This document shows positions 1 through 64,000 of a stretch of 64,000 nucleotides of DNA, one piece after another. Location of the stretch: positions 1 to 64,000 of the forward strand of contig JBDUXZ010000034.1 in NCBI GenBank assembly GCA_039944855.1, written 5' to 3'. Numbering within the stretch: position 1 is the stretch's first letter; each line of letters begins with the position of its first letter. The translations under genes and the position numbers were made by a program. Below the pieces are notes generated by a model that was not told where the DNA came from, ran no database searches, and was given only the letters and a program-made list of their open reading frames with translations. The stretch comes from Rhodothermales bacterium (GTDB lineage: Bacteria > Bacteroidota > Rhodothermia > Rhodothermales > JANQRZ01).

Positions 1-1
1 G

Positions 2-232
2 GCGGCGCTGCCGATCTTCTTCACGGGCTACGCCATCGAGCGGTGGGAGGGGGCGGTGTTCCTCGGCTGCTACGTCGCGTACACGGTCTATCTCATCCTC
101 GATGCGGCGGACCACGCGGCGCTCGACGAGTACGGTGCGGCTATGCTCTATTTCGTCCTGCCGCTGCTGGCGCTGACGCTGGCGGTGCTCGCGGCGCGCG
201 CCCTGCGTGGACAGCGGCAGATCGGGTCGTGA
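2..232 (+). CDS. Na+/Ca2+ exchanger family protein, C-terminal fragment
   Basis: The reading frame is open from the window edge and stops at TGA 230-232, giving the last 76 residues of a protein that starts outside the window. The segment PIFFTGYAIERWEGAVFL followed by a hydrophobic helix (YVAYTVYLILDAA) and a second one (MLYFVLPLLALTLAVLAARAL) matches the C-terminus of CaCA-superfamily (YrbG-like) K+-dependent or K+-independent Na+/Ca2+ antiporters, where a 'GY.I.RWEG' stretch precedes the last two membrane helices. These proteins exchange cytoplasmic Ca2+ for Na+ or H+ across the inner membrane. The transposon starting at 391 inserted about 160 bp downstream, so the gene itself is intact here. 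Nothing can be said about the ion-binding acidic motifs, which lie upstream of the window. Confidence 0.75.
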   Translation, partial: AALPIFFTGYAIERWEGAVFLGCYVAYTVYLILDAADHAALDEYGAAMLYFVLPLLALTLAVLAARALRGQRQIGS

Positions 233-382
233 AGCGGGCTAGGCATTTAAGGGGCGTTTCATGTCCCAGCCCCGGCCGTCCCCAACTTTAATCTCTCGTT
301 GATGCGAAGGGGGGGGCGATGTCACGAATTTAGGGGCTGTTCATCACGCAGTCCCTCGGCCTCAGCCGGGATCCTCACCCCT

Positions 383-390
383 TTAGTTTT
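383..390. repeat. 8-bp target-site duplication, left copy (TTAGTTTT)
   Basis: TTAGTTTT lies immediately outside the left inverted repeat and is repeated exactly at 4312-4319, immediately outside the right one. Eight base pairs is the duplication length known for IS1595-family transposition. Confidence 0.9.
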
Positions 391-421
391 CGCACCTGTA
401 AAGTTAGCGCACGTAGCCCCT
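391..421 (+). repeat. Left terminal inverted repeat
   Basis: The first 31 bases pair with the complement of 4281-4311 at 27 of 31 positions, and the outer 25 at 23 of 25. Only 56 bp separate it from the GTG start of the cargo gene, so any element-borne promoter for that gene must lie in or next to this repeat. Confidence 0.88.
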
Positions 422-477
422 GACGGTGAAAAGTTGGGGTTCGATGAAATCGGCGGGGCGAGGTTGTCGAAGGAAGC

Positions 478-3351
478 GTGAAGGCCGATATTCTCGGCAC
501 ACCCCTTGCCCCCCCTCTCTCTATGCCTCGACACACTCCCGCCGCCGCCCCTCTCTTCGAGGGCGAGCTTACCGCCGCGCCCCCGTCTTCTGCAATCCGG
601 CTCAACGCAGCCGGTCGCCTCGTCGATTTCCTAGACGCTGAGAAGACGCGGCCCGATACGCCGGAGGAACGGGTGAGACAGGAGTACGTCCGAACGCTCG
701 TCGAAGAGTACGGATACCCGAAGGAACTCATTGCCCTCTCGGTCCCGATCAGCACGGGGTCAACGCACACGAAGGAGGCAGACATCGCCGTGTACCTCAC
801 GCCGGAAGCGCGTGCCCACCGGAGGCAAGGGGAGATCGCGTTGATTGTCGAGACGAAAGCCCCGGACAAGACTATCGGGCAGAATCAACTGGCCTCCTAC
901 GTCTTCTTCACCTCGACAGCCGGGGCCGTTTGGACGAACGGTGCGGAGGCTACCTACTGGCGGCGGATGTGGAAGCCGCAGAACCACCTACGCGATTGGA
1001 CGAACATCCCTCGCTATGGGGAATCGTGGGATTCGGTGGGGCACTACACACACGGTCAGTTGCGACCGCCCCGGAACCTCAAACAGGTTTTCGACAGGTG
1101 CCACAACGCCATTTACAAGGCGGGGAGCGGGAGCGAGATGCTCGCTATGGACATGGTGAAGGTGATCCTAGCGAAGTACCAAGACGAGATGGAAGCGGAA
1201 GGGCCGGACTCCCTGTGTGCGTTCCGCTGCACGCCCGAAGAGGCCGAATCTGAGGAAGGGCGGGCGGCTGTGGCCCAGAGAGTAGCGAACCTCTTCGCGG
1301 CGGTCGTCGAGTCACACCCGGAAGTGTATAACGAGAGAGACGAGATCGGGATTGATCCGGCCCCCCTCGCAACCGTCGTCGGCGAACTGCAACCCTACCG
1401 CTTCGTCGCTGACTACGACGACGAACAGGTGTATGATGTGATAGGGACGGCCTTCGAGGTATACATGGCCGATCACCTCAAAGGGGAGAAAGGGCAGTGG
1501 TTCACGAACCGCTTGCTCGTCGGTGCGATGGTCGAGATGTTGGCCCCCACTGATAAGGACGTGATCCTCGACCCGGCGTGCGGGCCGGGCGGCTTCCTAG
1601 TGGCCTGCCTGCGCCGTGTACGGCATCACATCGCCCAAACCACGCCGTCACAGGTCGCACAGCACGCGAAGTTTCTAAAGGCGTCCAAGCGTGTCTTCGG
1701 GATCGACGTTGCTCCGCACCTCGTGAAGGTGGCGAAGACGAACATGATCCTTAACGGGGACGGGCACGGCGGGATCGTGCGAGGGAACACGCTACAGAGC
1801 CCCGTCAAGCTCCCCCCAGAGTTCAAATTGCGCCCGGACGCGGGCCGGTACAATCTGCGCCCAACCCGAATCTTCGCCAATCCGCCGTTCGGCGACAACC
1901 CCGAACTCCGGGTTAAAGACACGGAGATTCTAACGCAGTTCGAGGTCGGTCACGAGTGGGAACGCGGCGACGGGCATTGGCTACGCAAGACAAGCCGGAT
2001 AGTGACGGGAGGGGTCCCGCCCGAACTCCTGTTCTTGGAGCGGTGCATCGACTGGCTAGAGCCGGGCGGCAAGCTCGGCATCGTCATCGCGCGGGGTGCG
2101 CTCGACAACGTGAAGGCGCTAGCTGCCCGTCAGTACGTGCTGAGGCACGCCCGGCTGCTTGGGGTGATCCACGCGCACCCCAACACGTTCAAGCCGTTCA
2201 ACGGCACGAAGGCATCCGTTCTGCTCGTCGAGAAGAAGGGGCACGTAGGCTTCGAGCACGACGAGGATTACCCCGTCTTCATGGCGATAAACCAGAGCAT
2301 CGGCCAAGACTCAGAGGGGCGGGACGTATACAAGCGCGACAAGAACGGGAAGGTCGAAGTGGACGCCGACGGCGTGCCGGTGCTAGACCACGACCTCGAC
2401 ATGATCGCCCACGCTTGGGCGCAGTTCGAGAAGGGAGAGGAGCCGGATTACGAGGCGGCATGGACGGTGCCGCTGTCTCGTATCACGTCAACCCCTGAGA
2501 TGCGGTTCAACCCCACGCGCTACGCTCCGAAGGCGGAAGCGGCGTTGTCTGCCGTGCTAGAGATGGCAGGCTCCGATGAATGGGAGGTTGAGCAGATCGG
2601 CGACTTTGCCACCGTCTTCGAGGGGGAGCGTTTTAAGCGGCCCTATGCTAACAAGGGCGTAGACAGCGGCGAGGGCGTCGTCCGGTACTACACGCCGAAG
2701 GCTTTCTTCGAGGCGAGAGGCGAGAGCGCGAAATACCTCGACTGGAATAAGGCGAACGCTACCCAAGAGAGACAGCTCACGGAGCTGACGCTACAGACGG
2801 ATTGGATCGTCATTGCCAACGCGGGCACGGCGAAGAAGGGGGCGCTTGTTGGCAGGGTTGGACTCACGACGACCGAACACGCGGGCTCAATCGGTAGCAA
2901 CAACTTGACGCGGATCGTGGTCGAAGACCCCGAAAAACGCGCCTATCTCTACCGCTTCCTTCGCTCCGATCTAGGCCACGAACTGCTGTTGCGGAACGTG
3001 TACGGGACGAACCAAGATCACGTTGACCTCGACGACGTGAAGCGCATTCCGATCCCGTTCCCGAAAGACAAGTCGAGACTGCACGCGATAACGAAGCGTG
3101 TCGAGAAAGTGAAGTCGCTTCGTGAGCGCGCCGCCGTTCTCGACCGGGAGGCAGGCGAAGCACTAGACAGCGTGCTCAAAGACGTAATCAAAGCGAGCAC
3201 AGCCGAGAGTGCAGAGGATGCGCTACCGTTCCCCGATACCGATCTGTCCCCAACAGCACAGCGGACAATACAACGGATGCTAGACGAGGGCGACGACAAG
3301 GGAGCCGCTGACTTCCTTACGCAGCTTGGCGAAGCGTCGGAACCGGAGTAG
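478..3351 (+). CDS. Single-chain restriction-modification protein (nuclease, N6-adenine methylase and specificity domains)
   Basis: The 957-residue protein joins three activities. An HsdR_N-type PD-(D/E)xK nuclease domain covers about residues 60-170, with D102 and the ExK pair E125/K127. An N6-adenine methyltransferase covers about 320-640, with SAM motif DPACGPGG at 365 and catalytic NPPF at 468-471. A target-recognition, HsdS-like region covers about 690-905, ending in a helical 'conserved' segment rich in Arg and Glu. No helicase/translocase motor is present, so cutting is expected near the recognition site as in type IIG-like enzymes rather than at a distance as in type I. The GTG at 478 follows an AAGGAAG-like ribosome site; ATG 523 is an alternative start with no such site. 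The 3' end overlaps the convergent transposase gene by 35 bp. The gene lies wholly inside the transposon. Confidence 0.82.
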   Translation: MKADILGTPLAPPLSMPRHTPAAAPLFEGELTAAPPSSAIRLNAAGRLVDFLDAEKTRPDTPEERVRQEYVRTLVEEYGYPKELIALSVPISTGSTHTKEADIAVYLTPEARAHRRQGEIALIVETKAPDKTIGQNQLASYVFFTSTAGAVWTNGAEATYWRRMWKPQNHLRDWTNIPRYGESWDSVGHYTHGQLRPPRNLKQVFDRCHNAIYKAGSGSEMLAMDMVKVILAKYQDEMEAEGPDSLCAFRCTPEEAESEEGRAAVAQRVANLFAAVVESHPEVYNERDEIGIDPAPLATVVGELQPYRFVADYDDEQVYDVIGTAFEVYMADHLKGEKGQWFTNRLLVGAMVEMLAPTDKDVILDPACGPGGFLVACLRRVRHHIAQTTPSQVAQHAKFLKASKRVFGIDVAPHLVKVAKTNMILNGDGHGGIVRGNTLQSPVKLPPEFKLRPDAGRYNLRPTRIFANPPFGDNPELRVKDTEILTQFEVGHEWERGDGHWLRKTSRIVTGGVPPELLFLERCIDWLEPGGKLGIVIARGALDNVKALAARQYVLRHARLLGVIHAHPNTFKPFNGTKASVLLVEKKGHVGFEHDEDYPVFMAINQSIGQDSEGRDVYKRDKNGKVEVDADGVPVLDHDLDMIAHAWAQFEKGEEPDYEAAWTVPLSRITSTPEMRFNPTRYAPKAEAALSAVLEMAGSDEWEVEQIGDFATVFEGERFKRPYANKGVDSGEGVVRYYTPKAFFEARGESAKYLDWNKANATQERQLTELTLQTDWIVIANAGTAKKGALVGRVGLTTTEHAGSIGSNNLTRIVVEDPEKRAYLYRFLRSDLGHELLLRNVYGTNQDHVDLDDVKRIPIPFPKDKSRLHAITKRVEKVKSLRERAAVLDREAGEALDSVLKDVIKASTAESAEDALPFPDTDLSPTAQRTIQRMLDEGDDKGAADFLTQLGEASEPE

Positions 3352-4219
3352 CAACCTGAGTAAGCATCGCGCCGAAGATGCCCTCTTCGCTGTTCCGGTG
3401 GTTGTACCGGAACGTGTGCTCGTCTAGGTACCCCTGTAGCTTGCGCCGACTCACGCCCCGATGGATGCGAAGGATCGCGCTCTTCGGGTAGCTCCAAAAC
3501 CCCTCTAAGTGGTTCGTGTGGACGTTCTGCCCGTCGTCGGTCGTATAGGCGTACTGCCGCTGCTTGTGCAGCACGCGCCCGTGCTCGAAGCCATGATCGG
3601 GCAGCACGTCGTACACGTTGAGTTCGTCGGTGTAGACCGTCGTACCCTCTTCGATGTGCTGAGTAAGGAATGGCAGCACCGTTGCCCGCTGCACGTTGTC
3701 AACGGCCTTCACGACGATCTTCCCGCCGCGCTGGACTGCCCCGATCACGGGCACCTTCCGCGTGCCGCGCCCACGCTTCGAGACGCCCCGGATACGCGGG
3801 CGTCCGCCGATGTAGCACTCGTCGGCTTCCACGATACCCGACAGGGAAGGGGACTCGCCGAAACGAGAGCGGATGAGGTTGCACATCCGAAGGGCGGTCG
3901 GATACGAGACGCCGATCTCGCGTTCGATCTGCTTTGCCGAGAACCCCGCCCGCGTCTTTGAGAACTGCCAGATCACGAAGAACCAATCGGGCAGGGATAC
4001 GCGGGACTTCTCGAAGATCGTCCCCACCGTGGGGTGTACGTGAGAACCGCACTCCTGACACGAGTAGCACTTCCGCTCCACGATCAGATGATGCTTCGTG
4101 ACGCGCTCACACTTCCGGCACGGGATACCGTCCGGCCAACGTTGACGCCGGATGAAGTCGAGGCACCCTTCGGTCGTGCCGAAGAGGGTGAGGAAGTCGC
4201 GTAGGCAAAGCTCTTTCAC
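3317..4219 (-). CDS. IS1595-family transposase
   Basis: This 300-residue protein would move the surrounding element by DDE transposition. An N-terminal zinc ribbon has CxxC pairs at C34/C37 and C54/C57, typical of the Zn_Tnp_IS1595 domain. The catalytic ISXO2-like domain follows, with first Asp in EADECYIGGR (D133), second in VYTDELNVYD (D198) and a third acidic or Asn position in HTNHLEGFWS (N236 or E239), then the family's RxxLQGYLDEHTFRYN tail. The start codon is GTG (complement of 4217-4219); no strong ribosome site precedes it. Length is normal for the family and there is no frameshift, so it appears functional. It reads from the right end inward, converging on the R-M gene. Confidence 0.92.
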   Translation of the reverse strand: MKELCLRDFLTLFGTTEGCLDFIRRQRWPDGIPCRKCERVTKHHLIVERKCYSCQECGSHVHPTVGTIFEKSRVSLPDWFFVIWQFSKTRAGFSAKQIEREIGVSYPTALRMCNLIRSRFGESPSLSGIVEADECYIGGRPRIRGVSKRGRGTRKVPVIGAVQRGGKIVVKAVDNVQRATVLPFLTQHIEEGTTVYTDELNVYDVLPDHGFEHGRVLHKQRQYAYTTDDGQNVHTNHLEGFWSYPKSAILRIHRGVSRRKLQGYLDEHTFRYNHRNSEEGIFGAMLTQVATPVPTLRQAA

Positions 4220-4280
4220 AAGGTATCCCGTTGATGTAGAACAAGATACCTAATGAGGGTGTCAACCCATGTCACACCCT

Positions 4281-4311
4281 AGGGTGTACGTGCGGTAACT
4301 TTACAAGTGCG
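4281..4311 (-). repeat. Right terminal inverted repeat
   Basis: This is the partner of 391-421, read on the minus strand. It ends at 4311 and is followed directly by the duplicated target TTAGTTTT. Confidence 0.88.
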
Positions 4312-4319
4312 TTAGTTTT
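4312..4319. repeat. 8-bp target-site duplication, right copy (TTAGTTTT)
   Basis: Exact copy of 383-390. Removing 391-4319 would restore a continuous intergenic sequence leading into the lipoprotein gene at 4342. Confidence 0.9.
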
Positions 4320-4341
4320 TGCGTACGCATGTACGCCTACC

Positions 4342-4947
4342 ATGAAGCAGACCCTTTCCATCACGCTCGGCACGCTCGTCCTCGCTGGCGCACTCGTCGG
4401 CTGCCAGTCCCCGCCGCAAGACGACCTCACCGCTGCGCAGACCGCCCTCGCCGCCGCTGACGAGGCCGAAGCCGACCTCTACGTGGCCGACCTCTACGTC
4501 GCCGCGCAGGACTCCTTCGCCGCAGCTCAGGCCGAGATCGAAGCGCAGAACGCGGAGTCCCAGCTCTCCCGCAACTACGCCCGCTCCAAGTCCCTCCTCC
4601 AGTTCGTCACCGAGACGGCGACCCAGGCTCAGGCCGAGGTCGAGACGCGTAAGGTGGCGATGGTGGCGGAGACCGACGCCCTGATCCTGCAGGCCGACGA
4701 AGCCGTCGCCCAGGCGCAGGCGATCATGGCGCAGGTCCCGGCCGGCGAAGACAGCGAGCTCGCGCTCGTGACGGTCGGCGAGAGCGCCGGCACGGCGGCG
4801 TCGACGCTTGAAGAAGCGAAGGCAGCGCAGGCCGCAGGCGACACCGCCCGCGCGCACGAACTCGCGAAGACGGCCCTCGAGCAGGCGAACGCCCTCATCG
4901 AAGAGCTCAACGGTGCGATGACGACGACCGTGGCCCCGATCAGCTGA
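4342..4947 (+). CDS. DUF4398-type alanine-rich lipoprotein
   Basis: A 201-residue lipoprotein: the N-terminus is a signal peptide ending in the lipobox LAGALVGC, with the lipidated Cys at position 21. The mature part is almost wholly helical, built of Ala/Glu/Gln-rich heptad-like stretches such as AAQDSFAAAQAEIEAQ, as in DUF4398 periplasmic lipoproteins, whose molecular role is not established. The next gene downstream encodes a membrane protein with a similar Ala-rich helical part fused to a transpeptidase-like domain, so the two may act together in the envelope. The ATG is 22 bp from the transposon's target duplication, so the natural promoter was probably separated from the gene or replaced. 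A terminator-like hairpin follows at 4961-5011. Confidence 0.7.
   Translation: MKQTLSITLGTLVLAGALVGCQSPPQDDLTAAQTALAAADEAEADLYVADLYVAAQDSFAAAQAEIEAQNAESQLSRNYARSKSLLQFVTETATQAQAEVETRKVAMVAETDALILQADEAVAQAQAIMAQVPAGEDSELALVTVGESAGTAASTLEEAKAAQAAGDTARAHELAKTALEQANALIEELNGAMTTTVAPIS
4471..4500 (+). repeat. 15-bp tandem duplication inside the lipoprotein gene
   Basis: GCCGACCTCTACGT(G/C) occurs twice in direct succession, adding a second ADLYV unit to the protein in frame. Confidence 0.8.
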
Positions 4948-4960
4948 TCGCGGTGACGTG

Positions 4961-5011
4961 AAACCGCCGCCCCGGCCGTCACGCATGTGGCAGCCGGGGC
5001 GGTTTACTTTT
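4961..5011 (+). terminator. Rho-independent terminator after the lipoprotein gene
   Basis: AAACCGCC..CCCCGGC (4961-4976) pairs with GCCGGGGCGGTTT (4993-5005), followed by ACTTTT. A 3-base bulge in the left arm is needed. It ends 24 bp before the next start codon, which would partly uncouple the two genes. Confidence 0.7.
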
Positions 5012-5034
5012 GGCCCCCCGAGCCCGCCGCCCCG

Positions 5035-6240
5035 ATGCCGAACCGGATACCGCCCCGCCTCCTCATCGCCCTCAGCGTAGCGGCGCTGTTGGTCGGGGCC
5101 GGCTGGCTCGTCCTCCTCGTCGTGGCGCCCCAGCCGCCGGTGCAGGCGTTCGTGTCGGCGCAGCACGCGCTCGGGCAGGCGCGCGACGCCGAGGCGGCCC
5201 GCTACGCGCCGCGGGCGTACCGCGCCGCCGAGCGGGAGTGGGACGCCGCGATCGCCGCGTGGCAACTGGAGAACGGCCGCTTCTTCGCCCTCCGCGCGTA
5301 CGATGCCCTGGAATCCCAGGCCCTGCAGGCGGCGCGGACCGCGGAGCAGGCCCGCCTCCGCGCCGTCGCCACCCGCGACTCGCTCCGGTGGATGGCGACG
5401 GCCGGGGCCGATGTCGTCCGCGACCGGTTCCTCGTCGTCCACACGACGGCCCGGCAGATGCCGTTCGACTCCCTCCGCTACGCCGACATCGCGGCGGCCC
5501 GCACCCTCCTCGGTGATGCCGATGCGGCCGTGCGGCGCGGCGATTTCCTCGCGGCGGCGGGCAAGGTGGAGCGGGCGGCGCAGCGCCTGCACGCGGCCTA
5601 TGCCGAGGTCAGCGCCACGCTCGACCTCTACCTCGCCGACCTCGCGGCGTGGCAGGCGTGGCAGCAAGAGGCCATCGCGTGGTCCACCGAGCACGACGCG
5701 CCAGCGCTCGTCGTGGATAAGATGGCGCGGCGGTTGTTCGTCTACGTCGGCGGCGAGGTCCGGCACACGTTCCCCGTCGAGCTTGGACCGAACTGGATGG
5801 GGCCGAAGCGGCACGAGGGGGACGAGGCGACGCCGGAGGGCCGCTACCGCGTTCGCCGCAAGCGCGCCGTGGGCGCGGCCGACACCACGCTCGCGCTCGA
5901 ACTCGACTACCCCAACGCCGAGGACCGGCGCCGTTTTGAGGCCGAGCGCGCGGCGGGCACGCTTGCGCCGGACGCCCGCATCGGCGGGACCGTCGAGGTC
6001 CACGGAGCGGGTGGGCTCGGCACCGACTGGACCGATGGCGCTGTCGCGCTCGCCGATGCCGACGTGGAGGTCGTGTTCGACCTCGTGGGCGTCGGCACGC
6101 CCGTCGTCATCGTCGGCGCGCTGGAGGAGCCGGCTTTCCTGCGGCCCGCGCCCCCGCCCGACCCACTCGCGCCCCGGTCGACCCTCCCGATCTCCGCCAG
6201 CCCCGGTGCCTTCCCCCGACACGACCGCTCAGTCCGCTGA
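5035..6240 (+). CDS. Membrane-anchored L,D-transpeptidase-like protein lacking the catalytic cysteine
   Basis: Starting from ATG 5035 the 401-residue product has a short basic N-terminus and one membrane helix (LLIALSVAALLVGAGWLVLLVV). An Ala-rich helical region resembling DUF4398 follows to about residue 220. The C-terminal YkuD-type domain has VVDKMARRLFVY, a TPEGRYRV segment and the conserved VHGAGGLGTDWTDGAVAL block. In active L,D-transpeptidases this block reads HG..G.G.DWT.GC(V/I)AL; here H323 is kept but the nucleophile position is Ala336 (codon GCT). The fold is therefore recognisable but peptidoglycan cross-linking through a cysteine is not possible unless another residue replaces it. 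An upstream in-frame GTG at 4987 lies inside the terminator and is less likely as a start. It may serve as a peptidoglycan-binding or scaffold protein together with the lipoprotein encoded upstream. Confidence 0.78.
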   Translation: MPNRIPPRLLIALSVAALLVGAGWLVLLVVAPQPPVQAFVSAQHALGQARDAEAARYAPRAYRAAEREWDAAIAAWQLENGRFFALRAYDALESQALQAARTAEQARLRAVATRDSLRWMATAGADVVRDRFLVVHTTARQMPFDSLRYADIAAARTLLGDADAAVRRGDFLAAAGKVERAAQRLHAAYAEVSATLDLYLADLAAWQAWQQEAIAWSTEHDAPALVVDKMARRLFVYVGGEVRHTFPVELGPNWMGPKRHEGDEATPEGRYRVRRKRAVGAADTTLALELDYPNAEDRRRFEAERAAGTLAPDARIGGTVEVHGAGGLGTDWTDGAVALADADVEVVFDLVGVGTPVVIVGALEEPAFLRPAPPPDPLAPRSTLPISASPGAFPRHDRSVR

Positions 6241-6248
6241 CGCGAGCC

Positions 6249-7010
6249 TCAGTCCTCGTGCGAGGCGGGGGGGAGGGCGAGGCGGTAGCCGCGTCCGCGG
6301 ACGGTCTGGATCATGTCCTTGAGGTCGTACGCCTCCAGCTTGCGGCGGAGGAAGTACATGTACACGTCGACCATGTTGGTGCCCGTGTTGAAGTCGATGC
6401 CCCAGACGGCGTCGAGGATCTCGTCCCGCGTGCAGAGGGCTTCGGCGTGGTCCACGAGGAAGCGGAGGAGGGCGAACTCGCGCGGCGTCAGTTCCACCTC
6501 GTCATCGCGGACGAAAAAGCGGTGGGCGGTGAGGTCGAGGCGGAGGTCGCCGAAGCGGCGGACGGCGCGCTGCTCGCCCTCGGACGGGCGCGCCTCCTTG
6601 CAGGCGTCGACGAGGCGGCGGTAGGCGAGGACCTTCGCCTGCAGCAGGGCGAGGGAGATCGGGAACGAGAGGGCGTCGTCGGCCCCGGCGGCGATCGAGG
6701 CGACGGCCGCTTCGGGCTCGCCGCGCGTGAGGGCGATGACGGGGGCGCTCGCCGCCCGGCGCACGTGGTAGCAGAGCGTGTTGAAGGCCGGCGCGTCATC
6801 CATCGCCCACACCGCGAGCACGGCCTCGGCCGAGCCCGCCGCCTCGACGATCCGGCGTCCGTGGTCGGACAGCTCGTGCCGGTCGTTCACGAGCGGGCGG
6901 GGCGCGAACACCTCGATCCGATACGGAGGCGGACAACTGATCCGCACGGCCGCTTCCATCGCGGCATCGTCGCTGACGAGGCAGAGGGTGGGAGGGGAGG
7001 AGGACGGCAT
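6249..7010 (-). CDS. OmpR/PhoB-type response regulator with atypical receiver
   Basis: The 253-residue product has a receiver-like domain (about 8-125) and a C-terminal winged-helix DNA-binding domain (about 150-245) with ELTPREFALLRFLVDHAE, the DEILDAVWG loop and the terminal VRGRGYRLA hairpin. In the receiver, aligning VLAVWAMDDAPAF with the usual 'DLVLLDLMLP' strand puts Trp at the phosphoacceptor Asp position. The invariant Lys in the last strand is Phe (ALSFPIS instead of the usual TKPF). The early acidic pair D14/D15 is retained. DNA binding is thus expected while phosphorylation by a histidine kinase is doubtful, and no kinase gene is nearby. It is transcribed divergently from the DUF1015 gene across a 228-bp gap. 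A TTG 15 bp upstream is possible but less likely as start. Confidence 0.85.
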   Translation of the reverse strand: MPSSSPPTLCLVSDDAAMEAAVRISCPPPYRIEVFAPRPLVNDRHELSDHGRRIVEAAGSAEAVLAVWAMDDAPAFNTLCYHVRRAASAPVIALTRGEPEAAVASIAAGADDALSFPISLALLQAKVLAYRRLVDACKEARPSEGEQRAVRRFGDLRLDLTAHRFFVRDDEVELTPREFALLRFLVDHAEALCTRDEILDAVWGIDFNTGTNMVDVYMYFLRRKLEAYDLKDMIQTVRGRGYRLALPPASHED

Positions 7011-7238
7011 CGGCGGAGGGGGCAAAGGGAGGCGGGGCGGACGAAGGTAACGAGTCTGCCGTGCCCCGCGGTGCAGCGGTGCCGCCGCACGCCGATCGGA
7101 GGGAGATGGCGGCGCTGGAACCGTCCCGGTCCGTCGTCTTTATCTTCCACTGCCCGCCCCGCCCGGACACGTCTGCCGCGCGGGGGCTAGCTTGGCCTCT
7201 CCTCCTCGCCGCTCTCCCCTCCGACGCCCCGCATCTTC

Positions 7239-8435
7239 ATGGCTACCGTCCTCCCGTTCCGCGCCCTGCGTCCCGCCCCCGACCACGCGCTGGACGTCGC
7301 CTCCGTCCCGTACGACGTCATCAACACGGAGGAGGCCCGGCGCCTCGCCGAGGGCAAGCCGTTCTCGTTCCTCCACGTCATCCGCCCGGAGATCGACCTG
7401 CCCGAGGGAACGGACGAGCACGACGACGGCGTCTATGAGCAGGGGGCCGAGGCGCTCCGCCGCTTCGCCGAGAGCGACGTGTTCGTGACCGAGGCCGAGC
7501 CCGCGTTCTACGTCTACCGCCTCGTGATGGACGGCCGCCCGCAGGTCGGCATCTTCGGGCTCGTCACCGTCGCCGAGTACGACGACGACACGATCCTCAA
7601 GCACGAGAAGACGCGGCCCGACAAAGAGGACGACCGCACGCGCCACATCGTCACGCAGCAGGCCCACGCCGAGCCCGTGATGCTGACGTACCGAGGCTCC
7701 GCACGCGTCAACGACCTCGTGAAGGACGCGATGCAGGGCGATCCGCTCTACGGCTTCACCGCCACCGACGGCGTCCGCCACGAAATCTGGCGGATGCCCG
7801 ACGCCGACGCCGTCCGCGACGCCTTCGCCGAGGTCGCGAAGCTCTACGTCGCCGACGGGCACCACCGCTCGGCCGCCGCGAGCCGCGCCGCGAAAGAGCT
7901 GCCGGACCGCCCCGACGCCGGCGCGTTCATGGCCGTCCTCTTCCCGTACGAGGAGATGGCGATCCTCCCGTACAACCGCGTGATCTACGACCTCCCCGGC
8001 GGGCCCGACGCCTTCCTCGACCAACTCCGCGACCGCTTCGAACTCAACGAGCAGGCCCCCGCCGCGCCGGCCGCGCCCGGCCACGTCTCGCTCTACCTCG
8101 GCGGTCGCTGGTACGGCCTCGCCCTGCCAGAGACCGAGCGCGACACCGTCGCCGACACGCTCGACGTGGCCCGCCTCGGCGAGCACGTCCTCGAACCGCT
8201 CCTCGGCATCACGGACCCGCGGACGGACCCGAACATCGGCTTCGTCGGCGGCATCCGGGGGACGAAGGAGCTGGAGCGGCTCGTGGACGAAGGCAACGCG
8301 CAGTTCGCCATTTCGATGTTCGCGACGCAGCCCGAACAGCTCCTCGCCGTCTCCGATGCGGGGCAACTCATGCCGCCGAAGTCGACGTGGTTCGAACCCA
8401 AGCTCCGCAGCGGCCTCCTCGTGCATCAGTTTTGA
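7239..8435 (+). CDS. DUF1015 family protein
   Basis: This 398-residue protein has the features of the DUF1015 family: an N-terminal PFRALRP, the SVPYDVINTEEAR segment, a KHEKTRPDKEDDR block around 125-135 and the YVADGHHRSAAASRAAKE motif around 205-220. Its biochemical activity is not established. In many Bacteroidota the gene sits beside serC and serA, and here serA follows after 73 bp, supporting a link with the phosphoserine pathway or a shared regulon. The gap to serA carries a G-rich and a C-rich arm that could form a weak hairpin (about 8440-8508). No serC is in the window. Confidence 0.85.
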   Translation: MATVLPFRALRPAPDHALDVASVPYDVINTEEARRLAEGKPFSFLHVIRPEIDLPEGTDEHDDGVYEQGAEALRRFAESDVFVTEAEPAFYVYRLVMDGRPQVGIFGLVTVAEYDDDTILKHEKTRPDKEDDRTRHIVTQQAHAEPVMLTYRGSARVNDLVKDAMQGDPLYGFTATDGVRHEIWRMPDADAVRDAFAEVAKLYVADGHHRSAAASRAAKELPDRPDAGAFMAVLFPYEEMAILPYNRVIYDLPGGPDAFLDQLRDRFELNEQAPAAPAAPGHVSLYLGGRWYGLALPETERDTVADTLDVARLGEHVLEPLLGITDPRTDPNIGFVGGIRGTKELERLVDEGNAQFAISMFATQPEQLLAVSDAGQLMPPKSTWFEPKLRSGLLVHQF

Positions 8436-8508
8436 GTAGTGGGTTTGGGGTGGTGGGCACGTGCTCGTCAACCCTCAACCTCCCACCCCCAACCTCTAAC
8501 CCACCCCC

Positions 8509-9711
8509 ATGAACGTCCTCATCGCCGACTCCTTTTCCGACCTCGGCATCGAACGCCTTCGCGAAGCCGGCCACGCCGTCACCGTCGAGGCCGGGCTCAA
8601 GGGCACTGCCCTGACCGAAGCGCTCGCCCGGCACGCGCCGCAGGTGCTCGTCGTCCGCTCGACGAAGGTCACTGCCGCCGACTTCGACGCCGACCCCGAA
8701 CTCGAGCTCATCGTCCGTGCGGGCGCGGGGTACGACACCATCGACGTCGAGGGCGCGTCGCAGCGGGGGATCTTCGTCGCCAACTGCCCCGGCAAGAACG
8801 CGACGGCCGTGGCCGAGCTCGCCTTCGGGCTGATCCTCAGCCTCGACCGGCAGATCCCGGACAACGTGGCCGAGGCGCGGCAGGGGCGGTGGAACAAGGG
8901 CGCGTTCTCCGAGGCCTTCGGCATCAAGGGCAGCACGCTCGGGCTCATCGGGCTCGGCTCGATCGGGCAGGAGATGATCCCCCGCGCGAAGGCGTTCGGC
9001 ATGCGCGTCGCCGCGTGGAGCCGCTCGCTCACCGACGAGACCGCCGCCGAGCTCGGCGTGGCCCGGATGGAAACGCCCCACGCCGTCGCCGCTGTCGCCG
9101 ACATTATCTCCGTCCACGTGGCCTCCACCCCGCAGACCGAGGGGCTCATCGACCGCGCGTTTTTCGAGGCGATGGAGCCCAATACCTTCCTCATCAACAC
9201 CTCGCGGGCCTCCGTCGTGGACGAGGAGGCAGCGCAGTGGGCGATGGACGAGAAGAACATCCGCTTCGCGACGGACGTGCCCGCCGGCGAGCCCGCAGGG
9301 AAGGAAGGGACGTTCGAGCACCCGCTCCTCGGCCACGCCAACTTCTACGTCACCCACCACATCGGCGCCTCGACGGAGCAGGCGACGGAGGCGATCGGGA
9401 ACGAGGCCGTCCGCGTCGTGACGGCGTACGCCGAGACGGGCCGCGTCCCGAACTGCGTCAACCTCGCCGAGCAGTCGCCCGCCACGCACCTCCTCACCGT
9501 CCGCCACCGCGACCGCGTCGGCGTGCTCGCGCACGTGCTCGACGCCGTGAGCAAGGCGGGGTGGAACGTGCAGGAGATGGAGAACCTGATCTTCGCCGGG
9601 GCCGAGGCCGCCTGCGCCCGCATCCGCTTCGACGGCGACCCGAACGACGCGACGCTCGCCGCGATCCGAGGGCAGGGCGACGTGCTCGCCGCGTCCGTGA
9701 TCGAGCTCTAG
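8509..9711 (+). CDS. serA: D-3-phosphoglycerate dehydrogenase
   Basis: Catalyses NAD-dependent oxidation of 3-phosphoglycerate to 3-phosphohydroxypyruvate, the first committed step of serine synthesis in the cytoplasm. The 400-residue chain has the substrate-binding half, a Rossmann GLGSIG nucleotide motif (148-153), catalytic Arg233 in NTSRASVVDEEA, Glu261 in DVPAGEP and His284 in HHIGAST. A C-terminal ACT domain (about 328-400, HLLTVRHRDRVGVLAHVLD) is expected to sense serine. DUF1015 lies upstream, as commonly seen next to serA in this phylum. The stop TAG is followed after one base by the GTG of the next gene, so the two are probably translated from one message. Confidence 0.9.
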   Translation: MNVLIADSFSDLGIERLREAGHAVTVEAGLKGTALTEALARHAPQVLVVRSTKVTAADFDADPELELIVRAGAGYDTIDVEGASQRGIFVANCPGKNATAVAELAFGLILSLDRQIPDNVAEARQGRWNKGAFSEAFGIKGSTLGLIGLGSIGQEMIPRAKAFGMRVAAWSRSLTDETAAELGVARMETPHAVAAVADIISVHVASTPQTEGLIDRAFFEAMEPNTFLINTSRASVVDEEAAQWAMDEKNIRFATDVPAGEPAGKEGTFEHPLLGHANFYVTHHIGASTEQATEAIGNEAVRVVTAYAETGRVPNCVNLAEQSPATHLLTVRHRDRVGVLAHVLDAVSKAGWNVQEMENLIFAGAEAACARIRFDGDPNDATLAAIRGQGDVLAASVIEL

Positions 9712-9712
9712 C

Positions 9713-10204
9713 GTGTCGGAGGGCTCGCCACCGTCGCTTCTCGCCGTGGACCTCGGGCTGCGGACGGGGCTCGCGCTCTACGGGGCGGACGGGCGGCTGC
9801 GGTGGTACCGCTCGCAGCACTTCGGCAGCAACGCCCGGCTGAAACGCGGGGCGTACGGCGTGCTGAACGGGCTCGACGGGCTGGAATACCTCGTGCTCGA
9901 AGGCGGCGGGACGCTCGCCGAGCTGTGGGCGAAAGAGGGCGCGCGGCAGGGGCTGAAGGTTCGCGTCGTCGACGCCGGGACGTGGCGCTCCGTCTTGCTC
10001 TACCCGCGCGAGCAGCGGACGGGCACCGACGCGAAGGCCGCGGCCGACACCCTCGCCCGGCGCGTGATCGCGTGGTCCGACGCCGCCCGCCCGACCTCGC
10101 TTCGGCACGACGCGGCGGAGGCGATCCTCGTCGGGCTGTGGGGCGTGCTCAAGGCGGGGTGGCTGCCCGCCGTCCCGCCCGAGCTGAGGCACGGGCGCGG
10201 CTAA
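9713..10204 (+). CDS. RuvC/RNase H-fold small nuclease-like protein
   Basis: The 163-residue product begins with a strand pair LLAVDLGLRTGLALYGADG, whose Asp13 matches the first acidic residue of RuvC-type RNase H folds. Glu63 follows in YLVLEGGG, and D106 and H132-D133 (RHDAAEAILVGLWG) supply candidates for the remaining metal ligands. The layout resembles Holliday-junction resolvase-like and other RuvC-fold proteins, but I cannot assign it to a named family. The GTG start is one base after the serA stop, which is unusual company for a nuclease. It could be a DNA-repair enzyme or an uncharacterised phosphodiesterase. The gene ends 101 bp before the next one. Confidence 0.6.
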   Translation: MSEGSPPSLLAVDLGLRTGLALYGADGRLRWYRSQHFGSNARLKRGAYGVLNGLDGLEYLVLEGGGTLAELWAKEGARQGLKVRVVDAGTWRSVLLYPREQRTGTDAKAAADTLARRVIAWSDAARPTSLRHDAAEAILVGLWGVLKAGWLPAVPPELRHGRG

Positions 10205-10305
10205 CCCCGGGGATCGGGCTTGTACGGGGCGGCTCCGGTACTGTATCCTCCCCCTCGTTCCACGGGCGCGGCGCGCCCGACCTGCCCCGACCAGCCCCGT
10301 CCCTC

Positions 10306-11160
10306 ATGCGCTTCGTCTACGGTTTCGCCGGTGTGTTCCTCGCGCTCGGCCTCGTGCTCTACCCCCTCCTCGCCCTCTCGTTTTCGAGCGGGGCGCCCGC
10401 CACGTTCAACGGAGGACCCACCACCGACGGCGGGTTCAACCCCACGTGCGTCGTCTGCCACGGCTCGTTCGAGCTGAACTCCGGGGACGGCTCCGTGAGC
10501 ATCGAGGCCCCGGCGTCGTTCCTGCCCGGGGAGACGATCGACATCGTCGTCACGGTCGAGAACACGACGCCGCCGGCCGGCGGGGGCAACCGGCAGGGCT
10601 TCGAGCTCTCCGCCCAACTACCCGACGGCACGCACGTCGGCACGCTCGGCTTCGACAACGTCCTCACGCAACTCGCCTCGGGCAACGAGGATTACGTCAC
10701 GCACACCTCGGCGGGCAACGAGCTCTCGACGTGGACGATCCCGTGGACGGCGCCCGTGGACGCGCCCGACGCCGTGACGTTCTACGCCGCCGGCAACGCG
10801 GCGAACGGCGACGGCAGCCTGTCGGACGACTACATCTACACGACTACGTTGACCGTCCCGCGCGCGGCGGTTGCGAACGAGGACGGCGCAGCACCGCTCG
10901 CCGCCCGGATCGAGTCGGTGTACCCGAACCCCTTCGTCGAGTCGGCGCAGGTGGCGTACACGCTGGTGCAGGCGGGGCCCGTGACCGTCACGCTCTACGA
11001 CGGCGTCGGCCGCGTGGTGCGGGTGCTGGAAGACGGCGCGCGCGGCGCTGGAGATCACACCGCCCGCGTCGAGGCGTCCGGCCTCGCGGCGGGCGTCTAC
11101 TTCGTAGAAGTCCGCACGCCCGATGCCCGCATGAGCCGCCCGCTCACACTCGGCCGGTAG
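10306..11160 (+). CDS. Secreted choice-of-anchor V-type protein with CxxCH and T9SS sorting domain
   Basis: A 284-residue exported protein starting with a signal-anchor (FVYGFAGVFLALGLVLYPLLAL). Just after it comes TCVVCHGSF, a CxxCH motif of the kind that can attach c-type haem, within the GAPA..T...C..CH arrangement of the choice-of-anchor V (Reelin-like) domain. A beta-rich domain follows to about residue 190, then a type A sorting domain with VYPNPF, VTLYDGVGRVVRVL and GVYFVEV, which directs passage through the T9SS and attachment at the cell surface. The CxxCH could bind haem or simply be a domain-specific feature; only one such motif is present. A strong hairpin between this gene and the convergent next one (11187-11217) may stop transcription from both sides. 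Confidence 0.8.
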   Translation: MRFVYGFAGVFLALGLVLYPLLALSFSSGAPATFNGGPTTDGGFNPTCVVCHGSFELNSGDGSVSIEAPASFLPGETIDIVVTVENTTPPAGGGNRQGFELSAQLPDGTHVGTLGFDNVLTQLASGNEDYVTHTSAGNELSTWTIPWTAPVDAPDAVTFYAAGNAANGDGSLSDDYIYTTTLTVPRAAVANEDGAAPLAARIESVYPNPFVESAQVAYTLVQAGPVTVTLYDGVGRVVRVLEDGARGAGDHTARVEASGLAAGVYFVEVRTPDARMSRPLTLGR

Positions 11161-11186
11161 CGCCGGCAGCGTATCGAATAAACAGA

Positions 11187-11217
11187 GCGGCCCCGGAGCG
11201 CGATGCTCCGGGGCCGC
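11187..11217. terminator. Bidirectional terminator hairpin between convergent genes
   Basis: GCGGCCCCGGAGC (11187-11199) pairs perfectly with GCTCCGGGGCCGC (11205-11217) around a 5-base loop. It lies between two genes that point at each other. On the minus strand the stem is followed by TCTGTTTATT, a weak U-rich tail. Confidence 0.75.
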
Positions 11218-11240
11218 CCGTGCGTTGAGGCGACGGCCGC

Positions 11241-12674
11241 TTACTTAAGCAGCACGACGCGGGTGCTCTCGGAGAACGCGGCGCCTTCGAGCCGGACGGT
11301 GTAGACCCCGCTCGGGAGGGCCGCTCCGTCGAGCACGACGGACTGCTTGACGCCGGCGGGCGGCGTGCCCTCGAAGAGCGTGCGGACCTCGCGGCCGAGC
11401 GCGTCGTAGAGCGTGAGCGTCACGCGCTGCGCCTCCTCGACCGAGAAGCGGAGCGTCGTCGTCTGGTCGAACGGGTTCGGATATGCCTTGTCGAGCGTGT
11501 ATCCGCTCGGCGCGGCGCCCTCATCTTCGGTGCCGACGGGCGGGTTGTTGCTCCAATCGCCGATGGGGGTGAGGACCGGCCCGGAGGCGTAGCAGGTGCC
11601 GGGGTCGATGTCGTCCTTCGTCACGCCGGAGCGGTACCACAGCACGATGTCCTCGTCGAAGACGTCCTCGCCGTTGACGATCGTGACGCTGGCGTTGCCG
11701 CCGCCCTCGAACTTCGCGTCGCAGCTGGAGCCGGAGAAGCCGACGCCGTCGTCGTACTCGCCGGGCTGGTAGCGGGCCACGACGAAGTCTTCGCGGGCGA
11801 AGTTGTCGAGGGCCGGGATGCCGGTGTTCGGGTTCGCCGGGGTGTCGTAGTCCACCTCGCTGGGCGCGACGCGGTAGCCGCGCTCGGTGGCGAGGTCGAG
11901 CACGCTCCACGCGACGCCGTCGGCGGGTTCGTTCCAGAGCCGCGTCGTCTCCGTCTCGAACACCACGTCCTCGGCGACGGCACTGGTCTCGACGGCGTAG
12001 TCGCTCTCGCCGCCGTCGATGTCGAAGTCGAAGCGCCAGTAGGAGTGGTGGCGGCGGGGGTTCTGCGTGCAGGCGCTGCCCGTGGAGGTGAAGCCGAAGA
12101 GCGGGCGGATCGTCCCGTCGGCGTGGAACTCCCACCGCATCGTGTAGCGGTACCAGCCCGCGCTCATCTGCGTCGAGAGGACGAGGCGGTCGTCGAACCG
12201 CTCGACGGCGACGCCGGAGAACGAGCCGACGTCGGAGCAGCTGTCCACCTCGCCGTCGCCGTTGTTATCGACGCAGTTCGACGGCGTCACGTCGCACATC
12301 GTCGCGACGGTGCCGGGCGTGGATTCCGCGTAGCACGTGCCGACGGGGTTGTCGGCGACGAAGCGCTGGTCGGAGTAGGACCAGTCGCGGTAGCAGTTGC
12401 AGCCGGTCTCGTACTTCACGTTGAGGATCGGGACGTGGCCCCGCTTCATCACGAGGTGCCCGTTGTAGTAGACGTCGCGGATCTCGAGGCCGGAGGCGAC
12501 GGTGCCGGTGCTGGAGGACGGCGGGAGGAAGGTGAGCGTCCAGACCGGGCTTACCCTGGAGCCCTCGGGCCACGAGATGGCCGTCGGGCCCTGGCTGTTA
12601 CGGGGTGCGCAGGACTGCGCCAGAGCCGGGGCGACCGACAGGCCCAGCAGCGCGAGGAGGAGGAGGAGCTTCAT
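11241..12674 (-). CDS. Secreted copper-amine-oxidase-like protein with degenerate active site and T9SS sorting domain
   Basis: The 477-residue product has a signal peptide cleaved near ALAQ (residue 20), a large domain and a C-terminal type A sorting domain (AYPNPF, LYDALGREVRTL, SGVYTVRL). Several blocks follow the catalytic domain of copper amine oxidases in order: LEIRDVYYNGHLVMKRG, GCNC, WYRYTMRWEFHADGTI, HHSYWRFDFDIDG, FVVARYQPGEY and DIVLWYRSGVT. The Tyr that forms the topaquinone cofactor may be Y175, but the usual Asn before it is Trp. Of the HxH copper pair only one His is retained in register, and the third copper ligand appears to be Lys. An EF-hand-like loop (DNNGDGEVD) lies at about 136-144. 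Oxidase activity is therefore doubtful. The gene lies 57 bp downstream of 12732-13232 on the same strand and probably shares its transcript. Confidence 0.65.
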   Translation of the reverse strand: MKLLLLLALLGLSVAPALAQSCAPRNSQGPTAISWPEGSRVSPVWTLTFLPPSSSTGTVASGLEIRDVYYNGHLVMKRGHVPILNVKYETGCNCYRDWSYSDQRFVADNPVGTCYAESTPGTVATMCDVTPSNCVDNNGDGEVDSCSDVGSFSGVAVERFDDRLVLSTQMSAGWYRYTMRWEFHADGTIRPLFGFTSTGSACTQNPRRHHSYWRFDFDIDGGESDYAVETSAVAEDVVFETETTRLWNEPADGVAWSVLDLATERGYRVAPSEVDYDTPANPNTGIPALDNFAREDFVVARYQPGEYDDGVGFSGSSCDAKFEGGGNASVTIVNGEDVFDEDIVLWYRSGVTKDDIDPGTCYASGPVLTPIGDWSNNPPVGTEDEGAAPSGYTLDKAYPNPFDQTTTLRFSVEEAQRVTLTLYDALGREVRTLFEGTPPAGVKQSVVLDGAALPSGVYTVRLEGAAFSESTRVVLLK

Positions 12675-12731
12675 AATCAGGAGGGCTGATAGCGAGCGAA
12701 CGGAGGGGGCGAAGGCGGCGATGACGCGGGC

Positions 12732-13232
12732 CTAGAGGTCGGGGAAGAGGTCGCGCTCGATGATCGTCCGCGTCCGGAGGTCCACGACGACGAACTGGAG
12801 GGACTCCATCTTCGACGGCGGCATGATGTCGAACTGGAGGCAGCGCGCGGGCGCGGCGCAGGCGGGGTACTGGTCGGCGAAGAGGATGAAGCCGCCCTCG
12901 ACCGTGGCGTTCGAGCGGGCCGCGACGCCAGCGATCGCCTCATCCGCGAGGATGATGGCGCGGGCCTCTTCGATCTCCTCGGCGCTCGGGGCCCCCGGCG
13001 GCGCGACCTGGACGGTCTCGACGAGGGTGCCGGACGTGTCGTATGCGTTGCGGAGCGCGATGCCCGTATCGTAGTCGTAGACCACGTCGTAGCGGTAAAC
13101 GGTTTCGGTTCCGTCGGACAGCTTCACGGGGTCGTCCCAGGAGCTGAGGACGCGGGCCGACTCTTGCGCGACGGCGTCCGTCGCCACCGAGCACAGGGCC
13201 GCCACGGCGAGCAGGAGCGTGAGACGTTTCAT
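12732..13232 (-). CDS. Small secreted protein, possibly a copper-amine-oxidase N-domain-like partner
   Basis: From the ATG whose complement ends at 13232 the product is 166 residues: a signal peptide (MKRLTLLLAVAALCSVATDAVA) and a mature part containing YRYDVVYDYDTG and a helix-strand unit SAEEIEEARAIILADEAI followed by FVVVDLRTRTIIERDLFP. That unit is reminiscent of the small N2/N3 domains in front of the copper amine oxidase catalytic domain, and the next gene encodes just such a catalytic-domain relative. I infer that the two may be parts of one split architecture, but the similarity is weak. There is no T9SS sorting tail, so it is probably periplasmic or secreted otherwise. An in-frame ATG 12 bp upstream is also possible. 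Confidence 0.5.
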   Translation of the reverse strand: MKRLTLLLAVAALCSVATDAVAQESARVLSSWDDPVKLSDGTETVYRYDVVYDYDTGIALRNAYDTSGTLVETVQVAPPGAPSAEEIEEARAIILADEAIAGVAARSNATVEGGFILFADQYPACAAPARCLQFDIMPPSKMESLQFVVVDLRTRTIIERDLFPDL

Positions 13233-13348
13233 AAAGGCAGGCATGGAGAGAGGGGAGCGTGGAAAGGGAGCGGGGGCGGGGTGGATCCTGTTAATATACA
13301 CGTTGCGTGAAGGGCCGCCTAGCCTCCACGGCACCGGATTGCACCCGC

Positions 13349-15682
13349 TCACCGGACGATGACGAAACGCTGCGTCGCTTGCCGAGCGCCCGTCGTGAGG
13401 CGGACGAGGTAGACCCCGCTCGGCAACCCGGTGGCTTCGAACGTGACCTCGTGTGCCCCGGCGGTGCGCGGCCCATCGGCGGCCGTCGCGACGCGGCGGC
13501 CGAGCACGTCGTAGATGGCGAGCGTCACGTCGGCCGCGTCGGGGAGTGAGAAGCGGAGCGTGGCGGACCCGCGCACCGGGTTCGGGAACGGCGCGGCGAG
13601 CGCGAGTGCCTCAGCCGCCGTGCCGTCCTCATTCGCGACGGGAAAGGGAGGGAGTTCGAAGAGGTAGACGCCGGCCTCGCCCGCCGTGAGCGCGAGGAGG
13701 TTCTGCGTGTCATCATAATCAGACTTGCGGTTCGTGGCTACGCCGATGCCTCGGTCGGACGAGGCGAAGCTGCCGTTGCCGAAGAACCCATGGTCGAACC
13801 GAAGCAAACCGAAGAAGTCGTCTGCGACGTACGCGACGTCGAATAACACGTCGACATTTACGAAGACCGTGGCCGTGACGTCGCGGGCCTGCGTGACTAC
13901 GCTGTGCGTTTCGAGCGTTCGGAGGTTAGTCGGCGGGAAGAGGGCGACGGCGCGCAGCCCTTCCTGACCGTCAGCGACATACGCGCCGGTGCCTTCTGCG
14001 AGGTGGATAGCGTTGAGAAAGCTCCAACTCGGCTCAGCGTCGAGTTGTACGATGTTCGCGGGGTCGGTCACGTCGAGCGCGACTATCCCCTCGCCCAAGC
14101 TCACGACGTACGCGATCAAGCCGGATTGGCGCAGGTCGATCGTCGCTACATCCACGGCGCTCGCGCCAACGGGGAAGCGGCCGAGTTCCGTGACACTCGC
14201 CGGATCGCTCACGTCGAGGACGTGGAGCCCGCCGAGGCCATTCGCGAGGTAGACCGTCACGGTATCGCCCGTGCTCTCGACGTCGAGCCCGAACGCCGGC
14301 CCGCTTGCGTAGCCGCCGACGATCTGCGGATCCGCCGGGTCGCTCACGTCGAGGATCGTCAGTCCGGTCCCGCTGCCGCCGGCATCGGTGACGTAGGCGA
14401 GGCCGTCTTCCACAAAGACCTCTTGCGTGTTTGGTGGCACGTCGATCCGGGCTATCTCAACGGCCTCGCTGCCGCTCGCGTCGAAGATGCGGAGGCGGCC
14501 GCCGAGGTCGGTGACGTAGAGGATCTCGTCATCGAAGAACGGCTTATGCGCGAAGCCGCCGTTCTCGAAGAAGAGGAGTTCACCGGGGGACTCCCCGCCG
14601 TCGAGCAGGTGCAGCCCTCTGAAGCGCTCGGCGAGGTAGACGGCGCTCGGCGTGTTCTCGGACGCGTACACGTCGACGCTCAGGGACTGATTGGCGGGGA
14701 AGAAATCCAGTTCCGTGATCGCGGCCGGATCCGAGACGTCGAGCGTGCGGAGCCCGTCGAGCCCGGCGAGGTAGGCCGTGTCCCCGTCGAAGGCGACCTC
14801 GTACGTCGTCTCCCCGCCCAGGTCGAAGCGGCCGATCTCGCGCGGCGTGACCGGATCGGTCACATCGAGGGCGATCAGGCCGAATTCGCCCGTCAGCCAC
14901 GCCACGGTGTCGCGCACGACCACGTAGGTGGAGAACTCGCCGGCCGTGTCGAAATGGCCGAGTGCCGTTGGGACCGTAGGGTTGGCGAGGTCGAACGTGC
15001 GGAGACCGTCGGCGCCGGTAGCGACGAACAGCGTGGTATCCGCCACGAAGACGCCGTTCGAAGAGCCGGGCACGCTCAGCGTCCGAAGCTGGACGGGGTT
15101 CTCCGGATCGGCTACGTAGTACACCACGATGCCGCCGGAGCCGCGCCCGGCATACGCATAATTCCCTCCGACAGCTACGGCAAGGAGGTCCTGTCCCTCG
15201 ATCCGTCCCACTTCTTGCAGGCCGTCGAAGCTGGACAGGGAGAGGATCCGCAGGCCTTTGCTCTTGCGGAGGGCGACGTAGAGGAGCGCCCCCTCCACGA
15301 CGGCGTCGGCAGGCTGCGCATCGAGCGAGATCCGGCCGATTTCGCAGGGGCACTCGTTTGGGTCGGAGGCCACGAAGGGCTCGACGGAGATGAGCGCGCT
15401 GCCATCTTGGTAGACGAAGGCCGGGAGTTGGCCGTCCCCGATTGCGAAAGAGATGTCCCGAACCAGTTTCGTCGAGCCGGAGGGGAGGTGCTGCCGCAGC
15501 GTGAGCGTTTCGCCGGGCTCGACGGGCAACAGCGTGTCGGGCGGGGCTTCGAGCCCGACCGGGATGGGCTCTCCGGTCTGCGGATCGAAAACGGGGGCCG
15601 TCGATTGGGCCGCGACGCTGGAGGCGAGCGCGAGCAGGAGAGCGAGCAGCGAGGAGAAGCGGAAGCACGTAGCGAGAGGCAT
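13349..15682 (-). CDS. LVIVD-repeat secreted protein with T9SS sorting domain
   Basis: The 777-residue product has a signal peptide (FSSLLALLLALASSVAAQ), then a long array of about 40-residue repeats with the consensus 'G.YAYVA.G..GL..LDVSDP..P..LG....'. Examples are LFVATGADGLRTFDLANPTVPTALG and AYLAGLDGLRTLDVSDPA. These are LVIVD repeats, which fold as beta-propeller blades and occur in large surface proteins whose ligands are mostly unknown. The C-terminus is a type A sorting domain (PFPNPVRG, IYDVLGRRVAT, SGVYLVRLTTG), so it should be exported by the T9SS and kept at the surface. The start at the ATG whose complement ends at 15682 places the signal peptide properly; longer frames upstream add a Pro-rich stretch only. 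The next gene upstream is on the opposite strand, 90 bp away. Confidence 0.85.
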   Translation of the reverse strand: MPLATCFRFSSLLALLLALASSVAAQSTAPVFDPQTGEPIPVGLEAPPDTLLPVEPGETLTLRQHLPSGSTKLVRDISFAIGDGQLPAFVYQDGSALISVEPFVASDPNECPCEIGRISLDAQPADAVVEGALLYVALRKSKGLRILSLSSFDGLQEVGRIEGQDLLAVAVGGNYAYAGRGSGGIVVYYVADPENPVQLRTLSVPGSSNGVFVADTTLFVATGADGLRTFDLANPTVPTALGHFDTAGEFSTYVVVRDTVAWLTGEFGLIALDVTDPVTPREIGRFDLGGETTYEVAFDGDTAYLAGLDGLRTLDVSDPAAITELDFFPANQSLSVDVYASENTPSAVYLAERFRGLHLLDGGESPGELLFFENGGFAHKPFFDDEILYVTDLGGRLRIFDASGSEAVEIARIDVPPNTQEVFVEDGLAYVTDAGGSGTGLTILDVSDPADPQIVGGYASGPAFGLDVESTGDTVTVYLANGLGGLHVLDVSDPASVTELGRFPVGASAVDVATIDLRQSGLIAYVVSLGEGIVALDVTDPANIVQLDAEPSWSFLNAIHLAEGTGAYVADGQEGLRAVALFPPTNLRTLETHSVVTQARDVTATVFVNVDVLFDVAYVADDFFGLLRFDHGFFGNGSFASSDRGIGVATNRKSDYDDTQNLLALTAGEAGVYLFELPPFPVANEDGTAAEALALAAPFPNPVRGSATLRFSLPDAADVTLAIYDVLGRRVATAADGPRTAGAHEVTFEATGLPSGVYLVRLTTGARQATQRFVIVR

Positions 15683-15772
15683 CGGCGTCGGCGTCGGGAA
15701 CGGGAGGGGCGGCGGACGGAGTACACGGTAGCACATCGCGCCTACCCACGCAAGGCTTCACCCCCGATTCCC

Positions 15773-15961
15773 GTGCTCGTCGACGAACACTTTTTCTCCT
15801 GCCCCTACTGCGGCGAGACGATCTCGATGGTCTTCGACCTCTCGATCCCGGAGCAGTCCTACATCGAGGACTGCGAGGTCTGCTGCAACCCGATCCGCGT
15901 TCGCTACGTGACGGACGGGGAGGCGGTCACGGCGTTCGACGCCGTCGGCATCGAGCAGTAG
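15773..15961 (+). CDS. CPxCG zinc-ribbon protein
   Basis: A 62-residue protein starting at GTG 15773. It carries FSCPYCGE at residues 8-15 and the block EQSYIEDCEVCCNPIRVRYV, giving two CxxC-like pairs (CPYC and CEVCC). This is the pattern of the short CPXCG-motif cysteine-rich family (Cys_rich_CPXG), which probably binds one zinc ion and has no assigned function. Neighbouring genes face away or toward it on the minus strand, so it appears to be transcribed alone. The open frame extends far upstream on this strand, but that part is antisense to the LVIVD-repeat gene and is not considered coding. Confidence 0.75.
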   Translation: MLVDEHFFSCPYCGETISMVFDLSIPEQSYIEDCEVCCNPIRVRYVTDGEAVTAFDAVGIEQ

Positions 15962-15981
15962 CCGCCGAGCGGTGATCCGGT

Positions 15982-17385
15982 TCAAGCTGGCGCGCGCGGC
16001 GTGCGACGGAGCGTCGCGAGCATGTCCTCGACGCTCGTGAGCTTGACGCGGGGCCGGCCCGCCGCCTCGCCGAGCGCGACCTCGTGCGCGTCGAGCCGCC
16101 GCCAGTCGGCGTAGTCGAAGCAGGCGGGCTGCCGGGTGCGGACGAGCCGTTCGGCAGCTTCGGCGTCCGGGGCGGCGGGGCCGAGCGTGACGCCGCGGTC
16201 GGCGTCTTCGAGCATCGCGTTCGCCGTCTCGTGCGCGTCGGGCTTGTTCGTCCCGATGACCCCGCTCGGCCCGCGCTTGATCCACCCGGCAACATAGAGG
16301 CCGGGGATGGGCGTGCCGTCGGCGTCGGTGACGCGCCCGCCTTCGTTCGGCACGATGCCGCGCCGCTCGTCGAAGGGGACGCCGGTGAGGGCGACGCCGC
16401 GGTAGCCTACGGAGCGGAAGACGAGCCCGGCCTCGATCTCCTCGGTCTCGCCGGTCGGCCGCGGGCGCAGCCGGTCCGAGCCGTCGTCCACGAGTTCGTT
16501 GCGGACGATGCGGACGCCCTCGACGCGGTCGTTGCCGAGGATCTCGGTGGGGGAGACGAGGAAGCGGAGGACGATCCGGCGGCGCTTGCCCGAGGGCGAC
16601 CGCTCGGCGTAGTCCTGCAAGAGTGCGACCTGTTTCGTCGCCTGCCGGTCCTGTGCAGCTTCCAACTCCGCCTCGCTCAGCGGGTCGAGCGCGACCTCCT
16701 CGGGGCGGGCGAGCACGTCGGCATCTTCCATCTCGCCCAACTCCTTCACCTCGGGATAGGTGAACGCCGCCTGCAACGGCCCCCGTCGCCCGAGCAGGAC
16801 GACCTCGCGCACGCGGCTCTCGCGGAGGGCGTCGAGCGCGTAGTCGGCGATGTCCGTCGCCGCCAGCTCGTCGGGCGTGCGGCAGAGGATGCGCGCCACG
16901 TCCACCGCCACGTTCCCCACACCGACGACGACGGCGCGCTCGCAACGCAGGTCGAAGGCGCAGTCGCGGAACTCGGGGTGGCCGTTGTACCACGCGACGA
17001 ACTCGGTGGCGGAGTGGCTCCCCGGGAGGTCCTCGCCGGGGATGCCGAGGCTGCGGTCCGTCTGCGCGCCCGTCGTGAAGAGGACCTGGTGGTAGTGCTC
17101 GGCGACGTCGGCGAGCGTGAGGTGCTCGCCGAAGCAGACGTTGCCGAAAAACCGGAAGCGCGGGTGGTCGGCGACCCTCTCGAAAACGCGCGTGACGTTT
17201 TTGATCTTCTGGTGGTCGGGCGCGACCCCGCTGCGGACGAGGCCGAACGGCGTCGGCAGCCGGTCGAAGAGGTCCACGGCGACGCCGTCGTGGCGGAGGA
17301 GGCATTCGGCGGCGTAGAACCCGGCGGGGCCGGCGCCGACAATAGCGACGTGGAGGGGGGACGCATCGGTGCGGACGTGAGACAT
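15982..17385 (-). CDS. FprA-type NADPH:ferredoxin/flavodoxin reductase
   Basis: A 467-residue flavoprotein of the adrenodoxin-reductase type that transfers electrons between NADP(H) and ferredoxin or flavodoxin. The FAD-binding dinucleotide fold is at the start (VAIVGAGPAGFYAAECL), followed by LPTPFGLVRSGVAPDH, the family's signature. The NADP-binding motif is VVVGVGNVAVDVARIL around 180-195. The RSVGYRG and GLYVAGWIKRGPSGVIGTNKPDA blocks near the C-terminus complete the FAD site and are highly characteristic. Length and motifs are normal. The start at the ATG ending at 17385 (MSHVRTD) is chosen because the dinucleotide fold follows closely; a longer frame to 17469 adds an unconserved segment. 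It is divergent from the exosortase gene. No ferredoxin gene is seen next to it. Confidence 0.9.
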   Translation of the reverse strand: MSHVRTDASPLHVAIVGAGPAGFYAAECLLRHDGVAVDLFDRLPTPFGLVRSGVAPDHQKIKNVTRVFERVADHPRFRFFGNVCFGEHLTLADVAEHYHQVLFTTGAQTDRSLGIPGEDLPGSHSATEFVAWYNGHPEFRDCAFDLRCERAVVVGVGNVAVDVARILCRTPDELAATDIADYALDALRESRVREVVLLGRRGPLQAAFTYPEVKELGEMEDADVLARPEEVALDPLSEAELEAAQDRQATKQVALLQDYAERSPSGKRRRIVLRFLVSPTEILGNDRVEGVRIVRNELVDDGSDRLRPRPTGETEEIEAGLVFRSVGYRGVALTGVPFDERRGIVPNEGGRVTDADGTPIPGLYVAGWIKRGPSGVIGTNKPDAHETANAMLEDADRGVTLGPAAPDAEAAERLVRTRQPACFDYADWRRLDAHEVALGEAAGRPRVKLTSVEDMLATLRRTPRAPA

Positions 17386-17553
17386 GGGCGTTCCGGTTCG
17401 GGGCGCGGTGCCGGCCGATGGCAGGCGGGGGTTAGGAGCGAGTGTTAACATACAGTGAAGTGGCATCACGCGGCGGGTGCCGAGTCATCTCGTCCCCCAA
17501 ACCCCACGTGCACGGGCCGAGCGCCGACGCCGCTCGTGCGCTACCTTCAGGCC

Positions 17554-18117
17554 ATGCGTGCTTCCCTCACTCCCTATCGCCCCATCGCCGTGTTCCTGGC
17601 GAAGATGCTCGCCGTCTACGTCGTGTGGTACGCCGTCTACGACCTGTGGCTGCTCCCCGACGGCCGCCTCGACGCCGTCGTCTCGCGCAACCTCGCCGTG
17701 CTCAGCGGCGGCGCCCTGCGCCTCGTCGGGGTCGACGTGTTTGTGGAGGGGCGGACGGTAATCCTGGCCTCCGGCCGCGGCCTCTTCATCGCCGACGACT
17801 GCACGGGGCTGACGACGGTGGGGCTGTTCGCGGGCTTCGTGCTGGCGTTTCCGGGGAGCGCACTGCGGCGGGCGCTGTTCCTGCCGGCCGGCGCCCTCGC
17901 CATCCACCTCGCGAACGCCGGGCGCCTCGCGTTCCTGACATGGTTCCACGGAGCCCGTCCTGAGCACTTCGACGCCGTACACGAGTGGGGCATCCTGCCT
18001 TTTTTCTACGGCGTCGTGTTCGTCCTGTGGATGGTGTGGGTCCGCGTCGGGGCAGTGGGAGGTTCACCGCCTCGCACGGCCGCGGCGAGCCCAGCACCGC
18101 GCCACGCGGTGGGCTGA
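17554..18117 (+). CDS. Exosortase/archaeosortase family transpeptidase
   Basis: A 187-residue polytopic membrane protein with the three catalytic residues of exosortases: Cys83 in ADDCTGLTTVGLF, Arg124 in HLANAGRLAFLTW and His143 in FDAVHEWG. Exosortases recognise a short C-terminal signal followed by a membrane helix and a basic patch, cleave there and probably attach the protein to another molecule. The likely substrate lies two genes downstream at 18898, ending in PVDGG, a hydrophobic stretch and RRLRRR. The next gene starts two bases after this stop and encodes a small membrane protein, presumably a partner. I cannot decide which named exosortase subfamily applies. Bacteroidota-type variants are of this short length, so no truncation is suspected. 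Confidence 0.85.
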   Translation: MRASLTPYRPIAVFLAKMLAVYVVWYAVYDLWLLPDGRLDAVVSRNLAVLSGGALRLVGVDVFVEGRTVILASGRGLFIADDCTGLTTVGLFAGFVLAFPGSALRRALFLPAGALAIHLANAGRLAFLTWFHGARPEHFDAVHEWGILPFFYGVVFVLWMVWVRVGAVGGSPPRTAAASPAPRHAVG

Positions 18118-18119
18118 CG

Positions 18120-18659
18120 ATGGGACGAACGGAGCGGCCATCGGGGCGGTCTCGGCGCGTACTCCTCGGACTCGTGATGGCCGTCGTGCTCCTCGTCGTG
18201 CATATGACGGCGTGGCGGGCGGTTCGGAACGCGTTCGTCGTCCACGTCGCCTATCCCCTCGTAGCAGCCATCGATACGGAGCGGGCCGACGGGTACGCGC
18301 TCGATGCCGCGAGCTACGAGCGGACGATTACGGCGACGCGGACAGGCGGGGAAGAGAAAATCTACCGAGCGCCAGCGAACATGGACTACCTCCTGGCCGC
18401 CCTCGTGCTGATCGCCGTATTCCCTCGGCGGCCGTACTGGTTCTGGCTGTGGCTGGCCCACCTCGCGGTCGGCGGGCTGGCGCTGGCAGCGTTCGCCCTC
18501 GGCGTTGGGTGGACCGACGCGGGGTTCGCCGCCGAGACGTTCCTTCGGGTGTACGCCGCGCGCGCCGTGAGCCTGCTCGCCGTGCTCGCCGCCCTAGCCC
18601 CAGCATGGGCGGAACGGCTTGGTCTGCCTACGACGCACGGGGAGGAGGGAGGTCGTTAG
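18120..18659 (+). CDS. Exosortase-associated membrane protein, family not recognised
   Basis: A 179-residue protein beginning two bases after the exosortase stop codon, so the pair is surely co-transcribed. There is a basic N-terminus, a membrane helix (VLLGLVMAVVLLVVHMTAW), an external loop of about 60 residues with a predicted beta-strand region (SYERTITATRTGGEEKIYRAPAN), and three more hydrophobic segments ending at about residue 165. Comparable small membrane proteins follow exosortases in several Bacteroidota loci; by position it may help with substrate handling or complex assembly. No catalytic motif is seen. Confidence 0.6.
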   Translation: MGRTERPSGRSRRVLLGLVMAVVLLVVHMTAWRAVRNAFVVHVAYPLVAAIDTERADGYALDAASYERTITATRTGGEEKIYRAPANMDYLLAALVLIAVFPRRPYWFWLWLAHLAVGGLALAAFALGVGWTDAGFAAETFLRVYAARAVSLLAVLAALAPAWAERLGLPTTHGEEGGR

Positions 18660-18696
18660 TAACGGCGAAGGAAAAAACTGCCGCGCGACGCGAGTC

Positions 18697-18728
18697 CTTG
18701 CAAAGAGAGAAGATGGGGATACATTTTC
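18697..18728 (+). promoter_or_regulatory. Bacteroidota-type promoter candidate for the PVDGG protein gene
   Basis: CTTG at 18697-18700 and TACATTTT at 18720-18727 are separated by 19 bases, close to the Bacteroidota consensus TTTG-N19-21-TAnnTTTG (one mismatch in each half). It lies 170 bp upstream of the ATG at 18898. Confidence 0.4.
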
Positions 18729-18897
18729 ACACCGCAGGGGGGCGGAAGTGCAGATTGTGCTTGACCCTTATGAGCAAAGCGCTTATCTAGTGGCGTAAAT
18801 CATGTCGCCAGTAGTGGCAAGAGTGGGGGCGATTACTAACTCCTTGCTCCTCACCTCTTGCGGTACCGAACCGAGTATTCGTCACCGAGAATCAGCT

Positions 18898-19185
18898 ATG
18901 CATGTACGTGTCTGCCTCCGTCGCCTTGCCCTGGTCGTCGGCCTCCTCGTCGCAACGGCGGCGGCGGCTCCGGCGCAAGAGATGCCCGAGTGGGCCGCCC
19001 CGCAAGAGGCGGAGCGCCCCCAGCCGCCGGGGTCCCTCGAGTCCTTCGAGTGCCCGAATGCGAACCCGAACTGCCGAGACATCAACCCGGCTCCCGTCGA
19101 TGGCGGCCTCGCCCTGCTTGCGCTCCTCGGCACCGGCTACGCCGTCCGCCGCCTCCGCCGCCGTTCGGAAGGGGGCGCGGAATAA
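18898..19185 (+). CDS. Small exported protein with PVDGG exosortase sorting tail
   Basis: A 95-residue protein with a signal peptide (LALVVGLLVATAAAAPAQ), a short Pro/Glu-rich mature part containing ECPNANPNCRD, and a C-terminal tail PVDGG (66-70), LALLALLGTGYAV, then RRLRRR. This three-part tail is the hallmark of exosortase substrates and resembles the PID-CTERM type, in which the motif P(I/V)DGG is followed by a hydrophobic helix and basic residues. The exosortase gene lies about 800 bp upstream on the same strand, making this its likely substrate. Only some 35 residues would remain after processing at both ends. It is unlikely to be an enzyme; a surface peptide or a carrier for an attached polysaccharide is possible. 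An in-frame upstream ATG at 18802 adds a non-signal-like extension and was not used. Confidence 0.75.
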   Translation: MHVRVCLRRLALVVGLLVATAAAAPAQEMPEWAAPQEAERPQPPGSLESFECPNANPNCRDINPAPVDGGLALLALLGTGYAVRRLRRRSEGGAE

Positions 19186-19248
19186 AGCGACCGAATTCTC
19201 TCTGTGCTGCACCTCTCCCCGTGCGAGACCCTGACTTTGACTACGATC

Positions 19249-22200
19249 ATGCCACGCATTCTGTTACCGATTCTGTTACTCACCTGGCTAGGCACTGTCC
19301 AAGTCACGAACGCTCAAGATGGGCAACTCATCGTCGATGGGGAGCCCATCGTTATCGATTTCGACGGGTTCACCGGAGCAGGCTTCGCGCCGGACCCGGC
19401 ACCCGGACAACTCGACTCGTACATCTTTACGGTGCAAGGACTCAGCGAAGGGGATGTCGGGTACGGCGATACCCGTACGGCTGGTGACTTCGCGCGAGGG
19501 CCGGCCGCTGGCGGTGTGACTTCCGGCGGGATTTACGCCGGGAATCCGAGCGACGATGAGGCGCCCTGGCTGTTCGCGCAGCCAACTAGCTCCGATTTCG
19601 CGCCAGGCACGTTCACCGTGCGATATGAGAACGCTTCGGGTCAGACCATCACGGCCATCGACCTGAGCTATCAGGTCAAGGTGTTCAACGATCAGGGCCG
19701 GTCGAGTAGTTGGAATCTCAGCGTCTCGACCAACAACGAGAGTTACGCACGCATACCCGCGCTCGATTACGCTTCGCCCGCCGCCGCTGATGCCACGCCG
19801 GTGTGGCAGAGCGCGGGGAGGAGTACGACGATCACCGACCTGAACATCGCAGACGGAGGGTTCTTTTACGTCCGGTTCACCTCTGCTGATGTGGGTGGGT
19901 CGGGCAGCCGAGATCAGATCGGCGTCGACAACATCACGTTGACGGCCGCTTTGGAACCGAGCGGCGCCACGGTCCGCTTCGCTGAAGATGCGGCGACGGT
20001 GACGGAGGGCGGCATGTACAGCCTCGTCGTCGAACTCGTGGACGCTAACAACGATTTCGTCGTGGTTTCTGTCGAGACGATGTGCTTGGACGACGACGTG
20101 ACGCCGACCTCTACGACCCGCCAACTCAGCGATAGCAACCCGACGGCCACGGTCCGGCTTACGGCGACACAGGACATGACGGAGGAGGATACAGAGCAGT
20201 GCGCCTATGACCTCACCATCGTCGACGTGGATGGCAATGTGACCTTGGGCTCGCCGAGCACGTTCGTCCTCACGATCGAGGACGATGACCAGGCGCCGTT
20301 CGTCGACAACCGTCTCCTCATCTCGGAGTTCATGGCGGACCCAGTAGGTTCCGACTCCGACGCCAATGGCGAGTACATCGAGCTCTTCAACAACACCACG
20401 CGGCCAATCGGCCTCGACGGATACACGATTAGCGATGCGTCGGGCAACTCGGACACCATTGATGGCGTGACGATCCAGCCAGGAGGCTTCGTCGTGCTGT
20501 GCTTCAACAGCAACGTCAACGCCAACGGCGGCATCGCGTCGTGTGATTACGACTACTCCGGCGTTACGCTGAACAACGGGAGCGACGACATCGTCCTGCA
20601 GGACCCGGCGGGGAGCATCGTCGATATCGTCCGGTACACCAGTTCGTGGATCGCGCCGGGCGTGTCCACGGTGTACGTCGGGAGTCCCAGCGGCGACAAT
20701 TCGGTACTCGGGAACTGGGCGGAGTCGATCTCGCGCGAGGGCCGATACAACGACGACACCGTGCTCGGCGACGACGGCTCGCCGGGGACGAACGGCGTCC
20801 ACGGCAATCTCGTCAGCCCCTTCGGCGTCGACATATCCGCGTACTGCTACACGCAGGCGAGTGGGGATTGGAGCGACTCCGCTACGTGGACGAACTGCTC
20901 CGAGGGCGTGCCCGGTGTCGGGGATGCGGCGGCAGTGCTCGCCGAGTTCACTGTGTCTGTTACCGAACCCGTGGAGGTCAATGTCGTCGTCGTCGAAGCA
21001 GGACCTCAGCCGGGCTTCGCTCCTGATGGGGGCCCCGACGCCGCGCGGAGCGGGGAGTTCGACGGGTTTCTCATCGTGGAGACGGCCTTCGCCGCGGAGG
21101 TGATGACGGTAGCCGGCGACGCCGTGGTGACGGGAGAGGGGGCCGTCAGCATCGGCACGGACCTCTCGGTGCTGGGAAGTCTGATGACAAACGACGCGGT
21201 GACGCTGCGCGCCACGGAAAACGGCCCGGCGCACTACACGGAAGAGCTCTTCGGTTCCATCGAGGGGAGGCTCACCGCCGAGCGCCGCTACGTCGACGAC
21301 GCGGGGGGCAAAGGGGCCGGCTCGTTTCGGGGCATCTTCCCGCCGTTGAAAGGCGTCACGTTCGCCCAACTCAACGACGACTTCCAGACGCAGGGCGGCA
21401 TCGGAAGCGACTTCCCCGACGCGCAGCCGAACCTCTACCGGTTCGACGCCCCGAGCCAGCATTTCCTCGCCATCACCGATTACACGAGCGAGTTCGACCC
21501 GGACAGCGGGTACGTTTTCTACATGTTCGACTTCGACATCCCGAGCACATGGGACGTGACGGGCACCCTCCGCGATGAATACTCGCTCGACCTCCACTAT
21601 AACGATGACGGGGACGGCAGCAACGACTTCAACTGGGTGCCGCAGCCGTTCCCGGGCCCGATCGATTTCAGGGAGTTGTACCGGAACAGCACCTTCTTCC
21701 CGGACAGCATCAACGCCACGCTCTACGTGCTCGACCCGGTGACGGAAGAGTTCCGCATCTACAATGCCCTCACCGGAACGGGCACCGAGCCGGGGAGCCG
21801 GGGAGCGGGCCGCTACGTCGCCGCGTTCCAGTCCTTTGTTGTACGGACCAACGCGCCGGGCACGACGCTCAACTACACCTACGACATCATGGACACGGGT
21901 GAGTCGGTGCTGCTCGTCGGCCGGGGGGACTTCGGCGGCGAGGACGAGGTGTCGCCCCATGTGCGCCTCGAGCTGGCGGGCGAGGGCTCGGCTGAGGGGC
22001 TCGGGTCGACGCAGACGTACCTCGTGTTCTACCCGGATGGGGAGGAGGGCTACGACCCCGCCGATGCGGCGATGCTGTTCCCGTTCTCTGCCGACTACGC
22101 CACGCTCGTCCTGATGGATGCGGCGGGGCAGGATCTGGCGATGGACGCGCGCGGCCTCGCGCTCACGACCGAGACGTTCAACGCCCGCGTCGCTACGACG

Positions 22201-22728
22201 CAGCCGGGCACGTATACCCTCACGTGGCCGACGATTCACGAAGTCCCCGCCGGCTGGAGCCTCACCCTGCTCGACACGGACACGGGGAATGAGGTGAACC
22301 TCCGCGACCAGTCCAGCTACACCTTCGAGGTGGGCGGCCCGACGGCGGCGCGGCGTAGCACGGCGCTGAGCACCCTCCTCCCGGCCCAGTCCAACACCTC
22401 GGCGCGCTTCGTCATCAGCGTGAGCGCTACGACGACGGCGGGCGAGGACACGGGCACCGCGCCGGGCGAGTTCGCACTCGACGGCGCGTATCCCAACCCA
22501 TTTGCCACGACCGCGACGATCCGGTACGCGCTGCCGCATGCCTCAGATGTTCGGCTGACGGTGTACGACGTGCTCGGCCGCGAGGTCGTGACGCTCTTCG
22601 AGGGCGCGCGCGAAGCGGGCCGCTACGCGGCGACAGTGTCCGGGCTCGGACTCTCCGGGGGTGTTTACTTCGTCCGCATGACGGCGGATGGGTTCGCCGA
22701 GACGAAGAAGTTCGTGGTGTTGAACTGA
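19249..22728 (+). CDS. Large secreted lamin-tail-domain protein with T9SS sorting domain
   Basis: The 1,159-residue product has a signal peptide (ILLPILLLTWLGTVQVTNAQ), an N-terminal beta-rich region, a Calx-beta-like segment (about 250-345, FAEDAATVTEGGMYSLVVEL to FVLTIEDDD), and a lamin tail domain (about 355-490). The latter shows LLISEFMADPVGSDSDANGEYIELFN, GYTISDASGNSDTIDG and DIVLQDPAGSIVDIVRY. A long region of unassigned beta structure follows, then a type A sorting domain (AYPNPFATTATIRY, VYDVLGREVVTLFEG, GGVYFVRM). Lamin tail domains occur in many secreted bacterial nucleases and surface proteins; no nuclease catalytic motif is visible here, so an adhesive or structural role is likelier. 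It lies 63 bp after the PVDGG protein gene. A hairpin at 22752-22790 follows the stop. Confidence 0.8.
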   Translation: MPRILLPILLLTWLGTVQVTNAQDGQLIVDGEPIVIDFDGFTGAGFAPDPAPGQLDSYIFTVQGLSEGDVGYGDTRTAGDFARGPAAGGVTSGGIYAGNPSDDEAPWLFAQPTSSDFAPGTFTVRYENASGQTITAIDLSYQVKVFNDQGRSSSWNLSVSTNNESYARIPALDYASPAAADATPVWQSAGRSTTITDLNIADGGFFYVRFTSADVGGSGSRDQIGVDNITLTAALEPSGATVRFAEDAATVTEGGMYSLVVELVDANNDFVVVSVETMCLDDDVTPTSTTRQLSDSNPTATVRLTATQDMTEEDTEQCAYDLTIVDVDGNVTLGSPSTFVLTIEDDDQAPFVDNRLLISEFMADPVGSDSDANGEYIELFNNTTRPIGLDGYTISDASGNSDTIDGVTIQPGGFVVLCFNSNVNANGGIASCDYDYSGVTLNNGSDDIVLQDPAGSIVDIVRYTSSWIAPGVSTVYVGSPSGDNSVLGNWAESISREGRYNDDTVLGDDGSPGTNGVHGNLVSPFGVDISAYCYTQASGDWSDSATWTNCSEGVPGVGDAAAVLAEFTVSVTEPVEVNVVVVEAGPQPGFAPDGGPDAARSGEFDGFLIVETAFAAEVMTVAGDAVVTGEGAVSIGTDLSVLGSLMTNDAVTLRATENGPAHYTEELFGSIEGRLTAERRYVDDAGGKGAGSFRGIFPPLKGVTFAQLNDDFQTQGGIGSDFPDAQPNLYRFDAPSQHFLAITDYTSEFDPDSGYVFYMFDFDIPSTWDVTGTLRDEYSLDLHYNDDGDGSNDFNWVPQPFPGPIDFRELYRNSTFFPDSINATLYVLDPVTEEFRIYNALTGTGTEPGSRGAGRYVAAFQSFVVRTNAPGTTLNYTYDIMDTGESVLLVGRGDFGGEDEVSPHVRLELAGEGSAEGLGSTQTYLVFYPDGEEGYDPADAAMLFPFSADYATLVLMDAAGQDLAMDARGLALTTETFNARVATTQPGTYTLTWPTIHEVPAGWSLTLLDTDTGNEVNLRDQSSYTFEVGGPTAARRSTALSTLLPAQSNTSARFVISVSATTTAGEDTGTAPGEFALDGAYPNPFATTATIRYALPHASDVRLTVYDVLGREVVTLFEGAREAGRYAATVSGLGLSGGVYFVRMTADGFAETKKFVVLN

Positions 22729-23052
22729 GCGTATACTTTTAACCCCACCAGGCCTCGCCCCGCCGAACCCTCCGTTCGGTGGGGCGAGGCGTATTACGCA
22801 TACCTGGTCGTTGAAAGGGAGCGGCGGGCCGGACGTACACCAGAGCTTCATGTATAAAAACGAAGAGAACGGCCGATACCTTCGGAGTGGCGCGGAGCAT
22901 GGGTGTCGCAGCCCCTTATCTTAGCGCACGTGACACGGCACATCGAAACCTAAATATGTGTGTTTTGTCCCTGCCATTTTATTCGCCGTCGCGGTCGATT
23001 TGGAGACGGGATCTCGCATTTGAAGGCACGCTAGAGCGTAGGAATTGATATT
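22729..23052. other. 324-bp non-coding gap before the polysaccharide locus
   Basis: The first 60 bases hold a terminator for the lamin-tail gene. The remainder, richer in A and T near 22930-23000, presumably contains the promoter of the BY-kinase gene, but no convincing -33/-7 pair was found. No coding potential is seen. Confidence 0.6.
22752..22790 (+). terminator. Terminator hairpin after the lamin-tail gene
   Basis: GCCTCGCCCCGCCGAAC pairs with GTTCGGTGGGGCGAGGC around CCTCC, with one G-U pair. The tail GTATTA is only weakly T-rich. Confidence 0.7.
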
Positions 23053-25518
23053 ATGAGTGAATCGAACGAGTCGGCGCGTTTCAATACCCCTGATATGGAG
23101 AACGGCAGGGTTGGACCGAACGGACACGGCGCTCAGCCCGTGAATACGCTCCTGAGCGGAGGCGCGCTCCCCGGCTACCCCTCGCTTGTGGAGGAGGAGG
23201 GGCTCACCCTCGCGGAGCTGCTTCGGATGCTCCGCCAGGAGTGGCGGCTGATCGTCGCCGTGTTCCTGCTCGTGGTGCTGGCCGTCGCGGCGTACACGTT
23301 CACGCGGCAGCCGGTCTACCAGGCGTCGAGCGTCGTGCTCGTGGATACGAACGGCCGGCGGGCCTCGGGCGGGACCTCGCTCGAAGACCTCCTCTCGGTG
23401 GGCGGGTCGAACCGGACGCTCTACAACGAGGTCGAGATCCTGCGGCAGTCGCTGCCGCTGGCGGAGCGCGTGGGGGCACGTCTTCTGGAGGAAGCCCCCG
23501 AAGGCACGCCGCTCGCTGGGGGAGTAGAGGGGGTATCGCCGACGGTGAACGTGACGGCCCGCCAGATTATGGCGGGCCGCGTCCGCTTCGCTCCCATCAA
23601 CGACCGCGCCGACCTCATCACGATCACGGCGATGAGCACGGCGCCGGCCGAGGCCGCGCTCATCGCGAATCTCTACGCCGAGGAGTACCGGAATCGGAGT
23701 CAGGAGACGAGCCGCGCCAGCGTCGTCAGCTCTCGGGCGTTCATCGAGGAGCAGGCGCAGAAGCGCAGCGAAGAACTGAGCGGCGTCGAAGACCGCCTCA
23801 CCGAGTTCATGACGCGGGAAGGGGCCGTGGCGCTGGACTCGGAAGGCCAGAACGCCGTGTCGCAGATCGCGGCGATCGACGCGGCCATCGAGGAATCGCG
23901 GGTCGAGATCGAAGTCGAGCGGGCGGCGTTGCGCTCGCTCGAGCAGCAGGTGGAGGAGGTCGAGCCCGGCCTCGTCCGGCGGATCGCCTCGGGCGTGGAG
24001 AACGAGATCCGCGTGCTGCAGGAGCGGATCGCCCAGCTCGAACTCCAGGCCAGCGACTACTACGCCGTCGACCCGTCGCTGCGCGGCAACGAGAGCGCGA
24101 ACGAGGACCTCCGTGTGATCACGACGAGCATCGCGGGCTTGCGCCAGCAGGTGGACGCGCTCTCCCAGCAGTACGTCCGGGAGGTACTTGCCGTAGGCGG
24201 CATGGGGCCGGAGGCGGGCGGGTCCGCGCTGTCGTACGTCACCCAGCTCAAGCGGCAGGTCGTCGAGAAGCGGATCCGAATCCAGGGCCTTCAGGCGCGG
24301 CTCGCCGTGCTGCAGAACCAGCTCCAGTCGTACGAATCGCGCCTGCGCGACATCCCACGGCAGACGATCGAACTCGCCCAGCTCTCGCGGCAGCGGCAGT
24401 CCACGGAGCGGACGTACCTCTTCCTCGTCGAGAAGCTGCAGGAGGCCCGGGTGGCCGAGGAGTCCGAGCTCGGCTACGTCGAGGTCATCCGTCGGGCGGA
24501 CGTGCCGTGGCAGCCGGTCAGCCCGCAGCCGCTGCGCAACATGCTCGTCGGCATGCTGTTCGGTCTCGTGCTCGGCGTCGGGCTCGCGCTCATGCGGCGG
24601 ACGCTCGACCACCGCATCCGTACGCCGGAGGACCTCCGCCAGCACGGGTTCAGCGTGCTCGGCGTGGTGCCGGACATGGCCGACATCATCAAGCGGAATT
24701 TCGGCGGCAAAGACCTCGTCCGCATCGACTCCCACGAGGTGCGGGCGACGCTCGCGGCGGCGCTGCACCCGCTCTCGCCGGTGACCGAAGCGGTGCGCCA
24801 CCTCCGGACGAGCATCCGGTTCAGCCTCCCCGACAAGCGCGTGCAGGTGCTCCTGCTGACGAGCTCGGGCCCGGGCGAGGGCAAGTCGACCACGGCGATG
24901 AACCTCGCGATCTCGATGGCGCAGGCCGGCCACCGCACGCTCCTCGTCGACGCCGACCTCCGCCGCCCGACCGTCCATAGCCACCTCAACATCCCGCGGC
25001 AGAACGGGCTGAGCGAGCTCCTCTTCCGCTCCAGCCCGCCCGATTGGGAGGCGTTCCGCCGCCGGCTGAAGGTGACGTGGGACCACTTCGACGACGAGGT
25101 GGAAAACCTCTACGTGCTGCCCGCCGGGAAGTCTGTGCCGAGCCCCGCCGAGCTCCTCGGCTCGCGGCGCCTCCGCGACCTCGTGGGCGAGATGCGCCAG
25201 GCCTTCGACATCGTCATTTTCGACACGCCGCCCGCGCTCGCCGTCACGGACCCCGTGCTCGTCGCAACGCTCTGCGATGCGGCCGTCCTCGTGGCCGTGG
25301 CGAAGGAGACGGACTGGACGACGCTGGAGCGCGCGCGCGAGCACCTCGAAGTGTCCGGGGTGCCCGTGATCGGGTGCGTGCTCAACAAGTTCACGGGCCG
25401 CGAAGCGAAAGGCTACGGGTACGGCTACGGGTATGGCTACGGGTACGGCGCCGCCGACAGCTTCGCGCTCTCGAGCGGAGCGGAATCCCCGTCCACCCCG
25501 GCGTCCGTCGAGGTGTGA
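23053..25518 (+). CDS. Polysaccharide co-polymerase/tyrosine autokinase (Wzz-BY-kinase)
   Basis: An 821-residue inner-membrane protein controlling polysaccharide chain length and export. Residues about 50-150 form the Wzz-type N-terminal part with the first membrane helix (LIVAVFLLVVLAVAAYTF); a long coiled-coil region with the GNVR-type domain follows; the second helix is near 497-513 (MLVGMLFGLVLGVGLAL). The C-terminal BY-kinase has Walker A GPGEGKS (606-612), Walker A' LLVDADLRRP and Walker B DIVIFDTPP. The tail carries a strictly alternating Tyr-Gly run with six tyrosines (Y788 to Y798), the likely autophosphorylation cluster. It opens the polysaccharide locus and is followed after 58 bp by an SLBB-domain gene. 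Length and motif order are standard for fused BY-kinases. Confidence 0.93.
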   Translation: MSESNESARFNTPDMENGRVGPNGHGAQPVNTLLSGGALPGYPSLVEEEGLTLAELLRMLRQEWRLIVAVFLLVVLAVAAYTFTRQPVYQASSVVLVDTNGRRASGGTSLEDLLSVGGSNRTLYNEVEILRQSLPLAERVGARLLEEAPEGTPLAGGVEGVSPTVNVTARQIMAGRVRFAPINDRADLITITAMSTAPAEAALIANLYAEEYRNRSQETSRASVVSSRAFIEEQAQKRSEELSGVEDRLTEFMTREGAVALDSEGQNAVSQIAAIDAAIEESRVEIEVERAALRSLEQQVEEVEPGLVRRIASGVENEIRVLQERIAQLELQASDYYAVDPSLRGNESANEDLRVITTSIAGLRQQVDALSQQYVREVLAVGGMGPEAGGSALSYVTQLKRQVVEKRIRIQGLQARLAVLQNQLQSYESRLRDIPRQTIELAQLSRQRQSTERTYLFLVEKLQEARVAEESELGYVEVIRRADVPWQPVSPQPLRNMLVGMLFGLVLGVGLALMRRTLDHRIRTPEDLRQHGFSVLGVVPDMADIIKRNFGGKDLVRIDSHEVRATLAAALHPLSPVTEAVRHLRTSIRFSLPDKRVQVLLLTSSGPGEGKSTTAMNLAISMAQAGHRTLLVDADLRRPTVHSHLNIPRQNGLSELLFRSSPPDWEAFRRRLKVTWDHFDDEVENLYVLPAGKSVPSPAELLGSRRLRDLVGEMRQAFDIVIFDTPPALAVTDPVLVATLCDAAVLVAVAKETDWTTLERAREHLEVSGVPVIGCVLNKFTGREAKGYGYGYGYGYGYGAADSFALSSGAESPSTPASVEV
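25411..25449 (+). repeat. Short repeat encoding the alternating Tyr-Gly tail
   Basis: Six copies of a GGN-TAY codon pair in a row, with mixed third positions (GGC/GGG, TAC/TAT). The codon variation argues that the peptide pattern is kept by selection rather than by recent slippage. Confidence 0.8.
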
Positions 25519-25576
25519 CGCCGGACGTAGTCTGCGCCCGCTGTATTCTGCCTTCCCCCTCCAGTCCCGCCGCTCG

Positions 25577-26059
25577 ATGCGTCTCGCCCTCTTCCTCTTC
25601 TGCTTCACGATGCTCGGCGCCGGTTCCGCCGAGGCGCAGACCCTCACGACGAACTCGGGCGTAGCGGTCTATCGCTACGCAAACCCGGGGCAGCCGACGA
25701 TGGACGTCCGCGTGTGGGGGGCCGTCCGGTCGCCCGGCGTCTATCAGGTGGAGCGCGACATGGACCTGATCGAGGTGCTGACATTGGCGGGTGGGCCTTC
25801 CATTCCGTCAGCGGACGACCGATCGGTGCGGAACGTGCACGTCGAGATCCTACGCGAAGCGGCGGCCGGCCGCACCGCCGTGCTGACGACGACGCTCGAC
25901 GCGCTGACAGCGCTGGACACGCCGCTCCCGGACTTGCAGGACGGCGACCTCGTCAGCCTCTCCGTGCAAACGCAGCAGCGCTTCACGTGGCGCGACGCGC
26001 TCAGCGTCACGACGTCCGTCGCGGCGCTCGCCGTCCTCGTGCTCCGGATTCTTGAGTAG
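25577..26059 (+). CDS. Small SLBB-domain protein of the polysaccharide export type
   Basis: A 160-residue exported protein. A signal peptide (LALFLFCFTMLGAGSAEAQ) precedes a single SLBB domain: MDVRVWGAVRSPGVYQVERDMDLIEVLTLAGGPS, then LQDGDLVSLSV. The C-terminus has a short hydrophobic helix (TSVAALAVLVLRIL). Wza-type outer-membrane exporters have a Poly_export domain before the SLBB repeats; that domain is missing here, so this is not a complete exporter. Its place right behind the BY-kinase gene implies a role in polysaccharide secretion, perhaps as a periplasmic adaptor. No full-length Wza homologue is seen in the window. Confidence 0.75.
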   Translation: MRLALFLFCFTMLGAGSAEAQTLTTNSGVAVYRYANPGQPTMDVRVWGAVRSPGVYQVERDMDLIEVLTLAGGPSIPSADDRSVRNVHVEILREAAAGRTAVLTTTLDALTALDTPLPDLQDGDLVSLSVQTQQRFTWRDALSVTTSVAALAVLVLRILE

Positions 26060-26189
26060 GAGTCTCGCTCGCGAAGAGGACGAAGTCGGAGCGGCGAGGG
26101 GACAGCGCGGTAGTGGGAAACCGTTGGCGGGACGGGCGTACAGTGGGGTGCGTCCTACTACCTCTATCGTCCCTCTCGTGCTGGCTCTC

Positions 26190-27080
26190 ATGGTGAAATA
26201 CGCACCGATCATCGTCCTCGTCGCCGCATTCGTTTTCAATGGGTGCGAACTGGAGACGACCCCGGCTCCCGCAGCTTCCGAAGTGGACGCGCAGCCCGAT
26301 GCGACCGATGAGAGGCAGGACGCAGCCGAGGCCCTTGCCGAGAGCGAGCGCGTCCTTTCGACGAACCTCGACCGGATCCTGGCGCACGCCGATTCCATCG
26401 AGTCCGCGCTCCGGCCCGTCCCCCTTCTTACGACGGCCCAGACCCGCACCTTTGACCGCTACCGCAACGACGACCACCTCGCTGTCGCCCGTCGCCTCGG
26501 GGTCCCGCAGCCGGTCGGCGCGAACGCTCGGGAGCGGCTGCTCGCCGAGGGCCGCCTGGTGCGGCTGGACAACTCTCATTACTGGACCGTCCGCGGTCTC
26601 GACTACTCCACGGCGCTCGTTACACCCGACGTGGAAGGGTTGTTGACTGAGATCGGCGAGCGGTTTCAGGCACGGCTAGCGGATCTGGGCGTGCCACCGC
26701 TCCGGCTCGAAGTGACCTCCGTGTTGCGGACGGCTGAGGACCAGGCCAGCCTCCGCCGCGTCAATCCCAACGCCGCCCGCGGTGAGAGCACGCACATGTA
26801 CGGGACGACCGTCGACATCGCATACAGCAGCTTCCGCCCGCCGTCGGAGCCGGTGCTGGCGCTCGACACGGCCGAGGCGCCGTGGCTGGAGCCTCACTTG
26901 CGCCGGATGGAGGACGCGGCGACGGAGGCCGGAGCCGCACGGATGTCGCGCGAGTTGCAAGCGGAGCTCGGCCAGGTTCTCCGCGAGATGCAGGCCGAAG
27001 GCAAGGTGATGGTGACGATGGAAGTCCGCCAACCGGTCTTCCACATCACCGTCGCTCGCTCCTACGACGAGGGAGCCTGA
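26190..27080 (+). CDS. DUF5715-type lipoprotein, M15 peptidase-like
   Basis: A 296-residue lipoprotein: the signal segment MVKYAPIIVLVAAFVFNGC places the lipidated Cys at position 19. After a low-complexity linker and a helical part, the C-terminal domain contains LEVTSVLRTAEDQASLRRVNPNAA, then ESTHMYGTTVDIAYSSF, and a terminal VFHITVARSY. A spaced SxH...GxxxDI pattern and a later His are the zinc-binding signature of M15-type (D-Ala-D-Ala carboxypeptidase or VanY-like) folds, which DUF5715 proteins share. A role in trimming peptidoglycan is plausible but unproven. An in-frame upstream start would remove the signal sequence and was rejected. It stands between the SLBB gene and infA and does not look like a polysaccharide enzyme. 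Confidence 0.7.
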   Translation: MVKYAPIIVLVAAFVFNGCELETTPAPAASEVDAQPDATDERQDAAEALAESERVLSTNLDRILAHADSIESALRPVPLLTTAQTRTFDRYRNDDHLAVARRLGVPQPVGANARERLLAEGRLVRLDNSHYWTVRGLDYSTALVTPDVEGLLTEIGERFQARLADLGVPPLRLEVTSVLRTAEDQASLRRVNPNAARGESTHMYGTTVDIAYSSFRPPSEPVLALDTAEAPWLEPHLRRMEDAATEAGAARMSRELQAELGQVLREMQAEGKVMVTMEVRQPVFHITVARSYDEGA

Positions 27081-27235
27081 GTTCGCCCACGGCCGACGCG
27101 GCGCATCCCTGCACGAGGTCTACACACGGTGAGCGGACCTTGAGGAGTGTTCGGCCGTATACAGACCATTCGCGTGAGTGATTTTCGCGCGGCCTGCCGC
27201 GATGTCCGTTACCAATGCGCTGAGGCGCACTGCCT

Positions 27236-27454
27236 ATGTCTAAGCAACAGCCTATCCAACTCGAAGGCGTCGTCACCGATGCCCTTCCCAACGCTCAGTT
27301 TCGAGTCGAGCTCGAGAACGGTCACAAGATCCTCGGCCTGCTTTCCGGCAAGATGAGGAAGTTCTTCATCCGCATCCTCCCCGGCGACCGTGTCGACGTG
27401 GAGATGTCGCCGTACGATCTCTCTAAGGGCCGGATCGTCTACCGATACAAGTAA
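27236..27454 (+). CDS. infA: Translation initiation factor IF-1
   Basis: The 72-residue product is a complete S1/OB-fold IF-1: [49 protein letters not shown], then [20 protein letters not shown]-1 binds the ribosomal A site during initiation. In most bacteria of this phylum infA lies in the ribosomal protein cluster near rpmJ; here it is isolated between a lipoprotein gene and polysaccharide genes. It may be the only copy, moved, or a second paralogue. All positions I can compare look functional. A terminator hairpin follows about 115 bp downstream. Confidence 0.93.
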
Positions 27455-28063
27455 GATGTAAGCCGCGTGAGGGTATCGGTTTGCTTAGCCGATGCGGGAC
27501 GCCGTGAGTAAGGGAGCCTCCCACCCCTTGCTCCCCACGTAGCGAAGCCGCTTTCCCCCTTTCGTACGAAGAGGGCGCCCCCGAGGCTCGGGAGCGCCCT
27601 CTCTACGTTTGTGCCCGCCTGGTCTACGGCGCGCTGCCAGGTCCGATGCTCGCCGCTTGAGCGGAGGCGGGCAACCGCTGCACGGCAGGATACGGAAGCG
27701 TGGGAGGGGAAGCTATCAGGCTTTCCCGGAATAGGCGTTAGGAATGGGCCCCGTGCTCGGGTGCGATACCGACACGAAAGGGCAGAGATACTTTGCGCTC
27801 GTACACCCTAAGCCGGCGTGAATCGGCTCGTGTTGCCACTGGAGTCCGAATGCGTTCCGCGAGGTTGAGGTCGGGTGGAGCGCGTGCAATGATTCCGTTA
27901 AGAGCACCCGATGCACTCGGATGGGCGCGCAGACGCTTTATCATGCGGACTGCCTGGCCGATACCGGGCCTGTTCGCCAGCATCATCGCTTCGCAGTGTC
28001 CCGAGATCTGAACCGGGACGGGTCGGGCGAATTCAAGCCCACCTCCCCAAACGTTCCCCTCCT
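27455..28063. other. 609-bp non-coding gap between infA and the epimerase gene
   Basis: It holds a terminator hairpin at 27571-27602. The remaining 460 bp show short open frames on both strands without ribosome sites, family resemblance or consistent codon usage. No tRNA-like cloverleaf was recognised. I see no other feature. Confidence 0.55.
27571..27602 (+). terminator. Terminator hairpin downstream of infA
   Basis: GAGGGCGC and CCCCGA pair with TCGGG and GCGCCCTC around a small loop, with one unpaired base in the right arm. TCTACGTTTG follows. Confidence 0.65.
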
Positions 28064-29119
28064 GTGCCCCCTGACGCCCTCCGTTCCTTCCTGCCTGCCG
28101 AGCCGCTCACGTGGACGGTTACAGGGTGCGCGGGGTTCATCGGCTCGAACCTGGTGGAGGCGCTGCTGAGCGCGGGGCACCACGTCGTCGGGCTCGACGA
28201 CTTCTCGACGGGCTACCGACATAACCTCGACGACGTGATAGGGCGGGTGGGGGCCGAAGCCACCGCGCGCTTCACCTTCATCGAAGGTGACATCCGTGAC
28301 CTCGACGCGTGCCGTCGGGCGTGCGAAGGTGCCGACGTCGTGCTGCATCAGGCGGCGCTCGGGTCGGTGCCGCGTTCCATCGAAGACCCACTTTCGACGC
28401 ACGCCGTCAACGTTGACGGCTTCGTGAATATGCTCGTCGCCGCGCGCGACGCGGGCGTGGGCCGCTTCGTGTACGCCTCGTCGTCGTCCGTGTACGGCGA
28501 CCATCCGGGGTTGCCGAAGGTGGAAGCCGAAGTCGGCACGCCGCTGTCGCCCTACGCCGTGTCGAAGCGGACGGACGAGCTCTACGCCCGCACCTTCCAG
28601 GACCATTACGGGCTCGAAGTCATCGGCCTCCGCTACTTCAACGTGTTCGGGCGGCGGCAGGACCCGAGCGGTGCGTACGCTGCCGTGATCCCGAAGTGGA
28701 TCGGCCAGCTTCTCGACGGCGACCGGCCGATGATCTTCGGCGACGGCGAGACGAGCCGGGACTTCTGCTACATCGCGAACGTCGTGCAGGCCAACCTTCG
28801 AGCCGGTATCGCGCCGAGCGACGCCACCGGCACGGTCTACAACATCGCGTACGGCGATCGCACGACGCTCAACGGACTCTACGCCGCCATCGTCCAGAAC
28901 ATCGAGGCGGAGCGGCCGGACCTGACGCTGCCCGAGGCCGAGTACGGCCCGTTCCGCTCCGGAGATATTCGCCACTCGCTCGCCGACATTGGTCAGGCAC
29001 GCGCACGCATCGGCTACGCGCCGACGCACGCCGCCGCCGACGGGCTCCGCGAAGCGATCTCGTGGTACCTCGCCACCTATGCCTCCAGCCCGTCGCCCTC
29101 CGCCTCGTCGGTCGGCTGA
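28064..29119 (+). CDS. UDP-N-acetylglucosamine 4-epimerase (WbpP/TviC-like)
   Basis: An extended short-chain dehydrogenase of 351 residues that interconverts UDP-GlcNAc and UDP-GalNAc (or the corresponding uronic acids). The NAD motif GCAGFIGSNL is near residue 22, VYASSSSVYGD near 140 gives the catalytic Ser region, and Y164-xxx-K168 (PYAVSK) the catalytic pair. The substrate loop FNVFGRRQDPSGAYAAVIPKWI is typical of the WbpP/Vi-antigen group. The start is taken as GTG 28064, which gives the short N-terminal extension (SFLPAEPLTWTVTG) these enzymes share; no ATG lies nearby in frame. It precedes the matching UDP-sugar dehydrogenase by 49 bp, and together they would supply a GalNAc-uronic acid precursor. 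Confidence 0.85.
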   Translation: MPPDALRSFLPAEPLTWTVTGCAGFIGSNLVEALLSAGHHVVGLDDFSTGYRHNLDDVIGRVGAEATARFTFIEGDIRDLDACRRACEGADVVLHQAALGSVPRSIEDPLSTHAVNVDGFVNMLVAARDAGVGRFVYASSSSVYGDHPGLPKVEAEVGTPLSPYAVSKRTDELYARTFQDHYGLEVIGLRYFNVFGRRQDPSGAYAAVIPKWIGQLLDGDRPMIFGDGETSRDFCYIANVVQANLRAGIAPSDATGTVYNIAYGDRTTLNGLYAAIVQNIEAERPDLTLPEAEYGPFRSGDIRHSLADIGQARARIGYAPTHAAADGLREAISWYLATYASSPSPSASSVG

Positions 29120-29168
29120 CGCTACGTTCTCTTTTTTCTCTTCGATCTCCACTTTCGCAGTCCGCACT

Positions 29169-30482
29169 ATGTCCGCTGCTAACACGCCCGAAGCGCTCCA
29201 GGGCCTCCTCGCCCGTATCGACGACAAGACCGCCCGCGTGGGCGTCATCGGCCTCGGCTACGTCGGCCTCCCGCTTGCCGTCGTCTTCGCCGAGGCGGGG
29301 TTTCAGGTCGTCGGCATCGACGTGAATCAGCGCGTCGCCGACGGCCTCAACGCCGGCACGTCGCACATCGAGGACATCCCTGACAGCCGGCTCGGCCCGC
29401 TCGTCGAGCAGGGGCTGATCACGGCGACGACCGACTTTAGCCTGCTCGCCGGCTGCGACGGCGTCTCGATCTGCGTCCCGACGCCGCTCCGCAAGACGGG
29501 CGACCCCGACATCTCGTACATCATCGCCGCCACCGAGCAGATTGCCGAGTTCGTCCACCCCGGCATGGTCGTCGTCCTCGAGAGCACGACGTACCCCGGC
29601 ACGACGACGGAGATCATCCTGCCGGCGCTCGAAGACCGCGGCCTCAAGGCGGGCGAGGACTTCTTCCTCTGCTTCTCGCCCGAGCGCGTCGATCCCGGCC
29701 GCGAGGACTGGACGACGGTGAACACGCCGAAGGTGATGGGCGGCATCACGCCCGCGTGCTCCCGCGCCGGCGCCGCGCTCTACGGGGCTGCCATTGAGAC
29801 CGTCGTCCCGGTATCGAGCTCGGAGGCGGCCGAGATGGTGAAGCTGTTCGAGAACACGTTCCGCTCCGTCAACATCGGCCTCGCGAATGAGCTGCTGCTG
29901 ATGTGCGACAAGCTCGGGCTCGACGCGTGGGAGATCGTCGACGCGGCGGCGACGAAGCCGTTCGGGTTCATGAAGTTCACGCCCGGCCCTGGCCTCGGCG
30001 GCCACTGCATCCCGATCGACCCGCTCTACCTCTCGTGGAAGCTCCGCACGCTCAACTACACGGCGCGCTTCATCGACCTCGCGAGCGAGGTGAACACGGG
30101 GATGCCGGCGTTCTGGGTGCAGCGCGTGCAGGACGCGCTCAACGACGCGGGCAAGGCCGTCAACGGCAGCCGCGTGCTCGTGCTCGGGGTGGCGTACAAG
30201 AAGGACATCTCGGACATGCGCGAGAGCCCGGCCCTCGACATCATCGCGCTCCTGCAAGCGAAGGGCGCCGACGTGGTCTACCACGATCCCCACGTCCCGA
30301 GCTTCCGCGAGGACGGCCACGAACTCACCTCCGTCGACGACCTCGACGCTGCCCTCGCCTCGGCCGACTGCACGATCGTCGTCACCGATCACTCGGATTA
30401 CGATTGGGACGCGATCGCGGAGAAGGCGCGCCTCGTCGTCGACACACGTCGGGCGCTCAAGGGCAGGCCGGTTACGGCATAG
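29169..30482 (+). CDS. UDP-N-acetyl-hexosamine 6-dehydrogenase (WbpA/WecC family)
   Basis: A 437-residue nucleotide-sugar dehydrogenase oxidising the C6 hydroxyl of a UDP-HexNAc to a uronic acid with two NAD+. GLGYVGLPLAVVFAEAG near residue 24 is the NAD motif; LESTTYPGTTTEIILP is the family's substrate-binding block; the catalytic Cys is C280 in GLGGHCIPIDPLYLSWK. A C-terminal UDP-binding domain with GVAYKKDISDMRESPALDI completes it. PF03720-type architecture and length are normal. It lies directly after the epimerase gene, and a stable hairpin with a UUCG loop (30486-30505) follows, suggesting the pair forms one transcription unit. Confidence 0.9.
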   Translation: MSAANTPEALQGLLARIDDKTARVGVIGLGYVGLPLAVVFAEAGFQVVGIDVNQRVADGLNAGTSHIEDIPDSRLGPLVEQGLITATTDFSLLAGCDGVSICVPTPLRKTGDPDISYIIAATEQIAEFVHPGMVVVLESTTYPGTTTEIILPALEDRGLKAGEDFFLCFSPERVDPGREDWTTVNTPKVMGGITPACSRAGAALYGAAIETVVPVSSSEAAEMVKLFENTFRSVNIGLANELLLMCDKLGLDAWEIVDAAATKPFGFMKFTPGPGLGGHCIPIDPLYLSWKLRTLNYTARFIDLASEVNTGMPAFWVQRVQDALNDAGKAVNGSRVLVLGVAYKKDISDMRESPALDIIALLQAKGADVVYHDPHVPSFREDGHELTSVDDLDAALASADCTIVVTDHSDYDWDAIAEKARLVVDTRRALKGRPVTA

Positions 30483-30485
30483 TCC

Positions 30486-30505
30486 GCGCCGGCTTCGGCC
30501 GGCGC
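30486..30505 (+). terminator. UUCG-loop hairpin after the dehydrogenase gene
   Basis: GCGCCGGC-TTCG-GCCGGCGC is a perfect 8-bp stem closed by an extra-stable UUCG tetraloop, 4 bases after the stop codon. No T-run follows, so it may act as an attenuator or mRNA-stabilising stem instead of a full terminator. Confidence 0.5.
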
Positions 30506-30673
30506 CGCTCCCTCTGTATTCCAGCCTCCTCGCTCAGCAGGTAGCGGCTACTCGCTGCGGCGAGGCTCCTATTTTTCGTACGATAGAAGGCGTAAGCGTT
30601 TGCTGCATCGTTCGGCGTCACCTCGTGGCCGTATCGCTTGAGCCACGAGCCAACGCGCGGCAGTCATTCAGAT

Positions 30674-31738
30674 ATGCATGCAGTCCCCAACACGCTCCTC
30701 GTCACCGGCGGGGCCGGCTTTATCGGCTCGGCGCTGGTGCGCCACCTCATCCGGCACACGGACTACCACGTCGTCAACGTCGACAAGCTGACGTACGCGG
30801 GCAACCTGGAATCTCTCGCGGCGGTGGAGGACGATCCGCGCTACACGTTCGAGCAGGTCGACATCTGCGACGCCGGCGCTGTGGCGCGGCTCTTCGCGAC
30901 GTATCGGCCGGTCGGCGTGCTGCACCTCGCGGCCGAGAGTCACGTGGACCGCTCGATCGACGGGCCCGCCGCGTTCGTGCAGACGAACCTCGTCGGGACG
31001 TTCACGCTGCTCGACGCGGCGCGGGCTTATTGGAAAGAGCTGGGAGAGACGGAGCGCGAGGCGTTCCGATTCCTCCACGTCTCCACCGACGAGGTGTACG
31101 GCGCCCTCGGCGACGAAGGGCTCTTCACGGAGGAGACGCCCTACGATCCGTCGTCGCCGTATTCCGCGTCGAAGGCCGGGAGCGACCACCTTGCCCGGGC
31201 GTGGCACCGGACCTACGGGCTCCCCGTCCTCGTCACGAACTGCTCGAATAACTACGGCCCATTCCAGTTTCCCGAGAAGCTGGTCCCGGTCGTGATCCTG
31301 AAGGCGCTCGACGGGCAGCCGATCCCGGTCTACGGCGAGGGGAAGAACGTGCGCGACTGGCTCTTCGTGGAGGACCACGTAGAGGCGCTCGTGGCCGTGC
31401 TGGAGCGGGGCACGCCGGGGGAGACGTACAACGTGGGCGGCCTCAACGAGCAGACGAACCTCGACGTAGTCCACGCGATCTGTGGGCTCATGGACGAACT
31501 CCACCCTGACGGCGCGCCCCACGCCGACCTCATCACCTTCGTCACCGACCGCCCTGGCCACGACTGGCGCTACGCCATCGACGCCTCGAAGATCGAGCGG
31601 GAGCTGGGCTGGACGCCGCGCGAGACGTTCGAGACGGGGCTGCGCAAGACCGTCCGGTGGTACCTCGACAACGCGACGTGGTGCGAGCGCGTCCGCTCGG
31701 GCAAGTACCGGATGGAGCGGCTCGGTACAACCGCTTAA
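30674..31738 (+). CDS. rfbB: dTDP-glucose 4,6-dehydratase
   Basis: This 354-residue protein converts dTDP-glucose to dTDP-4-keto-6-deoxyglucose, the branch point for rhamnose and other deoxysugars. The NAD motif [15 protein letters not shown] is near residue 11. [36 protein letters not shown] contains the catalytic Thr-Asp-Glu and Tyr-xxx-Lys sets of RmlB, and [26 protein letters not shown] is diagnostic of the subfamily. RmlA, RmlC and RmlD are absent from the window, so either they lie elsewhere or the intermediate feeds another 6-deoxysugar. The ATG at 30674 is used because the dinucleotide fold follows at once. It is separated from both neighbours by about 200 bp. Confidence 0.93.
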
Positions 31739-31974
31739 CGCCCCGCTCCGTAGCTCCACGCCCGACGAAGCTTAAGCCACGGCGTAGCGCAAACGGATGG
31801 GTTCGTTGGAGGCGTATGCAGTCGGCTTCGCTAAACCAACAAGCAGCTACGGAGGCGTCGAGCGTCGGCTGTGTCTCACTTGTCGTGTCAAGATGAGACG
31901 AAGGGTTGAAGTGAGCGCCGAATGCACCGATACTGGACCCACGAGCGGGTATCCTCGCGCCCTCCCTTACCAAT

Positions 31975-33789
31975 TTGTCTCACAATATTTTGCCCTCGCT
32001 CTTCCGTCAGCTCAGCAGCCTGTTCAACCGCCGCGAGCGGGGGCAGCTTGCGATTCTCGCCGTAGCGCTCGTAGTGCGGGCGGGAGTAGAGATGGTGGGC
32101 GTGGGGAGCATCGCGCCATTCATGAGCGTGGTTGCGGACCCGTCCGTGGTGCAGAGCAACGACTGGCTCCGCGCAGCTTATGAGGCGTTCGGGTTTACAT
32201 CCACGACGGCGTTCCTGGCAGCGCTGGGCGTGGCCGTAGTAGTTGTGCTGGCGGTGAGCAACGCGTTCAGCGCGCTCGCGCTGTGGGGCATGCTGCGGTT
32301 CTCATGGGGGACGCATCACCGGCTATCGAACCGGCTGCTCCGGGGCTACCTAGCGCAACCGTACAGCTTCTTCGTCGAACGCAACAGTGCCGCGTTTAGC
32401 AAGACGATCCTCACCGAAGTGCAGCAAGTCATTACCGGCGTGTTGACACCGGTGCTGAACATCACAGCCCGGTCGCTCGTGGTGCTGGCACTAGTGGGGC
32501 TGCTGATCGTGCTCGACCCGATGCTGGCGCTCGTAATCGTGCTCGTGCTGGGCGGGGCCTATGGAGGACTCTACACACTCGTCAAGGCTAAGCAGCGCCA
32601 ACTAGGACGTGAGCGTGTGGTTGCGAACCAAGAGCGGTTCAAGGTGACAGCGGAGGCGTTCGGAGGGATCAAGGACGTGAAGGTGCTGGGGCGGGAGGGG
32701 GCGTTTACGTCGCGCTTCGCTCCGGCCTCATGGACCTTCTCGAAAGCGGTGGCCTCGAACGCGACCCTCACCCAACTCCCACGATACCTCTTCGAGACCG
32801 TCGCGTTCGGGGGGATCGTGATGATCGTGCTCTACTACCTGCAGGCCGGGCAGGGGCTCGCGCAGATCCTTCCGACGATCAGCCTCTATGCGTTCGCGGG
32901 CTATCGGCTGTTGCCGGAGTTGCAGCAGTTGTTCAGCGGCGTAGCCTCCATCCGGTTTAACCGCGCCGCACTGGACGACCTTACAAACGACCTCGACCGG
33001 TTCGTCCCCCTTTCGATGGCCGCAGACGCTGGTGAACTCCCGTTCGAGGAGGCCATCCGGTTCGAGGACGTGACGTTCCGCTACCCAGAGGCCGACCGCC
33101 CTGCGCTGCGAAGTGTATCGCTCTCGGTTCCGCGCAATCAGACGATCGGGCTGGTAGGGGTGAGTGGCTCGGGTAAGACGACGCTAGTGGACTTGCTCTT
33201 GGGGCTCTACACGCCCGAGGTCGGGCGGATTTTCGTAGACGACACGCCGTTGATGGTTTCGAACCTGGGGGCGTGGCGACAGCAAATAGGGTATGTGCCT
33301 CAGCAGATCTTTCTCTGTGACGATTCGATCGCACAGAACATCGCTTTCGGCGTTCCTGAAGGGCAGATGGAGCTGGAGCGCGTAGAGCGGGCGGCGCGGA
33401 TCGCACACCTGCACGAGTTCATCACGTCCTTGCCAGAGGGGTATGGCACCGTTGTAGGCGAACGCGGGGTGAGGCTATCGGGCGGGCAGCGCCAGCGCAT
33501 TGGGATCGCCCGAGCGCTCTACCACGACCCCGAAGTGCTCGTGATGGACGAGGCTACAAGCGCGCTCGACGGTGCCACGGAGAATGCGGTGATGGAGGCG
33601 ATGCGGGAGCTAGGAGGACGGAAGACCATCGTCCTCATCGCGCACCGTCTCAGCACAGTCGCGGACTGTGACCGCATCTACCTGCTTGACCAAGGCCAGG
33701 TCCGGGATCAGGGCACGTATGAAGACCTGGCGCTAAGCAGTTCAGCGTTTCGTTCGATGGCGAATCTTTCTACTGTCGGCTCGGCCTGA
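31975..33789 (+). CDS. ABC-type glycolipid flippase (PglK/MsbA-like half-transporter)
   Basis: A 604-residue fusion of six membrane helices (about 20-330) with an ATP-binding domain (about 350-600). The latter has Walker A GVSGSGKTTL, Q-loop YVPQQIFLCDD, signature LSGGQRQRIGIARAL and Walker B VLVMDEATSALD followed by the H-loop IAHRLSTV. The transmembrane part resembles PglK, which flips lipid-linked oligosaccharides to the periplasm. It sits in a locus with PglC, PglD and PglE homologues, supporting that function, and no Wzx flippase is seen. The start is uncertain: TTG 31975 is the longest option without a good ribosome site and the frame has no early ATG. A related lipid or peptide exporter is possible. 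Confidence 0.8.
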   Translation: MSHNILPSLFRQLSSLFNRRERGQLAILAVALVVRAGVEMVGVGSIAPFMSVVADPSVVQSNDWLRAAYEAFGFTSTTAFLAALGVAVVVVLAVSNAFSALALWGMLRFSWGTHHRLSNRLLRGYLAQPYSFFVERNSAAFSKTILTEVQQVITGVLTPVLNITARSLVVLALVGLLIVLDPMLALVIVLVLGGAYGGLYTLVKAKQRQLGRERVVANQERFKVTAEAFGGIKDVKVLGREGAFTSRFAPASWTFSKAVASNATLTQLPRYLFETVAFGGIVMIVLYYLQAGQGLAQILPTISLYAFAGYRLLPELQQLFSGVASIRFNRAALDDLTNDLDRFVPLSMAADAGELPFEEAIRFEDVTFRYPEADRPALRSVSLSVPRNQTIGLVGVSGSGKTTLVDLLLGLYTPEVGRIFVDDTPLMVSNLGAWRQQIGYVPQQIFLCDDSIAQNIAFGVPEGQMELERVERAARIAHLHEFITSLPEGYGTVVGERGVRLSGGQRQRIGIARALYHDPEVLVMDEATSALDGATENAVMEAMRELGGRKTIVLIAHRLSTVADCDRIYLLDQGQVRDQGTYEDLALSSSAFRSMANLSTVGSA

Positions 33790-33845
33790 ACCCCGTTTCG
33801 CTACCTGCCGACAGGCTTTTGATCTATCTAGCTACACACGCTCGC

Positions 33846-35453
33846 ATGCATGTAAAGCTGCTCGACTGCACTCTCCGCGACGGCGGGTATTACAACGCGT
33901 GGGACTTCGACCGCGACCTCGTCGAGTCATACCTCCAAGCCATGACTGCGCTGGAAGTGGACTACGTGGAACTGGGATTCCGCTTTACTAGCACAGACGG
34001 GTTTAAGGGCGCCCTCGCGTACACCACCGATAGCTACATCAATGAATTGCAGGTGCCGGACGGTCTCAGGCTCGGGGTGATGCTGAACGCGAGCGACGTG
34101 GTCAACTATTCGGGTGGGATTGAGGCGGCACTAGAGCGGCTGTTCGATTCCGCCGGGGAGTCCCCGGTGATGCTTGTGCGGCTCGCGTGCCACATCCATG
34201 AGTTCGAGCAGGCGCTGGACGCGGGGCGCTGGCTTAAGGACCGGGGATACATCGTCGGGATCAACCTGATGCAGATTGCGGACCGGACGGATGAGGAGAT
34301 CGAGGCGGTCGCCGCTCTGGCCGAGGGGAGCGCCGTGGAAGTGCTCTACTTCGCGGACAGTCTCGGGGGGCTCAATCCGGACCGGACTGCGCACATCATC
34401 CAGCGGCTCAGGACGCACTGGACGGGAGCGCTCGGCATTCACACGCACGACAACATGGGGAACGCGCTCGCCAATTCGATGCGCGCGATCCAAGAAGGCG
34501 TCACGTGGATCGACGGGACGGTGACAGGAATGGGACGCGGGCCGGGCAACGCGAAGACGGAATACCTTGCGCTCGAACTCGCCCCCTACCGCGGCCGGGC
34601 GGGTAACATCACACCGCTGCTCAACCTGATCGACCGGGTGTTCCGCCCGATGCAACAAGAGTACGGCTGGGGCACAAACGCGTACTACTACCTCGCGGGC
34701 AAGTACGGCATTCATCCTACATACATTCAGCAGATGTTAGACGACAGCCGGTACGGGGCAGCGGATCTTCAGGCCGTCATCGATCACTTGAGTGCAGAGG
34801 GTGGAAAGAAGTTCAGCGTGGACATGCTCGAGAACTCTCGTCAGTTCTATCGGGGTGAGCCACGGGGGACGTGGCGGCCTCGCGACCTGATGGAGGGGCG
34901 TGAGGTGCTGATCCTCGGAACCGGTCCCGGTGTGGAAAAGCACCGACTCGCAATCGAGACATTCGTCCGTACTGCGCGGCCAGTTGTTGTAGCGCTCAAC
35001 ACGCAGAGCAGCATCGATGCGGAGTTGATCGACGTGCGAGCAGCGTGCCACCCGGTACGGCTCCTAGCAGACGGCCCCACGCACGCTCGGCTCCCGCAGC
35101 CACTCGTAACCCCAGCTTCGATGCTACCAGAGCACGTCCGTGCTGGGCTGAGAAATAAGGAGCTGCTCGACTATGGGATGACGGTTGAGGAGGGAACGCT
35201 TTCCTATGCCGAGACCTTCTGCACGTTACCAACCTCGCTCGTGGTACCCTACGCGTTCGCGATGAGCTTATCTGGACGTGCCTCGCGCATTCTGCTGGCC
35301 GGATTCGACGGATATCCGGCGGGAGACCCCCGTAACGCAGAGATGGAGTGGGTATTACAGGTGTTCAGAAAGTCGAGTATGAACTTCGACCCCGTTTCAC
35401 TCACCCCGACAAAGTATCCTCTTGCCAATACTAGTGTATACGCTATGGTCTGA
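33846..35453 (+). CDS. HMGL-type aldolase domain protein of a surface polysaccharide locus
   Basis: The 535-residue protein has an N-terminal DRE-TIM/HMGL-like barrel (1-300) with the metal and substrate motifs LLDCTLRDGGYYN (D7, R11, D12) and HTHDN at 199-203. Such enzymes join or split C-C bonds with pyruvate or acetyl-CoA derivatives, as in 4-hydroxy-2-oxovalerate aldolase. A second domain (about 345-535) begins with the dinucleotide-like EVLILGTGPGVEKHRLAIETFV and resembles DUF115/MptE-like Rossmann modules; its role is unknown. Its neighbours are a sialyltransferase-like enzyme, a CMP-sugar synthetase and a phosphatase, so it may form the carbon skeleton of an ulosonic acid from pyruvate and a sugar aldehyde. 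That activity is inferred, not shown. The ATG at 33846 places the motif at residue 7. Confidence 0.7.
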   Translation: MHVKLLDCTLRDGGYYNAWDFDRDLVESYLQAMTALEVDYVELGFRFTSTDGFKGALAYTTDSYINELQVPDGLRLGVMLNASDVVNYSGGIEAALERLFDSAGESPVMLVRLACHIHEFEQALDAGRWLKDRGYIVGINLMQIADRTDEEIEAVAALAEGSAVEVLYFADSLGGLNPDRTAHIIQRLRTHWTGALGIHTHDNMGNALANSMRAIQEGVTWIDGTVTGMGRGPGNAKTEYLALELAPYRGRAGNITPLLNLIDRVFRPMQQEYGWGTNAYYYLAGKYGIHPTYIQQMLDDSRYGAADLQAVIDHLSAEGGKKFSVDMLENSRQFYRGEPRGTWRPRDLMEGREVLILGTGPGVEKHRLAIETFVRTARPVVVALNTQSSIDAELIDVRAACHPVRLLADGPTHARLPQPLVTPASMLPEHVRAGLRNKELLDYGMTVEEGTLSYAETFCTLPTSLVVPYAFAMSLSGRASRILLAGFDGYPAGDPRNAEMEWVLQVFRKSSMNFDPVSLTPTKYPLANTSVYAMV

Positions 35454-35510
35454 AGCTCCGTATGTCCAGTGGTTTTTTTATGTGCTTAGTGTATTGCAAA
35501 TCAACAGTGT

Positions 35511-36464
35511 ATGGGTCGATATAGAGCCGTAGCTATAGCCCAAAGTGGGTTGGCTGCCCTAAATATTATTGAGTTTTTTGAACATCTCAAAGTTCGGAAT
35601 AAGGGGTTAATTATTTTGGCTCCCCTTAAAGAGAGGAAGGAGGAGATGAAACGGGTGATGGATGTATACCACCCAAAATGTAAAGTGAAATGGATTGATA
35701 GGGTGAGATGGTCAGAAATTACACCTCGTATTATAAGAGGGCCAGTCTATAGGTTGGAGAACTGGATCTGGGCAGCACAGGCCCTTCTCATTGAACCTAG
35801 GGTACTATTAGGAACTGACATCGTCGCTCCCACTCTATGGCCGGGAAGGTTTCAGCAAAGATTTGCTAGGCTATTGCCAAGTATGGAGATTGTCGCCGTA
35901 GATGAAGGGGTAACTACTCTATCAGTTTCGCGGAGGCATACGAACCTCCTGTGGTTTACAGCATATGACATAGAGCCAGAAAAGATATGGCACAAAAATA
36001 ACTATACAGTGACGAGAGAGTTGATAAAAGGGGTGGGCGCGACAGATCAGTCGTGGTTTGTGGGTCAGCCGCGAGGGGTAGGCCGTCAGTTAAGTCTGGA
36101 AGATTATGTTGCCATCGTATCGCTTGCCGTGGCTAGGTACGGCGTTACTCATTACTTTCCCCACCCTGCCGAAGAGGAGGAGACTCTAGAAGCAGTTTCT
36201 GCTTTAGGTATAAGCATTCAAAGACCCGCCGCTCCTCTGGAACTTCTTCCTATGGATAGGGGAGTGCCTAAGCGTATTGTAGGCATATCATCTGCTGCAG
36301 TCGTGAACTTCAAGATTCTATATGGCGATTCTTTAGAATGTGTAACGATAGGGCCTCGGAGCTTTACCGAAGGGCAACTTGGTAGCTGGTATAAAAGCGC
36401 GGCGGTGATGGGAGTAGATGTCGTTCCGTTCGCTGTAACTCATAAGATAGTGGGGGGGGAATAG
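35511..36464 (+). CDS. CMP-ulosonate-type glycosyltransferase, sialyltransferase-like (GT52/polysialyltransferase-like)
   Basis: The 317-residue protein shows three spaced motifs found in CMP-sialate and CMP-Kdo transferases of the GT-B type: an acidic pair and Gly in VDEG (131-133), HP at 218-219 (YFPHPAEEE) and a Ser-Ser pair in GISSAAVVNF (260-261). The first is the probable base, the HP and Ser motifs bind the CMP donor. The gene stands directly before a KdsB-type CMP-sugar synthetase, with which its TAG stop overlaps (TAGTG). Base composition is strikingly different: two 60-base rows counted by hand have 24 and 27 G+C (40-45%), against 40 (67%) in the preceding aldolase gene. This suggests recent acquisition. 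No signal or membrane helix is seen. Acceptor and exact donor cannot be read from the sequence. Confidence 0.6.
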   Translation: MGRYRAVAIAQSGLAALNIIEFFEHLKVRNKGLIILAPLKERKEEMKRVMDVYHPKCKVKWIDRVRWSEITPRIIRGPVYRLENWIWAAQALLIEPRVLLGTDIVAPTLWPGRFQQRFARLLPSMEIVAVDEGVTTLSVSRRHTNLLWFTAYDIEPEKIWHKNNYTVTRELIKGVGATDQSWFVGQPRGVGRQLSLEDYVAIVSLAVARYGVTHYFPHPAEEEETLEAVSALGISIQRPAAPLELLPMDRGVPKRIVGISSAAVVNFKILYGDSLECVTIGPRSFTEGQLGSWYKSAAVMGVDVVPFAVTHKIVGGE

Positions 36465-37204
36465 TGAGATCGGTTGCTTTTATTCCGGCTCGCTACGCGT
36501 CAAGCCGCTTTCCCGCTAAGCCGCTCGTGCCCTTACTGGGGGTACCGATGGTTGCGCACGTGGCTCGTCTCACGGCGGAGGCAGTCGGTCAGGAGCACAC
36601 TTACGTTCTGACGGACGACGCACGCATCCGGTCGGTCGTTGAGGAGTTCGGCTACCAGGCACTCATGACCTCGTCGGATGCGCTCACAGGCACGGACCGG
36701 CTCGCGGAGGCGACCGAGCAGGTAGAAGCTGACCTCTACGTGAATGTGCAGGGCGACGAGCCGATGCTTAATCCTGCTAGTATTAGACAGGTGATCGAGA
36801 CGAAGAGACGGATGCCGAATCTGGTCGCCAATGCGATGACGCAACTCGGTCCCGACGAGGATCCGCACAACGTCAACATCCCGAAAGTCGTAGCGAACGA
36901 GGAGGGCCGAATGCTCTACATGTCGCGGCGTGCGGTGCCGGGGTTTAAGGACGAGCGCAATGCTCCAGAGGCGTATTGGAAGCAGGTCTGCATCTACGCC
37001 TTCACACGATACGAACTGTGTGCCTTTGCAACGTTCGGACGAAAGTCTGTGCTGGAGCGGAGTGAGGACATTGAGATCTTGCGATTCCTGGAAATTGGGG
37101 TCGGCATCCAGATGGTGAAGGTGGCAGGCGGCTCGCTCGCCGTAGACGTGCCCAGCGATGTGGTTGTGGTAGAGCGGGCGATGAAAGAACGGGGTCTCGT
37201 ATGA
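36464..37204 (+). CDS. KdsB-type CMP-ulosonate synthetase (3-deoxy-manno-octulosonate cytidylyltransferase family)
   Basis: Activates a 2-keto-3-deoxy sugar acid with CTP to give the CMP-sugar. The 246-residue chain carries the nucleotide-binding start FIPARYASSRFPAKPL (R10, R15, K19), TSSDALTGTDRLAEA and the NVQGDEP block (94-100), all family signatures. It is distinguished from NeuA by length and by these motifs. Its substrate may be Kdo for lipopolysaccharide, but the neighbouring aldolase, transferase and phosphatase argue that it serves a locus-specific sugar acid. GTG 36464 shares a G with the upstream stop, and its own stop overlaps the next ATG by 4 bases (ATGA), so translational coupling is likely on both sides. 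The usual Kdo genes (kdsA, kdsD, waaA) are not in the window. Confidence 0.82.
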   Translation: MRSVAFIPARYASSRFPAKPLVPLLGVPMVAHVARLTAEAVGQEHTYVLTDDARIRSVVEEFGYQALMTSSDALTGTDRLAEATEQVEADLYVNVQGDEPMLNPASIRQVIETKRRMPNLVANAMTQLGPDEDPHNVNIPKVVANEEGRMLYMSRRAVPGFKDERNAPEAYWKQVCIYAFTRYELCAFATFGRKSVLERSEDIEILRFLEIGVGIQMVKVAGGSLAVDVPSDVVVVERAMKERGLV

Positions 37205-37851
37205 CGATTGGTCCGTACTCGACCTGGCTGTTCGACTGCGACGGCGTCCTGCTAGACTCCAACGCGGTCAAGACCGAAGCCTTCCACGCTCTGGCGCTAC
37301 CATTCGGTGAGGACGTAGCGGACGCGCTAGTGACGCATCACCGTCAGCAAGGTGGGGTGTCGCGCTTCGTGAAAGTCAGATACCTCTACGAAGAACTTCT
37401 CGACCGATGCGGCGCGGAGGAAGAGATCGAAGCGGGCATCCGAGAATACGGGCGCCTCGTTAAAGAGCGGCTCCTCGTTTGTCCCGAAACGCCCGGCCTT
37501 CGTGAGTTCCTGGACCGACTGCCCGAGGGCACATACCGAGCCGTGATCTCCGGAGGCTTGGAGGAAGAGGTTCGGCATGTACTGCAGGTGCGAGGCCTAT
37601 CCAGTTACTTCGATGCAATCTATGGCAGTCCTCGTACCAAGGGCGAGGTCTTTACGGAGATTGGTCACACCCGTCCGCTCGGGAGAGAGGCAGTCTATCT
37701 GGGCGACAGCCGCTACGACTTCGAAGTAGCAAAGCAGTTCGGAATGGATTTCATCTTCGTCTCCGGTCACACCGAGTTTGAAGGATGGCGTTCCTACTTC
37801 GAAGATGAGGTGCCTGTGGTGGATTGGCTCTCCTGTATAAACACGAAGTAA
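37201..37851 (+). CDS. HAD-superfamily phosphatase of the ulosonate cluster
   Basis: A 216-residue haloacid-dehalogenase-type hydrolase. Motif I is WLFDCDGVLLDS with nucleophile D12 and acid/base D14; motif II is the Ser in RAVISGGLEEE; motif III is a Lys in the SPRTKGEVF loop; motif IV is LGDSRYDFEVAK (D169, D173). An all-helical cap occupies about residues 20-85, as in beta-phosphoglucomutase or phosphatase relatives. Since it overlaps the KdsB-type gene by 4 bases, it could dephosphorylate the sugar-acid phosphate before activation, the part KdsC plays in Kdo synthesis. KdsC itself is shorter and lacks a helical cap, so this would be a non-homologous type solution. Substrate is inferred from position only. 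Confidence 0.75.
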   Translation: MTIGPYSTWLFDCDGVLLDSNAVKTEAFHALALPFGEDVADALVTHHRQQGGVSRFVKVRYLYEELLDRCGAEEEIEAGIREYGRLVKERLLVCPETPGLREFLDRLPEGTYRAVISGGLEEEVRHVLQVRGLSSYFDAIYGSPRTKGEVFTEIGHTRPLGREAVYLGDSRYDFEVAKQFGMDFIFVSGHTEFEGWRSYFEDEVPVVDWLSCINTK

Positions 37852-37912
37852 TGCTAGGCTTTTTACGGCACCGTTCAGGTGGGGCATGGAGTCTTGGATT
37901 TAAGGAAGTCGA

Positions 37913-39013
37913 ATGCAACTCACCTTGAGATCTATGATTGATTCTATTAAAGGCTGGGTGCCACTTAAGCTCAAACAGCGGGTCCGGTCAATCGTAGTCA
38001 GGGAAGACCTCGATCTGTCGGGGGATAGGAGGGCTTTCCTTTTTCTCGCGGCTGACTATGGCAACATCGGCGACATAGCCATTACCGCGGCGCAAGAGCA
38101 CTTCTTGAAGAGTCATGCAGGGCAATACAACGTGGTCGTAGTGCCGATCAGCAAGACGCGCTCCCTCCTCCGCTCGATCAAGAAGCAAATCACTCCCTCT
38201 GACCTTGTCACCATCGTCGGGGGCGGCAACATGGGATCGCTCTATCCGGAGATCGAGGCGCTGCGCCAGCTGGTAATCCGCAGCTTTCCCCGGAATCGGA
38301 TCGTCTGCTTCCCGCAAACCCTCGACTGGGAGGACTCGCCGGAGTCGGCGAAGGCCATCGAGCGGATCGTGGACATTTACTCCGGTCACGGCGATCTGCA
38401 CGTCTTCGCCCGCGAAGCGGTCAGCCGGGATAAGCTGCGTGACCTGTTCTCCGCACACGATTCGGTCCGGGTGGGATACGCGCCGGACGTAGTTCTCAGC
38501 GCGACCGCCACTGACCTCGGTGCGGACGCCGTCACGCCCAGAGACGGCATCCTGCTCTGCATGCGGGGGGACCGAGAGCGAGCCGTCACCGAAGAACAAC
38601 GCCAGGCGCTAGGCGCGGCCCTGGCGCGTACGGGCCTGGAGGTGAAGATCACGGATACGCACGCCGGCGGCTCCGGACTGAGGGAGGACCATTGCCGTGG
38701 ACTGCTGCGGGACAAAGTTGACCAGTTCCGCTCGGCCCGACTCGTAGTGACCGACCGCCTGCACGGTATGATCATGGCCGTAGTTGCAGGCACACCGTGC
38801 CTGGTGCTGCCGAACTCGAACCACAAGATCCGGCAGACTTATGAGGACTGGCTCAGCGACAATCCCCTCGTCCAGCTTGTGCGTCCCGATCAACTCGCGT
38901 CTGTAGAAGAGAGGCTGGAGAACCTGCTTGCCTCAGCGCCGGCCGAGACGAATGCGGCTCCGGTGGACGTGAGCCACTACGCGGAACTCCAGAAAGCCCT
39001 CACACGGCCATGA
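37913..39013 (+). CDS. Polysaccharide pyruvyl transferase family protein
   Basis: The 366-residue product belongs to the PF04230 group that transfers pyruvate from phosphoenolpyruvate to a sugar as a ketal. Landmarks are FLFLAADYGNIGDIAITAAQEHFL near the start, TIVGGGNMGSLYPEIEALRQLVIRSF in the middle, and ARLVVTDRLHGMIMAVVAGTPCLVLPNSNHKI near 270, the conserved DRLHG region that binds the donor. A clear ribosome site AAGGAAG stands 5 bases before the ATG. The stop overlaps the next ATG (ATGA), tying it to the glycosyltransferase gene. In polysaccharides such pyruvate ketals add negative charge. Some members of the family use other donors, so the exact reaction is not certain. Confidence 0.85.
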   Translation: MQLTLRSMIDSIKGWVPLKLKQRVRSIVVREDLDLSGDRRAFLFLAADYGNIGDIAITAAQEHFLKSHAGQYNVVVVPISKTRSLLRSIKKQITPSDLVTIVGGGNMGSLYPEIEALRQLVIRSFPRNRIVCFPQTLDWEDSPESAKAIERIVDIYSGHGDLHVFAREAVSRDKLRDLFSAHDSVRVGYAPDVVLSATATDLGADAVTPRDGILLCMRGDRERAVTEEQRQALGAALARTGLEVKITDTHAGGSGLREDHCRGLLRDKVDQFRSARLVVTDRLHGMIMAVVAGTPCLVLPNSNHKIRQTYEDWLSDNPLVQLVRPDQLASVEERLENLLASAPAETNAAPVDVSHYAELQKALTRP

Positions 39014-40059
39014 CAACTCGTACGCAGCCCCTGGTCTCGGTCATCGTTCCCGTCTACAATGTAGAGGGGTACATCGATGCGTGCTTGGAATCGGTGAAGG
39101 GCCAGACGTACCGTAACCTCGAGATCCTCCTCGTGGAAGATTGCTCCACCGACGACTCGTTGCGGGCGCTTGAGAAGCATGCCGTCGACGGGCGCGTGCG
39201 CCTCCTACGGCATGCGCAGAACGCCGGGCTTTCCGCTGCACGCAACACGGGCATCGAGGCGGCCCGGGGAGACTACCTGCTGTTCATAGATTCCGACGAC
39301 TTCGTCGAGCCAGATCTGGTGGAATCGTGTGTCGAGTGCGCGCTGGACAACGACGCGGATCTGGTGCTTTTTGACTTCGCTCCATTTCGAGATGGGAGCC
39401 AGGTCCACCGGCAGAGGGCGCACGCCGGGGCTTCACTCAGCGAGATCCCTGCTCGCGATGCGAGCTTCTTCGCGTTACCCCAGTTCGCCTGGCTCAAGTT
39501 CATCAGGGCCCCGCTGGTCCAGGAGCGTAGCCTCCGCTTTCCGGTGGGCCACTACTACGAAGATGGACCCTTCCACTGGGAACTGGGTCTCCACGCGGAG
39601 CGGGTCTTCCACCTGAAGGAGCCTTTCTACCACTACAGGCAGCGTGGCACTTCGATTACGGGCTCGGGCGGGACGAAGCTGTTCGACCAGTTCGCCACCC
39701 AGCGGATGATCGCCGAAGCCCTCGAAAGGGGTGGGCGCGCGCCAGGAGCAGCCGGACAATTGGCCGCCAAGGTCTACAGGAGCATCTGGTTCATCGCGAA
39801 CAACATCGCGGACGAATTGCTGAGCGAGGCGTTGAGCGAGATACGGGAACACCTGCAGGCTACCTCGGGCTTTCGGCAGAAAGCAGACTTGGATGCGAAA
39901 ACGGCTCTGCTGCTGCTGCTCGTCACGTTGCCCCGCCCGCTGGCGCTGGGCTCGATCCGGGCGATGCGCAAGACGGTACGGCTGGTTTCTCCAGCAAGGC
40001 GCGCCGTCGATAAGAGGCGAGATTCCGCTCTGTCCTCCACGCACGTAGCGTTGGGTTGA
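39010..40059 (+). CDS. Glycosyltransferase family 2
   Basis: A 349-residue GT-A enzyme. The start has VSVIVPVYNVEGYIDACLESV, the DxD-type metal site is IDSDDFVEPDLVE near residue 95, and GLSAARNTGIEAARGDYLLF is the characteristic central segment. It builds a glycosidic bond on the lipid-linked repeat unit at the inner membrane face using an NDP-sugar. Acceptor and donor cannot be deduced. It overlaps the pyruvyl-transferase gene by 4 bases. No membrane helix is evident, but the C-terminal 120 residues have amphipathic basic stretches suited to membrane contact. Confidence 0.88.
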   Translation: MTTRTQPLVSVIVPVYNVEGYIDACLESVKGQTYRNLEILLVEDCSTDDSLRALEKHAVDGRVRLLRHAQNAGLSAARNTGIEAARGDYLLFIDSDDFVEPDLVESCVECALDNDADLVLFDFAPFRDGSQVHRQRAHAGASLSEIPARDASFFALPQFAWLKFIRAPLVQERSLRFPVGHYYEDGPFHWELGLHAERVFHLKEPFYHYRQRGTSITGSGGTKLFDQFATQRMIAEALERGGRAPGAAGQLAAKVYRSIWFIANNIADELLSEALSEIREHLQATSGFRQKADLDAKTALLLLLVTLPRPLALGSIRAMRKTVRLVSPARRAVDKRRDSALSSTHVALG

Positions 40060-40130
40060 TTGTAGGAAATGGCAGATAGTCCCTCCTTCAGAGTTGAACC
40101 AAACGGGATGCCTCGGGCGTCGGGTCGCAC

Positions 40131-41327
40131 ATGAGAAAAGTCGTCATCGTAGCTGAATGGATCCGCCCCATCGGGGGGGTGTCAACCAGTTTGCTCGACT
40201 TGCTGCGGCATGTCGACTACTCGCGCGATGACCTCACCCTCGTCTTGCTCAATTCCTCGGGTGAAGGGGAGGATATGGTTCCAGAGCACGTTAAGCTGAT
40301 CTCCTTCAGGGATCTCGTCCCCTACGCCGGCCTCAAGAGGGCTATTCCCACGCTACTGAGGCAAGGGCGCTGGGGTGCAGCGGCTCGCAATGTGGCGAAC
40401 TGGGCGACCGCGCGGATTAGCGGCGATGTTGGGAAACGCATGCGGTATCTGGCCAGCCGCGTCGAAGCCTTGCCCGGCGAGTATGATGTCGCGGTTGGCT
40501 ACGCCATGCTCGACAGCTTCAGCAATCAGTACGTCGCGGACCGCGTCGTGGCGGGCAAGAGGATCATGTGGTGCCACACCCATCCCGCGCTGTATGGCGC
40601 TCACGGCCTGAGCGGGATGGAGCGGACGTACGAGCGTTTCGATGTGATCAACTGCGTGTCAGCGAGCGGTATGGAAGCCCTAGTCGAGCGGTTTCCCACC
40701 CTGAAATCCAAGGTGAGAGTGCGGCACAACATCATCGACGCCGAGCGTATCCGGCGCCTCGCACAGATCGAGGTGCCAGCCCGGAGTGGTTCGTTCACCC
40801 TGTGCACGGTCGCGCGGCTGTCCTACGAGAAAGGGATCGACCTCTTGGTGGGAGCGGCTGCCCACCTCAAGCGCGATGGGATCCGTTTCACGTGGTGGGT
40901 CATCGGCCCCGATTATGATCTCGATTATACAGCGGCCGTTCGGAGCAGCATCAGAGAACAGGGTCTTGATGCGGAAGTGAAGCTCCTTGGGCCGCAGGCC
41001 AACCCGTATGGCTACATGGCAGCGTGCGATATCTACGTACAAACTTCCAGGATCGAAGGACGTTGCTCGACCATCCAAGAGGCTAGGGCGCTAGGGAAGC
41101 CCATCATAACTACTTCCTTCGAGGCGGCGCTAGAGCAGATCAGTCATCGTGTGACGGGATCCGTCGTCGCCATCAGTGCTGAGGCCTTGTACCAAGAGAT
41201 CATCTCGCTGATGAATAACCCCACGGTCCTTTCCCAATACAGAGCAGCAGCTCTGGATGTCGTAGCTACGCCTCGGGTCAATGCTTCAGAGGAACTCTTG
41301 GATGTCGAGCTTGGAGTGATAGCGTAA
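40131..41327 (+). CDS. Glycosyltransferase family 4 (GT-B)
   Basis: A 398-residue retaining glycosyltransferase. The N-terminal Gly-rich loop WIRPIGGVSTSLLDLL and the C-terminal donor domain with TLCTVARLSYEKGIDLLVGAAAHL, CDIYVQTSRIEGRCSTIQEARALGKPIITT are typical of group 1. The usual E-x7-E motif is present in the form EGRCSTIQEA. It ends in TAATG, shared with the start of the next glycosyltransferase. The sugar added is not predictable. Confidence 0.88.
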   Translation: MRKVVIVAEWIRPIGGVSTSLLDLLRHVDYSRDDLTLVLLNSSGEGEDMVPEHVKLISFRDLVPYAGLKRAIPTLLRQGRWGAAARNVANWATARISGDVGKRMRYLASRVEALPGEYDVAVGYAMLDSFSNQYVADRVVAGKRIMWCHTHPALYGAHGLSGMERTYERFDVINCVSASGMEALVERFPTLKSKVRVRHNIIDAERIRRLAQIEVPARSGSFTLCTVARLSYEKGIDLLVGAAAHLKRDGIRFTWWVIGPDYDLDYTAAVRSSIREQGLDAEVKLLGPQANPYGYMAACDIYVQTSRIEGRCSTIQEARALGKPIITTSFEAALEQISHRVTGSVVAISAEALYQEIISLMNNPTVLSQYRAAALDVVATPRVNASEELLDVELGVIA

Positions 41328-42424
41328 TGGCGGTTCAACGGATACTCCATATCGTCGGCCGGATGGACAGGGCGGGAGCCGAGACGATGGTGATGAACCT
41401 GTATCGGTCCATCGACCGGAGTCGCTACCAGTTCGACTTCGCTACGTTCACGAGCGACCGGTGCGACTACGACGAAGAGATCGAGGCGTTGGGTGGGAGA
41501 ATCATCCGAATACCCGGTCGCAACGCACTAACGCGGTTTATAGGTCTCTGGCGCTTGTTGCGTAGGGGCGAATGGCGCATTGTGCATTCCCACACCCTGT
41601 TCAGCACCGGCCTTCACCTGCTCGCTGCTCAACTCGCAGGGGTCCCGGTTCGGATCGCGCATTCCCATAACACCGCCGATGCGAACAGCCAGTCGACGGT
41701 AGGGAGGAGGTACCAGGTGTTCTCTAGGCGCCTGTTGAACAGAGTGCCTACCGACTACGTCGCGTGTGGGCGCGCAGCGGCATCCTACCTATTTCCGGGT
41801 CGATCAGAAGTCACGATCATCCCCAACGCGATCGACGTTCGGGCCTTCCTCGAGGAGTCAGGCTCTACTGTTCGGCAGGGGCTCGGGATCGACCCGGGCT
41901 GTTTGGCGATCATCCAGGTCGGCCGCTTGCAATCTGTCAAGAACCACGCCTTCTCCCTACGCATCGCGGACGCATTGCGGGAAGCAAGGCAGGACTTTCA
42001 GATGCTGTTCGTAGGGAGTGGGGAGCAGCAGGAGAGCGTCGAAGGCGAGATCCGAGAGCGAGGCCTGGGGCATCATGTCAGGCTGCTTGGAGTCAGGGAG
42101 GATATCGCGGCACTCATGGGGGCTGCCGATGTGATGTTGATGCCCTCGCTGCATGAGGGTTTTCCAGTCGTTCTAGTCGAGTCCCAAGCCTCAGGGCTCC
42201 CGGCCGTCGTGTCGAAGTCAATATCTCCTGAGGTAGACCTGGGTTTAGGACTCGTCGAGTTCGTCGACTTAGCTGTGTCTCCAGCACAATGGGCGGACCG
42301 GATCGTAAAAACGGTTTCCAAACCGATCCTCGACCCCGTTGCTAGAGAGGTAATTCTTAATGAGCACGGCTTTTCCGCCGCCGCTGGCGCTCGCCGGCTC
42401 GCCTGTATGTACGCAAACTCATGA
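41327..42424 (+). CDS. Glycosyltransferase family 4, EpsF-like
   Basis: The 365-residue protein has the Gly-containing start ILHIVGRMDRAGAETMVMNLYRSI, HSHTLFSTGLHLLAAQLAGVPVRIAHSHN, typical of EpsF-like group 1 transferases, then IIPNAIDVRAF and the donor-binding MPSLHEGFPVVLVESQASGLPAVVS, in which E-x7-E is complete. It starts one base into the stop of the previous gene and its stop overlaps the polymerase start by 4 bases, placing it in a translationally coupled chain. It should act on the undecaprenyl-linked repeat unit in the cytoplasm. Confidence 0.88.
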   Translation: MAVQRILHIVGRMDRAGAETMVMNLYRSIDRSRYQFDFATFTSDRCDYDEEIEALGGRIIRIPGRNALTRFIGLWRLLRRGEWRIVHSHTLFSTGLHLLAAQLAGVPVRIAHSHNTADANSQSTVGRRYQVFSRRLLNRVPTDYVACGRAAASYLFPGRSEVTIIPNAIDVRAFLEESGSTVRQGLGIDPGCLAIIQVGRLQSVKNHAFSLRIADALREARQDFQMLFVGSGEQQESVEGEIRERGLGHHVRLLGVREDIAALMGAADVMLMPSLHEGFPVVLVESQASGLPAVVSKSISPEVDLGLGLVEFVDLAVSPAQWADRIVKTVSKPILDPVAREVILNEHGFSAAAGARRLACMYANS

Positions 42425-43491
42425 TCCCTTACCTCCTCGTCCTGCTGGCCGTCGTGGTGATAGCCTATCTGGGTCGTATCGCTAACAACAGGTTGCTGCG
42501 CGGGATCAGTCTAGGCACTGTGGGACTCATTCTGGTGGGGTTCGCGGGGCTACGGGATGTAAGTGTCGGAACCGATACGGGTACTTATGTGCGGCAATTC
42601 CTGAGGGCAGATGTTGCCGCATCGATCACACGTACTACAGAAGTAGGGTACACATTCTTGACGTGGTCCATCAGAGAGCTAACGGATTCATACGCCGTGC
42701 TGCTAACTCTGATCGCTGTGATTGTGGTCGGGTGTTACTTGGCTACTATCCGGAAGACAGTGCAGCGTTATGAGACTGCCATTTTCGTCTTCGTGTGTCT
42801 AGGCGTCTACACCTTCTTCTTTAATGGCGCCCGGCAGGGGATCGCTGCCGCGCTCTGCTTCGCGGCGTTGCCCTACCTGCTAGAGCGACGAGTGCTTCCT
42901 TATCTGCTCATCGTAGGTATGGCTACGCTTTTCCACCACACTGCGCTCGTTGCCCTGCCTTTATACTATCTCATTTCGCCTCGCCTAGACATTACCAGGC
43001 TGTTCCTTGTGGCAGGAGCGACACTGGGCTTGATCGTACTCCTTGAGGCTTTTGTAGAGTTGGCAACGGAATTGGTGAGCGATAAATACGCTTCGTATGC
43101 TCAGAAGGGGAAAGGGGGCGGAGCAGTCCTCGCGTCGTTTCTGGTTAGTCAGGGGATAGGTTTCTTCTTGCTAAGGAACCGGATAGGGAATTTTAAAGAA
43201 GAGTATGCCTTGTTGTTCAATATCTACCTGATCGGTCTCGTCCCGGTGGTAGCAGCGGTCGTGACTGACGTCAATCCTTCTGGCCTCCTCCGATTTCATT
43301 TGTATTTTAGTCCCGTTTCCATCCTGCTTTGGCCGATGATATTTCGTAATGTAAGAGGTTCTTCAGAACGCGCTTTTTTTGGCTTCATGTTTATCGTATT
43401 TATGATGTCATTCTTTGTGATGACTACGAGGACATTTAGCGACCTTGCGCCCTACAAAACGAATCAAGACATTCTACGTGTTGAGTACTAG
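42421..43491 (+). CDS. EpsG/Wzy-like polysaccharide polymerase
   Basis: A polytopic membrane protein of 356 residues with roughly ten hydrophobic segments. RDVSVGTDTGTYVRQF after the second helix, VYTFFFNGARQGIAAALCFAAL and LFHHTALVALPLYYL are the conserved blocks of the EpsG family, which polymerises or helps assemble exopolysaccharide repeat units. This is the only polymerase candidate in the locus. Its presence beside an ABC flippase and a Wzz-type kinase means that chains are probably polymerised in the periplasm. The gene appears poorer in G+C than its flanks, as is common for polymerases. Confidence 0.82.
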   Translation: MIPYLLVLLAVVVIAYLGRIANNRLLRGISLGTVGLILVGFAGLRDVSVGTDTGTYVRQFLRADVAASITRTTEVGYTFLTWSIRELTDSYAVLLTLIAVIVVGCYLATIRKTVQRYETAIFVFVCLGVYTFFFNGARQGIAAALCFAALPYLLERRVLPYLLIVGMATLFHHTALVALPLYYLISPRLDITRLFLVAGATLGLIVLLEAFVELATELVSDKYASYAQKGKGGGAVLASFLVSQGIGFFLLRNRIGNFKEEYALLFNIYLIGLVPVVAAVVTDVNPSGLLRFHLYFSPVSILLWPMIFRNVRGSSERAFFGFMFIVFMMSFFVMTTRTFSDLAPYKTNQDILRVEY

Positions 43492-43495
43492 CAAA

Positions 43496-44428
43496 GTGAA
43501 GACGGTCAGAGAACTTCCAGCGGTGTCAATCGGCATCCCATTCTACAACGCCGAGAACTACCTGCTCGATGCTATCAAGTCTGTCTTCGCGCAGACCCAC
43601 AAGAACTGGGAACTCATCCTGCTGGACGATGGCTCGACCGATCGCTCGCTGGAAATAGCCCGTTCCATTGACGATCCGCGCGTCCGTGTGTACTCGGACG
43701 GCCAGAACAAGCGCCTCGCCGCTCGTCTCAACGAGATCGCGCACCTTGCTCGCTTTGATTACCTGGCGCGGATGGATGCGGATGATCTGATGGCCCGAGA
43801 TCGGCTGGAGAAGCAGTTACATGTTCTCCTGTCCGACTCTCAGGCGGATCTAGTTACGACCGGTGTATGCTCGTTGCGTGACGACGGTGAGCCCGTCGGA
43901 TTTCGGTGCGTTCCTGACGGGCACCAGATCGTGCCATACCGGCTCCTGGGCGGTAAATCTGGCATCGTGCATGCCGCCGTACTAGGCCGTCGAAAATGGT
44001 TTCTACGGAACCCGTACGACGAAAGTCTGCCCAAGTCAGAAGACGCAAACCTCTGGGTGCGTGCCTTCGCCAAGAGAGATTTGAATGTCAGGTTCATCAC
44101 GGAACCACTGTATTTCTATCGTGAGGATGGAAACGTTACCATTGAAAAATTGCTCCTGAGCTACCGTATAGGCAGGGGGACGATAATCCGTGACGCGAAC
44201 GAAACGTTCGGGGTACTAGACAGAGTCTGGGCGCTCAGTCGAAATAGTGCTAAAAGTGTGGGGGTCTGGCTACTCAGCACGCTTGGGAAGATGGATCTGG
44301 TTCGTGCCCGTAGAAACACGGAGTTAATTGATAGGGCAGGGAGGGAGTATATCCTAAGTGAGATTATTGAAATACAATCAGTGCCTTTGCCTCTCCGGGC
44401 TTGTTCAAACTTGGGGGAGGGCAACTAG
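43496..44428 (+). CDS. Glycosyltransferase family 2
   Basis: From GTG 43496 the product has about 310 residues; GTG 43478, TTG 43481 and TTG 43445 are other possible starts, the last three overlapping the polymerase gene. The GT-A signatures are VSIGIPFYNAENYLLDAI, LILLDDGSTDRSLEIA and the metal site ARMDADDLMARDRLEKQ. The C-terminal third holds KSEDANLWVRAF and a helical tail. It adds a sugar to the repeat unit; specificity is unknown. Two bases separate its stop from the next ATG. Confidence 0.85.
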   Translation: MKTVRELPAVSIGIPFYNAENYLLDAIKSVFAQTHKNWELILLDDGSTDRSLEIARSIDDPRVRVYSDGQNKRLAARLNEIAHLARFDYLARMDADDLMARDRLEKQLHVLLSDSQADLVTTGVCSLRDDGEPVGFRCVPDGHQIVPYRLLGGKSGIVHAAVLGRRKWFLRNPYDESLPKSEDANLWVRAFAKRDLNVRFITEPLYFYREDGNVTIEKLLLSYRIGRGTIIRDANETFGVLDRVWALSRNSAKSVGVWLLSTLGKMDLVRARRNTELIDRAGREYILSEIIEIQSVPLPLRACSNLGEGN

Positions 44429-44430
44429 GA

Positions 44431-45624
44431 ATGTGCACCCCGCGCCTTCTCTATATCGTTACCCACGGGATGAGCGCCGTCCACCTCCTCAAAGGGCAAC
44501 TCGCCTGGATGCGGGAGGCGGGGTTCGACGTCCGCGTACTCGCATCCTCTCCGTCCGACCTCGACCGCGTCGCCGAGCGCGAAGGCGTGGAGACCGGCGC
44601 CGTCCCGATCGTGCGTGAGATCGATCCCTTGCAGGACCTCAAGGCGCTCGTCGCCCTGTATCGGGAGATGCGGGCCTGGCGGCCCGACATCGTGAACGCG
44701 AGTACGCCGAAGGCCGGACTGCTCGGGATGCTCGCCGCCTGGGCGGCCCGCGTCCCCGTGCGCATCTACGTGCAGCGCGGCCTCCGCCTGGAAACGGAGA
44801 CGGGGGGCAAGCGCCTCCTGCTCGCTACGATGGAGCGCATCGCCTCCGCCTGCGCCCACCGCGTCTTCGGGGTCGGGCGGAGCCTGGCGGACCGCTACGT
44901 CGAGCTCGGCCTCGCGCCGAGGGCCAAGGTGGCCGTGCTCGGGGCGGGTTCGTCCAACGGGGTGGATGTGGCGCGCTTCGCCGAGGTCGATCCCGCGAGG
45001 GTCGGCCTGCTCCGTCGCGAGCTGGGACTACCCGATGACGCCCCGGTGATCGGGTTCGTAGGCCGGTTCACGAGAGACAAAGGGCTCGTCGAACTCGTCG
45101 ACGCCTTCGACCGCGTTCGGGTGTCGGTGCCCGACGCGCGCCTCCTCCTCGTCGGCGACTTCGAGGCGGGGGACCCGGTGCCGGAGGCTACGGCCGAGCG
45201 GATCCGTTCCCACCCCGCGATCGTGCTGGCCGGCTTCGTGCCGGACACCGCGCCCTACTTCCACCTCGTGGAGGTGCTGGCCTTTCCCTCGCACCGAGAG
45301 GGGTTGCCGAACGTCCCGCTCGAAGCGGCCGCCGCGGGCGTGCCCACCGTCGGCGCACGGGCGACGGGCACGGTCGATGTCGTCGTGGACGGGCAGACGG
45401 GCGTCTTCGTCCCCGTGGGCGACTCCGAGCGGCTGGCCGAGGCGTTGCGTGCCTACCTCGTGGATCCGGCGTTGAGGGCACGTCACGGCCGGCGGGCGCA
45501 GGAGCACGTGCGGGAGGCGTTCGCCCCCGAGCGGATCTGGCAGGCGCTCTACGCCGAATACGTGAATAGCCTGCGTGAGCGTGGGCGTACTGCGGTGGTG
45601 CCCGAACCCCGGGTGCCGGCGTGA
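44431..45624 (+). CDS. Glycosyltransferase family 4, PglA/WbpT-like
   Basis: A 397-residue GT-B enzyme. VTHGMSAVHLLKGQLAWMREAGFDV, PDIVNASTPKAGLLGMLAAWAARVPVRIYVQRGLR and the donor-binding FPSHREGLPNVPLEAAAAGVPTVGARATG are typical of PglA and CapM-type transferases, which often add the second sugar onto a bacillosamine-type first sugar. The following genes encode PglC, PglD and PglE homologues, in agreement with that role. The start at ATG 44431 gives the usual N-terminus. G+C is high again, unlike the polymerase upstream, so the locus seems to be a patchwork. Confidence 0.88.
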   Translation: MCTPRLLYIVTHGMSAVHLLKGQLAWMREAGFDVRVLASSPSDLDRVAEREGVETGAVPIVREIDPLQDLKALVALYREMRAWRPDIVNASTPKAGLLGMLAAWAARVPVRIYVQRGLRLETETGGKRLLLATMERIASACAHRVFGVGRSLADRYVELGLAPRAKVAVLGAGSSNGVDVARFAEVDPARVGLLRRELGLPDDAPVIGFVGRFTRDKGLVELVDAFDRVRVSVPDARLLLVGDFEAGDPVPEATAERIRSHPAIVLAGFVPDTAPYFHLVEVLAFPSHREGLPNVPLEAAAAGVPTVGARATGTVDVVVDGQTGVFVPVGDSERLAEALRAYLVDPALRARHGRRAQEHVREAFAPERIWQALYAEYVNSLRERGRTAVVPEPRVPA

Positions 45625-45657
45625 TGTTTATCGGCCGGCCAGCTCCGCCACTTTCCT

Positions 45658-46320
45658 ATGAGTGAACACGCAACCATGTCCCCCTCTACCGCTTACCGAC
45701 GCTGGGGCAAGCCGCTCTTCGACCGCGCGGCCGCAGGGGTCGGGCTCGTCGTGCTCGCCCCCGTGCTGGTCGGGCTGGCCGTCGCGATCCGGTGGCGGCT
45801 CGGCAGCCCCGTGCTCTTCCGGCAGACGCGGCCCGGCCTCGGCGGGCAACCCTTCGAGATGGTCAAGTTCCGCACGATGACAGACGAACGGGACGCCGAC
45901 GGACACCTGCTGCCCGACGCCGAGCGTCTCACGTCGTTCGGCCGGTTCCTGCGCGCTGCCAGCCTCGACGAACTCCCCGAACTGGGGAACGTGCTCCGGG
46001 GCGAGATGAGCCTCGTCGGCCCGCGCCCGCTTCTCATGCGCTACCTCGACCGGTACACGCCCGCGCAGGCTCGGCGCCACGACGTCCGGCCCGGCATCAC
46101 AGGGCTCGCCCAGGTGAGCGGCCGCAACGCGCTGGGGTGGGAGGAGAAGTTCGCCCTCGACATCGAGTACGTGGAGCGCGTTTCGTTCCGGCTCGACCTC
46201 TGGATCTTAGCGCAGACCGTCCGCAAGGTGTTCATCCGCGAGGGGATCAGCGCCGGGCAGCACGCGACGATGCCGGAGTTCATGGGGGACGACGTCCCGG
46301 CTGGGGGCTCCACCCGATGA
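45658..46320 (+). CDS. Initiating sugar-phosphate transferase (PglC/WcaJ-type phosphoglycosyl transferase)
   Basis: Attaches a sugar-1-phosphate to undecaprenyl phosphate, the first membrane step of repeat-unit assembly. The 220-residue chain has one re-entrant membrane helix near the start (FDRAAAGVGLVVLAPVLVGLAVAI), then FRQTRPGLGGQPFEMVKFRTM, the catalytic Asp-Glu pair in ASLDELPELGNVLRGEMSLVGPRPLLM, and RPGITGLAQVSGRN. The absence of further helices makes it the short monotopic PglC type. With PglD and PglE homologues downstream, the substrate is likely UDP-di-N-acetylbacillosamine. Its stop overlaps the start of the next gene by 4 bases. Confidence 0.92.
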   Translation: MSEHATMSPSTAYRRWGKPLFDRAAAGVGLVVLAPVLVGLAVAIRWRLGSPVLFRQTRPGLGGQPFEMVKFRTMTDERDADGHLLPDAERLTSFGRFLRAASLDELPELGNVLRGEMSLVGPRPLLMRYLDRYTPAQARRHDVRPGITGLAQVSGRNALGWEEKFALDIEYVERVSFRLDLWILAQTVRKVFIREGISAGQHATMPEFMGDDVPAGGSTR

Positions 46321-46925
46321 GTGTGCTCGTAATCGGGGGCGGAGGCCACGCCAAAGTCGTAATCGCGACGCTCCGCGCGGCGGGCGTTGCCGTGGCGGGC
46401 GTGCTCGACGACGACGCGGCGAAGCATGGCTCGACGTTGCTCGGAGTCCCCGTCATCGGATCGGTCGAGCGCGCGACCGGCGGCGAGCACGATGCTGTTA
46501 TTGCTGTGGGGCACAACGCGACGCGGAAGCGGATCGCCGAGTCCCTCCCCGACGTCCGGTGGGCGACGGTCGTCCACCCGCACGCCGTCGTCCACGAATC
46601 GGTCCGGCTGGGCGAGGGCGCGGTGGTGTTTGCCGGCGCTGTCGTGCAGCCCGACGCGCGCCTCGGCGCGCACACGATTATCAACACCGGCGCTTCGGCC
46701 GATCACGACAACGAACTCGGCGACTACGTCCACCTCGCTCCGGGCGTCCGCCTCGCCGGCGGCGTGACCCTGGAGGAGGGCGCATTCATGGGCATCGCGA
46801 GCGCGGCGCTGCCAGGCGTGCGCGTCGGTGCCTGGACGACCGTTGGGGCAGGCGGCGTCGTGACCCGCGACCTTCCCTCCGGTGTGACCGCGGTTGGTGT
46901 GCCCGCCTGCCCGCTCTCTTTCTGA
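46317..46925 (+). CDS. pglD: UDP-4-amino-sugar N-acetyltransferase (PglD-like)
   Basis: The 202-residue protein has the two-part PglD layout: a small nucleotide-binding Rossmann part at the start (VLVIGGGGHAKVVIATLRAAG) and a left-handed beta-helix of hexapeptide repeats (about 95-190: VVHESVRLGEGAVVFAGAVVQPDARLG and so on). The catalytic His is likely in TGASADHDNELGDYVHLAPGV. It would acetylate the 4-amino group of UDP-4-amino-4,6-dideoxy-GlcNAc with acetyl-CoA. It overlaps the PglC gene by 4 bases and precedes the aminotransferase. Confidence 0.88.
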   Translation: MSVLVIGGGGHAKVVIATLRAAGVAVAGVLDDDAAKHGSTLLGVPVIGSVERATGGEHDAVIAVGHNATRKRIAESLPDVRWATVVHPHAVVHESVRLGEGAVVFAGAVVQPDARLGAHTIINTGASADHDNELGDYVHLAPGVRLAGGVTLEEGAFMGIASAALPGVRVGAWTTVGAGGVVTRDLPSGVTAVGVPACPLSF

Positions 46926-46940
46926 ACTGTATCCGCTGCT

Positions 46941-48098
46941 ATGCCTGAACGTATTTATCTCTCTCCGCCGCACCTCGGCGAGGACGAGCTCCGCTTCGTC
47001 CACGAAGCTTTCGCTACCAACTGGGTCGCCCCGATCGGGCCGCACGTCGACGCGTTCGAGCGCGAGTTCGCGGCCCACGTCGGGGCCGAGCACGCCGTCG
47101 CGCTCTCGTCGGGCACGGCGGCGCTCCACCTCGCCCTCCTCCTCGCGGGCGTCGGGCAGGGCGATGAGGTGTTGGTCTCGACGCTGACGTTCTGCGCGAG
47201 CGTGAACCCCATCCTCTACCAGGGCGGTCGGCCGACGTTCATCGACAGCGAGACGGCGTCGTGGAACCTCGACCCGAACCTCGTCGAGGACGTGCTGCGC
47301 GCGCGCGACCAGGCCGGGACGCGGCCCACCGCGCTCGTCGCCGTCCACCTCTACGGGCAGACGGCCGACCTCGACCCGCTCGTGGCGCTGTGCGAGCGCT
47401 ACGGCGTCACGCTCATCGAGGACGCGGCCGAGGCATTGGGCGCCACGTACAAGGGCCGCGCGCCGGGGACCTTCGGCCAGAGCGGGATTTTCTCGTTCAA
47501 CGGTAACAAGATTATCACGACCTCCGGCGGCGGAATGCTCGTCACCGGCGATGCCGACCTCGCCGCGCACGCCCGCAAGCTGGCGACGCAGGCGCGCGAC
47601 GCAGCCCCGCACTACGAGCACTCCGAGGTCGGCTTCAACTACCGGCTCTCGAACGTGCTCGCGGGCATCGGCCGCGGCCAGCTCCGCGTGCTCGACGACC
47701 GCGTGGACGCCCGGCGCGATCACTTTGCCTATTACCAAAAGCACCTCGGCGATCTGCCGGGCGTCGCGTTCATGCCGGAGGCGGACTGGGGCCGCGCGAC
47801 GCGGTGGCTCACGTGCCTCACGATCGACCCCGACGCGTTCGGTGCAGACCGCGAACACATCCGGCTCGCGCTGGAGGACGAGAACGTCGAGGCGCGGCCC
47901 GTGTGGAAACCGATGCACCGGCAGCCGATCTATGCCGAGTACGAAGCCGTCGGCGGGGCCGTCGCCGACCGCCTGTTCGAGCGGGGGCTGTGCCTCCCGT
48001 CGGGCTCCTCGCTCACGGAGGAGGAGCGGGCACGCGTCGTCGCCCTTGTCCGATCCGTTCACGAACGCGCGGCGGCCGGGCATCCCGTCAGCGTGTAG
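46941..48098 (+). CDS. pglE: PLP-dependent UDP-4-keto-sugar aminotransferase (PglE-like)
   Basis: A 385-residue DegT/DnrJ/EryC1-type aminotransferase. IYLSPPHLGEDELRFVHEAFATNWVAPIGPHVDAFE is the usual start, SSGTAALHLALLLAGVGQGDEV holds the PLP-phosphate region, DAAEALGATYKGRAPGTFG includes the PLP-Asp, and K190 in FSFNGNKIITTSGGGM forms the aldimine. It should aminate the 4-keto intermediate, supplying PglD with its substrate. The 4,6-dehydratase that makes the keto-sugar from UDP-GlcNAc (PglF-like) is not in the window. This is the last gene of the locus on the plus strand; the following gene converges on it, 13 bp away. Confidence 0.9.
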   Translation: MPERIYLSPPHLGEDELRFVHEAFATNWVAPIGPHVDAFEREFAAHVGAEHAVALSSGTAALHLALLLAGVGQGDEVLVSTLTFCASVNPILYQGGRPTFIDSETASWNLDPNLVEDVLRARDQAGTRPTALVAVHLYGQTADLDPLVALCERYGVTLIEDAAEALGATYKGRAPGTFGQSGIFSFNGNKIITTSGGGMLVTGDADLAAHARKLATQARDAAPHYEHSEVGFNYRLSNVLAGIGRGQLRVLDDRVDARRDHFAYYQKHLGDLPGVAFMPEADWGRATRWLTCLTIDPDAFGADREHIRLALEDENVEARPVWKPMHRQPIYAEYEAVGGAVADRLFERGLCLPSGSSLTEEERARVVALVRSVHERAAAGHPVSV

Positions 48099-48111
48099 CC
48101 AGCGGTTGAGG

Positions 48112-49116
48112 CTACGGGAGCGGGACGCGATAGCGCAGGCCCGCTCCCAGGAACGTGAGCAGGTCGCTGGAGCCGCTCGTACTCACGCGGTCCACGGCGT
48201 CGCCGGGGAACGAGGCGGCGAGGTTCACCTCGGCGAAGCCGACGAGGTCCGGCGTGAGCGTGACGTCGAGGCCGACCCCCACCTGAGGGCCGACGCCCAC
48301 CCGCATTTCGCTGTTGAGGCGGCTGAAGAAGCCGCTCGCGCCGGCCTGCACGTACGGTGTGACCGACATCTCCCGCCCGATACGCGCCCGCGCCATCAGG
48401 GCCAGCACGTGCACCCACGCGCTCGACCCGTCGGGGCGGACCTGCACGTCCTCGGGGCGGACGTCGTTCGTCAGGAGGAGGGGGAGGCGGACGGCGCGGT
48501 ACGAGGCAACGGCCGCGAGCGATCGGTGGAAGGCGTAGCTCCCGTCGAGGGCGAACGAGAAGCCGCCGTTCAGCCGGAACTCCTCGACGAGCGATCCCCC
48601 GTCGACCCCGCGCTCGCCGCTGTAGCTCCCCGCACCCAGCGATACACCGACGTAAGCCTCCTTCGCTGACGCGCGCTGCGTGGGGAGTGCCGGGGCCTCC
48701 GCCATCGGCGCTTCGGTGGCGTCGCGGGGCGGTGGCACGTCGGCCACGCGCAGCTGGTCGCGGATCGTCTCGACGAGCGCGACATACGTGGGCGGGTCGA
48801 GGACGGGGTCGGGGCGGTAGTCGAACGAGACGCCGAGCAGCCGGATCACGGCCCGCTTGGCCTCGGCGAGATCGTCCTGGCGGAGGTGGATGAGGGCCAG
48901 CAGCCGGTACGCTCCGAGCGCGTCGGGGTCGCCCACGGCCGGGCGTTCGAGACAGGCGCGGACGGCCTGCTCGGCGTCATCGAAACGCTGGCTCGTGTAG
49001 TGATCCTGCGCGCGTGAGAGGAGCACAGCGCAGTCCGGCTCCGGCTGCGCCATGACGCCCGCGACGGAGAGGACGAGAGCGAGGCCGACGGCGAAGGCGG
49101 AAGCGAGCGTGCGCAT
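48112..49116 (-). CDS. Outer-membrane beta-barrel protein with TPR-like N-terminal domain
   Basis: The 334-residue product has a signal peptide (AFAVGLALVLSVAGVMAQ), a helical TPR-like part (about 30-125: CAVLLSRAQDHYTSQRFDDAEQAVRACL, LGAYRLLALIHLRQDDLAEAKRAVIRLL) and a C-terminal part rich in alternating aromatic strands (EEAYVGVSLGAGSYSG, FSFALDGSYAF, VTPYVQAGASGFF, GLDVTLTPDLVGFAEVNL) ending in Arg-Tyr-Arg-Val-Pro-Leu-Pro. The second part probably forms a small outer-membrane barrel. No enzymatic motif is seen. The PEGA protein gene is 40 bp upstream on the same strand, so they may be expressed together. The role is unknown. Confidence 0.65.
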   Translation of the reverse strand: MRTLASAFAVGLALVLSVAGVMAQPEPDCAVLLSRAQDHYTSQRFDDAEQAVRACLERPAVGDPDALGAYRLLALIHLRQDDLAEAKRAVIRLLGVSFDYRPDPVLDPPTYVALVETIRDQLRVADVPPPRDATEAPMAEAPALPTQRASAKEAYVGVSLGAGSYSGERGVDGGSLVEEFRLNGGFSFALDGSYAFHRSLAAVASYRAVRLPLLLTNDVRPEDVQVRPDGSSAWVHVLALMARARIGREMSVTPYVQAGASGFFSRLNSEMRVGVGPQVGVGLDVTLTPDLVGFAEVNLAASFPGDAVDRVSTSGSSDLLTFLGAGLRYRVPLP

Positions 49117-49156
49117 GGCAGCGTGAGGCGAAAGCGTATGGAGCCGCGTCATCGGA

Positions 49157-50212
49157 TCAGTTCAGGTCGAACTCGACGTCGGTGTGCCCGTCGGCCTCGA
49201 CCTCCACGCGCCATTCCTGCGTGCCGAGCACGGGGTGGACGGCCCGGACGAGGTGCGATCCGACCGGGACGACGAGGTCGTGGCGGAGGTCGGAGTCGCG
49301 CGCGTGGAGGACGCCGTCGACGTAGACGGACCCCCACGGGCGGACGACGACGCGGAGCGTGCCGGTGAGGGGGACGAGGTCGGCGCGTGCGGTGGCGTGC
49401 CCGCCGGGAGCCACGACGACGCGTAGCGTGTGGGAGGCGTGGCCCGCGAGAGCCAGCGTGACGTCGTGCGCGCCGGGTTCGAGGTCGCGGAGCTGCAGCG
49501 GGGAGCGCCCCGCGAGGGCACCGTCGACGTAGACCTCGGCCCCGGCGGGCGCCGTGTCGATCTGCGCCGTACCGGTCAGCGGGTCGGGTTCCGTTTCAGG
49601 CATGCGCTCCGCGTCGCTCGGAGCAGTATCGGTCGGGGCGGTGTTGGTCGGGGTGGCGACAGCGAGGGGGGCGAGGGCGAAGGCCAGCGATGTTGCCTCG
49701 CCGGCTTGCACATAGACGAGGGTATCGCCGATCGCGTAGCCCTGCTTGCGAAGGACGAGCGCGTGCCACCCCGACGCCATCGTCTCGGTCCGGTACGGAG
49801 TGATGCCCTCGAAGGCTCCATCGACGTAAACGAGCGCGTCGCCCGGTTCCGACCGTACCTCCAACGCGGCGGGCGCGAGCGAGGCGGTGGGCGCGGGCGC
49901 GCCGCTCATCAGCGAAGCCCGTTCGTCATCGCTCAGGGGCACGAACGCCGGATCGGACGTCGAGGTGAGGAGGAGGAGCGCGCCCAGCACCGGAATGGAG
50001 ACGAGCAGGGCGAAGTAGAAAAGTGGCCCGTATGCTCGAAAAAACCCCACCTCGTTCCGGGGAGGGATCGGCACGGGGGGTGGGGCGAAGGCGGGCGGGC
50101 GCCGCGTCACCTGCCCCGGTTCGGGGGGCGGCCGATCCGCGGGGCGGGGCGAATCGCTCGACGGAGCCCACAGGACTCGCCCAGGTGTCGACGTTTTGCC
50201 GTCTGCATTCAT
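49157..50212 (-). CDS. Triple-PEGA membrane protein
   Basis: The 351-residue product starts at the ATG ending at 50212. A Pro-rich cytoplasmic segment of about 60 residues is followed by one membrane helix (FYFALLVSIPVLGALLLLTS) and three PEGA modules, each with a VYVDG turn: ALVYVDGAFEG, AEVYVDGALAG and SVYVDGVLHA. PEGA domains are small surface-exposed beta units, often found with Ser/Thr kinases, and probably bind partners at the envelope. The Pro-rich tail inside the cell might be a kinase-docking site. No kinase gene lies adjacent, which leaves the partner open. Confidence 0.75.
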   Translation of the reverse strand: MNADGKTSTPGRVLWAPSSDSPRPADRPPPEPGQVTRRPPAFAPPPVPIPPRNEVGFFRAYGPLFYFALLVSIPVLGALLLLTSTSDPAFVPLSDDERASLMSGAPAPTASLAPAALEVRSEPGDALVYVDGAFEGITPYRTETMASGWHALVLRKQGYAIGDTLVYVQAGEATSLAFALAPLAVATPTNTAPTDTAPSDAERMPETEPDPLTGTAQIDTAPAGAEVYVDGALAGRSPLQLRDLEPGAHDVTLALAGHASHTLRVVVAPGGHATARADLVPLTGTLRVVVRPWGSVYVDGVLHARDSDLRHDLVVPVGSHLVRAVHPVLGTQEWRVEVEADGHTDVEFDLN

Positions 50213-50390
50213 GCCGCGTAGAGTAGGACGCGCGGTCGCCTCCAGAGTCGACGTGACCCTGCCCCGGACCGCTGCCCCTCCCGTCGTCAAGGATTAGGCC
50301 GAAAGCCTGGGAACGTTGAACACCGTGCCGACGGGGAGCGATCACAGGATAACGCCGGTCGACTATCGCATGCCCGGCGCGTTGCCAGTT

Positions 50391-51311
50391 TCAGAGGCGG
50401 AAGCGCTCGCCGCCCGGCGCCGGCGCCCACGTCGCAGTGGGCTCGAACGTCTCCCAAAAGAGCCGCGAGAGGCGGCGGATGAGTTCGTACCCCGCGTTTT
50501 TAGGCTCGTAGCGCTCGTCGCTCTGGTCCTTCGTGATAACGGAGAACACGTAGGGCCCGCTGGGCGCGTGGACGTAGACCACCTCGCTGCGGGACTGCGA
50601 GACGGCGCCCTGCTTCGTCGCCGCCTGCACGCTCGGCGGGAGGGCAGACACGGCCTCGTCGTCGTAGAACGTCCGCGTCAGGAGCCGGTGCATCTCCTCG
50701 TCGGCGGCGGGGCTCACGGCCTCACCTTCGACGATGCGGCGGACGAGCTCGGCGATCTCGCGCGGCGTCGTCTGGCCCCAGCCGTAGCGCTCCCAGTCGG
50801 GGCGACGACCCGGCGTGCGGCTGTTGACGCGCGTGCCCTCGAAGCCGTGCGCGGCGAGCCAGGCGTTGATGGCTTCGCCGCCGCCGGCGAGCGTTTGCAG
50901 CCAGAGGCTCGCCGTGTTGTCGCTCGCCGAGAGCATGAGCTCGACGGCTTGGTGGAGCGGGACCGTGGCCCCGTCGCGAAGCTCGCCGAAGAGGTCGTCC
51001 TCGCTGTAGCGGAGCGAATCGCGGAAGACGAGGTCGTCGCCGTAGGACAGCGCGCTCCGCTCGATCCCGTCGAAGACGGCGACGAGGATGGGCACCTTGA
51101 CCATGCTCGCGGTGGGGAAGAGGGTGTCGGCGCGGACCGCCGCGGTCCGGCCCGACGGGAGGTGGCGAACGTAGACGCCGACCGTGCCGTCGAAGCCGTC
51201 GATCATGCGTTCGACGGCCGCCTGCAGCGCGGCGTCGGCGACGGGCTTGGATTGGGCGAGGGGAGCGGCCGAGGCAGCGAGCAGAGCGGCGAGTAGGGCG
51301 AGGAGGCGCAT
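50391..51311 (-). CDS. Class A beta-lactamase-like serine hydrolase
   Basis: A 306-residue exported protein with signal peptide (LLALLAALLAASAAPLAQ). The nucleophile motif SxxK is S69-MVK72 in PTASMVKVPIL, and SDN is present at 130-132 (SASDNTASLWL), both as in class A. The KTG box appears as KQG at 233-235. The omega loop with the deacylating ExxLN motif is not recognisable: the matching region reads SRTPGRRPDWERYGWG. It may therefore be slow at deacylation, that is, an enzyme with a different substrate or a penicillin-binding role, rather than a resistance enzyme. The start ending at 51311 is used for the signal peptide. It is divergent from the lysA-type gene. Confidence 0.75.
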   Translation of the reverse strand: MRLLALLAALLAASAAPLAQSKPVADAALQAAVERMIDGFDGTVGVYVRHLPSGRTAAVRADTLFPTASMVKVPILVAVFDGIERSALSYGDDLVFRDSLRYSEDDLFGELRDGATVPLHQAVELMLSASDNTASLWLQTLAGGGEAINAWLAAHGFEGTRVNSRTPGRRPDWERYGWGQTTPREIAELVRRIVEGEAVSPAADEEMHRLLTRTFYDDEAVSALPPSVQAATKQGAVSQSRSEVVYVHAPSGPYVFSVITKDQSDERYEPKNAGYELIRRLSRLFWETFEPTATWAPAPGGERFRL

Positions 51312-51456
51312 CGGGGGGAGGGGGTAGCGTTTCCGCAAGATCGCATGCGGCCGGCTCATTTCGGAAGCCCGATTCGTCGTCCACCGCGTCGGCGTCCTGC
51401 CTACCTTCGGTGCGCCGCGTCGAACCCGCCTCCGTCCTCTCACTCTCTCGCCTGTG

Positions 51457-53700
51457 ATGCGTTCTCACCCGTCCTCGTGGGTCGTCCTCCTCTTCCGAGA
51501 GCACAACGCCGATGATCTGTACGTTCGGGCCGAAGCCGTCCGAGCTGCGCGGGCCGAAGGGCACGGAGTCGTCTGCCTCGCCTCCCCCGCGCGGTCCATG
51601 CAGACAGGAGAGGAGGAGGCGCGAGCGCTAGAGCAGGCGCTCGGCGAAGCGGTCGTCTGGCACGGGGCTGGAGCGGCGTTCGATATCGAGCGATGGAAGG
51701 GGACGGATGCCGCCGTCCACGTTATCGGCGGCGAGGGGACCGCGGACGAAGGGGACGGTAGCGTCGCGGCGATGCTCGCCGCACGGCTCGACGCGGCGCG
51801 GCTGGAGGTGTGGGGCGCGCTGCCCGGCCTCTGCACGGCCGATCCCGACCTCGTCCCGTCTGCCCGGCTCCTTCGGCACCTCGGCTACGCCGACGCCCTC
51901 GCCCTCGCTGTTGCCGGCGTGTCCGACCTCGCGCCCGCTGCGCTCTCGACGGCCCGCGCGGCCCGCCTCCCGATTCGCTTCCGCTCGACGGCCCGTCCCG
52001 AAGCGGAGGGCACGACGGTATCCCACGCAGCGCCCGATGTCGGGGTCGGCGTCCTCGCCCTCATCATGCAGCCGGAGACGACACTCGTGACGGTCGCAGC
52101 GCCGGAGCACGCGCCGTCGGCCCGATTCCTCGCGGAGGTGTTCGCCGCGTTCGCGCGCCACGGACTAGCCGCAACGCTCAGCGTGCAGGCGGGCGCGCAC
52201 ATCGCCCTCGTCTGCGACGCCGGCGCGTATGGCGAGGTCGCTGGAGCATTGTTGGCGGACCTCGGCGCCCTCGGCGAGGTCGTGGTGCGGGACGGCTGCG
52301 CTACGGTTCGGCTCGTGGGGCGGAGGCTCGACGCCGGGCTCCCCGACGTCGCCGCCGCCGTAGACGTGCTCGATGGGCACCCGGTCCACCTCGTCGGTCG
52401 GTCGGACGGCGGGCTCGCGGTCGTCGTCGACGCGGGGCAGGCGGAGCGGGTCACGCGCGAACTCCACGCCGCCCTCTTCGGAGCCGTCAGCGAAGGCGCC
52501 GTCTTCGGCCCGACGCTCGGCGACGTGATGGGGCGGAGCGAGCAGGTGCCGGGGCGCGGGGTCTGGTGGCGGGAGCGGCGGGGCGATCTGCTGGCGCTCG
52601 CGGAGCGCGGGACGCCGCGCTACGCCTACGACGCCGCGACGATGCGGTCGGCGGCGCGGACGCTCCTCGCGCTGGAGCCCGTCGACCGCGTGCTCTACGC
52701 GCTCAAAGCGAACCCGCATCCGGGCGTGCTCCGCGTGCTGCGGGACGCGGGCGTCGCCTTCGAGTGCGTATCCCTCGCCGAAGTCGAGCGCGTGTTCGAC
52801 CTCTTCCCCGACCACGCCCCGGAGCGCGTGCTGTTCACGCCCAACTTCGCGCCGCGCGCCGAGTACGAGCGGGCCTTCGCCCTCGGCGTGACCGTCACCG
52901 TCGACAACGCCTTCGTGCTCGACGCGTGGCCGGACGTGTTCGCCGGGCGCACCGCCTTCGTCCGCGTGGACCCCGGCGAGGGGCGAGGGCACCACGCCCA
53001 CGTCCGCACGGCGGGGACGCGCTCGAAGTTCGGCGTCGGCGGCGACGGGGTGGAGGCGGTCGCCGCGCGCGCCGCCGACCTCGGGCTCCGTGTGGTCGGG
53101 CTCCACGCCCACCTCGGCAGCGGCATCACCGACACCGCGACGTGGGCCGAGACCGCCGACGCCCTCGCCGGCTACCTCCCGCTCTTCCCCGACGTCCGCG
53201 TGCTCGACCTCGGCGGCGGGCTCGGCGTGCCGACGCTCCCCACCGAGCCCGTCTTCGACGTAGCGGCGGCGGCGGAACCGCTCGCCGCGTTCAAGGCGGC
53301 GCACCCCGGCCTCGCGCTGTGGCTGGAGCCCGGCCGCTTCCTCGTCGCCGAGGCGGGCGTGCTGCTCGCCCGCGTCACGCAGCTCAAAGAGAAGGCCGGC
53401 GTCCGGTTTGTCGGCGTCGACGCAGGGATGAACGCGCTCGTCCGCCCGACGCTCTACGGGGCGTACCACGAGATCGTCAACCTCTCGCGGCTCGACGCGG
53501 AGCCGGCGTGGACGGCCGAAGTCGTCGGGCCGATCTGCGAGAGCGGCGACGTGCTCGGCCACGCCCGCCGCCTGCCCGTAACCGCCGAAGGCGACGTCGT
53601 GCTCGTCGCGACGGCGGGGGCGTACGGCCGGGCGATGGCGTCGACGTACAACCTTCGTCCGCTACCCGAGGAAGTGGTTTTAGAGAGGGTAGATTATTAA
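51457..53700 (+). CDS. lysA: Fused aspartate kinase-like and diaminopimelate decarboxylase
   Basis: The 747-residue protein combines an aspartokinase-like N-terminal part (about 1-330) with a PLP-dependent diaminopimelate decarboxylase (about 390-745). The decarboxylase makes lysine from meso-diaminopimelate and is intact: K417 in LYALKANPHPG binds PLP, with GLHAHLGSGI, LDLGGGLGVP, WLEPGRFLV and the CESGDVLG block. Bifunctional proteins of this layout are known from Xanthomonas and relatives. In the kinase part, however, the usual start KFGGTSV is replaced by LLFREHNADD, losing the ATP-binding Lys and Gly residues, while the ACT-like region (about 205-325) is kept. So the N-terminal half may be an inactive sensor for lysine or threonine. 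ATG 51457 follows an in-frame GTG at 51454. Confidence 0.85.
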   Translation: MRSHPSSWVVLLFREHNADDLYVRAEAVRAARAEGHGVVCLASPARSMQTGEEEARALEQALGEAVVWHGAGAAFDIERWKGTDAAVHVIGGEGTADEGDGSVAAMLAARLDAARLEVWGALPGLCTADPDLVPSARLLRHLGYADALALAVAGVSDLAPAALSTARAARLPIRFRSTARPEAEGTTVSHAAPDVGVGVLALIMQPETTLVTVAAPEHAPSARFLAEVFAAFARHGLAATLSVQAGAHIALVCDAGAYGEVAGALLADLGALGEVVVRDGCATVRLVGRRLDAGLPDVAAAVDVLDGHPVHLVGRSDGGLAVVVDAGQAERVTRELHAALFGAVSEGAVFGPTLGDVMGRSEQVPGRGVWWRERRGDLLALAERGTPRYAYDAATMRSAARTLLALEPVDRVLYALKANPHPGVLRVLRDAGVAFECVSLAEVERVFDLFPDHAPERVLFTPNFAPRAEYERAFALGVTVTVDNAFVLDAWPDVFAGRTAFVRVDPGEGRGHHAHVRTAGTRSKFGVGGDGVEAVAARAADLGLRVVGLHAHLGSGITDTATWAETADALAGYLPLFPDVRVLDLGGGLGVPTLPTEPVFDVAAAAEPLAAFKAAHPGLALWLEPGRFLVAEAGVLLARVTQLKEKAGVRFVGVDAGMNALVRPTLYGAYHEIVNLSRLDAEPAWTAEVVGPICESGDVLGHARRLPVTAEGDVVLVATAGAYGRAMASTYNLRPLPEEVVLERVDY

Positions 53701-53752
53701 AGACGTAGCGACGGGGCCGGGCGGATAGAAAGGGGCGTGCCTGCAAAAACCC

Positions 53753-53783
53753 TTTGCAATAGTTCGTGGCGCCTTCTACATTC
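53753..53783 (+). promoter_or_regulatory. Bacteroidota-type promoter candidate for the TonB receptor operon
   Basis: TTTG at 53753-53756 and TACATTC at 53777-53783 are separated by 20 bases, close to the consensus TTTG-N19-21-TAnnTTTG. It leaves a leader of roughly 100 bp before the ATG at 53894. Confidence 0.45.
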
Positions 53784-53893
53784 CCGGTCGGGACCAGCCG
53801 CTCGGGACCGGAGGTGTACCGCGCGCCGCGTCTCGGCCCCGCGCGTATCGTGTGATGACCCGCCCACCAACTCCTCCCGGCGAGGGGATCCCT

Positions 53894-56800
53894 ATGCAGA
53901 CTGCTACACTCCGCGTATTCCTGCTCCTCCTCCTCACCGCCCCGGCCGCCTGGGCGCAGAGCGGGAAGATCTCCGGCCAGGTCACCGATGCCGCGTCGGG
54001 CGAAGCGCTTCCGGGCGTAAACGTCGTCATCGACGGCACCACGCGCGGCGCGATGACCGACGGCGACGGCTTCTACAGCATTCTCAACGTCGGGCCCGGC
54101 CAGTACGCCCTCCGCTTCTCGTTCCTCGGCTACGCGACGCAGATCGTCGAGGACGTCGACGTCAACATCGAGGAGACGACGACGATCGACGTGGCCCTGC
54201 AGGACGAAGCCCTCGGGCTCGACGAAGTCGTCGTCCGCGCCGAGCGGCCCGTCGTCCAGCCCGACGTCTCGAACAGCCGTCTCAACGTGAGCGCGGCCGA
54301 GCTCCAGAGCCTGCCCGCCCCGACGATCGAGTCGATCGTCACGCTGCAACCGGGCATCCAAGACGGGTTCGTCGTGCGCGGCAGCCCGGCGAGCCAGCTC
54401 TCGTTCATGGTCAACGGCTTCCTCCTCCGCAACGAGCGCGACAACAGCCCGCTCACGCAGACGCCCGTCTCGGCCGTCGAAGAGATCCAGGTGCAGACGG
54501 GCGGGTTCAACGCCGAGTACGGCAACGTCCGCTCCGGCGTCGTCAACGTCGTCACGAAGGAGGGGCGCGAGGACCGCTACGAGGCGACGGCGATCCTCCG
54601 CTACAGCCCGGCGGCGCAGAAGAACTTCGGCCCGCTCGCGAATGACCTCGACTCGTACTGGGTCCGCCCCTACGTCGACCCGGAGGTGGCCTTCGTCGGG
54701 ACCGACGCGTGGGACGCCGCGACGCAGGCGCAGTACCCCCGCTTCGAAGGCTGGATCGCCTTCGCCGAAGGGTTGCTCTCCGACCCCGATCCGACGAACG
54801 ACCTCACGCCCGAGGCGGCCCAGCAAGCGTTCCTCTACCAGCACCGGAAGTCGCTCGAAATCACGGAGCCGGACTACGACGTGGACATCGGCCTCGGCGG
54901 GCCGGTCCCCGGCATCAGCCAGCAACTCGGCGGGCTCCGCTTTTACGGATCGTACCGCCAGACCAACGACCAGTACCTGATCCCGCTCAACACCGACAGC
55001 TTCGTGGAGCGGACCGGGCACCTCAAGGTGACCTCGAACGTCGCCTCCGGCATGAAGCTGAGCGTCGAAGGGCGTCTCGGCAATCAGGAAGGGACCACAG
55101 CGAGCCGCTCCGGCGGCACCGGAATCTTCCAGTCCGCGAGCGGCGTCGCGGACCAACTCAGCCCAGTGACGGGGTCGGGCGTCGGCTTCATCGACGCGCG
55201 CATCTTCGCGACGGACTACTGGAACCCCACGAACGTCCAGTACAACCAGGTCGGGCTCACCTTCACGCACGCCGTCAACAACTCGACGTTCTACCAGGCG
55301 AAGCTGAACCGGTTGGGCTTCAACTACGAGACGTTCCTCGGCCGCGCTCGCGACACCACGGACGTCGTGTTCTTCGGCGGCGTCGGGTTCGACGAAGCGC
55401 CCTTCGGCTTCGATCCGCGCACACAGGCCATCTCCATCGGGGACCTGCGGACGAGCGTCGGCTTCAGCAACGGGCGCGACACGAGCGAGGTGACGACGTA
55501 CAACCTCCAACTCGACCTCACGAGCCAGATCACCCCGGCCTTCGAGGTGAAGACGGGGCTCGAATACAACATCACCGACCAGGACATCCGCTACGGCCGG
55601 TTCGACGAGTTCCTGCCTTCGGCCAACGCCAACTTCGCGTGGCAGCGGACGCCGGCGCGCGGCGCGCTCTACGGCCAGGGGAAGCTGACGTTCAAGGGGA
55701 TGGTCGCGAATCTCGGCCTGCGCGGGGAGTACTTCCACGCCGGCGGCGATTTCTACGACTTCAGCCAGTTCGATCCGGCGTTCGGCGGGCAGGCGGGCAA
55801 CCCGATCGACGGGCTCGACACCCTCCTCACCCAGGAGCCGACGAAGCGGATCGTCACGCTCAGCCCGCGCCTCGGCGTGTCGTTCCCGGTGACGGCCGTG
55901 AGCAAGCTCTTCGTGAACTACGGCCACTTCCGCTCGCTCCCGCAGCCGACGAACGTCTTCCTCTTCGGCTACGAAACCGAGAGCGGGCGGATCAGCTCGG
56001 TCCCGAACCCGAACAACCCGCTGCCGAAGACGGTCGCTTACGAGCTCGGCTACGAGCAGTCGTTCTTCGAGCAGTTCCTCGTGCGCGTCGCCGGCTACTA
56101 CAAGGACGTCACGTTCGAGCCGCAGCGCGTCGAGTACATCAGCCGGGACGGTCGGGCTAGGTACTTCCTGAGCGAGCCCACCGGCTACGCCGACACGCGC
56201 GGGTTCGAGTTCACGGTCAAGCGGGACCGGGGGCGCTGGGTGCAGGGCTTCTTCAACTACACCTACATGGTGGACTCCGACGGGTACTTCGGTTTCGACA
56301 CGATCGACGAGAACACGACGGAACAGACGACGCGCGAGAACGACAATGCGGCGCGTCGCGACGCGCAGAACCGCCCGGTACCTCGGCCCTTCGCCCGCCT
56401 CAACCTCGACTTCTTCACGCCCGACGACTTCGGCCCGCGCTACAGCGGATTCCGCCCGCTCGCCGGCTGGCGCGTGAGCATGGTCGGGCAGTGGCGGGAC
56501 GGGGGGGACGTGACGTGGGCCGGCGGCGGCACCAGGCCCGGCGTCCTCAACAACGTCGACGTCAAGGACCCGTGGCGGCTGGACCTCCGCTTCGCCCGCA
56601 CGTTCGACCTCCGCGGACGCGAACTGACCTTCTTCGCGGACATCTTCAATCTGACGAACCGGCGGCAGTTCTCCGCAGCCGGGTTCGTCGACGGCGTGGA
56701 CCGCGATGCGTATCTCGCCTCGCTCCACCTCCCTGAGTCGGACGACTACCCCAACATCGTGGGCGACGACAACTACGGTACGGTCCGCCCCGACGACGTG

Positions 56801-57061
56801 GCTTACGTCCCGACCATGCGGTGCGAGGTCCGTGCCGAGGACTGCATCAGCCTGACGACCGACATGCCCGCGAACGCGCTCTATTTCGAGGCGAGCACGG
56901 GCACGTACCTCACGTATCAGGACGGCGCCTTCGCCCCGGCCGACCAGAGCTTCGTCAACCGCGTGCTCGACGACAAGGCGTACATCGATATGCCCAACCA
57001 GAATTTCCTCACGTTCCTGGGCCCGCGGGACGTGTTCTTCGGCATCCGCCTGAAACTGTAG
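53894..57061 (+). CDS. TonB-dependent receptor with carboxypeptidase-regulatory domain
   Basis: The 1,055-residue outer-membrane receptor has a signal peptide (LRVFLLLLLTAPAAWAQ), a CarboxypepD_reg-like domain (about 20-100: SGKISGQVTDAASGEALPGVNVVIDGTTRGAMTDGDGFYSI), a plug (about 110-235: PTIESIVTLQPGIQDGFVVRG to SGVVNVVTKEG) and a long beta-barrel. The end, DVFFGIRLKL, finishes in an aromatic-rich strand as usual for barrels. This is the SusC-like layout typical of Bacteroidota relatives. No SusD gene is next to it; instead an FN3-type secreted protein and a PorV-like protein follow, so it probably belongs to a different surface-assembly or uptake system. The ligand is unknown. A Bacteroidota-like promoter lies upstream. 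Confidence 0.9.
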   Translation: MQTATLRVFLLLLLTAPAAWAQSGKISGQVTDAASGEALPGVNVVIDGTTRGAMTDGDGFYSILNVGPGQYALRFSFLGYATQIVEDVDVNIEETTTIDVALQDEALGLDEVVVRAERPVVQPDVSNSRLNVSAAELQSLPAPTIESIVTLQPGIQDGFVVRGSPASQLSFMVNGFLLRNERDNSPLTQTPVSAVEEIQVQTGGFNAEYGNVRSGVVNVVTKEGREDRYEATAILRYSPAAQKNFGPLANDLDSYWVRPYVDPEVAFVGTDAWDAATQAQYPRFEGWIAFAEGLLSDPDPTNDLTPEAAQQAFLYQHRKSLEITEPDYDVDIGLGGPVPGISQQLGGLRFYGSYRQTNDQYLIPLNTDSFVERTGHLKVTSNVASGMKLSVEGRLGNQEGTTASRSGGTGIFQSASGVADQLSPVTGSGVGFIDARIFATDYWNPTNVQYNQVGLTFTHAVNNSTFYQAKLNRLGFNYETFLGRARDTTDVVFFGGVGFDEAPFGFDPRTQAISIGDLRTSVGFSNGRDTSEVTTYNLQLDLTSQITPAFEVKTGLEYNITDQDIRYGRFDEFLPSANANFAWQRTPARGALYGQGKLTFKGMVANLGLRGEYFHAGGDFYDFSQFDPAFGGQAGNPIDGLDTLLTQEPTKRIVTLSPRLGVSFPVTAVSKLFVNYGHFRSLPQPTNVFLFGYETESGRISSVPNPNNPLPKTVAYELGYEQSFFEQFLVRVAGYYKDVTFEPQRVEYISRDGRARYFLSEPTGYADTRGFEFTVKRDRGRWVQGFFNYTYMVDSDGYFGFDTIDENTTEQTTRENDNAARRDAQNRPVPRPFARLNLDFFTPDDFGPRYSGFRPLAGWRVSMVGQWRDGGDVTWAGGGTRPGVLNNVDVKDPWRLDLRFARTFDLRGRELTFFADIFNLTNRRQFSAAGFVDGVDRDAYLASLHLPESDDYPNIVGDDNYGTVRPDDVAYVPTMRCEVRAEDCISLTTDMPANALYFEASTGTYLTYQDGAFAPADQSFVNRVLDDKAYIDMPNQNFLTFLGPRDVFFGIRLKL

Positions 57062-57068
57062 CCGCCGT

Positions 57069-59270
57069 ATGCCTACTCCCGTTGCCCACCGTGCCCCACG
57101 CCCTATGACCGTCCCCATCACGCTGCAGCGCGCCTTCGGCGTCCTTCTCTGCGCCGTGCTGCTCTGGGGCGCCGCCCCCGACGCCCGCGCCCAGTTCCAG
57201 AACAAGTGGCTCTCGGCCGGCTCCTTCCACAACTGGTACTCCGAGATCGGCAGCGAGTGCGAGGAATGCGGGTTCGTCCGTGATCAGCAGGACGGCTGGC
57301 GCTGGCCCGGGATCTATCGCTTCACCGACATGCAGGCGGCGAAGGCGCTGTGGATCGGGGCGCAGAACGTGACCGGCCCCGAGGGCTCGACGTTCCCCGT
57401 CCGCGTCGTCCACGTCGGCCCCCGCGTCTCGGGCGGCGGCGAGTTCTTCCCGACGGAGTTCCGGACGGTCAGCAAGTACCCGCTCCCGGTCGTCACCGTG
57501 GACGGGAATCAGTCGTTCTCGAGTGCGGAGATGGTGGTGGACGAGGTGGACCCGGATCAGGTCGCCGACGTGATGATCGTGAACGCAGCCAACACCCTCC
57601 TCGGGATCACGATGGAGCGGCGGATCATGCAGTTCTCGCAGGGCTTCCACGACAACTACCACGTCATCGAGTACGTCTTCACGAACACGGGCAACACCGA
57701 TCGCGACGCCGAGATCGAACTGCCGAACCAGACGCTCGAGGGCGTGACGTTCTTCTTCCAGTACCGGCTGGCCCCGACGGCGAACAGCCGCTACGCGATC
57801 GGGAACCCGACGGGGTGGGGGAAGAACACGATGAACGACACGCGGGGCGACGGGCTGATGCCGGACCCGCCGGACGAGCAGTTCCGGGCGCAGTACGCGT
57901 GGCACGGTAACTTCCCCCCGTTCACGGCCTACGACAACCTTGGCGGGCCGCTGCTCCCGCCGGCCGTGCCGGCCATCAACGTGGCCGCGGGGGACACGCT
58001 CGGCCGGCTGGCATCGGCGCAGTTCGCGGGCGTCGTCACGCTGCACGCCGACGCCTCGGCGGCCGACGAGTCCGACGACGCGGGGCAGCCGACGACGACG
58101 ACGTGGATCCACTCCGACGCCCCGTTTACCTCGAGCAACGATCCCTTCAGCCCGGGCCGGATGCAGGTGGAGTACGACGTGATGACGTCGGGGCACAAGA
58201 GCCCGCGCCACGCCCTCGCCGTCGAGCCGACCGGTCTGCCGGGCTTCCTCGACCCTACCGGTGACCCCTCGCAGGGGACGACGGGCGGGTACTCGTCGGC
58301 GAACGGGTACGGGCCGTACACCCTCGCCCCGGGCGAGAGCGTGCGGATCGTGATGGCGGAGGGGGCGGCGGGGATCAGCCGTGAGGCGGCGACGGCGCTC
58401 GGCCGGCAATTCAAGCAGGCCGGAGCCGACGCCAACGCGATCCTCTCGTTCGACGTGGGTGGGCAGACCCGGAGCATGACGAAGAACGAGTGGATCTTCA
58501 CGAGCCGGGACTCGCTGTTCCAGACGTTCCGCCGGGCGATCGCGAACTACGAATCGGACTTCGCGATCCCCGCGCCGCCCGCGCCGCCGGCCTCGTTCGC
58601 CGTGGCCGGGGGCGGGGACCGGATCACGCTGGAGTGGGAGTCGCAGGCGGGCGCTGCCGAGCCGGCCGGGTGGGAGATCTACCGGGCGCAGGCGCGGTTC
58701 GACAGCACGTACACGCTGATCCACACGGCCGGGCCGGGCGAGCGCACCTTCGACGACACGACGCCGGTGCGTGGGCTCGACTATTACTACTACCTCGTGG
58801 CAGTGGGCGACGGGAGCGGGAACGACGGGGGGGGAATGACGCCGGCGGGGGTACCGCTGCGCAGCAGCCGCTACTTCACGCAAGCGTTCCTCCCGACACA
58901 GTTGAAGCGGCAGCAGGGCCGGACGCTCGACGACATCCGCATCGTCCCGAACCCGTTCAATATCACCTCGGCGGGCGGGCTCCGTTTCGGAGGAGGAACC
59001 GCCACCGACAAACTCGCCTTTTTCAACATCCCGGGCTTCGCCCGAATCGACATCTACACAGAGCTTGGCCAACTCGTTGACACGATCGAGCACGACAACG
59101 GGAGCGGCGATGCGTTTTGGGACTTCACCACCTCGTCCCGGCAAACGGTCGTCAGCGGGCTCTACATCGCCGTGATCACGGTGACGCAGGACATCGGAGA
59201 CCTCGAGACCGGCGAGATGCTGTTCCAGAAGGGGGAGCGCACTATTAAGAAGTTCGTCATCATCCGATGA
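57069..59270 (+). CDS. Secreted protein with fibronectin-type region and probable sorting-type C-terminus
   Basis: A 733-residue exported protein. Signal peptide: AFGVLLCAVLLWGAAPDARAQ (start ATG 57069; ATG 57105 is an alternative that also keeps it). The N-terminal half is a beta-rich domain of unassigned family beginning with NKWLSAGSFHNWYSEIGSE and containing a CEEC pair. A fibronectin type III-like unit follows at about 508-600 (FAVAGGGDRITLEWESQA, GWEIYRAQARF, YYYLVAVGDGSG). The C-terminus has IVPNPFN, RIDIYTELGQLVDTIEHDN and SGLYIAVITV, a divergent type A sorting domain. It begins 7 bases after the TonB receptor stop and its end overlaps the next possible start, so the three genes form an operon. 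Confidence 0.72.
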   Translation: MPTPVAHRAPRPMTVPITLQRAFGVLLCAVLLWGAAPDARAQFQNKWLSAGSFHNWYSEIGSECEECGFVRDQQDGWRWPGIYRFTDMQAAKALWIGAQNVTGPEGSTFPVRVVHVGPRVSGGGEFFPTEFRTVSKYPLPVVTVDGNQSFSSAEMVVDEVDPDQVADVMIVNAANTLLGITMERRIMQFSQGFHDNYHVIEYVFTNTGNTDRDAEIELPNQTLEGVTFFFQYRLAPTANSRYAIGNPTGWGKNTMNDTRGDGLMPDPPDEQFRAQYAWHGNFPPFTAYDNLGGPLLPPAVPAINVAAGDTLGRLASAQFAGVVTLHADASAADESDDAGQPTTTTWIHSDAPFTSSNDPFSPGRMQVEYDVMTSGHKSPRHALAVEPTGLPGFLDPTGDPSQGTTGGYSSANGYGPYTLAPGESVRIVMAEGAAGISREAATALGRQFKQAGADANAILSFDVGGQTRSMTKNEWIFTSRDSLFQTFRRAIANYESDFAIPAPPAPPASFAVAGGGDRITLEWESQAGAAEPAGWEIYRAQARFDSTYTLIHTAGPGERTFDDTTPVRGLDYYYYLVAVGDGSGNDGGGMTPAGVPLRSSRYFTQAFLPTQLKRQQGRTLDDIRIVPNPFNITSAGGLRFGGGTATDKLAFFNIPGFARIDIYTELGQLVDTIEHDNGSGDAFWDFTTSSRQTVVSGLYIAVITVTQDIGDLETGEMLFQKGERTIKKFVIIR

Positions 59271-59314
59271 GCCCCATTCGTTGGTCCACGCCCGGCCGAA
59301 CCGCCCACGCCTCC

Positions 59315-60373
59315 ATGACGACCATGAAAATCCACGCTATCGTTGCCGTCGCGCTCGGCCTATTGCTCGGCGCCGCCGTCCCCCGCGCCGTCGCCCAGCA
59401 GGGGGCGGATCAGGAGAAGCTGGCGCAGACTGGGATGAAGTTCCTCAGCATCTCCGCCGACCCCCGCGCCGCCGGCATGGCCAGCGCGATGACGGCGCTC
59501 GAAGGCGGGTCGTCGATGCTCTTCTACAACCCGGCGGGCATGGCTCGGCTGGGCTCGCAGGCGGACCTCATGCTCGGGCAGACCGGCTGGATCGCCGACA
59601 TCGACTACAACTTCGGGAGCTTCGCCTACCGCCCCGCCGGCGGGCGCTACGGCGTGATCGGCGTCAGTCTCGTCTTCGCCGACTACGGCGAGTTGCAGGA
59701 GACCGTCCGCGCCGGCAACGAGCAGGGCTTTCTCGATCTCGGCTCGTTCTCGCCGCAGGCGTGGAGCGTCGGCGTCGGCTACGCCCGAGCCATTACCGAC
59801 CGGTTCTCCGTGGGCGGCCAGGTGAAGTACGCCAACCTCGACCTCGGCAGTAGCGTGATGGGCGTCGAGGGCGACGGCTCGGTGACCGACGACGGGGCCG
59901 TGCTGGTGCGCCAGAACAACGAACAAGGGACGGCCGCGTTCGACTTCGGCATCCTGTATAACACCGGCTTCCACAGCCTGAACTTCGCCGTCAGCGCCCG
60001 CAACTTCGCCCCCGAGATCACCTTCGAAGAGGAGAGCTTCCAACTCCCGTTAACCCTCCAGATCGGCGTGTCGATGGACGTGCTGGACCTGACGAGCTAC
60101 GGCGCCTCGAACCTCCACAGCCTCGTCGTGAGCGTGGACGCCGAGAACCCGCGCGACTTCTCCGAGCAGATCAAGATCGGCGGGGAGTACACCTTCTACA
60201 ACGCGCTCTCCCTCCGTGCCGGGTACGTCTTCCCCACCGACGAGGAAGGCATCAGCCTCGGCGGCGGCGTGCGGCAGGAGTTCGCCGGGATCGGCTTCGG
60301 CGCCGACTACGCCTACACCACGTTCGGCGTCTTCTCCGGCGTCCAGCGCATCGCCCTCCGACTCTCGTTCTAA
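59315..60373 (+). CDS. PorV/PorQ-family outer-membrane protein
   Basis: A 352-residue barrel protein with a signal peptide (IHAIVAVALGLLLGAAVPRAVA). The N-terminal block TGMKFLSISADPRAAGMASAMTALEGGSSMLFYNPAGMARL is the signature of the PorV/PorQ (UPF0164) family, which in T9SS carriers acts as the shuttle between the translocon and the attachment complex. The remainder alternates strands to the terminal RIALRLSF. Starts at 59267 (overlapping the previous stop), 59315 and 59324 are all open; the later two keep the signal peptide near the start. Its place behind an FN3/sorting-type protein suggests a dedicated partner for that cargo, separate from the general PorV. Confidence 0.82.
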   Translation: MTTMKIHAIVAVALGLLLGAAVPRAVAQQGADQEKLAQTGMKFLSISADPRAAGMASAMTALEGGSSMLFYNPAGMARLGSQADLMLGQTGWIADIDYNFGSFAYRPAGGRYGVIGVSLVFADYGELQETVRAGNEQGFLDLGSFSPQAWSVGVGYARAITDRFSVGGQVKYANLDLGSSVMGVEGDGSVTDDGAVLVRQNNEQGTAAFDFGILYNTGFHSLNFAVSARNFAPEITFEEESFQLPLTLQIGVSMDVLDLTSYGASNLHSLVVSVDAENPRDFSEQIKIGGEYTFYNALSLRAGYVFPTDEEGISLGGGVRQEFAGIGFGADYAYTTFGVFSGVQRIALRLSF

Positions 60374-60432
60374 TCGGCTCCCGCGATTCCCGCGGCCTCC
60401 CGTCCCCGCCTGTACCCGTAGCACGATCCCTT

Positions 60433-61686
60433 ATGCGACCGACGACGACCCCTCGCCTTGCTGCCCTCCAATGCGGGCTTCTGGCCGCGCTCCTGATCCT
60501 CGCGGCAGGCTGCGATACGGGCCCTGGGGAATCGCTCTACGACCCCGACCCCACGACGAACCCCGACCCCGCCGTCACGGCCGTCTCGCCGGACCCCTCG
60601 GAGATCGTCCTCGCCGGCATCGACGACGTGACCCTCACGGGGACGAACTTCTCCGCCAACGCCTCCGAGAACCTGGTCTACTTCAACGACGTGCGGGCCG
60701 AAGTCGTGGAGGCGTCGCCGACGCAGTTGCGTGTGAGAGCCCCGAACGTCCCGTCGCCCGAACTGCAGATTCGGGTGGCCGTGCTCGGGGCGGAGAACTA
60801 CAGCAACCTCGTCCCGTATCGGCTGGTATCGGCGATTGTGCCGTTCGGTGATCTCGGTATGGCGGACGAGCCGATCGGAATCGGGAGCGACGACCTCGGC
60901 AATGCATACGTGTCCATCTTCTCGGAGGGTAGCTCCGTCGGTATCGACCGGTTCACGCCGGAAGGGGAGCGAAGCGATTACTTCTCGACGACCTTCCCGT
61001 GGTCGGACCTCGCCGTCGGGCCCGACGGCGCGCTTTACGGCGTGCGCGGGGTGCAGGCGGTGTTCCGCCTCCCCGAAGGCATGGCGCAGCAGACGTACCA
61101 GGTCGTGACCGGCTCGGCCCGGCTTGGCGCCCTCACCTTCGGCCCGAACGGCGAGCTGTGGACAGGGAGCCGCGAGGGAGGGCTCTTCCGCGTGGCCCCG
61201 GGCGGCGGGAGCTTCGAGCAGTTCGACCTCCCCGGCAACATCCGGGACCTCGTCGTCTTCGACGGGGCGCTCTACGTGGCGGTGACGCAGGACAACGTTA
61301 GCCGCGTGGTGCGCTTCCCCATCGACAGCAACGGCGATCTGGGCGCGGCCGAGACATACATCGACGTGACGGCGGCGTTCACTGCGCAGGCGCTGGCGCT
61401 CGCCTTCGCCCAGGACGGCACCCTTTTCATCGGGACTGACGCAGGCGGGGCCATTGACCTCCAAGAGCGAAACCCCGTCGTGTCCGTGTTGCCCGACGGA
61501 TCGACGGAGGTGGTCTACCCCGGCGTACTCGGCCCGGCGCAGAGTTCGACGTTCGTGCAGGTCCGCTCGCTCGCCTGGGATGCCAGCACGGGCCTCTACG
61601 CCATCCGGCGTTTCGAAATCCAAGCCCAGACGACGGAGATCTTCTTCGACCTCGTCCGCATCGAGACGCGGAAGACCGGGGCGTGA
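60433..61686 (+). CDS. IPT/TIG-domain lipoprotein with beta-propeller-like region
   Basis: The 417-residue product has a lipobox LILAAGC with Cys at position 27, so it is a lipoprotein. An IPT/TIG domain follows at about 48-125 (VTAVSPDPSEIVLAGIDDVTLTGTNFS, NLVYFNDVRAEVVEASPTQLRVRAPN). The rest consists of repeated 'GNAYVSIFS', 'GPDGALYGVRG', 'GPNGELWTGSREGG' units that look like blades of an NHL or SMP-30-like beta-propeller. This combination is common in TIG-containing surface lipoproteins of SusC/D-like loci, where it binds glycans or other ligands. It comes 59 bp after the PorV-like gene and is probably part of the same transcript. Confidence 0.72.
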   Translation: MRPTTTPRLAALQCGLLAALLILAAGCDTGPGESLYDPDPTTNPDPAVTAVSPDPSEIVLAGIDDVTLTGTNFSANASENLVYFNDVRAEVVEASPTQLRVRAPNVPSPELQIRVAVLGAENYSNLVPYRLVSAIVPFGDLGMADEPIGIGSDDLGNAYVSIFSEGSSVGIDRFTPEGERSDYFSTTFPWSDLAVGPDGALYGVRGVQAVFRLPEGMAQQTYQVVTGSARLGALTFGPNGELWTGSREGGLFRVAPGGGSFEQFDLPGNIRDLVVFDGALYVAVTQDNVSRVVRFPIDSNGDLGAAETYIDVTAAFTAQALALAFAQDGTLFIGTDAGGAIDLQERNPVVSVLPDGSTEVVYPGVLGPAQSSTFVQVRSLAWDASTGLYAIRRFEIQAQTTEIFFDLVRIETRKTGA

Positions 61687-61813
61687 CGAAGAAGCCCTTC
61701 GATCAACCGTGAGTTTCTAAACGCTTCACCGTATCATAACAAAGCACACGGAAACCGGTCCCTCCGGTCCGTCGAGCCACTTCTACCCACATCATCCCCA
61801 AAGCCCTGGTACC

Positions 61814-63202
61814 ATGAGACTATCGTTACTCCTTGCTGTACTCGTGCTGGCTGCTGCGGTCCCAGCCTCAGCGCAGGACTGGCAGTTCGCCAACGTCTTC
61901 CCCCCGGACACCCTTGAGACCGACGGCAACGGCATGCACGGTATTGCCGTCGACCCCGAGGGCAAGGTCTGGATGCAGACGTTCGGTGCCACAGACAGCG
62001 TGGCGGTCGCCGAACTCGGCGGCGACTTCTTCCCCGTCCGTGTGATCTCCGTGTTCAATGCCGACGGCACGCCGGCCAGCTTCTCGCCCGTCCGGTTCGT
62101 CGACTACGCCGACGGCACGACGCCCCGCGACACGCTCGGTGGCTTCGTTACGCGGAACGCTGCCAACGAGCTGATCTGGGAGGGCCGCAGCGGTCGCGGT
62201 CTCCGCGCCGACAGCGACGGCAACATCCTCGTGTCGCAGTTCACCACGCTGTTCAAGCTCGACTACGAGACCGGCCAGGGCCTCGCCCGCGTCGACGTGC
62301 CCGAGACGCTCACCCAGGCCGGTGTCGACAACATGGGGAACGTGTACCTCGCCCCGGTGGTCCCCGGCACGCCGATCCGGATCTATGACACGGACCTCAA
62401 CTTCCTCGGTAACGTCAGCGAGGCCTCGTCGAACTTCTCGCGCAGCATCACGGCGTCCCCGGACGGCCTCACGGTCTACGAGACGGCCTTCGAGAACACC
62501 TTCACCATCATCCACCAGCGCGCCGACATCTTCTCCGAGTTCGACTCGGTCGGCGTGGCGTTCCGTGGGATGCGCACCGAGTCGGCCGCCTTCAACCCGG
62601 CGACGGGCAACCTCTGGGTGAGCTCGGGCAACCCGCTCAACCTCCCGAACCAGGACGCGACGGTTGAGACCTCGTGGCTCTCGAACACGTGGTACGAGTT
62701 CAGCCCCGACGACCTCGAGACGCCGCTCGACTCGATCCGCTGGGCCGGCTGCGAGAACTACATCGCCGGCGTCTGCCAAGACACACCGGCTCGCCCGCGC
62801 GGCATCGCGTTCACCACGGACGGTACTGTCGCGTATGTGGCCGCCTTCAGCGCGGACGACATCAGCCCCGGCAGCAACGCCGAGAAGTTCATCCGCATGG
62901 GCGTCGCCGTCGAGCCGACGGGCACGGCCGTGCCGGAGCAGGTCGCGCTCGGGCAGAACTACCCGAACCCGTTCCGCGGCTCGACGCAGATCGACTTCGA
63001 CCTGCCGGAGACCGGGCACGCCGCCCTCCGCGTCTACGACGTGCGGGGCCGCGAGGTCGCCGTGCTCGTGGACGAGGTGCTCTCCGCTCGGAGCTACTCG
63101 GCGCAGTTCAACGCCGAAGGCCTCGCCAGCGGCGTCTACGTCTACGTGCTGTCGCTCGACGGGCGTCAGCTCAGCACCAACCGGATGATGCTGATCGAGT
63201 GA
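61814..63202 (+). CDS. Secreted beta-propeller protein with T9SS sorting domain
   Basis: The 462-residue product has a signal peptide (LSLLLAVLVLAAAVPASA), a propeller-like region with repeated strands such as GMHGIAVDPEGKVWMQTF, GLRADSDGNILVSQFTTLFKLD and GVDNMGNVYLAPVV, and a full type A sorting domain (LGQNYPNPFRGSTQIDF, LRVYDVRGREVAVLVDE, SGVYVYVLSLDG). It is expected on the cell surface after T9SS export. No catalytic residues are evident, so ligand binding is the likeliest role. A hairpin terminator follows at 63224-63260. The 127-bp gap before it suggests its own promoter, but none was identified. Confidence 0.82.
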   Translation: MRLSLLLAVLVLAAAVPASAQDWQFANVFPPDTLETDGNGMHGIAVDPEGKVWMQTFGATDSVAVAELGGDFFPVRVISVFNADGTPASFSPVRFVDYADGTTPRDTLGGFVTRNAANELIWEGRSGRGLRADSDGNILVSQFTTLFKLDYETGQGLARVDVPETLTQAGVDNMGNVYLAPVVPGTPIRIYDTDLNFLGNVSEASSNFSRSITASPDGLTVYETAFENTFTIIHQRADIFSEFDSVGVAFRGMRTESAAFNPATGNLWVSSGNPLNLPNQDATVETSWLSNTWYEFSPDDLETPLDSIRWAGCENYIAGVCQDTPARPRGIAFTTDGTVAYVAAFSADDISPGSNAEKFIRMGVAVEPTGTAVPEQVALGQNYPNPFRGSTQIDFDLPETGHAALRVYDVRGREVAVLVDEVLSARSYSAQFNAEGLASGVYVYVLSLDGRQLSTNRMMLIE

Positions 63203-63223
63203 TCGCACGCCGCAGGTAGCACC

Positions 63224-63260
63224 GGGGGTGCCGGGCCGTCACGGCTCGGCACCCCTCGTT
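63224..63260 (+). terminator. Terminator after the propeller gene
   Basis: GGGGTGCCGGGCCGT (63225-63239) pairs with ACGGCTCGGCACCCC (63241-63254 and one base), with one G-U pair. CGTTGTATGTT follows. Confidence 0.65.
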
Positions 63261-63308
63261 GTATGTTGGACCTATGCGCTTCCTTCCGTTCCGCTCGACT
63301 CTCCCATC

Positions 63309-64000
63309 ATGAAACGCCTCCTCTTCGCCACGCTACTCGCGCTCGCGACCCTGCCCGCGCTCGCCCAAGACCCACCGAAGCACGAGTTCCGCGGGGCGTG
63401 GATCGCCACCGTCATCAACCTCGACTGGCCCACGTCGCCGAGCGCTACGACGGCCCAGCAGCAGGCCCAGCTAATCGGGATCCTCGACGCCCTGCAGGGC
63501 GCGGGGATCAACGCGGTGGTCTTCCAGGTCCGCACCGAATCCGACGCGTTCTACGCCTCGGAGACGGAGCCGTGGTCCTACTGGCTGACCGGCGAGCAGG
63601 GGACGGCGCCGGACCCGTTCTACGACCCGCTCGCCTTCGCGATCGAGGAGGCGCACAAGCGGGGGATGGAACTGCACGCGTGGTTCAACCCCTACCGCGC
63701 CGTGCGTGGCTCGGGGTACGCCAACTCCGCCGACCACGTCTCGATGGAACACCCCGAGTGGTTGCTCACGTTCGGAAACTTGCAGGTGCTCAACCCCGGC
63801 CTGCCCGAGGTCCGTGAGTACGTGACGGACGTCATCGCCGAGGTGGCCGAGCGCTACGACATCGACGGCGTCCACTTCGACGACTACTTCTATCCCTACC
63901 CCCCGAATCAGGTTACGGACGAGGACGCCGATGCGTTCGCCGCCGACCCGCGAGGGTTCACCAACATCGGCGACTGGCGACGCGACAACGTCAACTTGCT
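63309..64000 (+). CDS. GHL10/DigH-type glycoside hydrolase, N-terminal part
   Basis: The first 230 residues of a secreted enzyme; the gene runs off the window. A signal peptide (LLFATLLALATLPALAQ) is followed by EFRGAWIATVINLDWPTSPS, the typical start of family-10-like (YngK, DigH, GHL10) glycosidases, then GINAVVFQVRTESDAFYAS, GMELHAWFNPYRAV, EVREYVTDVIAEVAERYDIDGVHFDDYFYPYP. The Asp pair in GVHFDDYF near 195 belongs to the active site. DigH of E. coli cleaves denuded peptidoglycan strands. The encoded enzyme may have the same envelope role. It does not overlap its upstream neighbour, and a terminator lies between. Confidence 0.88.
   Translation, partial: MKRLLFATLLALATLPALAQDPPKHEFRGAWIATVINLDWPTSPSATTAQQQAQLIGILDALQGAGINAVVFQVRTESDAFYASETEPWSYWLTGEQGTAPDPFYDPLAFAIEEAHKRGMELHAWFNPYRAVRGSGYANSADHVSMEHPEWLLTFGNLQVLNPGLPEVREYVTDVIAEVAERYDIDGVHFDDYFYPYPPNQVTDEDADAFAADPRGFTNIGDWRRDNVNL

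What the first reader, a model, noticed from the sequence alone, without database searches (positions are those of the whole stretch)
383..4319. Complete IS1595-family transposon with restriction-modification cargo
Seen: two inverted 25-bp ends matching at 23 positions, flanked by an exact 8-bp direct repeat (TTAGTTTT), around an intact IS1595-type transposase and a 957-residue restriction-modification gene. IS1595 elements are known to make 8-bp duplications and sometimes carry passengers. A defence gene moved by a simple DDE element, without recombinases or plasmid genes, is unusual and offers a direct way for single-chain R-M systems to spread.
Basis: partly seen in the sequence, partly recalled or inferred. 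Interest (0 to 1): 0.85.

Follow-up and report, generated by a model that had tools for sequence, protein, structure and literature searches.

The report
Small transposon carrying a restriction-modification enzyme
A simple two-gene jumping element (IS1595 family) carries a one-protein restriction-modification enzyme, and a survey of related bacteria shows that sister elements repeatedly pick up different restriction or anti-phage systems, so these small elements look like a recurrent vehicle for bacterial DNA defence.

Summary
An IS1595-family transposase (3317-4219, -) and a 957-aa single-chain nuclease-methyltransferase-specificity protein (478-3351, +) lie between imperfect terminal inverted repeats (391-421 / 4281-4311, 27/31), flanked by an exact 8-bp repeat (TTAGTTTT, 383-390 / 4312-4319). 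It is the only such structure in 64 kb. It is single-copy, and no congener is held, so its own empty site could not be tested. The kind was tested instead. In the same order, 12 of 32 IS1595 elements delimited by TIR plus 8-bp TSD carry methyltransferase or R-M genes: type II pairs, MTase-HNH or MTase-Mrr fusions, single-chain R-M-S. The closest transposase relative carries a full PD-Lambda-5 defence pair. Six of eight RM-bearing elements have contiguous unoccupied sites in sister species. One element interrupts another's MTase gene, and the joined flanks read as one ORF. N6_N4 MTases lie within 3 kb of an IS1595 transposase 12 times more often than expected. Near-identical transposases carry different cargo, and one cassette carries an MTase without a transposase. 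The recurrent RM/defence cargo is the new part. Activity is inferred, not shown.

The parts
383..390 (.). left copy of 8-bp target-site duplication TTAGTTTT
   Evidence: exact match to 4312-4319
391..421 (+). left terminal inverted repeat (31 nt; 23/25 over the outer 25, 27/31 overall)
478..3351 (+). single-chain restriction-modification protein (957 aa; a start at ATG 523 would give 942 aa): HSDR_N_2 nuclease-like domain, N6 adenine MTase, Methylase_S target-recognition domain
   Evidence: Pfam, PADLOC MTase_I/II and MAD2/MAD5-like matches, RM.BsaXI homology, D..ExK and DPACGPGG/NPPF motifs
3317..4219 (-). IS1595-family DDE transposase (300 aa), convergent with the RM gene and overlapping its 3' end by 35 nt
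   Evidence: PF12762 9e-37, PF12760 1e-6; NF033547 176 bits; catalytic residues conserved
4281..4311 (-). right terminal inverted repeat
4312..4319 (.). right copy of 8-bp target-site duplication TTAGTTTT

Best explanation
Positions 391-4311 are a complete two-gene transposon of the IS1595 family: one DDE transposase and one passenger, a single-chain restriction-modification enzyme of the nuclease-MTase-specificity kind (type IIG / BcgI-like). The transposase is expected to act on both ends and insert the unit into AT-rich DNA with an 8-bp target duplication. The passenger is expected to methylate the host's copies of its target and cut unmodified DNA, protecting the cell and penalising loss of the element. 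Shown by sequence: boundaries, intact genes, domain content, conserved motifs, TSD. Shown on relatives: the same class of element carrying RM cargo inserts exactly between these ends with 8-bp duplication (empty sites, nested insertion), and closely related transposases carry different R-M or defence cargo. Inferred: present activity of this copy, restriction activity, and spread between cells on plasmids or phages.
For: Window anatomy. Same-kind elements delimited by TIR plus exact 8-bp TSD with R-M cargo: L041, L046, L051 (two, nested), L074, L159, L160, L163, L169, L181, L182. Elements whose contigs end at the TIRs: L066 (MAD2-like M plus S) and L067 (EcoRI-type MTase plus REase). Closest transposase relative, L037, carries full-length PD-Lambda-5 A and B. 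Same single-chain architecture beside an IS1595 transposase: L191 (PADLOC type IIG, 628 bits), L182 (frameshifted), and metagenomic L221 and L284 with exact TSDs. Empty sites with one TSD copy for six of eight elements. Nested insertion whose joined flanks give a 452-aa ORF colinear with intact L046 MTase, 62% identity. 18 of 140 PF01555 loci within 3 kb of an IS1595 transposase, 1.5 expected.
Against: Window element is single-copy and its own empty site could not be found. No expression, transposition, methylation or restriction data. The N-terminal HSDR_N_2 domain occurs in MAD2-like methyltransferases whose nuclease motif may be lost (L204), so a modification-only role is possible. The AlphaFold model was of low confidence (pLDDT 41) and was not used. 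The MTase density contrast used profiles built from cargo; one search is free of that bias but ignores clustering and correlated genomes.
Confidence: 0.88

Rival explanations
1. The passenger is a modification-only or regulatory methyltransferase (MAD2-like fused to a MAD5-like specificity domain), not a restriction system; the element spreads a DNA methylation pattern rather than restriction.
For: Best named profile is MAD2 (NF047738, 4e-106, but 356 bits against a cut-off of 720) with a MAD5-like C-terminus. In one relative beside a kinase gene the nuclease motif is lost (L204).
Against: The D..ExK motif is kept in the window protein and in the stand-alone relatives L066, L148, L205, none of which has a separate R gene beside it in the stretch seen. 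The type IIG profile match of the analogous L191 cargo shows that single-chain R-M enzymes ride such elements.
Confidence: 0.2
2. Defence-island coincidence: an IS1595 element and an R-M gene are neighbours, and the outer repeats arose by chance or belong to a rearranged structure.
For: R-M genes and IS elements both accumulate in variable regions; no empty site for the window.
Against: TIR plus TSD unique in the window and not reached in random sequence; eleven other RM-bearing elements in the order with exact TSDs; empty sites join exactly at the predicted boundaries; RM gene and transposase are packed convergently with overlapping 3' ends.
Confidence: 0.05
3. Degenerate resident: once a transposon, now fixed and no longer mobile.
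For: Single copy; four mismatches in 31 TIR positions; only IS1595 transposase in the genome.
Against: Both genes open, catalytic residues conserved, TSD still exact, base composition still unlike the flank.
Confidence: 0.25

Closest known systems
IS1595 family 'transporter IS' (Siguier, Gagnevin and Chandler 2009, as cited in PMC3129680)
   Same: Single DDE_Tnp_IS1595 transposase with zinc ribbon, TIRs, passenger gene between the ends; 8-bp TSD (family TSD size from general knowledge)
   Different: The passenger here is a complete single-chain R-M enzyme; the 2009 paper was not available, so whether it lists methyltransferase passengers could not be checked
Tn7-like transposons with defence cargo (PMC8649781: R-M in 947 elements)
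   Same: DDE-mobilised defence cargo within TIRs
   Different: Those are multi-protein, site-targeting, large elements; this one has one transposase gene, 3.9 kb, one cargo gene, AT-rich target
R-M units inserted with short target duplication and imperfect inverted repeats, 'unlinked to any mobile element' (review PMC3874152, citing Furuta 2010)
   Same: R-M cassette with imperfect terminal repeats and short target duplication
   Different: Here the transposase is present and identified; the transposase-less L171 cassette (7206-8744) resembles the unexplained kind
Composite transposons and IS-linked R-M movement (PaeR7I, PMC3031569)
   Same: IS-driven movement of R-M genes
   Different: Requires flanking IS copies or cointegration; here R-M lies inside one element's own ends
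BsaXI/BcgI-type and type IIG restriction enzymes; MADS MAD2/MAD5
   Same: Nuclease-like domain plus N6 MTase, with S/TRD (RM.BsaXI; MAD2/MAD5)
   Different: R, M and S fused in one chain; no other MAD genes; not above the MAD2 cut-off

Membership tests
IS1595 family transposon | IS1595-type DDE transposase domain over curated cut-off | tested here: met
   PF12762 126.8 bits (cut-off 27), NF033547 176.3 bits (cut-off 75)
IS1595 family transposon | catalytic acidic residues and zinc ribbon intact | tested here: met
   D133, D198, N236, E239, K246, C34/C37/C54/C57 invariant in 14-sequence alignment
IS1595 family transposon | terminal inverted repeats and 8-bp target duplication | tested here: met
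   27/31 TIR, exact TTAGTTTT; same size in relatives
IS1595 family transposon | assignment to an ISfinder subgroup | not testable with these tools
   ISfinder not available
IS1595 family transposon | transposition demonstrated | not testable with these tools
   needs a bench assay; for relatives, empty sites and a nested insertion show past transposition
Single-chain type IIG-like restriction-modification enzyme | PD-(D/E)XK-type nuclease domain in the same chain | tested here: inconclusive
   HSDR_N_2 5e-19 with D..ExK motif; activity untested
Single-chain type IIG-like restriction-modification enzyme | N6 adenine MTase with motif I and NPPF | tested here: met
   PF02384 5e-23; DPACGPGG and NPPF present
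Single-chain type IIG-like restriction-modification enzyme | target-recognition domain in the same chain | tested here: met
   PF01420 2e-6 at 700-865, MAD5-like 9e-29
MADS defence system | MAD2 over cut-off with the other MAD genes alongside | tested here: not met
   MAD2 355.7 bits, cut-off 720; only two genes in the element
Tn7-like transposon | several transposition genes (TnsA/B/C type) | tested here: not met
   one transposase gene only, IS1595 type
Composite transposon | two flanking IS copies | tested here: not met
   one IS1595 transposase in the whole genome

The most novel reading that the evidence does not exclude
IS1595-family transposons of this bacterial order form a dedicated exchange platform for DNA-defence genes: related transposases swap complete, mutually unrelated R-M or defence cassettes between the same kind of ends, and transposase-less cassettes (such as L171, an MTase-HNH gene between TIRs with an 8-bp TSD) move in trans. 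This would supply a transposase for R-M units reported to insert with short duplications and imperfect inverted repeats without any known mobile element.
Probability: 0.5. Interest if true: 0.85.

Novelty: new variant of a known kind. Interest (0 to 1): 0.72.

Why it matters
It ties a minimal, single-transposase element to repeated carriage of R-M and anti-phage systems, giving a concrete route by which such systems spread without phages, plasmids or integrases of their own. It makes testable an old question: how R-M units bounded by imperfect inverted repeats and short duplications move. Because the cargo can penalise its own loss, it may also explain how such elements persist at low copy.

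Tried and rejected
Empty site of the window element: flank proteins and DNA against the two same-family genomes gave synteny only from 7239 onward, so not testable. IMG/VR scan with the window's exact TIR pattern: no match. AlphaFold of the RM protein on a 5-sequence alignment: pLDDT 41, discarded. Closest homologous transposases on plasmids: of the five stretches viewed, four (L199-L202) show no annotated R-M beside IS1595; in L203 a DNA methyltransferase gene lies about 4 kb from the transposase, separated from it by five other genes. Rfam: nothing in 1-8000. Idea that L066 is multi-copy because its contig ends at the TIRs: only one copy assembled, so the contig break suggests but does not show multiple copies. 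MADS membership rejected on score and gene content.

Full report
OBSERVATION. The window holds TTAGTTTT at 383-390 and 4312-4319, enclosing inverted ends 391-421 / 4281-4311 that match at 23 of 25 outer positions and 27 of 31 overall. Between them are two genes facing each other, with 3' ends overlapping by 35 nt: 478-3351 (+, 957 aa) and 3317-4219 (-, 300 aa). No other exact 8-bp repeat pair 0.5-8 kb apart in the 64-kb window is joined to TIRs of even 18/26, and the best of 30 Markov-random sequences of that length reached 20/26 against 23/26 here. Element GC is 0.61, right flank 0.69. The element is single-copy and its transposase is the only IS1595 transposase in the genome.

THE TRANSPOSASE. 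It matches PF12762 (9e-37), PF12760 (1e-6) and NF033547 over its cut-off. In a 14-sequence alignment the catalytic residues D133, D198, E239 with N236 and K246, and the four Zn cysteines, are invariant.

THE PASSENGER. Its order is HSDR_N_2 nuclease-like domain (62-168), N6_Mtase (319-589), Methylase_S (700-865). RM.BsaXI is the best solved relative. NCBIfam gives MAD2 at 4e-106 but half the cut-off score, and MAD5 for the C-terminus. In relatives M and S are two genes: L066 in an IS1595 element, L148 beside phage genes, L205 on a plasmid. These stand-alone relatives and the window protein keep the D..ExK motif, whereas L204, beside a kinase gene, has lost it. This favours a real nuclease-methyltransferase in one chain, but activity is not shown.

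IS IT A KIND? In 114 genomes of the order, 30 have an IS1595 transposase. Among fetched loci, 32 elements of this order could be delimited by TIR plus TSD (almost all exact, a few 7/8): 13 without clear cargo, 7 with other passengers, and 12 with methyltransferase or R-M cargo (my grouping; copies of one element within a genome are counted apart in the group without cargo). Cargo includes MTase plus type II REase (L160, REase profile 286 bits), MTase-HNH (L046, L051 twice, L163, L181), MTase-Mrr (L159, L169), an MTase with a second ORF without a Pfam match (L041), an Eco57I-like MTase with a weakly Tsp45I-like partner (L074), and a frameshifted single-chain R-M-S (L182). Further cases with less complete boundaries: L037, the closest transposase relative, with full-length PD-Lambda-5 A and B; L066 and L067, whose contigs end at the TIRs; L174; and L191, a type IIG enzyme. 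Outside the order RM cargo is rarer: none in 13 delimited elements elsewhere in the phylum by motif screen, two of 34 delimited in viral-contig loci (L221, L284), both single-chain enzymes like the window's, plus Chloroflexi L034 and L035.

CONTROLS. With the Pfam model PF01555, which owes nothing to these elements, 18 of 140 MTase loci in 17 genomes lie within 3 kb of an IS1595 transposase, where 1.5 are expected from the covered fraction (binomial 1.6e-14, ignoring clustering). These genomes were chosen partly because they carry such elements, so the ratio applies to them. One search found MTases inside elements far more densely than in flanks, but with profiles trained on cargo.

DID THEY MOVE? 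I joined 220 bp of each flank of eight RM-bearing elements, keeping one TSD copy, and searched sister species. Six gave contiguous unoccupied sites spanning the junction (L159 at 96% identity; L169, L163, L181, L160, L074 at 82-88%); L041 and L182 did not. At the junction a single copy of the 8 bp is present, identical in L159, L181 and L160 and diverged in the others. In L051 one IS1595 element lies in the MTase-HNH gene of another; joining its flanks gives one 452-aa ORF colinear with intact L046 (62%). So elements of this kind carrying RM genes have transposed with exactly these boundaries.

CARGO TURNOVER. On the transposase tree the RM label needs 11 changes, at least 7 forced by well-supported branches. 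L159, L160, L163 and L169 form one supported clade with four different cargoes; L074 and L179 are near neighbours, one with and one without R-M. L171 holds a 1539-bp cassette with TIR 25/26, exact TSD TTCATTTT and an MTase-HNH gene but no transposase.

WHAT IS KNOWN. R-M genes on transposons, and R-M between IS copies, are established (PMC3031569, PMC4176335). Tn7-like transposons often carry R-M (PMC8649781). Passenger-bearing 'transporter IS' were described with the IS1595 family (cited in PMC3129680). A review notes R-M units that insert with short duplications and imperfect inverted repeats unlinked to any mobile element (PMC3874152). Full-text searches for IS1595 with R-M, methyltransferase or defence cargo turned up no paper whose listing or the passages read report this association, but the library is open-licence only and the 2009 paper and Furuta 2010 were not read, so prior mention cannot be excluded. 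From memory, methyltransferase passengers have been noted in some ISs.

VERDICT. The window element is a complete IS1595-family transposon with a single-chain R-M passenger (0.88). The recurrence of defence cargo on this small platform is the part worth following. Limits: no congener for the window, draft genomes, unnamed hosts, no bench data.

Noticed in passing
L171:7206-8744: Transposase-less cassette: MTase-HNH gene between IS1595-type TIRs (25/26) with exact TSD TTCATTTT, next to another IS1595 end.
   Followed up: partly
L037:6694-10471: Element in a same-family genome with 24/24 TIR (TSD not recognisable) carrying full-length PD-Lambda-5 A and B defence genes.
   Followed up: partly
L051:8176-13038: IS1595 element nested inside the MTase-HNH cargo gene of another IS1595 element, both with exact 8-bp TSDs.
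   Followed up: yes
L148:5680-9242: MAD2-like nuclease-MTase plus S subunit inserted among phage structural and terminase-like genes in a viral contig.
   Followed up: no
L066:1-4714 and L067:2-3314: Contigs that begin and end at the TIRs of an RM-bearing element, suggesting repeats that broke the assembly; only one L066 copy was assembled.
   Followed up: partly
window 4312-4342: The insertion lies 22 nt upstream of the start codon of a predicted lipoprotein gene (4342-4947), so it may separate that gene from its promoter.
   Followed up: no
L182:10301-12521: Single-chain R-M-S cargo split in two reading frames, apparently a frameshift, in an element with exact TSD CTTCCCAT.
   Followed up: no
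L111, L114, L115, L116, L121, L123, L144: IS1595 elements elsewhere in the phylum, 3-8 kb long, carry small lipoprotein- or membrane-like passengers of unknown function rather than R-M genes.
   Followed up: no
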